From: a virus
IMG/VR virus record: IMGVR_UViG_3300021057_000024
Coordinates: 1-38,503 of that record
DNA length: 38,503 bases
Reading direction: 5' to 3' (one strand)
A program made the translations under genes and the position numbers. The notes beneath the pieces were generated by a model. The model saw only the letters and a list, made by a program, of their open reading frames with translations. It ran no database searches and was not told the DNA's origin. Below are positions 1-38,503 of the stretch, piece after piece; position 1 is the first letter of the stretch; the number at the start of each line of letters is the position of its first letter.

Positions 1-11
1 AAGCGCAAAGG

Positions 12-446
12 ATGAAGCTGCCTAGCGGTCGTATCTCATTCACCAAAGCTGGTGGCTGGGGATTCGGCGACTATGAACTGGCGAAGCAAGAACTGACAAA
101 CAAGGTCGCTGAAGCTCGCAAGACAGCTCTGCGAAATGTTGCGCAGTCGTGGGGCGTCAGTGATGACGAGGTTGAGCAATTCGTGAGCGATACCTTGATG
201 GCTTTCTACACCGTGCCGGACCAGTTCAAGGGAATAGTCGAGCCTACGGTATCCGTGGACTATCCAAAGTTCAGCGCACTTGCGAAGAAGGGCGCGCTGG
301 AGACAGAGGTTGAGGTTGAACCTGGCAAAGTCGAACTCAAGCCGTTTCCTGGCACCAAGAAAGCACCAGAAGACCGCTTCGCTAAAGTGGCTTTCAAATC
401 ACCGAAGGACAGCGGGTCTGAGTCCGAGGGCGAAACCGATGGCTAA
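12..446 (+). CDS. hypothetical protein, 144 aa
   Basis: I do not recognise this protein. The N-terminal ~100 residues look globular, with a helical stretch around residues 20-60. The last ~45 residues are a low-complexity Glu/Lys/Pro/Ser tail, probably disordered. The ATG is preceded closely by AAAGG, the only visible ribosome site because the window starts 11 bases upstream. It overlaps the next gene by 8 bases, so the two are probably co-translated. It lies directly upstream of the SSB and resolvase genes, which suggests an early or replication-linked role, but nothing in the sequence shows a function. Confidence 0.7.
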   Translation: MKLPSGRISFTKAGGWGFGDYELAKQELTNKVAEARKTALRNVAQSWGVSDDEVEQFVSDTLMAFYTVPDQFKGIVEPTVSVDYPKFSALAKKGALETEVEVEPGKVELKPFPGTKKAPEDRFAKVAFKSPKDSGSESEGETDG

Positions 447-987
447 GCCAGACAAGCAAATAGCGGCCGAAGCCAACGCCGCTATCAACCAGGTCATAAA
501 CCGCACGAAGGACTCAGTCATCATGAAACACTTCAAGCCAGCGATCCGTAAAGCGTTTCCCTTTGGTCCACAGGCGACTCCGCTTGAGCGGACAATCTGG
601 GAAGAGACGGTTGAGCGAGCAATCGCTGAGTTGTCGCGCAAGCTGGCAGCGGTACTGCTGGTGGTGCTGACATTGGCAGTGGTGCCAGTCAGTGCCGCTG
701 AGCCGGTGACTACCGTTGATGGCAAAACCGCCATCGATCCGACAATTCGCAAGAAGTATGACCTCATCCCGGCGGTGAAGGAAGACGGCACCACCGTCTA
801 CATCCTGAAGCCAAAGAGCCGGGTTAGGCGTGTGCTGGCGGCAACCGGTCGCCTGCTCATCAAGTACCCAGAGATGGCATACGACGGGACGCGGCATCAG
901 ATGGTGCTGCATCCGAAAATCGTGCGCGGTCTCAAGTGGGTCAAGGATGGCTTCATCACTTATTGCCAGGTAAAAGCCGGGATGTAA
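439..987 (+). CDS. hypothetical protein with internal hydrophobic segment, 182 aa
   Basis: The function is not recognised. I chose the ATG at 439 because the frame upstream of it only shadows the previous gene, and the two overlap by 8 bases as is usual in this operon. Residues ~66-85 (KLAAVLLVVLTLAVVPVSAA) are a hydrophobic stretch ending in a signal-peptidase-like VSAA/E, preceded by SRK. This would be an ordinary signal peptide if translation began at the in-frame TTG at 631. As annotated, the protein is a soluble N-terminal part of ~60 residues, one membrane segment, and a basic C-terminal part of ~95 residues. The alternative is that a shorter exported product is made from 631. There is a 27-base gap to SSB. 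Confidence 0.65.
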   Translation: MAKPDKQIAAEANAAINQVINRTKDSVIMKHFKPAIRKAFPFGPQATPLERTIWEETVERAIAELSRKLAAVLLVVLTLAVVPVSAAEPVTTVDGKTAIDPTIRKKYDLIPAVKEDGTTVYILKPKSRVRRVLAATGRLLIKYPEMAYDGTRHQMVLHPKIVRGLKWVKDGFITYCQVKAGM

Positions 988-1014
988 CCCGCACCACAAC
1001 AAGGAGAAACGAAC

Positions 1015-1428
1015 GTGATCAATTCAGTAACGCTAGTTGGCAGGGCCGGTGGAGACCCGGAAGCAACGGTCTTTAACAACGGCAATAAAGTGGTGTCCAT
1101 CAGCATGGCGTTGAAGCGCCGTGTCAAGGAGCAGGACCTCACAGATTGGGTCCAAATCAAACTCTGGGGCAAGAGCGCTGATGTTGCCCAGGAGTACATC
1201 AGGACGGGGCATCTCTTTGGCGTGGTTGGAGAGCTGCGCCAAGAGTCGTGGGAGAGCAACGGGCAGAAGCGCTCGAAGCTTGTTGTTAACGCCCAGACCT
1301 TGAAGCTGATGCAGCCCAAGGGCGATGGCGGCAGTTCCGAGAACACCCAGACCAACGACGCTCCGCCAGCAGATGACTACGATCCGTTTGCTGACGACTC
1401 TGCCGACGCTGTAATCGGCTGGGACTAA
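1015..1428 (+). CDS. ssb: single-stranded DNA-binding protein (SSB)
   Basis: This is an OB-fold SSB that coats single-stranded DNA during phage replication and recombination. The family signature is clear: an N-terminal MINSVTLVGRAGGDPE block, then NNGNKVVSISMAL, WVQIKLWGKSAD at ~43-54, and GHLFGVVGELRQESWE at ~64-79. The OB fold ends near residue 105. A short acidic Asp-rich tail follows, with DYDPFADD near residue 120. Bacterial SSBs usually end in an acidic DDDIPF-type tip that recruits partners; here the related motif is ~15 residues from the end and the protein stops at GWD. The start is GTG at 1015, with AAGGAG 8 bases upstream. At 137 aa it is a little shorter than host SSBs. It is followed 6 bases later by the RusA-like resolvase gene. 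Confidence 0.93.
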   Translation: MINSVTLVGRAGGDPEATVFNNGNKVVSISMALKRRVKEQDLTDWVQIKLWGKSADVAQEYIRTGHLFGVVGELRQESWESNGQKRSKLVVNAQTLKLMQPKGDGGSSENTQTNDAPPADDYDPFADDSADAVIGWD

Positions 1429-1434
1429 CCACCA

Positions 1435-1863
1435 ATGGCAATCCAGATAGTAGTCGAAGGAACACCGCGACCAGGCGGAAGCAAAACACCGGGCAAAACT
1501 AAGTCCGGCAAGCTGTTTGTCCGCGATGCCAATCCTTTGACTGCTGTCTGGAAAGCCGAGGTGGCCGACGCTGCCAACGCTCAATACTGGGGTGAGCTGC
1601 TCGACGGTCCTGTCAGTTGCCGCTTTCATTTTCGCTTTGCTCGCCCAAAACACCACTTCAGAAAGAACGGCGAACTCAAGCCCGATGCGCCGCGCTTTCA
1701 CACCATCACACCAGACTTGGACAAGATAGTCCGCTCAACAAGTGACGCGCTGACCGGCATCGTATGGACTGACGATGCGCTGGTATGCAGTCGCGCAGAA
1801 GAAAAACGTTATTGCAATCTGGGCGAGTTGCCCGGCGCCACCGTTACCATCTGGGAAGCCTAA
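1435..1863 (+). CDS. rusA: RusA-family Holliday junction resolvase
   Basis: This is probably a dimeric, metal-dependent endonuclease that cuts Holliday junctions, resolving recombination or replication intermediates before packaging. The diagnostic block is at ~97-122: PDLDKIVRSTSDALTGIVW followed by TDDALV. It matches the RusA pattern in which several Asp residues bind metal. The N-terminus, IVVEGTPRPGGSKTPG, is the usual RusA first strand and substrate loop. At 142 aa it is slightly longer than E. coli RusA. No strong ribosome site precedes the ATG, so it may depend on coupling to ssb, 6 bases upstream. Its TAA stop shares one base with the ATG of the primase-helicase gene. Phage replication modules often pair SSB and RusA. 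Confidence 0.9.
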   Translation: MAIQIVVEGTPRPGGSKTPGKTKSGKLFVRDANPLTAVWKAEVADAANAQYWGELLDGPVSCRFHFRFARPKHHFRKNGELKPDAPRFHTITPDLDKIVRSTSDALTGIVWTDDALVCSRAEEKRYCNLGELPGATVTIWEA

Positions 1864-3857
1864 TGCACGAAGTATTGAGCACCGCGCTGAACTATCGAGC
1901 CTGTGGGTTAAGCGTCATTCCGCTTGAACTTGACGGCTCAAGAAAACCGGCCCTCCGCACATGGGACCCATACACGGCCAAGCTGGCAACGGAGCGAGAG
2001 ATCACTGATTGGTTTCGTGATGGCAACCACGGCATCGGCATCATTGGCGGACCAGTGAGCGGCGGACTGGAAATCATTGACCTGGAAAGCATCGAGATAG
2101 CCAAAGCCTGGCAGCAGCGAGTCAAAGAAGCTGGCGGTGAGGCTTTGCTCAAGCGCCTGCTGGTGGTGAAAACTCCAAAAGGATTCCATGCCTATTACCG
2201 GTGCGACGAGCCCGGACGGAACAAAGACTTAGCCCGGCGCCCTGCGACTGAGGCAGAGCTGGCAGCCAAGCCGGAGCTGAAGTACTACAAACTCATCGAA
2301 ACACGCGGGGACCGTGGCTTTGTAGCAGCGCCTGGCTCGCCACCGGAGACGCACCCGAAGAAGATTCCATACAAGGTGGTCCAGGGCACCCATGAAGCCA
2401 TAAACAAAATCACGATGGCTGAGCGTGAGGTTCTCCTGGATGCGGCCCGCTCATTAAATGAATGGTTTGCAAAGGCATACGCTGAGCCACAGCCGGAGAC
2501 CACCGCCAAAGGCGACCAGCCCGGCGATCTGTTTGAAGCAAAGGCGACCTGGGCGCAGATACTTCAACCTAAAGGCTGGCGACAGAGCGCACCGGGCAGA
2601 TGGGTAAGACCAGGCGGCAAGCGTGACAGCGCTATGGAAATCCTTGGTGGCAAGAAGCTGTGGTGCTTCTCCAGCAGCGTCGGAGAGCTGCCCTTCGAGC
2701 AAGCCGTCAGCAAATTTGCAACCTATGCAATGCTCCACCACGAGGGCAACTTCCAGAAAGCCGCTAAACAACTGGCTGCTGATGGCTTCAAGCCGAAACA
2801 ACCAGAGAAGAAGCAGCGATCCGAAGTGATGGACTTCTCTCCGGAGCAGGAAGAACCGCGCTACCAGTTGCCGACGCTTCAGCTCTCGGATCTGATGAAG
2901 TCTCGCTTCCCGGCTCCCCGCTGGGCAATCGAAGACATGCTCCCCGAAGGTCTGACCATTCTGGCCGGAGCTCCAAAGATCGGCAAAAGTTACATGGCCT
3001 TGGACATCTCAATATCACTGTCGGCGGGTGACCCTGTTCTTGGCCACTACCAAACCAGCCAAGGCGAAGCGTTGTATCTGTCGCTGGAAGATAACAACCG
3101 CCGACTGCAGCAACGCGTTAATCAAATTTCCCCTGACTACGCGAAGACATCCAATAACACCAAGCTCCACCTGTGCACCGAGATTCCAAACATGTCCGAA
3201 GGTGGCATCGTTGCGCTTGAGCAATGGCTGGATAACCATCCTGATTGCCGCCTGGTCATCATCGATACCTTGGCTAAATTCCTGCCACCGAGCGACAACA
3301 AGGCGAATGCTTACCAGGCTGATTACCAAGCGCTAGGCAGACTTCAGAAGCTTGCGCTGAAACATGGAATCGCCCTGGTGGTAGTGCACCACGTGCGAAA
3401 GATGAAGGCCACTGATGTGCTGGATGAGGTCTCCGGTAGTGCCGGCTTCACCGGTGCCGCCGATGCGATCTGGGTACTGAAACGAGCTCGCACCGAAAGC
3501 ACTGGCACCATGCTCATCACCGGTCGAGACGTGGACGAAATCCAACTGTCCGCAACCTTCGATAAAGAAACTTCGAAGTGGACGCTTGATGGTGACGCTC
3601 GGCAGGATGCCCGCCGGAAAACTTTGATTTCGCTATACGGTCAGTTCAGAGAACAACCCTTTACCTACGAAGCTGCAAGGACGCCGCTCAATGGCTGCTC
3701 ACTAAGACACGCCACACGAATTGTGGGCGGTCTCGTTGACAGCGGTTACGCAACCAAGATGGAAGACACATCCACGACTGACACCAAGTTCAAACCGCTC
3801 CAATTCACACTCACTGAGCGGGTACCGGAGTTGCTTCTGGCTGGAGGTGAATCATGA
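1863..3857 (+). CDS. prim-pol primase fused to RepA-like (AAA_25) helicase
   Basis: A 664-residue two-domain replication protein expected to make primers and unwind DNA at the fork. The N-terminal ~200 residues resemble the bifunctional primase-polymerase (archaeo-eukaryotic primase) fold. They have an acidic IIDLES motif near 73-78, TPKGFHAYYR with the conserved His near 103-112, and RGDRGFVAAPGSPPE near 148-162. After a linker of ~120 residues comes a RecA-like ATPase: Walker A GAPKIGKS near 369-376, Walker B VIIDTLA near 464-470, then VVVHHVRK and GSAGFTGAADAIWVLKR. This layout occurs in phage and plasmid replicases. I set the start at ATG 1863, inside the previous stop (TAATG); the frame remains open upstream but only shadows rusA. 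No DNA polymerase gene is visible, so the phage may use the host polymerase or carry one outside the window. Confidence 0.9.
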   Translation: MHEVLSTALNYRACGLSVIPLELDGSRKPALRTWDPYTAKLATEREITDWFRDGNHGIGIIGGPVSGGLEIIDLESIEIAKAWQQRVKEAGGEALLKRLLVVKTPKGFHAYYRCDEPGRNKDLARRPATEAELAAKPELKYYKLIETRGDRGFVAAPGSPPETHPKKIPYKVVQGTHEAINKITMAEREVLLDAARSLNEWFAKAYAEPQPETTAKGDQPGDLFEAKATWAQILQPKGWRQSAPGRWVRPGGKRDSAMEILGGKKLWCFSSSVGELPFEQAVSKFATYAMLHHEGNFQKAAKQLAADGFKPKQPEKKQRSEVMDFSPEQEEPRYQLPTLQLSDLMKSRFPAPRWAIEDMLPEGLTILAGAPKIGKSYMALDISISLSAGDPVLGHYQTSQGEALYLSLEDNNRRLQQRVNQISPDYAKTSNNTKLHLCTEIPNMSEGGIVALEQWLDNHPDCRLVIIDTLAKFLPPSDNKANAYQADYQALGRLQKLALKHGIALVVVHHVRKMKATDVLDEVSGSAGFTGAADAIWVLKRARTESTGTMLITGRDVDEIQLSATFDKETSKWTLDGDARQDARRKTLISLYGQFREQPFTYEAARTPLNGCSLRHATRIVGGLVDSGYATKMEDTSTTDTKFKPLQFTLTERVPELLLAGGES

Positions 3858-4087
3858 CAGAGCTTAGATACTGGGTTGTGCGTATCTTTAAATGCCAGAC
3901 GATAGATGACTTCCGGCAAGTGCTTGCAGGATTTTCCGCCGCTGGCGGCTGGACCCTGGAAGAGCGATCCGTGATTTCTTCCATCTACACTCCGCGGCTA
4001 ATGAAGCTGCTCACTCAATACGAGGATGCGCCGGTCTACTTGGAAGAAATATCAGCGCTCTGTTGGGACCGGAGGGTGAACGCATGA
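3854..4087 (+). CDS. hypothetical protein, 77 aa
   Basis: A small unrecognised protein. Its start overlaps the helicase stop as ATGA, with GGAGGTG just upstream, so it is translationally coupled to the replicase. The predicted chain is mixed alpha/beta with no membrane segment or Cys cluster. The second half, from about residue 38 on, looks helical. Coupling suggests it is made with the helicase and could be an accessory factor, but that is inference only. Confidence 0.7.
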   Translation: MTELRYWVVRIFKCQTIDDFRQVLAGFSAAGGWTLEERSVISSIYTPRLMKLLTQYEDAPVYLEEISALCWDRRVNA

Positions 4088-4416
4088 CCGATTTTGTACG
4101 AGTCGAACGAGACGGCAAGGTTGCCTATGTCTCCGAGAAGCGCGAGTTGCTCAAGCTGCCGACAGAAGAAACCTGCCGCGAAAAACTAATCAAGCTGCTT
4201 GAGGAAACGAAAGGCGATGCGCAGCACCCGAAGTTGAAGAAGTGGTGGCTTGATCGCGCCAAGGAATGCACCAACCCCACGCCGATGAGAGCTGCTTGGG
4301 CGTGCGAAGTGTTCGAGCTGCTGTCAAAGACTTGGGATGAATTGGTTGGTAACCGGGTGCCGGTGCCAGTCGAAAAACCAGAAGAGATCGACGTATTTGC
4401 AGATTTTGGATTGTAG
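4084..4416 (+). CDS. hypothetical protein, 110 aa
   Basis: An unrecognised, mostly helical and charged protein. I chose ATG 4084 over the in-frame TTG at 4063. The ATG overlaps the previous stop as ATGA and has GGAGGG 8-13 bases upstream. Residues ~30-85 form a Lys/Glu/Trp-rich helical region (KLKKWWLDRAKEC). The protein ends with an acidic EEIDVFADFGL tail. That hydrophobic-acidic end resembles the tails that dock on DNA sliding clamps or SSB, but this is only a resemblance. Confidence 0.7.
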   Translation: MTDFVRVERDGKVAYVSEKRELLKLPTEETCREKLIKLLEETKGDAQHPKLKKWWLDRAKECTNPTPMRAAWACEVFELLSKTWDELVGNRVPVPVEKPEEIDVFADFGL

Positions 4417-4425
4417 GAGAAAACG

Positions 4426-4647
4426 ATGAGAACAACAGTGGTATTGGAATCGGATGAAGTGCGCCAATTGGTCGTTCAACATTTGGAATCGCTTGGCTTG
4501 AAGCGTGCTGGAGGCACGGGAGTGAAACTCGAAGACGACATCCAGTTCATCGTAGACGCCTATCAAGTTATAGGCGTCTCTTGCGTTGCGGTGCCCGGCG
4601 CGAAGCAGCGCAAATCATTGGGCGACTTAGACCGCATAGGAGGCTAG
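4426..4647 (+). CDS. hypothetical protein, 73 aa
   Basis: A small soluble unrecognised protein. It has a good ribosome site (GTAGGAG) 7 bases before the ATG. The first ~25 residues (TVVLESDEVRQLVVQHLESLGL) suggest a strand followed by an amphipathic helix; the rest has no motif I can name. It directly abuts the next gene, since its stop at 4645-4647 is followed at once by ATG 4648. Confidence 0.65.
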   Translation: MRTTVVLESDEVRQLVVQHLESLGLKRAGGTGVKLEDDIQFIVDAYQVIGVSCVAVPGAKQRKSLGDLDRIGG

Positions 4648-4881
4648 ATGCGATACATCCTGTTCGCAATCGCAGTGCTTGCGCTTTTTACAGCGGCCGC
4701 AATCTGCCGATTCTTCGAACTCATCAGAGAGAAACCACGCCCTGAATGTTTCCCGCCAGGTGGTGACGAAATAGACCGGCACCTGGACGTGATTATGCGC
4801 GACACCGACACAAGCGGGCTCACGTTCAGCGAGCGGCTGGATGGTGCCTACGATGCTCTGAGCGAGCAAAGGAGAGACTAA
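4648..4881 (+). CDS. small membrane-anchored protein, 77 aa
   Basis: Residues 4-20 (ILFAIAVLALFTAAAIC) form one N-terminal membrane segment. A charged soluble part of ~55 residues follows, with no recognised motif. There is no typical signal-peptidase site, so a membrane anchor with a cytoplasmic or periplasmic tail is likelier than an exported protein. AGGAGG lies just upstream of the ATG, overlapping the end of the previous gene. The role is unknown; small early membrane proteins of phages often alter host functions or block superinfection, which is a guess here. Confidence 0.65.
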   Translation: MRYILFAIAVLALFTAAAICRFFELIREKPRPECFPPGGDEIDRHLDVIMRDTDTSGLTFSERLDGAYDALSEQRRD

Positions 4882-5610
4882 ATGGAAAGACGTTTCTGGA
4901 TGCATAAGGCAAAGGACGAGCTTCGCTGGTGGTGGCACTGGGAATCAAATTGCTTCCACTTGCAGTTAGCTATACCGACACATTTCCATGTCGGCTTCGG
5001 CATCGACAACGGCGGAGAGCATACGTTGCACGGAGACTTCTGTGGTATCTTCTGGCACCTCGACAGCCCTAGACTGTCCCAAGCAATTGACCGGCTCATC
5101 GGCAACGTTGGCGAGAAGAGATCGTGGAAACTGTTGCAAAGGTCATTCCGGTTCTACTGGCATGATCTGGGGTTGTGGCTTCAACTTTGGGGCAATGACT
5201 ACGAATCGAATTGGAACGATCCGCGGTGGATGAGAATGCATCACCTGAATTTCCCTGACTTGCTTCTCGGTCGTGCAAAGTACAGCGACGTAGACGGCGA
5301 GAAATTTGAAAACGTTGTGATCCCTCTGCCCGAAGGCAACTACAAAGCAACCATGACTTTTGAAACAAGTACATGGAAGCGTCCACGCTGGTTCCCACGC
5401 GTGCGCAAATTCACAAAAATCGAGATTACTGGCGATGTTCCCCGATTCCCCGGCAAGGGCGAAAACAGTTGGGACCAGGGAGACGATGGCATCTGGATGA
5501 CTTCGGTGGTTGGTCACAGCCTGCCGAAAGCAATCGGCGGCTACGTCGAGAAAGTCATGTACAACCGCGAGAAGCGCAGCGGGCGCCGCTCTCTCATTCA
5601 CACAAACTAG
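4882..5610 (+). CDS. hypothetical protein, 242 aa, Trp/His-rich
   Basis: Not recognised. The N-terminal part is unusually rich in Trp, His and Phe (LRWWWHWESNCFHLQL, then HFHVGFGIDNGG and FWHLD), followed by a basic C-terminal half. The His-x-His and Asp/Glu patches could bind metal, but no known catalytic motif can be assigned. There is no signal peptide or membrane segment. It starts immediately after the previous stop, with GGAG 6-9 bases upstream of the ATG. It is the largest unknown gene of the early operon. Confidence 0.7.
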   Translation: MERRFWMHKAKDELRWWWHWESNCFHLQLAIPTHFHVGFGIDNGGEHTLHGDFCGIFWHLDSPRLSQAIDRLIGNVGEKRSWKLLQRSFRFYWHDLGLWLQLWGNDYESNWNDPRWMRMHHLNFPDLLLGRAKYSDVDGEKFENVVIPLPEGNYKATMTFETSTWKRPRWFPRVRKFTKIEITGDVPRFPGKGENSWDQGDDGIWMTSVVGHSLPKAIGGYVEKVMYNREKRSGRRSLIHTN

Positions 5611-5624
5611 AAGGACCGTGACCA

Positions 5625-6296
5625 ATGGACGAGACAAACCTAGACCTCAACCAACTGATTGAATACCTCAAGATGCTGGACCCACAGCTTGTACTGCCGC
5701 ACGGCTTCGCTAACCCTCATTGCTATCGGGGCTGGTACGACGAGCTAGCCTTCGAGCCCGCCGAAAACGTGACCGTTGAATCGATGCTCGCCTGTGCCAG
5801 AGCGGCAGTCGGCAAAACATTCACAGCCATCAAGGGCGGTGATTACACCATGAAGCCCTATACCGACTGCTGGCTTTCGAAGTGGGGCGAGGCAAGCGGG
5901 CAGCGGTTGACCCGCGAATACCTTGAATCACAAGTGCGCATGGTGAGCTGCCAGGTCGCAGAGCTTCAACAGGTCGGGCCGTACACCACGCATGAACAGA
6001 TCGGCTCGCGGTTGAAGGAAGCCCGCGTGAGAGCCGGTCTGACGCAAGGTCAAGCCGCTCGTTTGCTCGGACTCAATCAGGAAAAAATCAGCCTGATTGA
6101 GAAGGGCAAGCGTGAGTGTGGCGTCTTGGAGCTGACAGCGTTCAGTGAAGTCTACGCCGTCAGCTATGAATGGATTCTTGGTCAGTGGTGCGAGTCAGAT
6201 CTACCGGAAGAGACGGTGGCAATGTTCGAGAAGATGCCGCCAGTCGACCGACGGAAGCTGCTTGTTCTGCTGGCTTCGATGGGATCAATGTATTAA
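5625..6296 (+). CDS. phage protein fused to XRE-type HTH domain, 223 aa
   Basis: Two parts are visible. Residues ~20-105 (from HGFANPHCYRGWYDELAFEP to GGDYTMKPYTDCWLS) resemble a small stand-alone protein family common in phages and plasmids and of unknown function. Residues ~128-185 are a Cro/C1-type helix-turn-helix: IGSRLKEARVRAGLTQGQAARLLG, then QEKISLIEKGKRECG. A short tail follows. The HTH predicts DNA binding and transcription control, so this is a candidate regulator of the early operon or of lysogeny. It is not encoded divergently from another regulator as lambda CI and Cro are, and no operator is obvious next to it. The start is ATG 5625 with AGAAGGA upstream. Its stop overlaps the next small gene (TAATG). 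Confidence 0.8.
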   Translation: MDETNLDLNQLIEYLKMLDPQLVLPHGFANPHCYRGWYDELAFEPAENVTVESMLACARAAVGKTFTAIKGGDYTMKPYTDCWLSKWGEASGQRLTREYLESQVRMVSCQVAELQQVGPYTTHEQIGSRLKEARVRAGLTQGQAARLLGLNQEKISLIEKGKRECGVLELTAFSEVYAVSYEWILGQWCESDLPEETVAMFEKMPPVDRRKLLVLLASMGSMY

Positions 6297-6379
6297 TGCC
6301 ACCGTGTAATCGACACATCTGGACTTGGCTCCGCAACGGCTTGCGTAAGTGCCGCCGTTGCGGGGTTATCTGGGGCTAA
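6296..6379 (+). CDS. 27-aa basic Cys/His peptide
   Basis: A very short reading frame (27 aa) that starts inside the previous stop codon (TAATG). It encodes a peptide rich in Arg, Trp and Cys, with Cys 4, His 7 and the pair C-R-R-C near residues 19-22. The Cys/His set could bind one zinc. The TAATG coupling, which recurs in this operon, is the main argument that it is translated. It could also be non-coding. Confidence 0.4.
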   Translation: MPPCNRHIWTWLRNGLRKCRRCGVIWG

Positions 6380-6394
6380 AACAAAGGAGTAACT

Positions 6395-6505
6395 ATGGAA
6401 ATCAAACTATTTAACGGCCTCGTGACGTGGAAGCCGCTGGCAACACTAACAGCGCTGTTCTATGTAGCGCTTGGGTTTGCACTGTGCGAATGGATTGGAG
6501 GTTAA
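6395..6505 (+). CDS. 36-aa single-pass membrane peptide
   Basis: A short frame from ATG 6395 to TAA 6505. It has a strong ribosome site (AAAGGAG) 6 bases upstream. Residues ~13-32 (PLATLTALFYVALGFALCEW) form one membrane helix. The strong Shine-Dalgarno and the tight fit between neighbours (15 bases before, 3 bases after) support translation. The function is unknown. Confidence 0.55.
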   Translation: MEIKLFNGLVTWKPLATLTALFYVALGFALCEWIGG

Positions 6506-6508
6506 GAA

Positions 6509-6946
6509 ATGAGCACCGGACCAGCACGCGACCAATCAGCACACTTCCAGCAACAAGCCGACTACTGGCGCGAAGACTACTGGGCAATGTACGCCAGGAA
6601 GGAAGTGTATGAACAAGCTATGGCCGTCTTGAGCAAGAAAGACTTGCCACCAGATGCAATGGCAGTAATCAAAGCCGCCGCTGATGAAGCTAGCCGCTTG
6701 GGCAATGCACATGCCGACGTGGTTATTAAGCGCGGCAAGCAAGCCAAAGGCAACGAGCCCATGAAAGGTGGCGCAGGTTCCGTGGTATTAGGCAAAGCGG
6801 TTGGACCTGACGGTCAGATCCGCTGTGCGTTTCAACTGCTCAACACCGACGGCTTGCCGCTCGCGTTTCTGGAGATGTCCAGGCGCGAGACTGAAAACCT
6901 CGTGCGCCAATTACGCGGCGCCATTGTCTCAATCTGGGGGATTTAA
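6509..6946 (+). CDS. hypothetical protein, 145 aa
   Basis: Not recognised. Residues 1-80 are largely helical and charged, with a Tyr/Trp-rich patch (ADYWREDYWAMYARKEVYEQA). After a Gly-rich turn (GGAGSVVLG), residues ~92-140 look like a beta-rich domain. There are no membrane segments and no Cys cluster. GGAGG lies ~10 bases upstream of the ATG. Its stop overlaps the next start as TAATG, so it is coupled to the Cys-rich gene downstream. Confidence 0.7.
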   Translation: MSTGPARDQSAHFQQQADYWREDYWAMYARKEVYEQAMAVLSKKDLPPDAMAVIKAAADEASRLGNAHADVVIKRGKQAKGNEPMKGGAGSVVLGKAVGPDGQIRCAFQLLNTDGLPLAFLEMSRRETENLVRQLRGAIVSIWGI

Positions 6947-7320
6947 TGCCGCTGGACCGAAAGACCTGCCGCAACTGTGGAGACTACACATCGTTCTATG
7001 TGCAGCTCGGCTTCAACGTTTACTGCTACACCTGCCATGTACTCATCAAACGCGAGAGCGGCATATTGCTTGCAATGAGAAGTGCATGGAAACCAGAAGG
7101 ACAGACCATGACTGCGACCATTACAAGACACGATCCGATTGCCACCGTCCGCTGCTCGCTTGCGACCTGCGAAGAGGTTATCTATCGAGACACGCTGGAC
7201 AAAGACCCGGGCTTCATTCTCAACGGAATGACCAACCAGCACTTCTGTTCAGAGGCTCACGCACAAGACTATCACGCAGCAATCAAGCGGCTTTCGGCTG
7301 CCTACATGGAGGGCTGGTAG
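6946..7320 (+). CDS. Cys-rich, probably zinc-binding protein, 124 aa
   Basis: Two Cys clusters suggest zinc sites: CRNCGDYTSF...YCYTC near residues 8-29, and CSLATC...HFCSEAH near residues 65-103. The family is not recognised. The start overlaps the previous stop (TAATG). An internal ATG at 7108, with GAAGGA upstream, would give a 70-residue product holding only the second cluster. The frame could therefore be two small zinc proteins joined, or one gene with a second start. The next gene begins immediately after the stop. Confidence 0.65.
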   Translation: MPLDRKTCRNCGDYTSFYVQLGFNVYCYTCHVLIKRESGILLAMRSAWKPEGQTMTATITRHDPIATVRCSLATCEEVIYRDTLDKDPGFILNGMTNQHFCSEAHAQDYHAAIKRLSAAYMEGW

Positions 7321-7575
7321 ATGGAAGGTGGGCTAGGCGTTTGGTTAATCGCCTCATTTGTGCTTGCCGGTACCTTCGGCTGGTGGCACGAAGAGTATCT
7401 CTTCAATAAGAAATACAGGTGTAGAATCTGCGGGCAATCGAAGCAACCATCAGATACGTGGTGCTTCAGTTGCTCCGGGTTCGCGTGGAGTCCAGACGAT
7501 CCACCGGGTCAATACTCGAACAAATGGTCTGGCAGATTTGGTACACACATGACAAAGGAGAAAATTGATGTCTGA
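7321..7575 (+). CDS. membrane-anchored zinc-ribbon protein, 84 aa
   Basis: An N-terminal membrane segment (residues ~6-21, GVWLIASFVLAGTFGW) is followed by a zinc-ribbon-like pair: CRICG at ~34-38 and CFSC at ~48-51. The rest is polar. The ATG directly follows the previous stop, and the C-terminus overlaps the next gene by 8 bases. Function is not recognised. A membrane anchor plus a CxxC...CxxC ribbon suggests a small regulatory or scaffolding role at the membrane, which is inference. Confidence 0.6.
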   Translation: MEGGLGVWLIASFVLAGTFGWWHEEYLFNKKYRCRICGQSKQPSDTWCFSCSGFAWSPDDPPGQYSNKWSGRFGTHMTKEKIDV

Positions 7576-7885
7576 AAATACAACACAAGCGATTGAAACG
7601 ACGGCAGTGGAAGAGTACTTTCCATCGGAAGACTTAGGCTCTCTGCCACGTCAAGGTCTCTTGCATGAAGAAACCGCAGAGCTGGTGGAGGAACTGTTCG
7701 CGTTTCACGCATGGACGCCGGAGATGATTGAAGGCGGGAAGCGAGTACGCGAAACGCTTGCAGATGCCTACAAGGCAATCATCAAGCACGTTCCGCCGAG
7801 CCCGTCTCGCACACGAGCGCTCAACTGCTTGACCGACGCACGCATGTTGGCCAACACGGCCATCACGTTTAAGGGCGTAGTTTAA
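7568..7885 (+). CDS. Acb2/Tad1-hairpin domain protein, candidate anti-defence cyclic-nucleotide sponge
   Basis: A 105-residue protein whose C-terminal ~60 residues match from memory the helical hairpin shared by phage Acb2 and Tad1-associated domains. The order is FHAWTPEMIEGGKRVRETLA at ~43-62, then IKHVPPSPSRTRALNCLTDA at ~69-88, and ARMLANTAIT near 88-97. In that family the block is usually FxYHxPxPEQ..., PPSxxxSxAIRKxxEAVMxANAAIA. Characterised Acb2 proteins form hexamers that bind cyclic di- or trinucleotides made by host CBASS systems, and relatives bind Thoeris signals. They act in the cytoplasm early in infection. The start is ATG 7568 (a TTG sits directly before it), with AAAGGAG upstream. 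It is the last gene of the early operon and converges with the lysis operon, the stops overlapping by 4 bases. The fold match is strong; the ligand is inferred. Confidence 0.78.
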   Translation: MSENTTQAIETTAVEEYFPSEDLGSLPRQGLLHEETAELVEELFAFHAWTPEMIEGGKRVRETLADAYKAIIKHVPPSPSRTRALNCLTDARMLANTAITFKGVV

Positions 7886-8103
7886 AACATGCTGCGGGCT
7901 GCCGCTGAGGGACCACCCTTGGCGGCAACCCAAGCGCCCATTATTTTCTTTGGATCGCCGCTCTCGATGTATTTGTCGAGGGCGGCATCATGTTTGTCGC
8001 AGAGAGAAGCCCACCTGACACCATCTTGACCGAGTTGGTCTTTGGTAGCCGCTTCAGTGCAGCGGCCTTCCGTCTTGCTCATCCAGGTGCAATGAATGAT
8101 CAC
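7882..8103 (-). CDS. hypothetical protein, 73 aa, end of lysis operon
   Basis: A small unrecognised protein with Cys/His residues (IIHCTW, GRCTEA, LCDKHDAALDKYIESG), possibly one zinc site. It is coupled to the endolysin: its ATG lies in the ATGA overlap with the endolysin stop at 8100. It has no signal peptide or lipobox, so it is not an obvious spanin. It is the last gene of the leftward operon and converges on the Acb2-like gene. Confidence 0.65.
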   Translation of the reverse strand: MIIHCTWMSKTEGRCTEAATKDQLGQDGVRWASLCDKHDAALDKYIESGDPKKIMGAWVAAKGGPSAAARSMF

Positions 8104-8690
8104 GAGAACAACTTCAGTTCAAAACCACGTTTAATTACGGCCGCGATACCTAGCTGCTGACTGACAGCGTTCGGATCGTACTTGCCATCAGCCACATACT
8201 TGCCCTTGGTGTAGTGGTTTGTGAATGACCACAGATAGGGCGATTTCACTTCTGGGTGATACTGCCGATAGCCGTAGCCGTTGTAACCTTCGAGCAGGTA
8301 CAAGATGCGGGGAAGCGACCAATCAACTTGCTTGTGCATGCCTGTGAGCTTCAGCGCATCGATAGCACTATCTTCAAAGGTGAATGGTGGGTTGCCGATT
8401 TTCGGATGGCCGGCAGGGACCATTTTCGTACGCGCGGTGAGCGGATCGCCATTGTGCAGGTGCTTCTTGAAGTCAAGCCCACACTCCATCAAATGAATCA
8501 CGCCGACGAACCACCAGGGCATTGTCGAGTTCACTCGTTTGGCGATTGCTTCATAGCGGTCTTGGGATACGGCGATCTGTTTGGCTTTCGCATCTGCCAG
8601 CGATTTGCGATTCTCATGAACCTTGCAAGTGTCAAACAGCTTCTCGTAGTCACCTTTGACTTCAGTCCAGATGATTGGTTTTGCTGGCAT
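8100..8690 (-). CDS. endolysin, COG5526-type lysozyme family
   Basis: A peptidoglycan hydrolase that lyses the host at the end of infection. The signature of the phage lysozyme family is present: WWFVGVIHLMECGLDFKKHLHN near 59-80, where the Glu of HLME is the likely catalytic acid. Then come GDPLTARTKMVPAGHP, PPFTFEDSAIDALKL near 101-115, LYLLEGYNGYGYR near 130-142, and YLWSFTNHYTKGKYVADG near 152-169. There is no signal peptide, so release needs a holin; the candidate gene lies just upstream with a 29-base overlap. Length (196 aa) is typical. The ribosome site is weak (AAGAAGAAAC), consistent with coupling to the upstream gene. Confidence 0.9.
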   Translation of the reverse strand: MPAKPIIWTEVKGDYEKLFDTCKVHENRKSLADAKAKQIAVSQDRYEAIAKRVNSTMPWWFVGVIHLMECGLDFKKHLHNGDPLTARTKMVPAGHPKIGNPPFTFEDSAIDALKLTGMHKQVDWSLPRILYLLEGYNGYGYRQYHPEVKSPYLWSFTNHYTKGKYVADGKYDPNAVSQQLGIAAVIKRGFELKLFS

Positions 8691-9000
8691 GTTTCTTCTT
8701 ACCTCGCGGGTGAATTTTCCAGGTGAGTCTTGCCAGAGCAGCGAACATCACCGGGATGAGAATGTTGGCCGCGTCCGGTTTGGCGAACGACAGCACGACA
8801 AACAAGTTGAGAGCGACCGCCAACCCGCTCGCCACAATAATGACGGCGGTGTTGACGGCCTTCTCTGAGACTATTGGTGAGTCAGCTCGCTCGCTAACCA
8901 GTGAAGTGCTTTCATGCCCAAGAGCATTGACAGCGCTATCACGTACTTCGACCAATCCTGATTCAGTAGATGTTCCAGTCCCATGCTCCACTTCCCTCAA
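8662..9000 (-). CDS. holin candidate with two membrane segments, up to 112 aa
   Basis: It holds two hydrophobic helices: NTAVIIVASGLAVALNLFVV and, after a short loop, NILIPVMFAALARLTW. A strongly basic tail follows (HPRGKKKHASK). Two helices plus a charged tail, immediately upstream of and overlapping the endolysin, fit a class II-like holin that opens the inner membrane to the endolysin. The start is uncertain. No ATG is in frame; TTG 9000 (GGGAG just upstream) and GTG 8991 are options, giving an unusually long polar N-terminus of ~50 residues. That stretch overlaps another plausible small frame (8871-8984). The functional start could therefore be further in. Confidence 0.6.
   Translation of the reverse strand: MREVEHGTGTSTESGLVEVRDSAVNALGHESTSLVSERADSPIVSEKAVNTAVIIVASGLAVALNLFVVLSFAKPDAANILIPVMFAALARLTWKIHPRGKKKHASKTNHLD
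8871..8984 (-). CDS. overlapping 37-aa membrane peptide in another frame
   Basis: Nested in the 5' part of the holin-candidate frame, but in another frame. It runs from ATG 8984 to TAG 8871 and has GAGGG 9 bases and GGAG 1 base upstream. The peptide has a hydrophobic segment at ~14-24 (YVIALSMLLGM) and three Trp/Tyr residues. It has a standard ATG and a better ribosome site than the longer frame. Either it is a real lysis-cassette peptide that couples to the holin, or the overlap is chance. Confidence 0.35.
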   Translation of the reverse strand: MGLEHLLNQDWSKYVIALSMLLGMKALHWLASELTHQ

Positions 9001-9154
9001 GCTCCCAAACGAGACACCCTAGTTTGAAATGCACTTATGCCAAAAAGCGTAATGATTCCAAGCACTGCACCGCTGACAGCGATAAGTCTGTCCTGTAAAC
9101 AAGCCGCCCAGCAGACGGGTGTAGAATCGCAGTGCTTGGAAAATAATCATCACG
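9001..9154 (-). other. non-coding gap with long inverted repeat, possible structured RNA
   Basis: A 13-bp perfect inverted repeat lies at 9056-9068 (TTCCAAGCACTGC) and 9129-9141. Inside it are ACC/GGT (9069-9071 and 9118-9120) and GTCTG/CAGAC (9086-9090 and 9112-9116) pairs. The outer flanks are also partly complementary. No T-tract follows, so it is not a simple terminator, and it is not a tRNA cloverleaf. It lies in the lysis operon transcript just before the holin. Confidence 0.45.
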
Positions 9155-9463
9155 TTAGGCTGCTGGCTTAGCGACGGTCGCTTTCAGTCCGTCAACGATC
9201 TCTTCCGCCTGTTTGCGATCCTTGACGAATCGGGTAAGGACGGTTTCAAGTACAGCTTCCCAGTTGATGAGGGGAGCAAGCGCTTCAATCAACGGCATGG
9301 CGGCCAAGACTTTCGGTGCCATCTGAACGATGTCATCTTTGCCATCGTGGTTGGCATCGAGGTCATTGATCCAGTCGATAGCCGGACCGGCAATGGCTTT
9401 GACGGCTAAGGGCGCACGGCTCAATAGCGCCTTCTTGTCCAGGTGGTTACTTTTATCTAGCAT
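9155..9463 (-). CDS. hypothetical protein with EF-hand-like calcium loop, 102 aa
   Basis: A mainly helical protein. Its only named feature is DLDANHDGKDDI at ~34-45, which fits the DxDxNxDGxxD calcium-binding loop of EF-hands and dockerins. Two amphipathic or hydrophobic helices follow (APKVLAAMPLIEALAPLI and LETVLTRFVKDRKQAEEIV). There is no signal peptide. It lies between the tail fibre genes and the lysis genes with its own candidate promoter at 9507-9535. It could be a lysis-module or virion-associated protein; the function is not known. Confidence 0.7.
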   Translation of the reverse strand: MLDKSNHLDKKALLSRAPLAVKAIAGPAIDWINDLDANHDGKDDIVQMAPKVLAAMPLIEALAPLINWEAVLETVLTRFVKDRKQAEEIVDGLKATVAKPAA

Positions 9464-9506
9464 GATGGGCTCGCTTTCTTGTGTGTGGTCGGATCAACTA
9501 TGTGCA

Positions 9507-9535
9507 ATCGTACTAGGTCGATCCATACCTGACAA
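9507..9535 (-). promoter_or_regulatory. sigma70-like promoter of the lysis operon
   Basis: On the minus strand there is TTGTCA (9530-9535), a 17-base spacer and TACGAT (9507-9512), ~44 bases before the ATG at 9463. A GGATC/GATCC inverted pair (491-495 and 520-524 of the 9 kb block) overlaps it and could be an operator. Confidence 0.5.
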
Positions 9536-9540
9536 GCGAA

Positions 9541-11457
9541 TTAGGACGCGCTTCTCATGCCCGGTCGGTAACCGCTGATAAAACTTGTGGTGCCAGCAGA
9601 GCCTGCATTACCGCCACTGGTTCCGCCAGCAATCGTGAATGTGGCACCAGTTATAGTGCAAGTGTTGCCAGCCCAGCCAATGACCTTGCCGCCGCCGCCG
9701 CCACCACCATCAGCAGCCGTGCCCGGAGCAGTGCCGCCATTGCCGCCGCTCACGTTGACGGTGATACCATTTGAAAAGATCACATTTCCTCGCGCGATCG
9801 CTGCGACTGTACCGCCGGCACCGCCACCACCGCCGCCGTCACCGCCACCACTAGAGTTTGAGCCAGCAGTGCCGGTTGCCGTAACGTTGGCGCTGATTGT
9901 GATATCACCAGTGGCATTAATCAGCCAGCAGCCACCACCGGCACCACCGGCAGCACCGGCAGAATTTCCGCAGGCGCCGCCACCGCCACCACTGCCACCA
10001 AGAAACATCATGAAGTCATAGACTTGGCCAGCCTTGGCTTTGGCGCTTATGGTGCGCGGATTGCCATCACCACCGGCACCGCCATTAGCGCCGCCACCAC
10101 CACCAACACCATTGCCGGACCCGGTACTGATCCCTCCGTCGCCCCCGCCTTCGCCCTGTCCACGTCGTCCACTTCCACCAGTTCCAGTCCCACCACTGCC
10201 GCCACTGGCTTCAGCCGAGACGGTAACGGCATGGGTTGCTTCCACGCTGACGCTCCCGTTGACATACCAACGGCCACGAGTAACCGTGAAGGCGTTTTGC
10301 GACGTCCAATTGCCGTTGTGGAAATGTTCACCAACAAAGGTAGAGACTGCTGGTGCCGAGGTGGCATCACCGACAAGTCCGGTATCGTCAAGCTGAGCCC
10401 CTGTCGTTGTGCCAATCTTGCCCTGAGTCGCCCCGCCGGTAACGCGATAGATGTCGTAATCAGTGGCGCCCGTGATTGCCGTCCACGTGATTCGGTTGAA
10501 GTTTGCACCGCTAAGTGTGGCGTTCCCCGTGGTCGTTTGACCATTGGCACTGCCTGCGGTGATGGTGCCGCCCCTATCCTTGGCAACCACCTTGTAAGCG
10601 TATGTGGTTGCGCCAGTGGTTCCTTGCGGGGTGACGGTCGGAGCCGCTGGTGTCGTGAGTAGCGGGCGCGTACCATTGCCTAGTGAAGCGTCTCCACCAC
10701 CAGCGAACAAGGACCCTGGTCCCATGACAGTCCAAAGCGATCCGTTGAAGCCTTCGTGAAACCCGGTATCAGAGTTGAACCGCATGTTGCCGGTGGTGGC
10801 TACACGCTGCGCGGTGGTCCCGGCTGGCGGAACCATGCCGCCAGTGCCGGGTACGACTGGATTGGACGCGAGACCTACAGTTACGGCACTGCCAACGGTG
10901 CCAGCCGCAATCTGATTAGCGGTGCCGCTCACGGTTGCGACAGGACCAGCAGAAGCCACCAGGTCCCAGTTAGCCGAAGGTGGAGCGCTGTTCGTGCTGG
11001 AAGCAATTGCATAGTACGCGCTGCCATTGTGCTGGACGGCATCACCGAAGACATAAGCCGTGGTGCTACTCCATGCACCACGCCAATTGATGCCCTTCTC
11101 GGCAAGTAATGTCCAGAGCTCCTGAATGATGAGGATCGCCTTGTCCAGTGCGGCGCCAAGAGCGGCGGTGTTGAACTTTGCCTCAAGCGGAATATTGAGC
11201 AGCTGCGTGCGTGGCGTTTGCCGGTCGGCGAGAACTTTGACGGCAGCGCCAGGCGCGACGTCAAAAGTAATCTGCCCGCCAGGATTGGTTTCCTGATCAT
11301 CGTTTGGCAGAACTGAGACGCCAGCAACCTGCGTTACACCGTCAAGCTTCACGACGATGCCGTGAGCGGTCTCATTAACTGAGAACGTGAAATTGAAGGT
11401 CTTGGTCACCCCGTCGCCTGTGAACTCGTTGTAAGAATGAGTCGTGCTGACCGTCAT
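9541..11457 (-). CDS. tail fibre or adhesin: T7 gp17-like N-terminus, glycine-rich tip, 638 aa
   Basis: A virion surface protein that probably binds the host receptor. Residues 1-~115 match the tail-anchoring N-terminal domain of T7-like fibres (STTHSYNEFTGDGVTKTFNF, then a block with RQTPRTQLLNIPLE). Residues ~120-165 (NWRGAWSSTTAYVFGDAV, YYAIASSTNSAPP) resemble a CBM5/12-type carbohydrate-binding module. A region rich in Thr and Gly around 260-365 looks FN3-like (YAYKVVAKDRGG, ITGATDYDIYRVTGG). The last ~220 residues are extremely Gly-rich with runs of GGGGGG. This resembles the polyglycine-sandwich tip of some phage adhesins. It is followed by no chaperone gene. It sits 2 bases after a second fibre gene with the same N-terminal domain. 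Confidence 0.88.
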   Translation of the reverse strand: MTVSTTHSYNEFTGDGVTKTFNFTFSVNETAHGIVVKLDGVTQVAGVSVLPNDDQETNPGGQITFDVAPGAAVKVLADRQTPRTQLLNIPLEAKFNTAALGAALDKAILIIQELWTLLAEKGINWRGAWSSTTAYVFGDAVQHNGSAYYAIASSTNSAPPSANWDLVASAGPVATVSGTANQIAAGTVGSAVTVGLASNPVVPGTGGMVPPAGTTAQRVATTGNMRFNSDTGFHEGFNGSLWTVMGPGSLFAGGGDASLGNGTRPLLTTPAAPTVTPQGTTGATTYAYKVVAKDRGGTITAGSANGQTTTGNATLSGANFNRITWTAITGATDYDIYRVTGGATQGKIGTTTGAQLDDTGLVGDATSAPAVSTFVGEHFHNGNWTSQNAFTVTRGRWYVNGSVSVEATHAVTVSAEASGGSGGTGTGGSGRRGQGEGGGDGGISTGSGNGVGGGGGANGGAGGDGNPRTISAKAKAGQVYDFMMFLGGSGGGGGACGNSAGAAGGAGGGCWLINATGDITISANVTATGTAGSNSSGGGDGGGGGGAGGTVAAIARGNVIFSNGITVNVSGGNGGTAPGTAADGGGGGGGKVIGWAGNTCTITGATFTIAGGTSGGNAGSAGTTSFISGYRPGMRSAS

Positions 11458-11459
11458 GG

Positions 11460-12470
11460 TTAGTCCACCTTGATGATTGCAATTAGGGAAACGTGGATCG
11501 GACGAGAAGCTTCCGTATTAGCCGCAGTAGAACCTGCGAGGGTGCCCGTGTGATTGTGAGCATTTGCTGTAATGGGATATGTCCCGTGGATTGCGCCAAT
11601 GCCACTGGAGCCGCCTTGAACACCAAAGCCACTGGTAGCAACGGAACCAGTAACCACGACGCTGCTTATACTCACACTGCCAGCATTCGTGTGCTGGTGC
11701 GTTTTGCTTCCAGAGATCACGCCCGGTCTGACGGTGGAACCGGTGAAGCCAGACGATCCGGCATCAGCGACCGCAGCGCACAGCAGGTATTTGCCGCGCG
11801 TATCTGGCGTAGTGTACGGGGAACCATTGATGGTGACAACGCTGCCATCCATTGCGGCCCAGCCAGCAGGGATCGCACCATACGTGGTGTCCCAAAACAT
11901 GATACTGCCACTGGGAAACGTTACTGTGGAGGGAGCCGCCGCGGCCCATGCATTACTCACGACTGTCATCACATGCCCGTTAACTGCGGGCACCGGTCCA
12001 TCCTTGAGCAATGCGCCTGAGACACCATCCCAGATTGCAACGGCTTTGTCGGTTGACGACGCGGGACCCACAATATCGCCAGGCAGACCTTGCGGGCCGG
12101 CAGGTCCAGCGGGACCGACAGCACCGGCGGCAATCTCCTGCGCAATCATGACAAACTTGTCCATCGCCGCTTCCATGGCGTCCATGTCCAGGCGCGCTTC
12201 GTGCGTGAAATCTATGAGCTGTGTGCGGGGCGTAGATCGGCGAGCTTTCACGGCGACGCTCAGTCCAGGAGCCACGGAAAAAGTAACGGTGCCGCCAGGC
12301 GATTGCTGCTGGTCTGAGTTCAGCGTTGTGGTGAAGCCGAGCGACTGGTCAACTCCGGCGAGACTCACGATCACATGGTCTTTATGCAGCGCCTGGAAGG
12401 TGAAGTTGAAGACAAGCTGACTGCCGTTACCTGTAAACGTGTTTTCGATATGTGTCGTCGAAACCGTCAT
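11460..12470 (-). CDS. tail fibre: T7 gp17-like N-terminus, collagen-like stalk, tail collar domain, 336 aa
   Basis: Its N-terminal ~115 residues are a paralogue of the next fibre (STTHIENTFTGNGSQLVFNF, then RRSTPRTQLIDFTHEARLDM), so both probably attach at the same tail site. A short collagen-like stretch (GPAGPAGPQGLPG) follows near 120-132. Then comes a phage tail-collar domain (GSIMFWDTTYGAIPAGWAAMDG, TPDTRGKYLL) and a His-x-His-rich C-terminus (KTHQHTNAG, ANAHNHTG), the usual trimeric metal-binding tip. The start overlaps the stop of the 1367-aa virion gene as ATGA. Together with the longer fibre it could give two receptor specificities or a branched complex. Confidence 0.87.
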   Translation of the reverse strand: MTVSTTHIENTFTGNGSQLVFNFTFQALHKDHVIVSLAGVDQSLGFTTTLNSDQQQSPGGTVTFSVAPGLSVAVKARRSTPRTQLIDFTHEARLDMDAMEAAMDKFVMIAQEIAAGAVGPAGPAGPQGLPGDIVGPASSTDKAVAIWDGVSGALLKDGPVPAVNGHVMTVVSNAWAAAAPSTVTFPSGSIMFWDTTYGAIPAGWAAMDGSVVTINGSPYTTPDTRGKYLLCAAVADAGSSGFTGSTVRPGVISGSKTHQHTNAGSVSISSVVVTGSVATSGFGVQGGSSGIGAIHGTYPITANAHNHTGTLAGSTAANTEASRPIHVSLIAIIKVD

Positions 12471-15400
12471 TGCTCTTGTCCTTTCTCTACTACCTTACGT
12501 CCGAGGTCAGCATACTTGAACAGTCCCCAGAATGGTAGACCGCTGGCGACACTGGCCACCGCTGCCATAGACTTGAATTCTTTCGCCCAATCCTCGAAGG
12601 TGATCTCATCGCCGGTCGCGGACTTCTTGACCAAGTTCCAAGTACGTTTCACCAACTTTGCCGAGTCACCGGCAAGACCACCAATCACGGTGCGGGGCTC
12701 CTGCTCGCCCTTGAATCCGGAGAGAGCACCAGCCATAACGTCCCAGCCAATCAACGGCAATTGAGCGAAAGAACCGCCGATAGCGGCGCCACCGATCCGC
12801 AATGCTGCTTGCTCTTGCTCCTTCTCATCGCCTACGACGAACGCCGGCATATTGTTCAAGGTCTGGAAAATCGTCTGAGCCAAGTGGATGCTGACGATGG
12901 TGCGGGCCATGCGCGCCAGGTGCTTATCGTCCTTGTGAACCAGAAAATCGCGGATCGCTCCCGACTCACGATTCATTGCCTGGATGCCTTCCTTCTGGAA
13001 AGCCAGTGACCACGAAGCGATGCCGCCCTTCATCTCTGCGGGCACCTTCTGAGAATCACGGGAAGAAGACGCCGTGCGGTCAACCATGCCGTCACCGGCA
13101 AGCACCGCCTCTTCCATGGTGCCACCACTTTTGAGAACACGATTGAATTCGATGAAGCCACCAATAGCGGCGCCAACTCCATCTCCCCACTTCACCATGG
13201 GAATGCCGAAGAACTGATTGATTGTCAGCTTGTTGCCAGCGGTGATAATGTCGCCAAAATCTGGTTGCTTCGTGACGTTCTGGACCTGTGCACGAATCTG
13301 GTCTTGCCGGTCACGATAGAGCTCCGACCGAGACAGATACTCATCCATTCGCTTCTTATCAAACGCGCCCACGAAGCCGTCTATAAACTCCGCTGGCGTA
13401 CTTGTGGAAAGCGTGGCGAGGATGCTGGTCAACTGCTTCGGACCCTGGTCGATTCGGGCGTACAGCAAGCCGGTGGCCATGTTGCCTTTGACGTTCCGGA
13501 AAGGACCATCACCAATGTCCATCAAGCCGGGCTTCAGATGGAATTGGAAAGCGATTCGAGAATCAATGAGCCCGGTGTATTCCTCACCGCGCTTGTGCTG
13601 GATGATGTCGCGCAAACCGTCCTTGGATGAATCGGAGAAGATGAACGACAGTTCTCGGGCCTTCTCGCTATTAGCAATCCAGAATGCCATGTCTGACACA
13701 TGACGCTCAAGCTGCTGAAACGGGTTGTATGGCTTGACTGGGAGCTTGCTATTTGTCCGCAGTTTGGTTGAGCCCGGGTCCAGCGAGCGGCGAGCGAAGT
13801 TGTGAACGTCTTCCATCAGATCGCCAGCAGATTTGATGCGCTCAAGATGCCGGTGCTGAATCTGTCCGGAGTAGTTGTCGTCCATCGGCAGGGCGACACC
13901 ATACTCTTTGAGGTAGTGATTGCCGACCTGTGGCGCGAACCAGCGATATGCATCCTTCACCGCGTCAGCGAGTTGAAGCAGCTTGCCGCCTTCGAACTTA
14001 GATAGCGCGTCGCGGATCGCTTCCTGCGTCGAGGTGTGCCCGTCTTCGACCATACCCTCAAGCGTGTATTTGTTGCCGTGGGTGAGACCGGGCACTGCGC
14101 CCGGGTCATCCATCGCCATGTAGAGATAGGCCAGATCAACCGGCCTGTGCATTTCAACTGCTGAGTTGCCGGTCGTATCGGTGTACTGAATCTCCACCCG
14201 GTTGCGCGGGTCATCGCCCTTCTGGATTACGCGACGAGCTTCCTTGATGGAACCGGCTGCCTCGACATAGAGCTTGTGAATTTTCTGCGATGCATCGATG
14301 ACGATTTTCGCTTCGCGATTTTCCACATCGGTGAAGTCGAGATGCTTTGCTACCAGCTTTTGACGCTCGTCTGCGGGCACGTCTTGCAGAAGCTCATCCC
14401 ACAATGAAGTTGACGTTTTTGTCAGGCTGTGGAGCACCTTGCCGAATGCGCCGATCTGTTTCGGCGTCGACTTCTCGATGCTCGGCGTCACTGGCTTGAT
14501 GCCCTGGACCGCTTCAACAACCTCGGCACGTGCGGTCAGCAGGTTTTCACTTTCGGCTTGCTTGCGCTCGAAGAAGTCAGACTTGCCCTCCTTGACCATC
14601 GCCTCGATTTCGCCGGCCAGTTCGAGCACCTTTTTTGGATCCAAATTACCGGACCAATATTGAACCGCCTGCATGGCGATCCGCTTCTTCTCAGCCAATT
14701 CTGCGGGCTGGGTGAAGAGTTCCGACAGTTCTCCGGATTCCAATTTGTCGATCTGCTGCTCGAGCTTTTTGCGCTCTTCCTCGATGCCCTTGTCTATATA
14801 ATCAAGAGCTTTCTTGAGGGCAAGGTCCTTTGTTTCCGACTTCTGCCGCGACTCTGCCGCCGTCGGCTCGTTCATCTTGTCGGCGCCCGGTTCACCCTTA
14901 GCCGCGGGCTCACCCTTCGGTTTCTGCTCGCCCATATCACCGGCACCCGGCTCAGACTTACGGCCGGTGTTGGTAGGCTCAGGCTCGGTGAAGAACTCCT
15001 TGTACCACTTCAACGACTGCTGAACCGGCGCCGGTAGCTTCGCCTTCTTGTCTTTCTGCTGACCGGACTCGATGGCGCCGTACAGTTTTTTCTCTGCCGC
15101 CTTCACTTCATTGGCGTGCTCACGACCGCGCTGGTCTTCGATGAACCGGTCGCCTTCACGCAGCAGATCGGACACGCTGTCAATCTCGATAACGCGAGAA
15201 AGCAGCCGGGTCTTCATCGCATCATCAAGCTTGTCGGAATTGGTGACCATGCGCTTCAGCAGACGCTGAACACGATTAGCCTCTTGCATTTTTGTTTCCG
15301 GCGTATCGACGGTAAACAATGACTTCGCGGCGTCGAAGATTCTGCGGACCTCACGCTCAGCCGCTTCGCGCTTATCAAGCCGCTCTGCCGTCCGTCGTTC

Positions 15401-16570
15401 CTTGGTTTGTGCGTTCTTCGACTTCTCGGCTGGCTGACTTGTCGCTGGCTCGGCGTCTGCCTCATCGGGGTTGATCTTCGCCTGCATGCGCTCGATTTTG
15501 GCAGCCTGGTTCTTCAGGTGGGCATCCTTCACCTGCTGGACATGATTGACCACATCGCGGCCGGATCGTAGAGCCATGCCGGTGCCGGCACCCACAATCT
15601 TGCCACCAACGAAGAAGCCGGCACCGGCTGTAAGTGTCGTCTGTGCGGTCTTCCAGAACTCTTCCGCCGCCCGCTCCAGCGTCGGCACTACTCCCGGTGC
15701 ATCTGCAACCGTGCCAGAGATGGCATCAGTGATAAGCCGTGTGATTGTCTGAGCTTCCGCCAGGGCGAGCTGCCCGAATTCAAACTTGATACCTTCCATG
15801 AGGAACTTGCCAAGATTGATGGCATGCTGCTCAAGCATCGACTTGGCGGCATTGATTGGGACCTTTGCTGCCTGACCGAATTGGACACCAGACAACGTGC
15901 CCTGAATGAGTCCGCTGATTGTGCTGGCTGCGGACGCGGCTTCATGCCCCATGCCACCACGTCGCCGATTCAGATACTCCTGACCGGTGATAATGTCTGC
16001 GGTCCACCCGGCAGCCGTAGCGCTTCCAGTCAATGCGCCAAAGGGCACCGCGACAACTGCGCCAACTCCAGTAGCAGCGGTGGCGCCACCGCCGATTGCA
16101 GCACCGGCCGTAAACGGAGCCAGGCTCGCTTCAAACATTGGCAGCGACTTCGTGGTTTCAACTGCGATGGCACTGAGCCAAGGCACCTGAGAATCTTTCA
16201 CGTATTGGTCCAAATCTGCGGACAAATGCGCTTGCTCGTCATCAGCAGCAATCTTCGCCTCTGCTTCTTCCAGCGTCATGTTGCCGGACCTTACAGCGTG
16301 CCCCAGAGCAGCATCACGGAAGGAATATTGACCTAGCTGGCGAGCCTCTTGAAGCTTCTGCCCGAATTCAATGACACCACGAAACGGATCGTCAGGCGTA
16401 CCTTTGCCCTGCGTTGGCTGGGTCGGCTCTGGCGCGTCCAGGGAAGAAAGCATTTCGTCGGCAAGGCTACCGCCACCACCGGAGACCGGCGCCATTTGAG
16501 GCTGCTGTGCCTGTCCGGCTGGCTGTTGCGGCTCCAGCGTCCCAAGCATTTCGTCAACGAAATCGCTCAT
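12467..16570 (-). CDS. large internal virion (ejection) protein, gp16-like position, 1367 aa
   Basis: The largest gene; by place, after two other internal virion genes and before the fibres, it is the equivalent of T7 gp16, which leaves the capsid with the DNA. The N-terminus holds two copies of a short motif (DEMLGTLEP and DEMLSSLDA), perhaps a packaging or binding tag. Residues ~145-195 are Ala/Gly-rich and hydrophobic. The region ~340-700 is highly charged and coiled-coil-like. The last ~400 residues look globular, with blocks such as GDGMVDRTASSSRDSQKVPA and ASWSLAFQKEGIQAMNR and a hydrophobic patch. I do not see a lytic transglycosylase signature. The start overlaps the upstream stop as ATGA. 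Confidence 0.75.
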   Translation of the reverse strand: MSDFVDEMLGTLEPQQPAGQAQQPQMAPVSGGGGSLADEMLSSLDAPEPTQPTQGKGTPDDPFRGVIEFGQKLQEARQLGQYSFRDAALGHAVRSGNMTLEEAEAKIAADDEQAHLSADLDQYVKDSQVPWLSAIAVETTKSLPMFEASLAPFTAGAAIGGGATAATGVGAVVAVPFGALTGSATAAGWTADIITGQEYLNRRRGGMGHEAASAASTISGLIQGTLSGVQFGQAAKVPINAAKSMLEQHAINLGKFLMEGIKFEFGQLALAEAQTITRLITDAISGTVADAPGVVPTLERAAEEFWKTAQTTLTAGAGFFVGGKIVGAGTGMALRSGRDVVNHVQQVKDAHLKNQAAKIERMQAKINPDEADAEPATSQPAEKSKNAQTKERRTAERLDKREAAEREVRRIFDAAKSLFTVDTPETKMQEANRVQRLLKRMVTNSDKLDDAMKTRLLSRVIEIDSVSDLLREGDRFIEDQRGREHANEVKAAEKKLYGAIESGQQKDKKAKLPAPVQQSLKWYKEFFTEPEPTNTGRKSEPGAGDMGEQKPKGEPAAKGEPGADKMNEPTAAESRQKSETKDLALKKALDYIDKGIEEERKKLEQQIDKLESGELSELFTQPAELAEKKRIAMQAVQYWSGNLDPKKVLELAGEIEAMVKEGKSDFFERKQAESENLLTARAEVVEAVQGIKPVTPSIEKSTPKQIGAFGKVLHSLTKTSTSLWDELLQDVPADERQKLVAKHLDFTDVENREAKIVIDASQKIHKLYVEAAGSIKEARRVIQKGDDPRNRVEIQYTDTTGNSAVEMHRPVDLAYLYMAMDDPGAVPGLTHGNKYTLEGMVEDGHTSTQEAIRDALSKFEGGKLLQLADAVKDAYRWFAPQVGNHYLKEYGVALPMDDNYSGQIQHRHLERIKSAGDLMEDVHNFARRSLDPGSTKLRTNSKLPVKPYNPFQQLERHVSDMAFWIANSEKARELSFIFSDSSKDGLRDIIQHKRGEEYTGLIDSRIAFQFHLKPGLMDIGDGPFRNVKGNMATGLLYARIDQGPKQLTSILATLSTSTPAEFIDGFVGAFDKKRMDEYLSRSELYRDRQDQIRAQVQNVTKQPDFGDIITAGNKLTINQFFGIPMVKWGDGVGAAIGGFIEFNRVLKSGGTMEEAVLAGDGMVDRTASSSRDSQKVPAEMKGGIASWSLAFQKEGIQAMNRESGAIRDFLVHKDDKHLARMARTIVSIHLAQTIFQTLNNMPAFVVGDEKEQEQAALRIGGAAIGGSFAQLPLIGWDVMAGALSGFKGEQEPRTVIGGLAGDSAKLVKRTWNLVKKSATGDEITFEDWAKEFKSMAAVASVASGLPFWGLFKYADLGRKVVEKGQEQ

Positions 16571-18444
16571 TCAAGATTCCCCGCTCTGAAGCGCGTAACG
16601 GCATTCCTGATGAAGTTGGCGCGGAAAGCATCTTTCTTCTCCTGCGGCAACTTCTGGTAGCTCTGAGCTTCCAGCACGCGTGGTAGATTCGTGTAGAGAT
16701 ACGACTCAAGAAAGGCATGCTCACTGGCGTCCCGGGTCAACGTCTTAAGCATGCCGACGCTGGACTTCATCACATTGAGACGCCCCACTTCCGACGTCAC
16801 CAGTTGCCCAAATTGTGTCTGCAGCTCAGCGGCTTTTACCTTCTTCTCCTTGTCGGTCAAAGGCACCAAACGCTTGCCGCCTGTCGGAATCATTCCCAAG
16901 AACTTGTCATCAACGGTTTTGGTTCCACCAGAAACCAAGTTCATTTGGGCCTTCACCTGGTTCATGCGGGTGCCATATTCCTTGCTCGTGATGGCACCAG
17001 TGGCAACCGCATCATCCAACACTTGGACCGCATTTCGCGCGACCTTCTCCATCGCCAATTGCTGCTCCGGACCGGAGCCCTGCCCCAGTACACGCTGAGA
17101 AGCTGTTAGGAAGTTGGTCCAACGGCCGTTGAACTCTTCAACGATCTTGCCTTCTTCCACACGCTTGGTGCGGTCTTCTTGCCCCTGCTGGAAACGGATG
17201 ATTGACATAGCCATGCCCTGAATGGCACGAGCCTCACCACGCCTAGAGCGCTCGATGGATTCAAGAGCGCGCTGAGCAGACGTTTCCTTCTCGGCGCCAC
17301 CGACCAGCTCAGACAATTCTTGCTTGAGCGCCAAGACTTTCGCTTTGCGGATGGTCTCGTTGGGCTCACGCTCCGCGAGTTTGATTTGCTGACCAACCGC
17401 TCGCGCCTGGTCCTTTATCTGTTTGTCGATCCGCGACATCGCAATGGGGTCGCTCTGCGCATCATCGAGCGCAAGGCGCATAATCTTCGCATCCGCCACC
17501 TTGATGAAGCCATCGGTCTGGATGTTCGTGGTGATTTGCTTCTCGAAGTGCGTGCGAGCAGTCTGAATCTCACCGACGAAAGTCTTGTGATCTTTCGATT
17601 CAAGAGGGATGCCAAACTTGTGCGGCGTCTTTGCAATCTCTTCCAAGAAGCCGAGCTGATTTAAACCATCCTCACTGACTGGAATCTGAGCGAGTAAATG
17701 GTCTTTGAATTGGCGCGCGGCCTCGTGGTTCAGATTGATTTGCTTGGTCGCAACTTGATCCGAATGAGCTTGAGTAACCGCAGATTCCCGCATCGTGGTG
17801 TAGATGCCGTTCGTGTTCTCCAGTTGTTGCCGGAAGGTGGTCAACTGCTCGACGAACGATCCGGAGAGGTTGTCGATTTTCTGAGAGAGCTGCTCTGGCA
17901 GCAGGGACAACCGACGATTCAGATTGTCATTGACGGTCTGCGTTGCCCATGAACGCAAAGACTCCACCGCTGCGGATTCTTTCTGACGCTGTGCCGGCAT
18001 CAGCATACGCAAGCGGAGCGGATCGCCGCCATACTTCTGCTGAAACTCTTCGCGCATCTGGGGCGACTTGGTTTGAAATTCCTTGACAGCCTCAAAGGGA
18101 TTTTCTTTGTGGCGGGACTGCAAATCTGCCACGACCCCAGCCACCCGGTCATGCTCATCGAGCAAATCAAATTGAACCTGCAAGCGCCTTTGCTCGTCTT
18201 CTTCGAGCTTCTTCTGACGCGCGTTGTAGAAGTTCTGTTGCTGTGCATAGAAGAACGAGCCACGAGCAGCGTTGAAGCTTTGCTCGGCTTGACGGAACTG
18301 CCCAATGGCAGCGGCTGTTTCCGCCTCACGCATCCGATCAATCGACTGCGCAGCAATTTCCGCGCCCTTACCTGCGCTTGGATCTACTCCAGGCGTACCG
18401 ACAACCGGCGAAGCGATTTGTCCCTGATTGTACCGTGGCGGCAT
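16567..18444 (-). CDS. internal virion protein, gp15-like, 625 aa
   Basis: A long, soluble, almost entirely helical protein rich in Gln, Glu and Lys, with coiled-coil stretches (REAETAAAIGQFRQAEQSFN, KKLEEDEQRRLQVQFDLLD). No enzyme motif is visible. Its size, composition and place between the 217-aa and 1367-aa genes fit the T7 gp15 class of core or ejection proteins. It starts at ATG 18444 with GAGGTG upstream and ends in an ATGA overlap with the large ejection protein gene. Confidence 0.72.
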   Translation of the reverse strand: MPPRYNQGQIASPVVGTPGVDPSAGKGAEIAAQSIDRMREAETAAAIGQFRQAEQSFNAARGSFFYAQQQNFYNARQKKLEEDEQRRLQVQFDLLDEHDRVAGVVADLQSRHKENPFEAVKEFQTKSPQMREEFQQKYGGDPLRLRMLMPAQRQKESAAVESLRSWATQTVNDNLNRRLSLLPEQLSQKIDNLSGSFVEQLTTFRQQLENTNGIYTTMRESAVTQAHSDQVATKQINLNHEAARQFKDHLLAQIPVSEDGLNQLGFLEEIAKTPHKFGIPLESKDHKTFVGEIQTARTHFEKQITTNIQTDGFIKVADAKIMRLALDDAQSDPIAMSRIDKQIKDQARAVGQQIKLAEREPNETIRKAKVLALKQELSELVGGAEKETSAQRALESIERSRRGEARAIQGMAMSIIRFQQGQEDRTKRVEEGKIVEEFNGRWTNFLTASQRVLGQGSGPEQQLAMEKVARNAVQVLDDAVATGAITSKEYGTRMNQVKAQMNLVSGGTKTVDDKFLGMIPTGGKRLVPLTDKEKKVKAAELQTQFGQLVTSEVGRLNVMKSSVGMLKTLTRDASEHAFLESYLYTNLPRVLEAQSYQKLPQEKKDAFRANFIRNAVTRFRAGNLE

Positions 18445-18459
18445 CTTTCACCTCGCTGA

Positions 18460-19101
18460 CTATGGCACCATCTGTGGAGCGTATGCAGGAGCAGCACCGA
18501 AGCCACCACCACCACGGAATGGACCACCTTTACCGAACAAGGCTCCACCGCCCTGGACCAGAGCACCAGCCCCGGCAAATCCTGCTTGCGCAGCGCCCTG
18601 GCTCAACTGCCAAGCCTGCATCTGTGCGTTGTACTTGGAAGTCAATCCTTGCGCAACTCCAGCGAAAGCGGCCGCTGAACCTTGCCGCAGCATCTGCAAG
18701 CCTTGCATTTCGTAGAGGTTGGAGACCTCTCGCCCGCGCGTGCGGATCGCATCTGCGGACTGAGCACCCAAGGCTCTCGTCTCTTCCAACACTCCCAGCG
18801 GCGAGCCGGCCAGCGTGATACCAGAGCTGGCAAACCGAAGCGCTTGCTCTTCTCTGAAAGCTTTCGTCTGGCGCTCCAACTGCGCGGCTTCAACAAGCGA
18901 CTGTTCGTAAGCCAGACCGGCTTGCCGCCCAAGCATAGCGGCCTCGTCGCGATAGGCGCCTTGCTGCTCCTGCCCAGCGATCTGGTACATCAATGCAGAG
19001 AGACCGCCACCGCTTGCCACGGATTTGGCACCGCGCATACCGCCGATCATCCCCATGAGACCGCCCGCCCCACCGATAAGTCCTGTAAGCGCTGCCGTCA
19101 T
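18460..19101 (-). CDS. internal virion protein, gp14-like, 213 aa
   Basis: An Ala/Gly/Gln-rich protein with a glycine-zipper hydrophobic N-terminus (LTGLIGGAGGLMGMIGG). A long helix follows (EQSLVEAAQLERQTKAFREE), then the conserved-looking FASSGITLAGSPLGVLEETRALG motif near 87-109. The Gly-rich tail ends the protein. The motif and layout are typical of gp14-like internal core proteins of podoviruses, which join the core and enter the outer membrane on ejection. I chose ATG 19101 over TTG 19113 because it overlaps the upstream stop as ATGA. Confidence 0.75.
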   Translation of the reverse strand: MTAALTGLIGGAGGLMGMIGGMRGAKSVASGGGLSALMYQIAGQEQQGAYRDEAAMLGRQAGLAYEQSLVEAAQLERQTKAFREEQALRFASSGITLAGSPLGVLEETRALGAQSADAIRTRGREVSNLYEMQGLQMLRQGSAAAFAGVAQGLTSKYNAQMQAWQLSQGAAQAGFAGAGALVQGGGALFGKGGPFRGGGGFGAAPAYAPQMVP

Positions 19102-19535
19102 ACGAGCCCCCAAATCAACATGCTACGACCGTCCATAGTATATGACCGAAGCGTCCCCTCGTAAACAAATCCGAGATGGCTGAGCCACCGTTTTGAGACT
19201 TCGGTGTCATCACCCCAACACTGGACGCGATGATATTTCGACTTCAAATCTTGGACCCACCACTTCGCATCAGTCAGGTATTCCCTGAGATATTCCTTCG
19301 TGTAGATCGAAGGATAGATGAACAACTCGGCGACACCAGGCGCGGTGTCATACCAGCCGCCAATGTAAATGATGCGACCATCGACGATGTGAGAACCGCA
19401 CTGCTCACGCTGGCCCAGCCCGGACATCATTGGAAGCATGTTGCGGAACTGCTGCAAGTCTTCGGGATTGCACTGGAAGATGTCGGCGTGCCCTTCACGA
19501 AATGGCTTGCAAATTACTTCTCTCAGTTTTCTCAT
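19098..19535 (-). CDS. internal virion protein A, gp13-like (DUF2833, GNAT-like fold)
   Basis: A 145-residue protein resembling T7 gp13. It has a GNAT-like chain with strands (GRIIYIGGWYDTAPGVAELF near 55-74) and the C-terminal GDDTEVSKRWLSHLGFVYEGTLRSY block, where acetyltransferases have their last helix and strand. The classical acetyl-CoA loop (Q/RxxGxG/A) is not evident, so enzyme activity is doubtful; family members are thought to act in virion assembly. It overlaps both neighbours by ATGA-type junctions (872-aa nozzle upstream, gp14-like downstream). Confidence 0.78.
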   Translation of the reverse strand: MRKLREVICKPFREGHADIFQCNPEDLQQFRNMLPMMSGLGQREQCGSHIVDGRIIYIGGWYDTAPGVAELFIYPSIYTKEYLREYLTDAKWWVQDLKSKYHRVQCWGDDTEVSKRWLSHLGFVYEGTLRSYTMDGRSMLIWGLV

Positions 19536-22150
19536 GCCGGGTCTGCCGTCTCCACCATTATGTCAAGGCTCAGCAGGGTCTGCGGTGACGGGATGTCTTG
19601 AATCAGCACCACCTGCTTCTTAGAACGATGCCAGCTATCCGGCGGCCGAATCGGATCAGGCACGCCTCTAAACAACGGCGTCGGTCGATCCGTTGGGTCC
19701 GTGACTTTCTTGAACACGACCGCTTCACAATTCCACGGCGTGGTGCCAATCTTGGCTCCAATGGTGTTGTGGAACCGTGGCAGCACTTCGCGGATTTTCC
19801 GGATTTTCGCTTGAGCCGATCCGCGCTCACCGGCAACGTCGAGGTTAAGCGTTGAGGCAAAGCCGGGACTGAAGTAGCCCACGTGCGCCTTGCTGCTCTG
19901 TGATGGCAGTTGCATTGAGCCATCCGATTGCACCGTGGCCTTACCGCCAGGAGCTCCATCAACCTGGATGGTGAGTTCTTCACCGACCAGGTGCAGCAAG
20001 CCATAGACCTTATCCGTGGTGAGAAGCCACGAACCGGCCGCAATGGCGCTGGTGGTATCGAAACTGGATAGGACTTCTGCGCTTGCTTCGGTCGTACTGG
20101 AAATGCCAGTGATTCTGGCCCGTCCTCCACCACCGCCCTGCAAGTCATACTTTTTCCAGATTTCCTTGCCGATCATGGAAGTGTCAAAGAAGGCGGCACT
20201 TGCCGTGATGAAGATGGCTCCAGATGTACCCGATGGTGTCATCGAGATTGTGCTGGACAACGCGCTACCATCGTAGGTGACGGCGCTGTCAACGTGAATG
20301 GAGTCCTTCAGTTGCTCGAAGCTGGCGGATTGGTACCGCGCCTCGTCGGCTGCCTGCTGCCCTTGACCAGTAAAGAAATCATCCGGCTCAACAAAGCGGA
20401 CCGGCGCTGTCATGTACTCAACTGCGCGATAAGTGCGGTTACCAACCTGCCGCTCAACCACCATCCAGAGCACTGGGTCTTCGTTGATGCGGGGCTCCAC
20501 GGCAATTGAGAGCACCTTGGCACGATTGAAGTTGGCACCATCGACGATTGACTCACCGCCAATAAAATGCCGGTGCCAACCAAAAATACTTTCAACTTCA
20601 TTGAACGTCAGACCGAGCAGCACGCCGTCTTCACGCAAGACCCAAAGAACGTTTGAGAAGCCGCGTTGCTGAGCCATCACATCGAACCGCGACAAGCCCA
20701 AGTGCGCGGCGGCAATGTTCTGGTCACCAGTTACAAAGTCATCGGACTGGATGGAAAACAAGAAGCTAATCACGTGGCGACCGGTCGTGTCTGTGTAAAA
20801 CAATGTTTGACCGTTAGAAAACGGCTGGACGCTCGATGCTCCAACGTTGTTGATTGGCTTACATTGGACGCTTGACGGGCTGATCGGATCGTCGATAGTG
20901 TCTCCGTGGATTCTCCGGACAGAAGACACCGCCCCGATGATTACAGTCTTGTTCGTGTTGCACAGCCACTGAATGGAATCCATCTTGTCAAAGATGGGAC
21001 CCAGCGTAAACCGGAGCGCATCCGTCGCATTGGCGCCGGTCGTAAAATCATCAAATCTGGTGGCGCCGGTTGTCGAGTCAGGCGCTCGGCTGAACTCCAA
21101 GCTAGACGGGTTGGCAATCGTGTTGGCGTACACCGCCCGGGTCGAGTCGATGAAGCAGATCGTCTTGGGGCAATTGTTGGACTTCATGACCATTCCAACG
21201 CTAGCCGTTTCAACACCAAACCCGACCGTACTGACCGCCACGCCAGCCAGGGTTTTCAGCGTGAAAGTCGTGCCAGCCGGCACACTGTTAATCAGATAGT
21301 GCTGGTCGTTTAGCGTTGGCCAGGTTCCACCCGCCATGCCGTGAACGACTACTTCATCATTGACGACAAAGCCATGCGCAACACTTGTTGTAAAAACACC
21401 GGGGTTGGCTTCAGTAGCGCTAGAAATAACCCACTGGTCAAACGGATCGTTCGTCCGGACGAAGTGAGCAATCGTCCAATTCGTGTGCCCGGTGCGCGTC
21501 AGCTTATGCGGAGCATACCACTGGTGCGTGATGTAGATGGTATCGGCGCTTTGCTTGACGTGCAGGTCAAAGATGTGAATCTCTTGATACGGAGTGTTGA
21601 TGCTGTAGACACTGTTGATGGTGCCGCCAGAAACGTATGTGTCGAACGTGGTGGTATCGATGTTGTCACCGAAAACGTTCTTCAGCGTGAAGTCATTAGC
21701 GTTGGCGTTGGCCACAGTGAAGAACTGCCCGTTGAGCTGCTTCATGCCAGCGATGCCGTCAATGTAGACTTCATCGCCGTTTGCATAACCGTGAGCCGTC
21801 GACGAGATCACGCCCGGACTAGCCTTCGTGATGCCCGTGATGTTCTTCGTGGTCGCGTTCAAGACCTGACCGAAGCTGCGGAACACGCGCATCTTCTTGT
21901 CGGTCAGGCAAATGACATAGGTGTCCTGGTCGCTGAACGTGAACGAAATCAATCGGGCGATTTTCAGGCTCTGCGTTGGGGCTACGTGCTTGTTCCCATT
22001 GCGGAAGTGTAAGCCGCCTTGGGGGAGCACGATGTAGTTTTGGACGCGCTCATTGCCACGCTGGTACAAGGGTAGGTCCAGGCGCGCATAGAGATCGGGT
22101 GAAACCTCACCACCGGAAACGTTGAGCAGTACGGTGTTACCGAGTCCCAT
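19532..22150 (-). CDS. tail tubular protein B / nozzle, gp12-like, 872 aa
   Basis: A large beta-rich protein expected to form the distal hexameric nozzle of the short tail. The N-terminus (GEVSPDLYARLDLPLYQRGN, then PQGGLHFRNGNKHVAPTQ) is typical of podovirus nozzle proteins. Repeated blocks such as GVISSTAHGYANGDEVYIDG and GVFTTSVAHGFVVNDEVVVH show internally duplicated beta domains, about 120 residues apart. It follows the gp11-like gene with a one-base overlap and precedes the gp13-like gene, exactly the T7-like order. No signal peptide is seen. Confidence 0.85.
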   Translation of the reverse strand: MGLGNTVLLNVSGGEVSPDLYARLDLPLYQRGNERVQNYIVLPQGGLHFRNGNKHVAPTQSLKIARLISFTFSDQDTYVICLTDKKMRVFRSFGQVLNATTKNITGITKASPGVISSTAHGYANGDEVYIDGIAGMKQLNGQFFTVANANANDFTLKNVFGDNIDTTTFDTYVSGGTINSVYSINTPYQEIHIFDLHVKQSADTIYITHQWYAPHKLTRTGHTNWTIAHFVRTNDPFDQWVISSATEANPGVFTTSVAHGFVVNDEVVVHGMAGGTWPTLNDQHYLINSVPAGTTFTLKTLAGVAVSTVGFGVETASVGMVMKSNNCPKTICFIDSTRAVYANTIANPSSLEFSRAPDSTTGATRFDDFTTGANATDALRFTLGPIFDKMDSIQWLCNTNKTVIIGAVSSVRRIHGDTIDDPISPSSVQCKPINNVGASSVQPFSNGQTLFYTDTTGRHVISFLFSIQSDDFVTGDQNIAAAHLGLSRFDVMAQQRGFSNVLWVLREDGVLLGLTFNEVESIFGWHRHFIGGESIVDGANFNRAKVLSIAVEPRINEDPVLWMVVERQVGNRTYRAVEYMTAPVRFVEPDDFFTGQGQQAADEARYQSASFEQLKDSIHVDSAVTYDGSALSSTISMTPSGTSGAIFITASAAFFDTSMIGKEIWKKYDLQGGGGGRARITGISSTTEASAEVLSSFDTTSAIAAGSWLLTTDKVYGLLHLVGEELTIQVDGAPGGKATVQSDGSMQLPSQSSKAHVGYFSPGFASTLNLDVAGERGSAQAKIRKIREVLPRFHNTIGAKIGTTPWNCEAVVFKKVTDPTDRPTPLFRGVPDPIRPPDSWHRSKKQVVLIQDIPSPQTLLSLDIMVETADPA

Positions 22151-22791
22151 TAGTAGTATCCCTGCACATTGGTAAAGGAACCACCGAACTGCGCCTGGTT
22201 CCGCGCGTTCTGCGTGTACGACTCAAGATGTCGCTGAATGCTTTGCTCCGATCCGTCGACGCCAAAAGCATCCTTCAGAGTCTCGGCTAGCAGCTCATTG
22301 ACGATTTCGACATGCTTCTCACGACCGGTGATGCCTTTCACTGCATCAAGCGCCATCCAGAGAGCAAGGGCTTTCAGCGCCAGCGGGTCCCAATGAGAGA
22401 GCACCTCCACGTCTGCCGCGAAACCGATCTTCAGCTTGGACTCACCGCCATTATCCAGAGCAATTACACGGCGATTATCCGGTGCCGGCTGATAGAGAAG
22501 CCGAAATTTCAGCGTGTCATATTCCGGGTCCTGAACCCAGAGCAGCCGTAGGAATGATTCTGGCAAAGCGTATGCATCGCTGTACCCAAACTTCGGCGGG
22601 GTGGTTTTATCAACCTCATCCCAAACTTCACCGAAGTTCCAAGGATATATGCGCTGGACCTCTCGCCGACACTGGTCAAAGATTTCGACGAAATGCTTGC
22701 CCGCGTCCGTGTCCGGTGAGTCCGGATTGGAGATCGGTCTCTCCCCGATGAAGCGCAGTCCCCGATTGATGACAGTTACTTTGTCGGTCAT
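22150..22791 (-). CDS. tail tubular protein A / gatekeeper, gp11-like, 213 aa
   Basis: A helical adaptor that joins portal to tail tube. The family pattern is seen at the start (INRGLRFIGERPISNPDSPD, then DQCRREVQRIYPWNF) and in the central AYALPESFLRLLWVQDPEY. The C-terminus is a glutamine-rich helix plus short tail. Length is close to T7 gp11 (~200 aa). It stands at the head of the tail genes directly after a terminator and a candidate promoter (22824-22852). GGGATG lies upstream of its ATG. Confidence 0.85.
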   Translation of the reverse strand: MTDKVTVINRGLRFIGERPISNPDSPDTDAGKHFVEIFDQCRREVQRIYPWNFGEVWDEVDKTTPPKFGYSDAYALPESFLRLLWVQDPEYDTLKFRLLYQPAPDNRRVIALDNGGESKLKIGFAADVEVLSHWDPLALKALALWMALDAVKGITGREKHVEIVNELLAETLKDAFGVDGSEQSIQRHLESYTQNARNQAQFGGSFTNVQGYY

Positions 22792-22823
22792 TCACTACAT
22801 CCCATCGTACTATGATAGTTCGT

Positions 22824-22852
22824 AGTATAAAGAAACCGCCCGCTCTTTGCAA
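22824..22852 (-). promoter_or_regulatory. sigma70-like promoter for tail genes, overlapping the terminator
   Basis: Minus strand: TTGCAA (22847-22852), a 17-base spacer and TATACT (22824-22829), 33 bases before the gp11-like ATG. The -35 lies in the loop of the preceding terminator hairpin. An imperfect palindrome (TACTACGAAC/TATCATAGTA) follows the -10. Confidence 0.5.
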
Positions 22853-22862
22853 AGCGGGCGGT
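22827..22862 (-). terminator. rho-independent terminator after the head-protein genes
   Basis: A 10-bp perfect GC-rich stem (22835-22844 with 22853-22862), an 8-base loop and, on the minus strand, TTTCTTTATA directly after it. It lies 27 bases downstream of the 371-aa gene stop, so it ends the head transcript before the tail genes. Confidence 0.85.
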
Positions 22863-22888
22863 CGAATCTCTCAGCTCTTCCAGGGACT

Positions 22889-24004
22889 TTAGTTCGCCTC
22901 GCCCGCAATTTTCATAACGTCAAGCACGTTGGCGCTTACGTTCAAATTCGTTACGGCGAACCCGGCTTGAATGTTAGTACCGTTCCCGGGCAACGTCGCA
23001 CTGATCGTTTGGACCAAAACGTTGTTGATGTAAAACTTGGCGTCGTTCGAACCCGCCCCACCATCTCCGAGCTTGATCACAAAGTTGACTAAATTAGCCG
23101 TGTCTAGCGCAATACCAGTATCAGCCACCGTCTGAGTAGCCCCATTGAAAGTAACAGCTTTCCATGTCGCGTCACCGACACTGGTGTCAAATCTGAACGC
23201 AGCCCCCGACAGTGCAGAAGTCCCAGGTGTGGCTGTACCAGTCCAAGATGAGCCATTAGTCCATCCAAGCCAATATCTAACATCGGTACTAGATGCTGCC
23301 CGCGCTCTGATAAGCAAAGCCGGACCATAACCTCTGTGTCGCCATGTACTGGCTTGAATCCCGTTGCAATTATTGGTGGCAGTAGTACCCGTGGTGTACT
23401 TGATAATGTGGCTATCATTCACCTGACCAGCCGCGACGGTGCCGCTTGTACTGGTTATCGTAAGCGCCGGGAAACCGAGCGCCGTAAAGGTGGTAGCGCC
23501 ATTGGTGCCAATGTAATATTGACCCGAAACCTTATCGACCTGGTAGGTGAAGCCGTTTAGCGGAGTTAGCCCGCCTGCCGCAGCGGCAGCCGAAGCCCAA
23601 TTGGTACCATCGCTGGTGAGCACATTGCCGGAGGCTCCGGCCGCAGGAAGCGTCCCGCCCTGCGCTCCTTGAGCGTTTGTACCGCCGCCATAATATCCAG
23701 CAGCCACACTCGGCTGAACTGCAAACAACAAAGCGATGAGCCACGCAAGCATGTTGTAAGCAATGATGTTCAAATTGCCAGGCGCACTGAGAAGGATGCG
23801 CAACGTGTTGATCGGCTTGTCCATCTTCTCGATGGATAACGACTTTTGCGGTGCGATCTTCGCGAGGCTGGAGGTCGGCTTTTGCTCTGTGTAGCTGGGG
23901 AAAATATCGCCAGGCGTCAGATTCTCAATGATGACAGTGTTGCAATCCTGTCCCAAATCAATCTCAGTCTCGCCAGCCGTGAAGTTTTGAAAACGTGAAA
24001 ACAT
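22889..24004 (-). CDS. head-associated or lectin-like protein with internal signal-peptide-like segment, 371 aa
   Basis: Three parts are visible. Residues 1-~82 match the mature part of the next gene upstream (TEIDLGQDCNTVIIENL versus AEIDLGVPCTTVCFFVE, both closing with an NxNIIAY/NVNVVAW end). Residues ~84-101 (MLAWLIALLFAVQPSVAA/G) look like a complete signal peptide beginning with its own Met. Residues ~110-371 start with a Gly/Ala linker and form a beta-sandwich-like domain (GGTLPAAGASGNVLTSDGTN; YYIGTNGATTF; VNFVIKLGDGG; AKFYINNVLVQT). The last part resembles carbohydrate-binding or decoration domains. The protein reads as two genes fused. Its place between capsid and tail genes suggests a head fibre or decoration protein. 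Confidence 0.65.
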   Translation of the reverse strand: MFSRFQNFTAGETEIDLGQDCNTVIIENLTPGDIFPSYTEQKPTSSLAKIAPQKSLSIEKMDKPINTLRILLSAPGNLNIIAYNMLAWLIALLFAVQPSVAAGYYGGGTNAQGAQGGTLPAAGASGNVLTSDGTNWASAAAAAGGLTPLNGFTYQVDKVSGQYYIGTNGATTFTALGFPALTITSTSGTVAAGQVNDSHIIKYTTGTTATNNCNGIQASTWRHRGYGPALLIRARAASSTDVRYWLGWTNGSSWTGTATPGTSALSGAAFRFDTSVGDATWKAVTFNGATQTVADTGIALDTANLVNFVIKLGDGGAGSNDAKFYINNVLVQTISATLPGNGTNIQAGFAVTNLNVSANVLDVMKIAGEAN

Positions 24005-24014
24005 ACCGGTCTCC

Positions 24015-24383
24015 TTACCAAGCGACTACATTGACGTTTCCGTTCCCTGAACCGATACGTCGAACTTTTTGGATCGGTGGACCCTGGTAACAAAAACCGG
24101 TGCCACCAACAATTTTGGCGTTACTAGTGGTTGCCGTTCCATTAGCCCAATTAACGTGCAAATCCTGACCGGATTCGACGAAGAAACAAACGGTCGTGCA
24201 AGGAACGCCCAAGTCAATCTCTGCATCGGTGTTGGCAAAGGCCAGGCGCGAGCTGACAATGCCAGCCTGCACCTGACCAGGAAAGTTCACATACGGCCCG
24301 TCCTTCCTGTCCGCCGCATTCGCGAGCCCCGCGCTGAGCGTGAGGATTACAGCCAGAAAGATGGATTGAAGGAACTTCCGCAT
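24015..24383 (-). CDS. exported small protein with signal peptide, paralogue of the next gene's N-terminus
   Basis: A 122-residue protein with a clear signal peptide: a basic start (MRKF), hydrophobic core LQSIFLAVILTLSAGLANAA and likely cleavage at ANA/AD. The mature ~98 residues contain four Cys and share a pattern with residues 1-82 of the 371-aa protein. A signal peptide is unusual for a protein encoded between capsid genes. It could be a periplasmic or outer-surface protein made from the structural operon, or a captured host-type domain. The stop is 10 bases before the next ATG. Confidence 0.65.
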   Translation of the reverse strand: MRKFLQSIFLAVILTLSAGLANAADRKDGPYVNFPGQVQAGIVSSRLAFANTDAEIDLGVPCTTVCFFVESGQDLHVNWANGTATTSNAKIVGGTGFCYQGPPIQKVRRIGSGNGNVNVVAW

Positions 24384-24416
24384 TTTGCCTACTCCCGATA
24401 TTAGGTGTGCTTCCGC

Positions 24417-24950
24417 TTACGCAGTCATCTTGCGGTACTTGACGCGAGCAACGATTGTGCCGGCGCCTGTACCGATGGTGTCAGCGGTCAAGCCGATGCG
24501 ATACTTCGTCTTCTTCTGGGTTTCGCCAGAAGCCGGCAAAGCTTTGTTGACGTGACCGGCGATTTCATAGACCTTCTTGTTTGCGTCGGTCAATGCCAGG
24601 GCGGTCATCGCTTGTCGGATCGGATCGCCCAACGGTCCGACCGGCAGACCGGCGACGTTGGACATGTCCAAATTGGCAGCAAAGCAGTCAACCTTACCGG
24701 AGACAACTACGCCGTCAGTATCGTAGAGACCTACGTCGTAGGCAGTACCTGCAGTGATGGCAGGGGATTCCAGCGTAATTTCATCGATAACTGCCTCGGC
24801 GGGCACTTCGGCAATGAAAAACTTGGAAGTGTCGTCGTCATTGGCAGCAATTGCGATAACGGAGACGACTTCATAAATCGGAGCTCCAGTGACTTCAGAG
24901 GCTGCTTTGGGATGTACGAGCCGATCATCAATGGTATTGATAACAGCCAT
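24417..24950 (-). CDS. capsid decoration or minor head protein, 177 aa
   Basis: A soluble, Ala/Thr/Val-rich beta protein. It starts AVINTIDDRLVHPKAASEVTG and has a central part with GTAYDVGLYDTDG and a C-terminus with TGAGTIVARVKYRKMTA. It directly follows the capsid gene, separated by 57 bases and preceded by a very good ribosome site (TAAGGAGG). This place and composition are typical of head decoration or minor capsid proteins in many podoviruses. No enzyme motif is seen; the role is inferred from place. Confidence 0.65.
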   Translation of the reverse strand: MAVINTIDDRLVHPKAASEVTGAPIYEVVSVIAIAANDDDTSKFFIAEVPAEAVIDEITLESPAITAGTAYDVGLYDTDGVVVSGKVDCFAANLDMSNVAGLPVGPLGDPIRQAMTALALTDANKKVYEIAGHVNKALPASGETQKKTKYRIGLTADTIGTGAGTIVARVKYRKMTA

Positions 24951-25007
24951 AATTTACCTCCTTAAGGTAAAACAGTTGGGTTACAACTTGGGTTACAACG
25001 CCGCTGA

Positions 25008-25910
25008 TTAAGCAGCTACGCGGACTTTCTGAATGCGAGCGCCTTCGGTACGGAGAGCAGCAATGCACATCTCGGCAACGATCTGAGTTGGCGTGTTGTG
25101 CATATCGATACGCTTTTCAATGCGCACGTTGATGATGCCCTTCGCCAACACGATGCCACCCTCGGCAAGAGCCAAGAGGTTGCGCTCGCCACCGGCAACG
25201 GCAAGCAACGGGTCTTGAACGGCAGAGGCATACGGAATGAATTTGGTTCCATACGCTTGACCGATGGTGCCCCGCACAAGCGGCTTCTCGGTGTTGTAGT
25301 CGAAGCTAACGAGTTGAGTCTCAGTCAACAGGTTGTTCATGCGCTTACCGTCGAGGGTGAGCGCGGTGTTGACTTCGATGTCAGTCGCTACAGCGGCATC
25401 AACGAAGTTTTGCTTGATGGTGCGCAGCGTGCTCAGACCGAAGCCACCGGTCGCGTCGATAGTGATACCACCATCGTTGGCGAAAGTGACGTTAGAGGTC
25501 GCAGCAGCGGACTTACCAACACGCACGTCAGCAAACGCAGACGAGTAGATAACTTTGTCCTTACGACGCATGAGAGCGTTCACGCAACCTTCGACCAGCT
25601 CAGAGCTGGGGTTGCGCTTCATCTTCTCGATGTCCTTGCCGTCAACACCGACAGCGACAGCGAAGAAGGTAGGAGCCATCCACCGGCGATCCCATGCGGC
25701 ATCCTGGAGTTGGATGGGTTGGAAACGTTCAGTGATTTCCTGATCGGCGAGCAAACCGAAGCGATCATATGCAAAGTCTTCGCCTTGAAAATCAACGAGC
25801 TTCACAAACGGGCTCAACTTGCTCATTGTTTCTTGAGCAAGAACGTGAACTTCTTTCCCGAACTCAACAGTGAATTGAGTATCGAGGGTTTCATAAATGG
25901 TTCCGGCCAT
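25008..25910 (-). CDS. major capsid protein, 300 aa
   Basis: The main shell protein. Its order (scaffold, then this gene, then a small decoration protein), length and composition fit podovirus capsid proteins. It begins TIYETLDTQFTVEFGKEVHV, has the conserved-looking AWDRRWMAPTFFAVAVGVDG and KDIEKMKRNPSSELVEGCVN, and a C-terminal beta part (NVRIEKRIDMHNTPTQIVAE). The fold is probably HK97-like, as in most tailed phages. It is preceded by a 197-base gap holding a terminator, a CTCG/CGAG hairpin and a GAGG ribosome site, so it is likely expressed at a high level of its own. Confidence 0.82.
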   Translation of the reverse strand: MAGTIYETLDTQFTVEFGKEVHVLAQETMSKLSPFVKLVDFQGEDFAYDRFGLLADQEITERFQPIQLQDAAWDRRWMAPTFFAVAVGVDGKDIEKMKRNPSSELVEGCVNALMRRKDKVIYSSAFADVRVGKSAAATSNVTFANDGGITIDATGGFGLSTLRTIKQNFVDAAVATDIEVNTALTLDGKRMNNLLTETQLVSFDYNTEKPLVRGTIGQAYGTKFIPYASAVQDPLLAVAGGERNLLALAEGGIVLAKGIINVRIEKRIDMHNTPTQIVAEMCIAALRTEGARIQKVRVAA

Positions 25911-26035
25911 GGCAAATTACCTCGAAAAACGAGTAGGTCAACTACGTCTCTCGAAGCACTCCCCGGCTATGGCTCGGATGCCCCTTGCGGAATACCACCG
26001 CCATGAGTTCAGGCCCGAAGGTTGTCTGTTCTGCC

Positions 26036-26080
26036 AAAACAAATAACAGAGGGGCGATCCTTTGTCAACTATCGCCCCTC
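26036..26080 (-). terminator. rho-independent terminator between scaffold and capsid genes
   Basis: A 10-bp stem GAGGGGCGAT/ATCGCCCCTC (26049-26058 with 26071-26080) has a 12-base loop. On the minus strand it is followed by TGTTATTTGTTTT. It lies 28 bases after the scaffold stop and likely reduces read-through into the capsid gene, so capsid mRNA may start separately. Confidence 0.75.
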
Positions 26081-26107
26081 GTATGATGTTCAGTAGTTAG
26101 CTCGAGA

Positions 26108-27094
26108 CTACCAGTATTTTTTGACCTCAGCCCCGATCTCCTTGAGCTTTTGAAGTTCAGCTTTTGCCGCCTGGTGCTCGGCGCTTCCCTCGCCGTGGTT
26201 CTTCTTGGCAGCCACCACCTTTCCGAAACCTTCTTCGTAACGGTGTTCGTATTCGGCTTTCGTCATGGCGCTTCCGCTATTCGGAACGTCCAAGCTCAAG
26301 CTGTCTTCGCTGATGTACTTTGACGCGAATGAATGGAAGTGCTCTGCGAGGACAACCTTCACGCGAGGATCGAGCTGCTCAAGAATCCCAGCTCTCTCGG
26401 TGCCGAGCGAAGTGGCAAGAGACTTCTCCCAGCTACCCAGAACCTGGTTGCTCTTCTCGCCATACTTTTGCTTGAAGTCGGTCTCCAGCTTTGTGAGCGT
26501 GGCGTCCATCTCGCTATGCTGCTTTTCCAACACGTCCAGCGTGTACTTGTCCAGCGCTTCCGCCATCAACTTGAAACCTTCAGGACGGACGCCAGCCCTC
26601 ATGGCCGCTTCTTTCATAGCGGACAACAAGCCTTCATCCGGCGAGAAGTATTCCTTCAGATGCTCCGGCACTTCGCCAGGCGCTGTGTACTCGTACTTGT
26701 CCGGCGTCTCCGGAACTCCGATGGAGTTGTAGAAAGCCTTCCACTCTTCGGCGGTCGCGCCTTCACCAGGGACCTTGAGCCCGTCCGCTTTTCGTCCGAT
26801 CAGGCTCTGTTGGTTGTCGTGCTCTTTTACGAGTTCGTGCAACGGATTGAGATTCGGATCGGTTGAAAGCCGCTTGTTGAGATTCATCGCCCACTCTTTG
26901 GTGCGATACTCTTCAGGCAGTGTATCGATGAACGATTTGGTTGCGCCGGCATCGGCGGGTGTACCCGGCGTGCCACCATCATTGGTGATTGTCCCGGCCG
27001 TCATCTTGGACAGATCGGTAGGCTTGTTGAGGTCGATCTCAATTGCCACGCCTGCAGGTGTCTGTGTCGGCGTGCTTACTGCTGCATCACTCAT
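26108..27094 (-). CDS. capsid scaffolding (assembly) protein, 328 aa
   Basis: A soluble acidic, helical protein that should guide capsid assembly from the inside. The sequence NGG/GTPADAGATK near 40 is followed by a linker, then helical stretches around 80-200 (LHELVKEHDNQQSLIGRKAD, EALDKYTLDVLEKQHSEM) and a Lys-rich end. The C-terminus (AKAELQKLKEIGAEVKKYW) resembles the helix-loop-helix that binds the capsid in scaffolds. The gene lies directly before the capsid gene, as usual. It starts 8 bases inside the end of the 105-aa gene. Confidence 0.75.
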   Translation of the reverse strand: MSDAAVSTPTQTPAGVAIEIDLNKPTDLSKMTAGTITNDGGTPGTPADAGATKSFIDTLPEEYRTKEWAMNLNKRLSTDPNLNPLHELVKEHDNQQSLIGRKADGLKVPGEGATAEEWKAFYNSIGVPETPDKYEYTAPGEVPEHLKEYFSPDEGLLSAMKEAAMRAGVRPEGFKLMAEALDKYTLDVLEKQHSEMDATLTKLETDFKQKYGEKSNQVLGSWEKSLATSLGTERAGILEQLDPRVKVVLAEHFHSFASKYISEDSLSLDVPNSGSAMTKAEYEHRYEEGFGKVVAAKKNHGEGSAEHQAAKAELQKLKEIGAEVKKYW

Positions 27095-27404
27095 CTGTGT
27101 CTTCTCCCTGGCTATTCGCCATCACTTGCATTGCCTCTAACATCTCACGGACTTGCTGGTGGCGCTGGCGAAGCTGCTGGTACTCAATCAAGGGCAGCTT
27201 CTCCACCGGAATGAACTGCTGAAGCGTCAACCAGATATCCCGCCTGGCCGCCTGCTCCATATCCATGCAGGGGTTACCGGCTCCGCATATTCGATGAAGA
27301 TACTGAAGCAGAGAAATGCCAGCGTCGTGCCTGCACACCTCCTGCATCATGTTGTATTTTTCAACGTAAGCGTCGTCTATCTCAGGAAGCTGCTGCTCCG
27401 CCAA
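27087..27404 (-). CDS. hypothetical protein between portal and scaffold, 105 aa
   Basis: An unrecognised helical protein, with several Met/Gln-rich stretches (YQQLRQRHQQVREMLEAMQV) and one C-x-(n)-C pair. The best start is TTG 27404, since AAGGAGTG lies 8 bases upstream; the next in-frame Met is at residue 19. It overlaps the portal end by 23 bases and the scaffold start by 8. Its place and coiled-coil character suggest a head-assembly factor. Confidence 0.6.
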   Translation of the reverse strand: MAEQQLPEIDDAYVEKYNMMQEVCRHDAGISLLQYLHRICGAGNPCMDMEQAARRDIWLTLQQFIPVEKLPLIEYQQLRQRHQQVREMLEAMQVMANSQGEDTDE

Positions 27405-29112
27405 TGTCCTTCACTCCTTTTGCTACGTCTTTGAAAGCGGCACCGCCAGCGACAGCAGACTGCATATCCTGCATTTCCGCTGCTTGCGCTGCCTGCGCCT
27501 GTTTCCGCCGTTCGGTTTCGGCAGGCGAATAAACGATTTTCTGGCTCGCGCCACTGAGCCGCTGCTTCGCACGCAAAGCCTCTTCGAAATTGATGGTGCT
27601 CTGAACCGCGGACGGATCGAGACCAGAGACCTTGATTGCGTAGTCCGTGAAAGCTTCCACGCCTTGCGATTCTTCCAGCTTCATCAGCCTTGCGGCCGGT
27701 GAAATGAAGTTGATGCGGTAGCCCTTCAGGCCGCCGCCGCGATAACGGATGAAATCTTCCGAAATGTACTTTGGCTGAATGCCGTTGGCTTGGTACAAGA
27801 AATCTTGCTTGCTGTTTCGAATCACGCCGAAGTTGCCAGCTTCGAGCAAGATGTTGAAAGCACGATCCAGGAACGGTGAAACCATCTCGACGAGGATGCG
27901 AGACAGGATCGGTCCGGTCATGAACATTCTCATCTCGTTACGGATGTGCGCTTCGCCAAGCGTTTGGCGGCTGCGGTTGTTGAGATCGCTCAACTTGTCA
28001 TGCATGAAATAAGTCATGATGTTATCGCGCAAGTCCGTGATGCGCTGGATAGCCCATCCGGGATTTTGCACCACATGAATTGGGGTGATTGGCGCGATAT
28101 CGCCATTAGTGCGATTGGTCCTGTGCACCGGAATGTTGACGCCCGGGTACCACGGAATCTTGCCGGCGCCGAGCACGTCTTCGGTCGAGATCATCTTCGG
28201 CGGATCGAGAGCCATCTCGCCCATCTTCTCGAACATTTCGACGAGCTTGTTGAGGGCGCGAATATCCGGCAAGGCGTCCATCGCAGGGCTGCGACCCGGG
28301 AGCTCACCGACGTTGCGCCAGAAGCGGACGACGTTAACCGGCATCTCGTTGAAGCCGCTCTCCTGCAAGAGATGTTGCTGATCCATCTCGATGTGGAGGG
28401 AAGCATAGGGCATGTCCAGCGTCCCCAGGAGCAGCGGGTTGCGCTCACGGCGAGGCTCGATGACGTGAAGGACTTTCACCTCATCTTCCAGCTTGGCGGT
28501 ATCGTACAGCTTCCTGGACCGCTCGCTCACAGCCTGATAGCCATAACGCTGAACAAGCTTGGCAATGGTAAATTTTTTCTCGATGTAGACGCTATCAACG
28601 TTGCCTTCTTCGTTCTCGCTGAAGCCCAGTGTTTTGGCGTCCATTGCCTTGAACTTGATTGGGCAGCGGATGTCATTCGTCTGGATCGTCAAGGTTGCGG
28701 CCGTTCCGTATGCCGCCAGGTCCATGATGGCTTCGAGCATTCCCATCATTACGCCAGCTTCGGGCAGGCTGAGGTTGATTGGCATTACCTCATTGACGGT
28801 GGTCATCATTTCGAACGCATCGCTGTAAGCCGCTTCATCTGCGGCGATCTGCGGAACGAACTCAAAACTTTCAAACGGGCTTGGCCAGATTTGACCAAGG
28901 ATGCTACACGCGAACATGTGTACAGCGTGTAGGGCGGTGGAGTCGTAAACGTTATTGAGTAAGAACGGACCGTCGGTCTGCTCGCTTGTGAAGTATTGCT
29001 TGCGCAACAACACAAACTGAGAGATCGCCTGGTACAGCGGGTACCAGGGCTGACGCAGGCGCTTGAGCGAGTCGTGTCTCTGCAAGAGACCTTTGATGTT
29101 CAGTGCCGCCAT
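27382..29112 (-). CDS. portal protein (head-to-tail connector), 576 aa
   Basis: The dodecameric ring through which DNA enters and leaves the capsid. The sequence fits the podovirus head-to-tail connector family: DSLKRLRQPWYPLYQAISQF near 14-33, DSTALHAVHMFACSILGQIW near 57-76, LAAYGTAATLTIQ near 132-144, then PVNVVRFWRNVGELPGRSPA, and LGEAHIRNEMRMFMTGPILS. The C-terminal ~60 residues are Ala/Gln-rich. The length is a little above T7 gp8 (536 aa). It begins 4 bases after the stop of the 92-aa gene. Confidence 0.9.
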   Translation of the reverse strand: MAALNIKGLLQRHDSLKRLRQPWYPLYQAISQFVLLRKQYFTSEQTDGPFLLNNVYDSTALHAVHMFACSILGQIWPSPFESFEFVPQIAADEAAYSDAFEMMTTVNEVMPINLSLPEAGVMMGMLEAIMDLAAYGTAATLTIQTNDIRCPIKFKAMDAKTLGFSENEEGNVDSVYIEKKFTIAKLVQRYGYQAVSERSRKLYDTAKLEDEVKVLHVIEPRRERNPLLLGTLDMPYASLHIEMDQQHLLQESGFNEMPVNVVRFWRNVGELPGRSPAMDALPDIRALNKLVEMFEKMGEMALDPPKMISTEDVLGAGKIPWYPGVNIPVHRTNRTNGDIAPITPIHVVQNPGWAIQRITDLRDNIMTYFMHDKLSDLNNRSRQTLGEAHIRNEMRMFMTGPILSRILVEMVSPFLDRAFNILLEAGNFGVIRNSKQDFLYQANGIQPKYISEDFIRYRGGGLKGYRINFISPAARLMKLEESQGVEAFTDYAIKVSGLDPSAVQSTINFEEALRAKQRLSGASQKIVYSPAETERRKQAQAAQAAEMQDMQSAVAGGAAFKDVAKGVKDIGGAAAS

Positions 29113-29115
29113 CTG

Positions 29116-29394
29116 TTACCCCGACAGTCTAGTTGAGCTCAGGAGCGGATTGCCGAGCAATCCATTCTGCGTGGTGAGAAGCGTGCCCAACTTGACGGGC
29201 TTGGCAATAGACCGCCGAATGCCAGCATCCATACCCGCTTGCTGCGCTTTCACATTGGCTTCTGCCTGTGCGCGCTGTGCCTGCAAACCAGCGGTAAAGC
29301 TGGCCGACTCGGCAGCAAGCTGAGATTGCCTCTGCATGTTCTGCATGAGCATCATCTGAGTAAACATGTCAGCACTCGGCGGACGTCTTGCCAT
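29116..29394 (-). CDS. hypothetical protein upstream of portal, 92 aa
   Basis: A small helical protein rich in Met, Gln and Ala (MFTQMMLMQNMQRQSQLAAE, then Ala/Gln-rich repeats to ~55). It ends with a flexible tail. Not recognised. Such Met/Gln-rich peptides often sit between terminase and portal in podoviruses and may be virion parts, but no domain supports that here. Confidence 0.6.
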   Translation of the reverse strand: MARRPPSADMFTQMMLMQNMQRQSQLAAESASFTAGLQAQRAQAEANVKAQQAGMDAGIRRSIAKPVKLGTLLTTQNGLLGNPLLSSTRLSG

Positions 29395-29406
29395 CGCTAT
29401 TTCTCC

Positions 29407-30075
29407 TTACTTCGCGGCTGCGGCTGGTTTCTTCCCGCCGCCTTTTTTGGCGAGCAGAGCTTCAACCGAGTTGTCCGACTTCGCGGCTGCGGCTGGAGCT
29501 TTTTGCTCGGTCGGCTCGTCAACCTTTTCGATTGGCGATTCTTCGACCTCGGCAGCAGGCGCTGCCTTCGGCGCTGGCTCCTGATCGGCGCGGACCAAGA
29601 TGTCGTCAATGTCCGCCAATTCAGCGGCAGTGGCGAGCATTTGACCCTTGCTGTTCTGCAACTTCTCTTGCAGAAATTGCTGGCCTTTCTTGTCTTCCAT
29701 GTACAAGCAAACTTGGTTGCGAAGCTCAGAGGGCTCGTAAAGCAGCGGGTTGATGGGGATGTTCTCTTCTTTCATGTAAGTGAGAAGCCCCTCATGGCTG
29801 AGAGCCTTGGGATTCCTGATGACCGTGCCATCAAGATTGGTGGCTTGCACAGTTTCGAAGCGATAAAGTTCGATGTAATCGGGATAAGCTTTCTTCATGA
29901 AACCGGCGTAGTATGTTTGAAACAAGCCATTCAAGCCAGGCGCGTTGAGGCTTTCGCGCTTCATCTTCACCTTGATGTGAAAAGGTTTTTCGACCTGTGA
30001 CTTGTCGAAGCCTTCGGGATGCGGGGCTTTGTATGTCCCTCTAAATTCTGCGAGGATAAATCCGTTTACCGTCAT
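29407..30075 (-). CDS. hypothetical protein with Ala/Lys-rich repeated tail, 222 aa
   Basis: Residues 1-~150 look globular (ILAEFRGTYKAPHPEGFDKS; LNAPGLNGLFQTYYAGFMKK). The last ~60 residues are a low-complexity Ala/Pro/Glu/Lys tail with a repeated AAAAKSD/AAAAK theme. It corresponds to a 17-bp direct DNA repeat near 29411 and 29484. The domain is not recognised. It is the first gene after the terminase and has its own candidate promoter (30114-30141). The tail may bind DNA or another virion protein; this is a guess. Confidence 0.65.
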   Translation of the reverse strand: MTVNGFILAEFRGTYKAPHPEGFDKSQVEKPFHIKVKMKRESLNAPGLNGLFQTYYAGFMKKAYPDYIELYRFETVQATNLDGTVIRNPKALSHEGLLTYMKEENIPINPLLYEPSELRNQVCLYMEDKKGQQFLQEKLQNSKGQMLATAAELADIDDILVRADQEPAPKAAPAAEVEESPIEKVDEPTEQKAPAAAAKSDNSVEALLAKKGGGKKPAAAAK

Positions 30076-30113
30076 GCCAACTCTCCTAGTGTGAGTAGTA
30101 CGAATCTGGCAAT

Positions 30114-30141
30114 ACTATAGCCCATAACAGATCGTACGCAA
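30114..30141 (-). promoter_or_regulatory. sigma70-like promoter for the portal/head genes
   Basis: Minus strand: TTGCGT (30136-30141), a 16-base spacer and TATAGT (30114-30119), ~38 bases before the ATG at 30075, which has CTAGGAG upstream. It lies in the 76-base gap after the terminase gene. Confidence 0.5.
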
Positions 30142-30151
30142 CTGGCAACTG

Positions 30152-31816
30152 CTACTGACCGAAGCCGTAGTACCGAGGGTCAAACTGCTTCTGCTGCGGA
30201 TTCCCTTGGGTATCCCACGTCCGAAAAGTATTTTCTGTTGACAACATGCTTTGTTGTTGCTCGAAGGTTCCACCAGAGTTCGGCGTCCAAATGACGTTAC
30301 GGGGCCGCAGGTTTTCTTCAGTGAAGGTGAGGATCGTCGCGTCGAAGATATCCGGTGACTTACCGAGCAAGTCCTTGATGTCTTCTTTGGTGGCGAGCTT
30401 GAACTTTTGGGATTGCCCGCAGTATTCGAGGTCTGGCACCAGGCGAATGTCACGAACGAATTCTTCATCATCCGGGATGCGAGCGGTGCCGCCCATGCCG
30501 TCCGGTCCCTCTTCCATCCAGTCCTGGAAGCGTCCCGCCATCTCAGCACGCTTGTTGAAATAGAGCTGCTTGTTGTTAGGGGAGCCGCCGAAGTAGACAC
30601 CGATTACCATGTGCCCGTATCCCAGCGAGCGCAGGATGTTGTAAGTGCCGTGCCCGTATCCCATGTCGATGAAGCAGTAATCGATCCGGTCTTCATCAAT
30701 GATTTTCTTGACGATGTTGGCCAGCGTCACGTCGTCCATTCGGTTGTGGACCCAATGCTTCGGAATCACGAAGCCCTGACGCTTAACGATGGCCGTGCGG
30801 TCTCCCTGCCCTGCTGGGTCTACTCCCAGAATCTTGGTGTCAAACGCGTTGATTGGTGTTTTGCTATTGAGCGCATTGATCATCACCACGGAGTCAATGA
30901 GCTTGCCTTCAACCGATGAAAAGGCTTCTTCAAAGGTGCCGGGATACTCTCGCTGGAAAGCTGTCAGGTTGCCGCGCAACTCGTCGTGCAGCTTCATGTG
31001 TCGCCAATACATTTGGTCAAGACCGACGCGCAGTGAGCGGCCGCTCTTAGCCAAGTCCGCATTGATGGAATTCATGATGCGGACTTCTTCAGAATCCGGC
31101 ACCCAATTTTTAGGCGGGTCCCAGCGATAATCCGGCTCTTCGTACCATGCGAAGAACGCAGTGAACCATGATGAGCTGGGGTTCCTATACCCGGACTTCG
31201 CTATCTCATGGAAGTAGTTACCCTCACCGCCGCTGGTGCTCTCAGGGATAAGCATGCTGCCTTCTTCGGCTGATGCATGCGCCTGCATGGCGCCTTCTTG
31301 GATGTCGCGGACGTGGCGATCTCTATATCGTCCGATCTCTGAAGGCTGAAGAATCATGCAGGGGAAACCACGGCCGCTATCGGTGCCTGCGGTGCCGGTG
31401 GTGATTTCAGAAAGGTTTTTCCAAGCCAGCTTGTAATCGTTTTTCTGAGTCGCTTCCTGCTGCAACTCAGGTTCCATCTGCTCATGGTAACGTTTCAGGT
31501 TTTCGAAAACTTCAGTGGTAATCTTCGCGCGGTGAGTCAGGATGAGGGTTTTAAACCCTGGTATGTCTTGCGATAGCTTGAACTCCATCGCATTGAAGTA
31601 CGTGGTCGAGCGAATCTGGCGCGGCTTCACAACTGGCATGCGGACGCGCCCGCGTTTCTCCAGCAGCGCCTGGACGAGGTAATGCAACCGCAACTGAATC
31701 GGCGTCATGTCCAGCGTCGTGATGCCGGCGCCTTTAGGTGTAATCCGGTAGTGTGCTTTCGCTACGTGGGGTAACGTCTGTAACGACTTCTGGATCAACT
31801 GTAATGTATCGCCCAA
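30152..31816 (-). CDS. terminase large subunit, 554 aa
   Basis: The DNA-packaging motor: an ATPase that drives DNA into the capsid, joined to a nuclease that cuts it. The N-terminal ATPase has a KPRQIRSTTYFN motif near 70-81. It lies where related terminases have KARQxGxST, but here the usual Gly is Arg. A Walker B-like segment is not clear. The nuclease domain has the RuvC-like acidic set: GVDPAGQGDRTAIV near 335-348, DYCFIDMGYGHGTYNIL near 377-393, and DIFDATIL near 490-497. The start is TTG 31816 with GAGGAG upstream. The later ATG 31708 would remove the conserved HYRITPKGAGITTLDMTPIQ leader, so I keep the TTG. It overlaps the small subunit gene by 83 bases. Confidence 0.9.
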   Translation of the reverse strand: MGDTLQLIQKSLQTLPHVAKAHYRITPKGAGITTLDMTPIQLRLHYLVQALLEKRGRVRMPVVKPRQIRSTTYFNAMEFKLSQDIPGFKTLILTHRAKITTEVFENLKRYHEQMEPELQQEATQKNDYKLAWKNLSEITTGTAGTDSGRGFPCMILQPSEIGRYRDRHVRDIQEGAMQAHASAEEGSMLIPESTSGGEGNYFHEIAKSGYRNPSSSWFTAFFAWYEEPDYRWDPPKNWVPDSEEVRIMNSINADLAKSGRSLRVGLDQMYWRHMKLHDELRGNLTAFQREYPGTFEEAFSSVEGKLIDSVVMINALNSKTPINAFDTKILGVDPAGQGDRTAIVKRQGFVIPKHWVHNRMDDVTLANIVKKIIDEDRIDYCFIDMGYGHGTYNILRSLGYGHMVIGVYFGGSPNNKQLYFNKRAEMAGRFQDWMEEGPDGMGGTARIPDDEEFVRDIRLVPDLEYCGQSQKFKLATKEDIKDLLGKSPDIFDATILTFTEENLRPRNVIWTPNSGGTFEQQQSMLSTENTFRTWDTQGNPQQKQFDPRYYGFGQ

Positions 31817-32210
31817 GCTCCTGCTCCTCTATCCGCTTTGCCTCTGCGATCCGCGCGTCCATATCTTCGCGACCAAGCAAGAGCCGCGCCTCCACATCCT
31901 TGAGCTCAATCTTCACCATCTCTTGCTTGATTTGCTGAGCGGGCTTGCCCCATCCGCGATCCAAGATTTGCTTTGCCGCCTCCAGGCGCGTTGAAAATTC
32001 CGCTTCCGGGTTGTTCATGATTGCGAAAATGACATTGAAGGCTTGTTCGGTGTGGTCCTTCGCAAGCTTCTGCAAACTGAACGGCGCCGGGTTGGTCCGA
32101 CCGGGGATGCTTGGCACGTGCTTATGCTCAGGCGGATCGTCGGCCGGTGCCATGTCCAGCAACTCATCAACGATATCGAACGCTGCAAAAATGTCGTCGT
32201 CGTCAGGCAT
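31734..32210 (-). CDS. terminase small subunit candidate, 158 aa
   Basis: Expected to recognise phage DNA and start packaging. The central block resembles other small terminases: FSLQKLAKDHTEQAFNVIFA near 43-62, then a segment with STRLEAAKQILDRGWGKPAQ near 72-91, which is a common form in this family. The N-terminus is very acidic (DDDDIFAAFD). The C-terminus has a helical, charged part and a flexible end. It directly precedes the large subunit gene, the standard order. It starts inside the end of the PC4-like gene (8-base overlap). Confidence 0.75.
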   Translation of the reverse strand: MPDDDDIFAAFDIVDELLDMAPADDPPEHKHVPSIPGRTNPAPFSLQKLAKDHTEQAFNVIFAIMNNPEAEFSTRLEAAKQILDRGWGKPAQQIKQEMVKIELKDVEARLLLGREDMDARIAEAKRIEEQELGRYITVDPEVVTDVTPRSESTLPDYT

Positions 32211-32487
32211 AGATGCTTACTGGGTCCTCTTCCACAGGCGCAGCCGGCTTCTCGTTCGCCGATCCGAGAACAATCTTCAACGCCTGCAGAATGGTGCGCA
32301 CGTTGGCTTCAGGGATGGCTATGCCTTTGAGCCCTGGCTTGTAGATGCCTTCCTTCTTGCAATTGAACCAATACCGGATGTGCAGGAAGTTGTCGTTCTT
32401 GTACTCTTCGAAGTAGACATACAGGCGCCCCAGCTTGGACTCGCTGATAAACACCTTGCCGTCTTCATCGACTGTAAATGGCTCCAT
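32203..32487 (-). CDS. PC4-like (transcriptional coactivator p15) ssDNA-binding protein, 94 aa
   Basis: Residues ~15-72 have the PC4-fold pattern: strand GRLYVYFEEYKND, strand FLHIRYWFNCKK, then YKPGLKGIAIPEANVRTILQ with the LKGI.I signature and final helix. PC4-like proteins bind single-stranded DNA and some act on transcription, replication or repair; the cellular function in phages is mostly unknown. The tail (EKPAAPVEEDP) is flexible. It lies just before the terminase genes, with stops and starts overlapping by one base upstream and 8 downstream. The motif match is by eye and moderate. Confidence 0.6.
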   Translation of the reverse strand: MEPFTVDEDGKVFISESKLGRLYVYFEEYKNDNFLHIRYWFNCKKEGIYKPGLKGIAIPEANVRTILQALKIVLGSANEKPAAPVEEDPVSIYA

Positions 32488-33032
32488 TACTGCTCCTTGA
32501 ATGGTCGCTTGCCTGTGGGTCTAAGTCTCGTGCGCGTGTAGCCCTCCGTGCCCGGGGGTAGCGCTATCTCGATGATGCGACAAGGCTTGCACACGTCGCC
32601 ATACGATCCGTCAGGCTTCTTGAACCAACGCTTCGCCCGCTCGTCCCCACATTGGGTGCAGGTCCGGCGTTCTTCCTTGCCGCGACCGGAGAGCTTTTCT
32701 GGCGGGCGCGCGCCTACCTTTGGCTCAGGCGGGCGCCCGGAACACGGCTGGCAGAAACGATCTCCATTCCAATACTCTTGGGCAATCCTGAATGTGACAC
32801 CGCACTTTTGGCATGTGGCGTTTTCCTTCAGTCGAACCAGTGGCTTGTTGTTGCGCTGACGCCCACATTCGCAAAAATCGCCTAGCAGCTTTTCGGTGCG
32901 CCCACAGTCCGGGCACTTTGGTGGTGGAGTCACCCACAGCCCCGGGGATGCATCGGGGGGAATAAGGTCTTGGAGCCATTCCTCTACCCACTTCAGGCGT
33001 AGATGATCCGGCGCTTTATTGAGGTCAACCAC
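32487..33032 (-). CDS. multi-zinc-ribbon protein, 181 aa
   Basis: Four CxxC-type clusters suggest two or more structural zincs: CPDCG...CECG near 40-57, CQKCG near 74-78, CQPC near 93-96, and CTQCG...CKPC near 124-150. The linkers are Arg/Lys/Pro-rich (PPEKLSGRGKEERR), so nucleic acid binding is likely. The family is not recognised. The start is GTG 33032 with GGGGGAG 7 bases upstream. A candidate promoter and palindromic operator lie directly upstream. Confidence 0.7.
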   Translation of the reverse strand: MVDLNKAPDHLRLKWVEEWLQDLIPPDASPGLWVTPPPKCPDCGRTEKLLGDFCECGRQRNNKPLVRLKENATCQKCGVTFRIAQEYWNGDRFCQPCSGRPPEPKVGARPPEKLSGRGKEERRTCTQCGDERAKRWFKKPDGSYGDVCKPCRIIEIALPPGTEGYTRTRLRPTGKRPFKEQ

Positions 33033-33045
33033 GTTACTACTCCCC

Positions 33046-33058
33046 CTAGTATTACTAG
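33046..33058. promoter_or_regulatory. 13-bp palindromic operator candidate
   Basis: CTAGTA-T-TACTAG is a perfect 13-bp palindrome just downstream of a -10 on the minus strand. It would overlap the transcription start of the zinc-ribbon/terminase operon. Confidence 0.45.
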
Positions 33059-33060
33059 TT

Positions 33061-33088
33061 AAAGTAGCACGTCTCGATCTGCTGTCAA
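33061..33088 (-). promoter_or_regulatory. sigma70-like promoter for the zinc-ribbon/terminase operon
   Basis: Minus strand: a consensus TTGACA (33083-33088), a 16-base spacer and TACTTT (33061-33066), ~29 bases upstream of GTG 33032. Confidence 0.6.
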
Positions 33089-33099
33089 CCTACGTGGGG

Positions 33100-33399
33100 C
33101 TACTCGACAGCCTGCATGATTCCGACCGGGACATCCGGCATCGGCATGTAAGCGACGACGGGCTGGTCCCATGCAACAGCCTGGGTTCCGGTGTAGCCGC
33201 CACCAGCCCACCAAGGCTCAAGTAGACGATAATGATTGAACCAGAGTTGAACCGTTGTGTAGTGCGACAGCTCTCCGCTCGGCTTCAGAATCTTGGTAAG
33301 CGCTATGTACCAGCCGGAAGTCTCAGGCTCTCCAAAACGCCATTGCATCAAGCCGAAGAACGAATCGTCATGCTTCGGCAACTTCGCTTTCTTGCTCAT
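33100..33399 (-). CDS. hypothetical protein, 99 aa
   Basis: An unrecognised soluble, Trp/Tyr-rich protein (FFGLMQWRFGEPETSGWYIA; QLWFNHYRLLEPWWAGGGY) with a basic N-terminus. No known domain. It ends 11 bases before the promoter for the next operon. A copy of the RHH-associated element GTACCAGTACA lies at 33407-33417, overlapping the candidate -10 (TATTGT) just upstream of the ATG. This gene is therefore a candidate target of the phage regulator. Confidence 0.65.
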   Translation of the reverse strand: MSKKAKLPKHDDSFFGLMQWRFGEPETSGWYIALTKILKPSGELSHYTTVQLWFNHYRLLEPWWAGGGYTGTQAVAWDQPVVAYMPMPDVPVGIMQAVE

Positions 33400-33406
33400 C
33401 GCTCTG

Positions 33407-33420
33407 GTACCAGTACAATA
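33407..33420 (-). promoter_or_regulatory. remote copy of the RHH-linked element overlapping a -10
   Basis: Exact 11-mer GTACCAGTACA at 33407-33417, extended to GTACCAGTACAAT as in one copy of the 36.5 kb array. On the minus strand it overlaps TATTGT (33415-33420), 8-21 bases before the ATG at 33399. Confidence 0.55.
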
Positions 33421-33442
33421 TTCGGCGGTTGGCGGTACTTGG

Positions 33443-33784
33443 TCACTGTGTCCGCCCCGGCGTGATGATGCGGCTCTGGTTGAACGGCTTCAACACCATG
33501 CTCTGCGATGTGTCGATTCCATTCTCCGCGCAATACTTCGCCATGCCCAGCACGAAGCCGTCAATGTTGTTACCGGCTCTCGCGCACGCGTTGAGCATCA
33601 GCATCTCGATGCCGGCGTCAGGAGACAGCCCGGTTGTGCGTCCACGCTCGCCCGGGTTGTACTCAACAACGGCGATGAAGGATAGCCCCTTAGCGTTGGC
33701 CTTCTCCATGAGCTTCTTCAGCTCCGGTGCAATCTCTTCATCGTAAAACCTCTCGGTCCCACTGACCTTGCGTTGTTCGTTCAT
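33443..33784 (-). CDS. hypothetical protein, 113 aa
   Basis: Not recognised. A soluble alpha/beta chain with a strand LSFIAVVEYNPG near 37-48 and helices on both sides. I chose ATG 33784, with GAGG 8 bases upstream, over the in-frame GTG at 33793, which would add three residues. It lies in a run of small genes joined by short overlaps or gaps. Confidence 0.65.
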   Translation of the reverse strand: MNEQRKVSGTERFYDEEIAPELKKLMEKANAKGLSFIAVVEYNPGERGRTTGLSPDAGIEMLMLNACARAGNNIDGFVLGMAKYCAENGIDTSQSMVLKPFNQSRIITPGRTQ

Positions 33785-33794
33785 CCCCAGCACC

Positions 33795-34127
33795 TCATGC
33801 TTTCTTGTTGGCGGTGACTTTCATCCAGGCAGAGATGTAAGCCTCACCCAGACTCATATTCCGATAGCTATCCCAGTTGGCGTTCATCTCAGCATCAACT
33901 GCGGCCAACTCTTCATCAGAGATCGGATTGAAAGAAGCCTTGCACTCATGCCGGATGACTTCTTGTTTCAACCGGATTTCTCTGGCAACCGCGTGAACAA
34001 AATTCTTCTTGCAACGCTCACAGGTTACGACGACCTCTGCCTGATCCGTCGACGCGATGGAGCGCAACGCGGCGGAAAATCCTTCCGGCAGGATGTCTAC
34101 TATCTTTGGAACAAAGGGTAGTCTCAT
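33795..34127 (-). CDS. hypothetical Cys/His protein, 110 aa
   Basis: Contains CERCKKNFVHAVA near 36-48 and RHEC near 59-62, which could form one zinc site. The rest is helical and acidic. The family is not recognised. It starts in an ATGA overlap with the gene upstream. Confidence 0.65.
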   Translation of the reverse strand: MRLPFVPKIVDILPEGFSAALRSIASTDQAEVVVTCERCKKNFVHAVAREIRLKQEVIRHECKASFNPISDEELAAVDAEMNANWDSYRNMSLGEAYISAWMKVTANKKA

Positions 34128-34483
34128 ACTCCGCAGCGCCTCATGCGAATGGGCTCAGCGTCCTTGAGTCTCACCACCGGGGTTCCATCCAGGTCAACGT
34201 ACACACCATCAACGATGGCGCCGACCGGTATCGGTGCGCGCCAAATCGGCTTGGTGTCTTCGCAGATGTAAACCTCGGTCATCGGATCGCCACTTCCCAT
34301 GTCGACGCCGGCAACGTACATCGGACCGCTGCAAGGCGAATCAGTGAAGGTGAACTGCGGGTCGAAGTCGATTTCGACAATAGGTTTAGTGATTTGCTCC
34401 ACGTGTTCCCTGAGAGATTGTTCAGGAGTTCCAAGCCACTCCTGAAACTGCTTCACCATCTCAGCCCGCTTGTTCTCACTCAT
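34124..34483 (-). CDS. hypothetical protein, 119 aa
   Basis: Not recognised. A helical N-terminal part (MVKQFQEWLGTPEQSLREHV) is followed by a beta-rich part with a repeat-like VDGVYVDLDGTPVVRLKDAE that also appears, in altered form, in the next gene upstream (IIKGVTYDSEGVPSIQFDNA). I chose ATG 34483, which overlaps the upstream stop and has GGAG 6 bases before it, over TTG 34495. Confidence 0.65.
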   Translation of the reverse strand: MSENKRAEMVKQFQEWLGTPEQSLREHVEQITKPIVEIDFDPQFTFTDSPCSGPMYVAGVDMGSGDPMTEVYICEDTKPIWRAPIPVGAIVDGVYVDLDGTPVVRLKDAEPIRMRRCGV

Positions 34484-34800
34484 TTGACTCTCCAATGTCC
34501 TCGGTTCATTTGGACCGGCTTGGCGTTATCGAACTGAATCGATGGCACTCCCTCACTGTCGTAGGTCACGCCCTTGATGATTGCATCAACACCAATCCAC
34601 GCGTGCCATAGCGTCCGTCCCTTCTCACCGTAGATACTCGCGAGCACCTCTGTTCGCGGCTTACTGACAAGATGCCGCCGCTCAACATGCAGCTCACACC
34701 CATCCGGTGCCAGTACCTGCCGTGGCATCTCCGGTGGTGGCATTACTTCCACAATCGGATCACTGCCATCAGTCGGCAGCGGGTTCAATCGTTTGCTCAT
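34480..34800 (-). CDS. hypothetical protein, 106 aa, related to next gene
   Basis: Not recognised. Its C-terminal ~50 residues (WHAWIGVDAIIKGVTYDSEG, then QFDNAKPVQMNRGHW) parallel the end of the 119-aa protein (PVGAIVDGVYVDLDG, RLKDAEPIRMRRCG). The two look like tandem paralogues. ATG 34800 overlaps the upstream stop as ATGA and has GAGG just before; the longer frame to 34827 has no better start. Confidence 0.65.
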   Translation of the reverse strand: MSKRLNPLPTDGSDPIVEVMPPPEMPRQVLAPDGCELHVERRHLVSKPRTEVLASIYGEKGRTLWHAWIGVDAIIKGVTYDSEGVPSIQFDNAKPVQMNRGHWRVK

Positions 34801-34994
34801 TTGACCTCTACTCCGCAATCGAGACAAGCTATCGTGTGCCCCGTCCCTGAGCGCACCAATCGTATGTCATCCGGTTCGAATCGATGGGGAGGGCACTTGC
34901 TTCCGCAATCAGCCCGGGCATGCGGCTCTGGTATCACAGCGCAAAAGCACCGGTCACGGAACATGTTTAGAACTTTGTCTCTGGCTTCACTCAT
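34797..34994 (-). CDS. small Cys-rich protein, 65 aa, first gene of leftward operon
   Basis: Five Cys and three His residues (CFC near 16-18, C30, C34 with PPH, CLDC near 57-60) suggest one or two zinc sites. The ribosome site is weak. A possible -10 (TAGACT at 35002-35007), with TTGACC 18 bases before it, would place the transcript start close to the ATG. The role is unknown. Confidence 0.6.
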   Translation of the reverse strand: MSEARDKVLNMFRDRCFCAVIPEPHARADCGSKCPPHRFEPDDIRLVRSGTGHTIACLDCGVEVK

Positions 34995-35001
34995 GGTGGC
35001 A

Positions 35002-35031
35002 AGTCTACCCCCTATTTAAATTGTGGGTCAA
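35002..35031 (-). promoter_or_regulatory. weak promoter candidate for the leftward small-gene operon
   Basis: Minus strand: TTGACC (35026-35031), an 18-base spacer and TAGACT (35002-35007). The transcript would begin at or near ATG 34994, giving a nearly leaderless message. An AT-rich TTTAAAT lies in the spacer. Confidence 0.35.
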
Positions 35032-35065
35032 CTGAGTTTTTTTTTGGTAAACGCGATTTGCAATC

Positions 35066-35149
35066 TGTGAACGAGGCACCATGAACACAGCACCGCTTCT
35101 GGTGAACGATACCGCCTCCTGTGTGAACAGGCAGCCCCTTCCTGTGAAC
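35066..35149 (+). repeat. TGTGAAC iteron-like series at 21-bp pitch
   Basis: The copies are TGTGAAC at 35066, CATGAAC at 35080, GGTGAAC at 35101, TGTGAAC at 35122 and TGTGAAC at 35143. The last four steps are exactly 21 bp, two helical turns, so they face the same side of DNA. This looks like a binding-site ladder (replication or recombination iterons). They also sit in frame in a short open frame (35081-35185). Confidence 0.55.
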
Positions 35150-35185
35150 AGTTTCGTTTTTTTATTAGCGGTCCAAAGAGGGTAA
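35081..35185 (+). CDS. possible 34-aa leader peptide across the iterons
   Basis: From ATG 35081 to TAA 35185, with GAGG 4 bases upstream. The 21-bp repeat makes a seven-residue repeat with Val-Asn at a fixed place (LLVND, SCVNR, LPVNS). It could be a real small peptide or leader, or the frame may simply come from the repeats. Confidence 0.25.
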   Translation: MNTAPLLVNDTASCVNRQPLPVNSFVFLLAVQRG

Positions 35186-35230
35186 CCCCCTAGTGGAGAC
35201 AGACCCCCTTGGGGGTGCCTATGGGTGGTT

Positions 35231-35282
35231 TCGCGAGAAATTCTCTGGTAACTTCGCGATAAGATATGATCTGCTCTCGCGA
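35231..35282. promoter_or_regulatory. three TCGCGA sites at exact 23-bp pitch, likely operator
   Basis: TCGCGA occurs at 35231-35236, 35254-35259 and 35277-35282, in the setting (T/C)TCGCGA(T/G)A. A TATGAT -10-like hexamer (35265-35270) lies between the second and third copies. This could be the control region of the recombinase gene. Confidence 0.5.
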
Positions 35283-35396
35283 TAGAACTGGCTCGCAGTG
35301 CGGGTTACAGCGAGATGGAATTAATCTCGATGTCCTTCTAAAGCGAGCGAATAGCAGGTACACTGATTCTCGTATCACCCGCATGGAGATTGAATC

Positions 35397-36020
35397 GTGA
35401 CACCTGCAAACATTTCCAAGGACATCAAGACGGCTGCTATCTACTGCCGTGTATCCACCGACGACCAAGACTGTGAGCGCCAGGTCCGAGACCTTACCGC
35501 CTTCGCCCAACGCTGTGGGTACCAGGTGATAGACGCGCATATATTTAGAGAGACCGCCTCCGGAAAGAAGACGACCAGACAAGTGCGCAATCTGGTGCTC
35601 CAACTAGCCCAAGCTCGCAAGATTGATGTCATCCTGGTGACTGAGCTCACGAGATGGGGACGTAACACAGTGGACCTGCTCAGTACCTTGCAGACTCTGA
35701 ACGAGTATGGAGTCTCCATCGTTGCTGAACGTGGTGTTCAGTTCGATCTGGGGACAGCACAGGGCAAGATGATAGCTGGCTTCATGGCCGTGTTGGCTGA
35801 GTTTGAAGCGAACCTGCTATCAGAGCGCACCAAGAGCGGTATGGCTACAGCCAGAGCCCGTGGTAAACACATTGGGAGACCGAAGGGCAACCGCACAGTA
35901 GGCAAACATCAGAAGGCTGTGAAGGAGCTAACCAGCCTTGGATTCAGTATCAGAGACATTGCAAGCAAGCTGAAGATAGGCAAAGAAACCGTGATGGCAT
36001 GCCAGCGAGCCGCCATCTGA
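35397..36020 (+). CDS. serine recombinase (resolvase/invertase family), 207 aa
   Basis: A site-specific recombinase that cuts and rejoins DNA through an active-site Ser. AAIYCRVSTDDQDCERQV near 13-30 holds the catalytic Ser in YxRVSTxDQ. ELTRWGRNTVDLLSTLQTL near 82-100 holds the conserved Arg residues (RxxR-type). GKMIAGFMAVLAEFEANLLS and ERTKSGMATARARGKHIGRP follow, the resolvase C-terminal helix and GRP hinge. The end (LGFSIRDIASKLKIGKETVM near 179-198) is the DNA-binding HTH. The size is that of small resolvases and invertases, not of the large phage integrases. The start is GTG 35397 with GGAG 8 bases upstream. It could act in dimer resolution, inversion of a segment or lysogenic integration. 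Confidence 0.92.
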   Translation: MTPANISKDIKTAAIYCRVSTDDQDCERQVRDLTAFAQRCGYQVIDAHIFRETASGKKTTRQVRNLVLQLAQARKIDVILVTELTRWGRNTVDLLSTLQTLNEYGVSIVAERGVQFDLGTAQGKMIAGFMAVLAEFEANLLSERTKSGMATARARGKHIGRPKGNRTVGKHQKAVKELTSLGFSIRDIASKLKIGKETVMACQRAAI

Positions 36021-36048
36021 CCACATTCCTAATCTTGGCCTTAAATTA

Positions 36049-36082
36049 TCAAGAGCCTGTGTACTGGTACATGGGCTCTTGA
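36049..36082. repeat. 9-bp inverted repeat with a GTACCAGTACA copy in its loop
   Basis: Arms TCAAGAGCC (36049-36057) and GGCTCTTGA (36074-36082). The loop holds TGTACTGGTAC (36060-36070), the reverse of the element in the downstream array. No T-tract follows on the plus strand, so it is a weak terminator at best. A protein-bound or cruciform site is likelier. Confidence 0.6.
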
Positions 36083-36113
36083 AGCAGAGAGAGAGAGAGA
36101 GAGAGTTTTCTAT

Positions 36114-36343
36114 GTCCATGGATAGCACTTTAGGCACTGGTGGCACTTTCTTCCATGGACATGGCTGGATGTCCATGGATGTCCACGGTGTCCACGGGCT
36201 ATTTATGCCGGTCTCGCTGATTGCATATCTGATGGCTATGCGTTCCCTTGGACATCCTTGGACACCCTTGGACTTTTTGCCCATGTCCACGGGTGAAGTT
36301 GGCTATTCATGCGGCTCTTGCATTTTGCCTGTTGCCGTGGACA
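36114..36343. repeat. ten-copy GTCC(A)(T/C)GG element array
   Basis: Copies on the plus strand begin at 36114, 36171, 36181, 36190 and 36285 (GTCCATGGA or GTCCACGG). Copies in the reverse sense are CC(T/G)TGGACA/T at 36246, 36256, 36266 and 36335. At 36152 TCCATGGAC reads almost the same both ways. Two groups are tightly packed with 9-10 base steps (36171-36198 and 36246-36273). This is far above chance and looks like binding sites for one protein. Confidence 0.75.
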
Positions 36344-36372
36344 TAGCACCACACCGGGCGTCGACTCGCTCT

Positions 36373-36536
36373 GTACCAGTACATTAGCTCAAAGGCTCAA
36401 GACCGGCACCACGCCACGCTTTCAGGCGCTTTCCGACCGTACCAGTACATGCGCTGGTACCAGTACAGATATCCGGTTGTACCAGTACACAAATTGGCAA
36501 TGTACCAGTACAATCACCGCAGGCGGTACCAGTACA
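36373..36536 (+). repeat. six direct copies of GTACCAGTACA
   Basis: Exact 11-mers start at 36373, 36439, 36457, 36479, 36502 and 36526. The last five steps are 18, 22, 23 and 24 bp. The core GTACCAGTAC is an imperfect palindrome (GTAC...GTAC). The array ends 12 bases before the RHH gene, so it is its likely operator. Confidence 0.85.
36486..36514 (+). promoter_or_regulatory. candidate promoter of the RHH gene inside the array
   Basis: TACACA (36486-36491), a 17-base spacer and TACAAT (36509-36514). GTACCAGTACA copies overlap both hexamers, and another lies just after the expected start of transcription, as in an autorepressed promoter. Confidence 0.5.
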
Positions 36537-36548
36537 TTAGGGGGCGAT

Positions 36549-36770
36549 ATGGCAAGAAGTGGTATTGATGAGTTCACGTTCTACCCGGATGAAGCGACAA
36601 GAGAGATACTGTCAGCGATACCACGAGGGCAGCGGTCAGCGCTCGTCAATCAGGCGGTTCAGCGTCTGTGGGACGACCAGGTCGCGGCGATGTCGGATGA
36701 GTGCTCAGCGTCTGCTGTTACCATAGACGGTGACGTCGACATCTTTGGAGGTGACAATGAGTCAGTTTGA
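36549..36770 (+). CDS. ribbon-helix-helix DNA-binding protein candidate, 73 aa
   Basis: The first ~45 residues fit an RHH (CopG/Arc/ParG-like) domain: a strand with IDEFTFYPDEATREILSAIP, then RGQRSALVNQAVQRLWDD. The strand, helix and the RSxxVNxAV helix are typical of the fold. RHH proteins bind DNA as dimers, several dimers side by side on short direct repeats, which fits the six-copy array right upstream. The C-terminal ~25 residues are acidic and flexible (DGDVDIFGGDNE). ATG 36549 has AGGGGG just before it; the frame further upstream only crosses the repeats. It overlaps the next gene by 14 bases. Roles to consider are autorepressor, immunity-type regulator or partition protein; no ParA/ParM ATPase follows. 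Confidence 0.7.
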   Translation: MARSGIDEFTFYPDEATREILSAIPRGQRSALVNQAVQRLWDDQVAAMSDECSASAVTIDGDVDIFGGDNESV

Positions 36771-36972
36771 GAATCTCGGACCGGAGGACCTGCTCGGTCT
36801 TACAGTGGTTGAGAGCGATAAGAGTTATGATGCCGCCGAGGAACTGGGGCGGCGTATCAATCGGCTGGTAAATGCTGCTGAAACCGTCTACACCCTGGCT
36901 GACTCCAACACGTTGGCAGACCTGGATTGTGCTTTGAACTACATGCAGACCGGCAAGGATGACGCACGATGA
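36757..36972 (+). CDS. hypothetical protein, 71 aa
   Basis: A small acidic, helical, unrecognised protein (LTVVESDKSYDAAEELGRRI, then LNYMQTGKDDAR). I set ATG 36757, with GGAGG 6 bases upstream, in place of the earlier in-frame codons. It overlaps both the RHH gene and the next gene, so the set is co-translated. Confidence 0.6.
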   Translation: MSQFENLGPEDLLGLTVVESDKSYDAAEELGRRINRLVNAAETVYTLADSNTLADLDCALNYMQTGKDDAR

Positions 36973-37229
36973 GTGAGCATGGACCGTTGGTCGACCAGGC
37001 GCTGAAGCGATTGGAACAACAGAATCCGCCGCTAGGAACTGTTCGGGCCTACGATGGCACGCAACCGCATGAGGTCGAGCGCAAGCTGAATGAGGCATTG
37101 CGTAAAGCGAATGAAGACTTGCTCAGCGGTGACTCGTCCGCGTATGCACAGTGCGTCAACGCTATGAGCAATTGGATCGAAGGACAAATGCAACGTCCGT
37201 GCGCCCTGGAGGATTTCCAATGGGAATGA
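36969..37229 (+). CDS. hypothetical protein, 86 aa
   Basis: An unrecognised charged helical protein (VERKLNEALRKANEDLLSGD). It starts in an ATGA overlap with the previous stop and overlaps the next gene by 10 bases. No motif that would give a function is seen. Confidence 0.6.
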   Translation: MSEHGPLVDQALKRLEQQNPPLGTVRAYDGTQPHEVERKLNEALRKANEDLLSGDSSAYAQCVNAMSNWIEGQMQRPCALEDFQWE

Positions 37230-37444
37230 TTGGCCGTTATCAGTTCGATGTCTATTGCGATGCCCATGAATGTCACGCGTTCAATGACGGTGAAACCAAA
37301 ACAGAAGGCGAAGCGTATGCGCTACTGCGCAGTGAAGGATGGAGTATCGAGCGCGGCAACACGCCCGCCAACAGCGGCATTAGACTCAAAGCGAAACTGA
37401 CAGGCAACTACATCGCGATTTGTCCAAAACATACTAAGAAGTAG
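37220..37444 (+). CDS. hypothetical Cys/His protein, 74 aa
   Basis: Contains YCDAHECHAF near 12-21 and AICPKHTKK at the end, a Cys/His set that could bind zinc. The family is not recognised. ATG 37220 has GGAGGA 7 bases upstream; the open frame before it lies inside the 86-aa gene. A terminator follows at 37473. Confidence 0.6.
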   Translation: MGMIGRYQFDVYCDAHECHAFNDGETKTEGEAYALLRSEGWSIERGNTPANSGIRLKAKLTGNYIAICPKHTKK

Positions 37445-37472
37445 CGTTCCGACAATTTCAAAATTCCTCAAC

Positions 37473-37503
37473 GGGGCACCAGATTTGGTGCTCCGATCTT
37501 TTT
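37473..37503 (+). terminator. rho-independent terminator after the RHH operon
   Basis: A stem of 9 pairs, with one G-T pair (37473-37481 with 37486-37494), a 4-base loop and CTTTTT at 37498-37503. It closes the small operon that starts with the RHH gene. Confidence 0.85.
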
Positions 37504-37528
37504 GCATCGAAAATCAGCGCGATTTAAT

Positions 37529-37558
37529 TTGACCGGTAGACCTACGTAGACCTACCAT
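37529..37558 (+). promoter_or_regulatory. promoter candidate with direct repeat
   Basis: TTGACC (37529-37534), an 18-base spacer and TACCAT (37553-37558). The spacer holds a direct repeat TAGACCTAC around a TACGTA palindrome, a possible operator. GGTGG/CCACC (37570-37591) follows in the leader. Confidence 0.45.
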
Positions 37559-37611
37559 TTGTTTCGTTCGGTGGCGCTACGTGGTCCCACCAAATCAGAA
37601 AGGAGCTTTCA

Positions 37612-38106
37612 ATGAATAAGATGCCTGACTTCGACGAATGGAAGGAACAAGCATGGGCGGACATGCGCGCACAGCAGCAGCAGTCCGAGCAGCCCGCACT
37701 ATCACTGGTGCCGGCGACGGAAACGCCAGAGATTGTGTACCCGGAACTCACCAGCGCCGACACCGACCGCAATGCAGCCATGAAGCGCATCAAGGCTGGA
37801 CTGGAAACGCGATCCGGCAAGAAGTGGAGCGTCACCGGCGGCCGCGGCACCGCTTGGGGCTGGATACAAATCGACGCACCACCTAGCCGCCGTAAGTTCG
37901 AGTATGACGGCGTGACGCCTAGGGATGGCGAGTTCGGCATGATGAGCATCGAGGACCGCACCGAGTTGGCGAAGCTCTTGGGCTTCGACCGTCCGATTCA
38001 TCCGCAAGGTCACAACATCCCGGCCGCAAGTGATTACCGCCGCGAATACATCGACCGCGCCGAAGGCAGACCGCCGCGCGAATATGGTCAGCAATACTGG
38101 GACTGA
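37612..38106 (+). CDS. hypothetical protein, 164 aa, family seen in phages and plasmids
   Basis: Residues ~60-164 fit a family of unknown function that I recall from mobile elements: RIKAGLETRSGKKWSVTGGR followed by GTAWGWIQIDAPP, then MSIEDRTELAKLLG near 111-124 and ASDYRREYIDRAEGRPP near 139-155, ending QQYWD. The first ~55 residues are polar and Gln-rich. It has its own promoter candidate, a strong AAAGGAG, and hairpins before and after. The function is not known. Confidence 0.7.
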   Translation: MNKMPDFDEWKEQAWADMRAQQQQSEQPALSLVPATETPEIVYPELTSADTDRNAAMKRIKAGLETRSGKKWSVTGGRGTAWGWIQIDAPPSRRKFEYDGVTPRDGEFGMMSIEDRTELAKLLGFDRPIHPQGHNIPAASDYRREYIDRAEGRPPREYGQQYWD

Positions 38107-38113
38107 CAATCAC

Positions 38114-38138
38114 GGGGCACCGCTTTTGGTGCCCTTTC
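38114..38138 (+). terminator. hairpin terminator candidate
   Basis: A 7-bp stem GGGCACC/GGTGCCC (38115-38121 with 38128-38134) with a 6-base loop and a weak TTTCCCC tail. Its stem almost matches that of the terminator at 37473, so the 164-aa gene lies between twin hairpins. Confidence 0.55.
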
Positions 38139-38169
38139 CCCTTACTAGCACTCACCACCTGGAGGAACT

Positions 38170-38503
38170 ATGGCAATCAAGAATCGCAAGACCGCACGCA
38201 GCAACCAAGCGCAGATGAAGCTGTCACTCAACGAGCCAGCGACCAAGGAATTGGTCGACGGTTACGGTGTAATGCAGCAGGGCAAAGAGTGGGTCATCAC
38301 GCACGATGGCAAGCCGGTCGATACCGTGTTCGCCCAATTCAAGAAGCGAGAGGATGCAGAGGCAGAGATTGAGTATGACCGCATGCTCCGCGCCAAACAC
38401 GAAGCCGCCATGCGTAAAGAAGCCGCAGCTACCCCCAAGCGCTTCAAGGTGCATTTCGACGTCTACCCCGATTATTGGTGCGTGGATCGTGGACGGTGGG
38501 CGC
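38170..38503 (+). CDS. hypothetical protein, cut by the window end (at least 111 aa)
   Basis: From ATG 38170, with GGAGG 4 bases upstream, the frame stays open to the end of the window. The N-terminus is basic and polar (AIKNRKTARSNQAQMK). A middle part follows (KEWVITHDGKPVDTVFAQFK), then a Glu/Lys helical part, then KRFKVHFDVYPDYWCVD before the cut. It is not recognised. The upstream ribosome site and steady coding character support a real gene. Confidence 0.65.
   Translation, partial: MAIKNRKTARSNQAQMKLSLNEPATKELVDGYGVMQQGKEWVITHDGKPVDTVFAQFKKREDAEAEIEYDRMLRAKHEAAMRKEAAATPKRFKVHFDVYPDYWCVDRGRWA

What the first reader, a model, noticed from the sequence alone, without database searches (positions are those of the whole stretch)
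7568..7885. Probable Acb2/Tad1-family anti-defence protein
The C-terminal hairpin pattern (FHAWTPEM, then PPSPSRTRALNCL, then ANTAIT) matches the phage proteins that soak up cyclic nucleotide signals of CBASS and relatives that act against Thoeris. The N-terminal ~40 residues look different from common forms, so ligand choice could be new.
Basis: partly seen in the sequence, partly recalled or inferred. Interest (0 to 1): 0.72.

Follow-up and report, generated by a model that had tools for sequence, protein, structure and literature searches.

The report
Divergent Acb2/Tad1-type phage sponge gene
A small gene in a probably temperate phage of Melainabacteria encodes a distant relative of the phage proteins that mop up bacterial alarm molecules, so it is probably a counter-defence gene of a known kind with an unusually remodelled sequence, but its function is untested.

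Summary
Window 7568-7885 (+) is a well-formed 105-codon gene, and all three quoted motifs are present. The family call also holds, but only after building a profile from undisputed members. Pfam's Acb2/Tad1 hairpin model (PF24729) scores the protein below its cut-off (13.7 vs 27 bits). A profile of nine undisputed members detects it at E = 2e-6, while the best of 9,000 shuffles reaches 11 bits. Profile-profile comparison gives E = 2e-6. The predicted fold is the two-helix hairpin, and its best viral structural neighbours are mostly 'Acb2/Tad1 hairpin' proteins. Close relatives exist in another viral contig (62% identity) and in a prophage within a Candidatus Obscuribacterales chromosome (55%) that shares terminase and portal with the window phage. 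The host order carries CBASS operons, including a NucC type, so a target is plausible. Better evidence is a set of consistent substitutions at near-invariant hairpin positions, some matching ligand-affecting residues of T4 Acb2. Best reading: a phage sponge for cyclic-nucleotide signals, homology shown, function inferred; a divergent branch of a known kind.

The parts
7568..7885 (+). Gene for a 105-aa Acb2/Tad1-hairpin-type protein
   Evidence: ORF; coding selection; homology; fold; fold neighbours
7697..7870 (+). Hairpin domain, residues 44-101 (FAFHAWTP...AITF), predicted helices 51-74 and 79-100, pLDDT about 85-89 over most of it
7568..7696 (+). N-terminal segment, residues 1-43: residues 1-31 predicted disordered (low confidence, 3-sequence alignment), helix 34-43. 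About 59% identical to L011 over QAIETTAVEEYFPSEDLGSLPR; largely absent from L005
7555..7561 (+). Shine-Dalgarno-like AAAGGAG about 6-7 nt upstream of the ATG
   Evidence: read from sequence
6509..7575 (+). Three tightly packed upstream ORFs (6509-6946, 6946-7320, 7321-7575), likely one transcription unit with the gene; the last two have CxxC zinc-ribbon-like motifs with only weak profile matches

Best explanation
The gene encodes a small phage accessory protein that folds as the Acb2/Tad1 helical hairpin, assembles into an oligomer, and sequesters (without cleaving) a cyclic-nucleotide or related alarm molecule made by a host defence such as CBASS or Thoeris. This keeps the defence effector switched off during infection. 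Shown here: a real coding gene, homology to the hairpin superfamily, a predicted hairpin fold, presence in phages of differing backbone and at differing positions, and CBASS operons in the likely host order. Inferred: oligomerisation, ligand binding and counter-defence function. Unknown: which ligand.
For: Homology: phrog_1454 E 1.7e-4; undisputed PF24729 proteins hit the same PHROG at up to 4e-31. Profile of nine PF24729 members: E 2e-6 with shuffle controls. hhalign E 2.1e-6, 66 gap-free columns, with column-shuffle controls. The same nine-member profile finds PDB chains named Acb2 homolog 43 (9ptq, E 2.6e-8) and Tad1 (7uav and others, E about 3e-4), and T4 Vs.4/Acb2 (7uq2) only weakly, E 0.28; the T4-type group is linked to it by hhalign E 7e-7. 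Fold: AlphaFold2 model with two long helices at 51-74 and 79-100. Foldseek against viral models: the top hit and over half of the top 20 are named Acb2/Tad1 hairpin proteins, probability mostly 0.9 to 1.0. Residue mapping through: T4 Acb2 Tyr8 (needed for dinucleotide binding, PMC12657218) corresponds to Phe46, and T4 Lys23 to Arg61. Accessory distribution: the L005 prophage is 64% and 60% identical in terminase and portal but has the gene between recombinase and terminase, whereas the window has it between early and tail/lysis genes; of the window genes, only this one matches the 16 kb held of L011. Host: bacterial genes lie at both ends of the L005 contig; 6 of 53 genomes of that order carry SMODS cyclases, with 2TM, 4TM or NucC effectors adjacent; 3 of 53 carry ThsB-TIR.
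Against: The Pfam score is below the curated cut-off, and the L005 homologue does not reach PF24729 at E 1. Direct profile comparison with the T4-type Acb2 group is not significant. Near-invariant family positions are replaced in all three subfamily members (R79->P, E80->S/T, L83->R, T86->N, E89->T, W94->L), including the position of T4 Thr68, where T68M lowers binding (PMC12657230). Foldseek E-values are above 0.05 and no Acb2/Tad1 chain is listed among PDB matches of the model. Most PF24729 proteins have, to my knowledge, never been assayed. No cyclase was found in the one genome that holds the related prophage.
Confidence: 0.66

Rival explanations
1. The hairpin fold is retained but repurposed: the protein is an oligomeric phage factor (for example a regulator or assembly factor) that binds no nucleotide signal.
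For: Consistent replacement of near-invariant family residues in all three members, with a conserved motif of its own (PxPxRTRALNxLTDxRML without a gap). It lies downstream of a HTH protein and of zinc-ribbon-like ORFs. Most family members are untested.
Against: Patchy distribution and changed location between related phages fit an accessory counter-defence gene better than a core role. An aromatic residue at the T4 Tyr8 position is kept in all three members and an arginine at the T4 Lys23 position in two of three.
Confidence: 0.22
2. It acts specifically as a Tad1-type protein, binding gcADPR of Thoeris through an N-terminal domain plus the hairpin.
For: The N-terminal segment is about as long (43 aa) as the part of solved Tad1 chains that precedes the hairpin. 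ThsB-TIR genes occur in 3 of 53 genomes of the host order.
Against: No strand is predicted in residues 1-43 (low confidence there). The L005 homologue has only about 26 residues before the hairpin, which seems too short for the Tad1 sheet.
Confidence: 0.07
3. A chance helical hairpin with no relation to Acb2/Tad1.
For: Sub-threshold Pfam score. Helical hairpins are common, and PDB structural matches are unspecific.
Against: Sequence-profile statistics with shuffle and column-shuffle controls; gap-free alignment over the entire hairpin.
Confidence: 0.03

Closest known systems
Pfam PF24729 / PHROG 1454 small phage hairpin proteins (for example Lactococcus phage CHPC971 gp67, Paenibacillus phage Sitara gp67, a Deinococcus sp. 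QL22 plasmid protein)
   Same: Hairpin alignable without gaps; F44, P76, A84, L88, M93, N96 kept in all three subfamily members, H47 and R61 in two of three; small early-region or accessory gene
   Different: Below Pfam cut-off; P49->W, R79->P, E80->S/T, L83->R, T86->N, E89->T, W94->L and R101->F in all three subfamily members
Acb2 (T4 Vs.4; Pseudomonas phage p26/gp24)
   Same: Short N-terminus plus two long antiparallel helices; aromatic at the T4 Tyr8 position (Phe46), basic residue at the T4 Lys23 position (Arg61)
   Different: No direct significant profile match; T4 Thr68->Asn86, T4 Phe82->Thr100; the position of Acb2 Arg67 (trinucleotide contact, own recollection) is Pro79
Tad1 (Clostridium botulinum prophage Tad1, 7uav; 8kbb series)
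   Same: Shares the C-terminal hairpin family
   Different: No predicted N-terminal beta sheet; N-terminus shortened in the L005 relative

Membership tests
Acb2/Tad1 hairpin superfamily (homology) | Statistically significant sequence homology to undisputed members over the whole hairpin | tested here: met
   26.8 bits, E 2e-6, against 9,000 shuffles; hhalign E 2.1e-6 with column-shuffle control
Acb2/Tad1 hairpin superfamily (homology) | Two long antiparallel helices in the hairpin region | tested here: met
   Predicted helices 51-74 and 79-100, pLDDT 85-89 over most blocks; prediction only
Pfam family PF24729 as curated | Whole-protein score at or above the curated cut-off (27 bits) | tested here: not met
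   13.7 bits; hence described as a divergent relative outside the Pfam boundary
Acb2 | Direct profile similarity to the T4/slopekvirus Acb2 group | tested here: not met
   hhalign E 0.14; linked only through intermediate family members
Acb2 | Dinucleotide-pocket residues (T4 Tyr8, Lys23, Thr68, Phe82 positions) | tested here: inconclusive
   Phe46 and Arg61 conservative; Asn86 and Thr100 changed
Acb2 | Homohexamer that binds cyclic di- and trinucleotides | not testable with these tools
   Needs biochemistry or complex modelling
Tad1 | N-terminal beta sheet before the hairpin | tested here: inconclusive
   No strands predicted, but residues 1-31 have pLDDT below 50 with only three sequences; L005 N-terminus seems too short
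Tad1 | gcADPR binding | not testable with these tools
   Needs biochemistry

The most novel reading that the evidence does not exclude
The subfamily is a sponge whose hairpin pocket was rebuilt for a different defence signal: Pro79, Arg83, Asn86, Thr89, Arg92 and Leu94 replace the residues that the rest of the family keeps almost without exception. It would be tuned to signals of Melainabacterial CBASS or of another system and bind something that tested Acb2/Tad1 proteins do not.
Probability: 0.25. Interest if true: 0.62.

Novelty: new variant of a known kind. Interest (0 to 1): 0.38.

Why it matters
It extends the hairpin sponge superfamily to phages of Candidatus Obscuribacterales (Melainabacteria), a group with little known phage biology, and shows that standard models miss divergent members. 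If the substitutions reflect a new ligand, the protein would be a probe for an uncharacterised nucleotide signal. As a plain homologue it is an ordinary, useful annotation.

Tried and rejected
A single-protein search for relatives found nothing in viral contigs or annotated phages, and one weak plasmid hit that proved to be a canonical-looking hairpin protein beside a terminase gene. NCBIfam and PADLOC gave no match. PDB sequence search with the protein or its 3-row profile gave only unrelated low-scoring chains. PDB fold search returned unspecific helical bundles; no Acb2/Tad1 chain is listed there, which is not evidence against the family given a middling model. A search of 292 genomes of the phylum found only the one Obscuribacterales prophage copy. 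The window's primase found no relatives in viral contigs or in the L011 record. An alignment of nine canonical members was too diverse for a collection scan, so five were used. Equating the conserved family arginine with window Arg81 was considered; it needs a two-residue shift in the helix, and the gap-free alignment puts Pro79 there.

Full report
Observation. The ORF at 7568-7885 (+) starts with ATG, has an AAAGGAG site just upstream, ends with TAA and encodes 105 residues. The start overlaps the upstream ORF (7321-7575) by 8 nt, and 6509-6946, 6946-7320 and 7321-7575 follow each other without gaps, so the gene is probably the last of a small early operon (inference from layout). A convergent ORF (7882-8103, - strand) ends at its stop codon. 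Against the L011 homologue the third codon position is far less conserved (0.36) than the first two (0.72, 0.73).

Homology. Pfam-A gives one sub-threshold match, Acb2_Tad1_hairpin (E 0.075, 13.7 bits against a cut-off of 27; residues 47-100 on profile 3-57). PHROG 1454 matches at 1.7e-4. To test this without relying on thresholds, I collected nine proteins from phages and genomes that all match PF24729. Their profile detects the window protein at E 2e-6 and both its close relatives, against a best of 11.0 bits for 9,000 shuffles, and no other window ORF. Profile-profile comparison of the three-member subfamily with these nine gives E 2.1e-6 with 66 gap-free columns; the score of 39.1 compares with at most 18.0 in 200 column-shuffled controls and 12.2 for the reversed profile. 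The nine-member profile finds PDB sequences named Acb2 homolog 43 and Tad1, and T4 Vs.4 weakly, which ties the group to experimentally studied sponges. The direct comparison with the T4-type Acb2 group is not significant; the link runs through the intermediate members.

Fold. AlphaFold2 with three sequences predicts helices 34-43, 51-74 and 79-100; the hairpin has pLDDT near 85-89 and residues 1-31 are below 50. Foldseek against viral models ranks an Acb2/Tad1 hairpin protein first, and over half of the top 20 carry that name, though with E-values above 0.05. PDB matches are generic helical bundles and carry no weight either way.

Relatives, phage and host. One relative is in IMG/VR contig 3300010373_000016 (L011, 62% identity, N-terminus included). 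Of the window genes, only this one matched the 16 kb held of that contig, and the window primase found nothing in the whole record, which points to a different phage backbone. The other relative is in a prophage of a Candidatus Obscuribacterales MAG (L005, 55%). The L005 prophage is a relative of the window phage: terminase 64%, portal 60%, the protein at 26111-27121 50%, serine recombinase 55%. Its contig has bacterial genes at both ends (UvrD, histidine kinase, glycosyltransferases, TolC-like OEP, ABC transporter), and a second genome of the order has a portal 69% identical over its preserved part. The window phage is therefore most likely a temperate podovirus-like phage of that order (inference). 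The gene sits at a different place in the two related phages: beside the recombinase in L005, between early genes and the tail/lysis region in the window. This is the behaviour of a mobile accessory gene.

Likely target. Of 53 genomes in the order, 6 have SMODS-type cyclases, and the neighbours tested at these loci match CBASS effectors (2TM, 4TM and NucC). Three genomes have ThsB-TIR. NucC effectors respond to cyclic trinucleotides (established knowledge). Signals that Acb2/Tad1 proteins can bind therefore plausibly occur in the host group. No cyclase of this family was found in G001, the genome with the related prophage.

Residues. In T4 Acb2, Y8A disrupts cyclic dinucleotide binding and F82C diminishes binding (PMC12657218), and T68M is described as decreasing affinity (PMC12657230). 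Through these positions map to window Phe46, Thr100 and Asn86. Lys23 of T4 (the counterpart of PaMx33 Lys26, from my own knowledge) maps to Arg61. Across 68 distinct viral homologues plus nine others, the family nearly always has Tyr at the Phe46 position, Arg at 61, Arg at 79, Glu at 80, Thr at 86, Glu at 89 and Trp at 94; the Glu89-Trp94 frequencies are inflated, because those loci were found with a pattern that required them. The subfamily keeps an aromatic residue at 46 in all three members and Arg at 61 in two of three, but has Pro79, Ser/Thr80, Arg83, Asn86, Thr89 and Leu94. This may mean altered ligand choice or altered packing; the data do not separate these.

Mechanism. Best supported is sequestration of a nucleotide alarm signal by an oligomer of hairpins. 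Homology is shown, the fold is predicted, and oligomer, ligand and counter-defence effect are inferred. The main rival is reuse of the fold for a non-sponge role. The N-terminal segment is conserved between the window protein and L011 but mostly missing in L005, so it is not essential to the subfamily, and it is not in itself evidence for a new ligand.

Verdict. The finding is real and the family assignment is right at superfamily level; function is probable but untested. It is a divergent branch of a known kind.

Noticed in passing
window 35397-36020 (+): Serine recombinase ORF about 55% identical to the recombinase of the Obscuribacterales prophage L005; suggests the window phage is temperate.
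   Followed up: partly
window 8100-8690 (-): 196-aa protein with no Pfam match at E 1 and only a very weak PHROG match; its position between the tail-fibre region and the early genes suggests a lysis enzyme, but nothing was shown.
   Followed up: no
window 5625-6293 (+): Two-domain protein: N-terminal phrog_12889 region of unknown function fused to a HTH repressor-like domain.
   Followed up: no
window 9541-11457 (-): 638-aa tail-fibre-like protein with a long glycine-rich stretch; the proline-rich ORFs antisense to it are by-products.
   Followed up: no
L024 (genome of the likely host order) 486-3053 (-): Two adjacent ORFs that both match CBASS cyclase models, followed by a 2TM effector: an unusual tandem-cyclase locus.
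   Followed up: partly
L023 3980-4180 (Deinococcus sp. QL22 plasmid unnamed8): Canonical-looking Acb2/Tad1 hairpin protein annotated only as hypothetical, on a plasmid about 1 kb from a terminase small subunit gene, perhaps a phage-plasmid.
   Followed up: partly

Follow-up and report, generated by a model that had tools for sequence, protein, structure and literature searches.

A mirrored two-strand array of a 9-bp word as a probable replication origin in a podovirus-like virus genome

The virus record analysed here over its full length of 38,503 bases (the window) holds, in the gap between its late-leftward and early-rightward gene blocks, an array of ten short elements on both strands, arranged about a common centre. 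This array is probably a replication origin, working like the primase-helicase origins of SaPIs, phage P4 and pRN1. An earlier note on this DNA had proposed three readings (an origin, a centromere-like site and binding sites for another factor), of which the comparison with other phages and the geometry of the array favour the origin most, the others being less likely. Under the mechanism proposed here, the words of the array would be read by an initiator, for which the phage's own Prim-Pol/RepA-type protein or a helper is the most likely candidate; one helicase assembly would be loaded per half-array, face to face across the 48-bp centre, and two forks would depart in opposite directions from that centre. 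As initiators diverge, the word would change and the arrangement would stay. Two features of the array count against this reading: most comparators have their array beside the helicase gene, which is not the case here, and the centre (36198-36245) is not AT-rich (52% AT).

Composition and symmetry of the array

A motif search confirmed that the ten elements of one 9-bp word at 36113-36343 are real, as the earlier note had described for a segment of about 230 bp. Nine of the ten exact copies of TGTCCANGG in the 38.5-kb contig fall within the array, whose remaining element is a near-copy (AGTCCAAGG) with one mismatch to this word. The single copy elsewhere, in a search of the whole window, lies at position 2998, so that the motif-density check suggested in the earlier note finds the word not dense outside the array. 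The number of TGTCCANGG copies per 231-bp span never exceeded two in 300 first-order simulated sequences of 38.5 kb, and the array ranks first in the window in an unbiased scan for dense two-strand 6-mers. The fuller consensus of the elements is ATGTCCANGG. The repeated word first given as GTCC(A)(T/C)GG exists, but its narrow form GTCCA(C/T)GG fits only seven of the ten elements, the other three being GTCCAAGG. The remaining features described at the outset are all present, namely both orientations, two groups packed in steps of 9-10 bp (36170/36180/36189 and 36246/36256/36266), near-palindromes within the array (TGTCCATGGATG) and a (GA)n run (Table 1). The segment also looks non-coding, as had been claimed: stops occur in five of the six reading frames across it, and the only ORF in the sixth, of 102 aa and with a TTG start, covers both the GA run and the array.

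Table 1. Coordinates of the array and of the window genes discussed with it
Feature	Coordinates	Strand	Remarks
Whole array	36113..36343		ten 9-bp elements, + - + + + / - - - + -, dyad centre ~36222
Element 1	36113..36121	+	TGTCCATGG
Element 2	36153..36161	-	TGTCCATGG
Element 3	36170..36178	+	TGTCCATGG
Element 4	36180..36188	+	TGTCCACGG
Element 5	36189..36197	+	TGTCCACGG
Central spacer between half-arrays	36198..36245		48 bp, 52% AT; putative opening region
Element 6	36246..36254	-	TGTCCAAGG
Element 7	36256..36264	-	TGTCCAAGG
Element 8	36266..36274	-	AGTCCAAGG, one mismatch
Element 9	36284..36292	+	TGTCCACGG
Element 10	36335..36343	-	TGTCCACGG
(GA)10 run beside array	36086..36105	+	
Small serine recombinase (resolvase/invertase family, 207 aa)	35397..36020	+	93 bp before array; same synteny in L172
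Prim-Pol + AAA_25 (RepA-type helicase) protein, 690 aa, candidate initiator	1785..3857	+	~3.9 kb past array if circular

The orientations of the elements form a perfect dyad, which the earlier note had overlooked. Their centres lie at 36117, 36157, 36174, 36184 and 36193 in the left half and at 36250, 36260, 36270, 36288 and 36339 in the right half, and the midpoints of the inner four of the five mirror pairs all fall within 1 bp of 36222, that of the outer pair being 6 bp off. A repeat search recovers this layout as nested inverted repeats. The spacers between the elements show no mirroring, which points to a symmetry of sites rather than to an inverted duplication. A general dyad score for the array gives p ~0.02; by a stricter statistic, which was defined after the layout had been seen, one in 20,000 random layouts is as good.

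A second array lies close by, with six same-direction copies of GTACCAGTACA at 36373-36536, just before ORF 36549; downstream of the recombinase gene, a terminator-like hairpin (36049-36082) has one reversed copy (36060-36070) in its loop. These copies look like operators. The two arrays had been considered unrelated, a judgement shared here because GTACCAGTACA differs both in word and in layout.

Genomic setting and nearest relative

The window is a podovirus-like genome, where the left-going strand encodes a T7-type head-tail adaptor, terminase and tail proteins, and the right-going strand carries the early block. An SSB and a RusA-type nuclease are also encoded. The helicase domain of the Prim-Pol/AAA_25 protein matches RSF1010 RepA (E 4e-6), and its primase domain matches pRN1 ORF904 (E 1e-4); no DNA-binding domain was recognised by sequence in the C-terminus of this protein. 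The last ORF of the contig (38170-38503) is in frame with the first (1-446) across the contig ends, which show no overlap; this suggests that the genome is circular or circularly permuted, the chance of an accidental in-frame joining being roughly one in three. The GC-skew check proposed in the earlier note places the lowest cumulative value at 35511, at a distance of 0.6 kb from the array, which gives the origin weak support because gene direction switches at the same point. The gap that precedes the recombinase gene holds four copies of GTGAAC in the same direction (35067, 35102, 35123 and 35144), the last three 21 bp apart.

Direct searches with the TerL, PrimPol and resolvase of the window found no close viral relative, and at the DNA level there were no matches among phages and one weak match among plasmids. 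The nearest relative, a 12.5-kb fragment (L172), surfaced only through a search with a two-sequence TerL alignment; a later scan with a resolvase alignment added only distant relatives, none of them with an array. L172 shares the gene order of the window, with identities of 56% for TerL, 54% for the portal, 57% for TerS and ~64% (63-65%) for the recombinase; a temperate lifestyle is possible for it, as the fragment includes the end of a tyrosine integrase. Directly 3' of its recombinase gene, in the same place as in the window, lies a two-strand array whose word, ATTGCCCG, differs from TGTCCANGG. The elements follow the order + - + + + / - - + - + -, the left half of which is the same as in the window, and are spaced in mirrored fashion (42, 14 and 20 bp) around two centres, by a statistic chosen after the fact. 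Array position and left-half order are thus kept between the two genomes, but the word is not, so that the conservation in relatives asked about in the earlier note holds for the place of the array and fails for its word. No helicase gene is in view in the 12.5 kb of L172, and the recombinase is the neighbour common to both arrays.

It is conceivable, although doubtful, that these genomes belong to a podovirus lineage with a resolvase-linked origin module, in which the iteron geometry would be kept and the word replaced outright between relatives, the specificity being swapped like a lock; the recombinase might then aid initiation or resolve replicated circles at the origin.

Arrays in other phages

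Viral contigs were searched with a three-copy pattern and then with a two-copy pattern, and the matches were mostly coding repeats, those of the three-copy scan being mostly collagen-like GVQ repeats. In cellular genomes, the corresponding scan yielded one dispersed repeat from Prolixibacteraceae besides simple tandem repeats, which made up most of the matches, and no helicase-linked array was recognised among the matched stretches inspected. The dispersed repeat is palindromic, rich in TGTCCATGGT and found in one Prolixibacteraceae genome bin (L113, L114, L118, L121, L137 and L147).

Except for L037 and L079, the non-coding two-strand arrays from the viral-contig searches lie beside replication genes. 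For arrays with a TGTCCA core, the preceding gene encodes a Prim-Pol (L028), a CHC2/Toprim-AAA_25 protein (L058 and L091) or a VapE-type helicase (L095, L049 and L101), and in L068 such an array is located one small gene past a Prim-Pol-AAA_25 gene. No recognised initiator is encoded near the arrays of L037 and L079. In the former (7292-7635), an AT-rich stretch is flanked by two blocks that face outwards and together comprise eighteen GTCCACG copies; ribonucleotide reductase genes lie nearby. An array of the TGTCCATGG/TGTCCCAT type occupies positions 1787-2050 of L021, a viral contig of 50 kb, where it is preceded by a terminator-like hairpin and followed farther along by a CT-rich run.

A motif-independent sample consisted of 12 phages picked by helicase homology, in each of which the strongest two-strand array of 6-mers was located irrespective of its sequence. 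In eight of the 12 (PS3, CGphi29, PB15, RHph_Y3_1, MT836164, XX1924, 1N2-2 and LPPA36), this array coincides with or closely follows the 3' end of the helicase gene, its position ranging from 31 bp before to 381 bp beyond the point where the gene or match ends; the eight cases are not all independent, since PB15, XX1924, 1N2-2 and CGphi29 are related. Weaker TGTCC-type clusters lie at the helicase in VarioGold and Vibrio phage 1.076.O, and no such array was found at the helicase of ctHz2215, the closest phage in the annotated collection, or at that of Arthrobacter phage Eileen. The array words vary among the phages of this sample, and include TGAACC, TGTACC, TGTCCC, TTCCCA and TCATTG, among others. 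Contigs identified by terminase homology carry arrays after VapE genes (L196 and L207) and after an AAA_25 gene (L230), and in L220 (4641-4726) a dense GTGTCA/TGACAC array is embedded in an HTH_36/DnaD_N-type initiator gene, in the style of lambda O. An exact mirror layout, with six pairs, is found just past the primase gene of Marinobacter phage PS3; LPPA36, MT836164 and L037 have partly or wholly mirrored arrays, and most other arrays are unmirrored.

Origins are unmapped in most uncultured phages. If the origin reading is true, a search for mirrored two-strand word arrays would find probable origins directly from sequence, and each word could be paired with a primase-helicase. The arrays would also represent a natural series for how initiator specificity shifts while origin architecture stays, as well as ready test pieces for the face-to-face loading of two helicases at a phage origin.

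Alternative readings and comparison with known origins

The main rival, which is nonetheless unlikely, is that the adjacent serine recombinase uses the array as a res or enhancer-type site, to resolve multimers or to bring about inversion. The array starts 93 bp past the recombinase gene, this neighbourhood is common to L172, and resolvase half-sites often begin with TGTC. However, a classical res comprises three inverted-repeat subsites of roughly 25-34 bp, and the facing element pairs of the array span 49, 60, 66 and 105 bp. No TGTCCA cluster flanks the four plasmid homologues of the recombinase (53-54% identity), and TGTCCANGG and ATTGCCCG are completely different despite recombinases that are 63-65% identical, helix-turn-helix included. 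Moreover, similar arrays elsewhere adjoin helicases, not recombinases, and an alternative res candidate is provided by three TCGCGA palindromes in exact 23-bp steps (35231, 35254 and 35277) upstream of the recombinase gene.

An operator cluster for a repressor of the early rightward operon would also suit the location of the array, which separates the two gene blocks and precedes the early genes, but this reading is quite improbable: the array contains no convincing promoter (a scan found two sites against 1.5 expected), its mirror layout is unusual for such sites, and the neighbouring GTACCAGTACA array is the better operator candidate.

A centromere-like partition site, of a phage living as a plasmid, is very unlikely. 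The resolvase and a small DNA-binding-like ORF nearby would be consistent with it, and in L028 a TGTCCACGG array is immediately followed by a ParB gene; nevertheless, no ParA and no ParB could be recognised in a scan of the window proteins that covered part of the ORFs. ParB as a general partner of the arrays was rejected because most of the array-bearing phages examined have no ParB beside the array.

That the segment acts as RNA, in the form of a long hairpin transcript, is scarcely credible and was dropped, given that its strong fold (-105.7 kcal/mol, z -4.8) is explained by the inverted orientation of the elements, to which the pairing is largely limited, and that it has no Rfam match. A DnaA-box cluster of the host oriC type was likewise rejected, because TTATCCACA-like 9-mers ending in CACA would be expected and the elements read ATGTCCANGG.

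Returning to the replication origin as the preferred reading, the closest parallels are with elements that encode their own initiator helicase. In SaPI-type origins, iterons flank an AT-rich opening region. In SaPIs, the Rep helicase reads the iterons through its C-terminal domain (PMC7581432). The array likewise consists of multiple short iterons in non-coding DNA; however, a SaPI origin is placed directly downstream of rep, whereas the array follows a recombinase gene and its helicase reader is only a candidate. Since the array lacks an adjacent helicase gene (the distance is 3.9 kb if the genome is circular) and the centre is not AT-rich, the array is reported as a variant, not a member, of the SaPI-type origins.

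The ori of phage P4 holds type I iterons (TGTTCACC) and is used by the alpha protein. In both cases short TGT-type words lie on both strands, read in P4 by a primase-helicase that has a candidate counterpart here, although the P4 word is unlike that of the window. The origin of pRN1, in turn, is a stem-loop or inverted repeat that works when moved from its gene and whose fold, but not its sequence, is kept in relatives (PMC4234260). Its likeness to the window lies in the primase domain, which matches ORF904; in contrast, pRN1 has one stem-loop and no iterons were found by its authors (PMC4234260), and the array has ten discrete words. Phage L carries six TGTCCAACGGA repeats, very similar to the window word, in its initiator gene (gene 18), which have been proposed as the likely origin (PMC8022706); these differ in their location inside the initiator gene, as in lambda O, and no mirror layout has been reported for them.

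Finally, PS3, LPPA36, the Alteromonas phages PB15 and XX1924 and the Idiomarinaceae phage 1N2-2, among others, use other words and have the helicase gene adjacent, unlike the window, but all of them resemble it in holding dense two-strand arrays, which in their case come after primase-helicase genes, and PS3 (Marinobacter) and LPPA36 (Pseudomonas) share with it a similar mirrored order, with inward-facing pairs or triplets.

Follow-up and report, generated by a model that had tools for sequence, protein, structure and literature searches.

An array of six exact 11-bp sites before an early phage operon as a candidate multi-site operator

Why would a phage carry six exact copies of an 11-bp sequence directly before a small early gene, and two more copies farther away? 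The window that we analyzed, which is an entire 38,503-bp virus record, contains the sequence GTACCAGTACA exactly eight times: at 33407, 36060 (on the minus strand), 36373, 36439, 36457, 36479, 36502, and 36526. The initial annotation had listed these eight copies, and a search of the full record confirmed each of them and found no ninth exact copy. The initial annotation had also proposed that the six clustered copies precede a gene of the RHH type, and that one phage protein uses the whole set. Here we ask which protein might bind the sites, and for what.

Number, exactness, and placement of the sites

The expected number of copies of GTACCAGTACA, as estimated from 100 dinucleotide shuffles, is zero. 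Six of the eight copies form an array on the plus strand (36373–36536). They share one orientation, and the intervals between them are 66, 18, 22, 23, and 24 bp. Given these spacings, the array is not a coding repeat. The clustering is also unusual: among 20 random sequences from a first-order Markov model, no 8-mer appeared more than 3 times per 400 bp, as compared to six copies of the core in the array. All eight copies are wholly intergenic, versus 6.6% of all 11-mers. (By the gene list that we made for this analysis, intergenic sequence makes up 7.2% of the genome.)

Each site reads as a pseudo-palindrome, (T)GTAC-CA-GTACA. The central CA and the 3' A are present in 8/8 copies, while the 5' T is present in only 4/8. 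All 11 columns of the site are invariant across the eight copies, but the conservation of the flanking columns is close to that of random columns (mean of 0.43 bits versus 0.32 bits, with a 95% limit of 0.74 bits for random columns). Exact sites with free flanks suggest a protein-binding site that is under selection, rather than a recent duplication. The array is a genuine and strongly non-random regulatory element of a known kind. Judging from the sequence, it is almost certain that the eight copies are where one DNA-binding protein docks to switch the adjacent operon. A search of Rfam gave no match, and a literature search for the 11-mer found no paper about phages, judged by title.

The array occupies the last part of the largest intergenic gap in the genome (36021–36548). 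A single open reading frame continues across the ends of the record, from 38170–38503 into 1–446, which makes it probable that the linear record represents a complete genome, either circular or circularly permuted. The early genes lie on the plus strand, from 35397 across the record ends to 7885, and the structural genes are on the minus strand. One minus-strand gene (32203–32487) encodes a PC4 (transcriptional coactivator p15) domain (E = 2e-7). Just before the gap is a gene for a small serine recombinase of the resolvase/invertase type (35397–36020, plus strand), which was identified by profile matches and is 53–55% identical to resolvases from plasmids and the Tn3 family.

Two other families of repeats, neither of which was in the initial annotation, lie near the array. 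Between the recombinase gene and the array, there are about ten copies of TGTCCAYGG / CCNTGGACA in both orientations (36113–36343), with three forward and three reverse copies facing each other around 36198–36245. We considered these as a res site for the recombinase and rejected this idea, as there are no subsites at the spacing of a resolvase. The other family comprises five direct repeats centered on TGAAC (35061–35158, plus strand), with spacings of 14, 21, 21, and 21 bp. They sit in the divergent gap at 34995–35396, beside an AT-rich stretch, and are good candidates for either an operator or iterons.

The two remote copies are also near genes. The copy at 36060–36070, on the minus strand, is at the center of a 34-bp near-palindrome, TCAAGAGCC-TG-TGTAC-TG-GTACA-TG-GGCTCTTGA (36049–36082), which lies 28 bp past the stop codon of the recombinase gene. 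The initial annotation had the position and strand of this copy right but placed it in the loop of a hairpin. Instead, both GTAC halves lie at the top of the stem, which has 15 bp and a loop of 4 nt (fold z of –5.7). The 34-bp palindrome had no match in IMG/VR. Directly 3' of it is an (AG)n tract (36084–36106). The other remote copy (33407–33417, plus strand) is in a 43-bp gap upstream of a minus-strand gene (33100–33399), 8–18 nt upstream of its ATG. This copy was thought to overlap the –10 element of that gene; it does lie upstream of the gene, but our promoter scan reported no promoter-like match at 33407.

The operon behind the array and its first product

Downstream of the array, 36549–37444 reads as a four-gene early operon on the plus strand. 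The first gene (36549–36770) encodes P0001, an acidic protein of 73 amino acids whose family is unproven. It is followed by three small genes with overlapping ends (36757–36972, 36969–37229, and 37223–37444) and then by a hairpin and T-run that resemble an intrinsic terminator (37472–37504). The last copy in the array reaches to 12 bp before the ATG of the first gene. Copies 4 and 5 overlap a weak sigma-70-like match, TACACA-17-TACAAT (36486–36514, plus strand), and the best –10-like hexamer is covered by the array. The overlap is as the initial annotation described, but matches to the –35 and –10 elements are no more common here than expected by chance (5 found versus 3.5 in shuffled sequences).

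The first open reading frame is probably a real gene, because its codon score is best in its own frame (although the score is modest, 0.08) and because a G-rich stretch precedes the ATG. Its proposed identity as an RHH protein is not supported. P0001 had no match in the Pfam, NCBIfam, or PHROGs profiles, and its only two matches among PDB sequences were weak and were not to RHH proteins. We also built our own RHH/Arc profile, against which P0001 ranked 573rd of 5,000 shuffles. As a control, we left out each of six true RHH proteins in turn, and they ranked between 0 and 33 of 2,000 (the top 2%). Also, P0001 is strongly acidic (charge of about –9.5 and pI of 4.05).

The case for an RHH fold is limited to a residue pattern and a weak model. 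By eye, residues EFTFYPDEATREILSAIPRGQRSALVNQAVQRLW resemble a strand-helix-helix, but the phase of the strand is shifted and the turn is shorter. A single-sequence model, made with no alignment, has a coil followed by helices at 15–23 and 26–52 (pLDDT of 71, pTM of 0.33). Structure searches with this model found no matching fold, and a control RHH-like protein was modeled no better.

We found no homologs of P0001 in the IMG/VR, phage, plasmid, or GTDB collections, and no relatives of it among the records that carry similar arrays. A weak match in Embleya was rejected because its reading frame is that of a MarR-like gene.

What might bind the sites

We think that there is about an even chance that the six copies together form a multi-site operator, which spans the promoter and leader of the early operon and lets a DNA-binding protein of the phage shut the operon off. 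One protein, probably as one dimer per TGTAC-CA-GTACA pseudo-palindrome, would occupy the sites, and binding at neighboring sites, about two helical turns apart, would turn the operon off. The likeliest binder would be the operon's own first product, P0001, by autorepression; the next likeliest would be an XRE-type regulator encoded at 5625–6296. The remote copies would serve the same protein as roadblocks or outlying operators, one after the recombinase gene and the other at the minus-strand gene.

An operator is consistent with the exactness and non-coding location of the sites, their free flanks, their 18–24 bp spacing in the main block, and the overlap of the array with the leader and the start region of the operon. 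The overlapping small genes behind the array, the terminator-like hairpin after them, and the codon score of the first gene also count in its favor. The exact intergenic sites, their spacing, and the overlap fit the earlier suggestion that one phage protein controls the operon through the whole set of sites. That the adjacent protein is an RHH factor is supported neither by the profile searches nor by the single-sequence model. On the other hand, the match to a promoter does not exceed the chance expectation, and P0001 is strongly acidic, belongs to no detectable DNA-binding family, and ranks poorly against the RHH profile. Nor did we find a relative in the IMG/VR, phage, plasmid, and GTDB collections, which might have shown that the gene and the array travel together. 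For the portal, terminase, and recombinase proteins, only distant relatives were found, all without the array.

We also found no other exact non-coding array of GTACCAGTACA in these collections. An exact two-copy pattern had 19 matches in IMG/VR, which on inspection were coding repeats, and an exact three-copy pattern had 3 matches in GTDB genomes, 3/3 of which were coding. We then relaxed the pattern to three copies of GTACNNGTAC. Most of the matches listed were coding repeats, but clear non-coding arrays were also among them. In two records, six copies of GTACTAGTAC follow a PrimPol-AAA_25 gene, beginning at its stop codon (L093, 7449–7574, and L142, 5366–5490), and several of these copies are extended to palindromes similar to CCAGTACTAGTACTGG. 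In another two (L193 and L194), the array precedes an operon that encodes an AAA_25 helicase. Single records have an array 1.4 kb after a PrimPol gene (L074), an array in a long non-coding gap (L198), and three GTACNNGTAC sites with GTTAC variants (L192, 4258–4587) directly before a gene for an RHH-like protein of 56 amino acids. The 56-amino-acid protein ranked 31st of 5,000 shuffles against our RHH profile; its only relative among the array-bearing records is itself. In a Komagataeibacter plasmid (L036, 3612–4600), a related recombinase occurs together with a disrupted parA and an RHH gene, with GTATAC repeats to either side.

The GTACNNGTAC arrays come from apparently unrelated phages and serve as analogies. 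They suggest a role in early or replication control. The sites in L192 favor an operator by analogy, while the arrays that adjoin replication genes count against it; as a whole, the analogies favor neither an operator nor replication iterons over the other. With so simple a palindromic motif, a handful of arrays might also be alike by coincidence. It seems quite improbable to us that GTAC-nn-GTAC arrays recur in unrelated phages because of one convergent or very old mode of recognition, by a family of tiny and fast-evolving phage proteins that act in early or replication control and lie below detection by profiles.

The main rival to an operator is that the array consists of iterons of a replication origin. 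The primase-helicase, or another early protein, would bind the repeats, open the DNA, and start replication, and P0001 would be a neighbor or a copy-control factor. We consider this possible but on balance doubtful. The array is in the gap that is the largest of the genome and that has several repeat families within it or nearby. The phage encodes its own PrimPol / AAA_25 primase-helicase (1785–3857, plus strand), which would be the candidate initiator, as well as SSB and a RusA resolvase. And in unrelated phages (L093/L142, L193/L194, and L074), non-coding GTACNNGTAC arrays are found by replication genes. However, the primase-helicase gene is about 3.7 kb from the array, the array stretch has 55% GC content instead of being AT-rich, and we found no DnaA box nearby. 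Single remote copies would not be expected for iterons. Also, the TGAAC-centered repeats, with their 21-bp spacing and the AT-rich stretch beside them (region 35013–35158), are a better candidate.

Another alternative, which overlaps in part with a multi-site operator, is that the XRE-type regulator is a lysogeny repressor. The eight sites would be its operators, and the single remote sites would block elongation in the manner of stoperators. The regulator (5625–6296, plus strand) has a clear XRE domain (E = 4e-10), and XRE proteins typically bind short palindromes. But some 8 kb separate its gene from the array, and there are just two remote sites, both of which are opposite to the local transcription. 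The presence of single sites in outlying intergenic places does resemble the layout of mycobacteriophage stoperators (PMC9283540). Our scans recognized no tyrosine or large serine integrase, so a temperate life is conjectural. We view a lysogeny repressor as unlikely.

The suggestion that the array is a partition centromere, bound by P0001 as a ParG-, Omega-, or ParR-like protein that acts without its own ATPase, now has little in its favor beyond the adjacent resolvase gene, as in the maintenance loci of plasmids, and the parallel with the Komagataeibacter plasmid, and we consider it very improbable: no ParA, ParM, or TubZ turned up when the non-structural genes were scanned against Pfam and PHROG; the primase-helicase is the only credible Walker A (P-loop) protein that we identified in the genome (two other matches to the motif are in the RusA gene and in an antisense frame); the RHH fold of P0001 is not supported by profiles; and the sites are separated, while the Omega system needs at least four contiguous repeats and a ParA (PMC9499535).

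If P0001 does bind the array, then it would represent a new family of very small and acidic phage repressors that are beyond the reach of profiles, and the array would be a multi-copy operator that is ready-made for testing the repressor. Otherwise, the array would be an ordinary control region of a phage. Also, because GTACNNGTAC arrays recur near phage replication genes, searching for them may offer an easy way to locate early control regions or origins in phages that have not been cultivated.

Comparison with known systems

As with Omega/ParB of pSM19035, which is an RHH protein that binds heptad repeats (PMC9499535), there is a repeat array over the putative promoter of a small gene and a resolvase nearby. 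But full activation of the ATPase in the Omega system takes at least four contiguous repeats (PMC9499535); the sites here are separated, no ParA ATPase was found, and the RHH fold is unsupported by profiles. The iteron origins of phages and plasmids also combine direct repeats with further repeats within a long non-coding gap, but here the candidate initiator gene is distant, the array is not AT-rich, and the repeats at 35061–35158 are better candidates.

In the cluster A mycobacteriophages, a monomeric repressor binds stoperators with a 13-bp asymmetric site (PMC9283540). The likeness is in layout only: a short conserved site recurs in outlying intergenic places as well as at an early promoter (PMC9283540), which in our phage is putative. 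Here, the site is an 11-bp pseudo-palindrome with only two outlying copies. We did not identify a homolog of the mycobacteriophage repressor, and the XRE protein is compared to it by layout only.

Operators of the lambda OR/OL type have three variable sites, whereas this phage has six exact copies and two remote ones, and its binder is only a candidate. What the array would share with OR/OL is its architecture: several short pseudo-palindromic sites, about 18–24 bp apart, over an early promoter.
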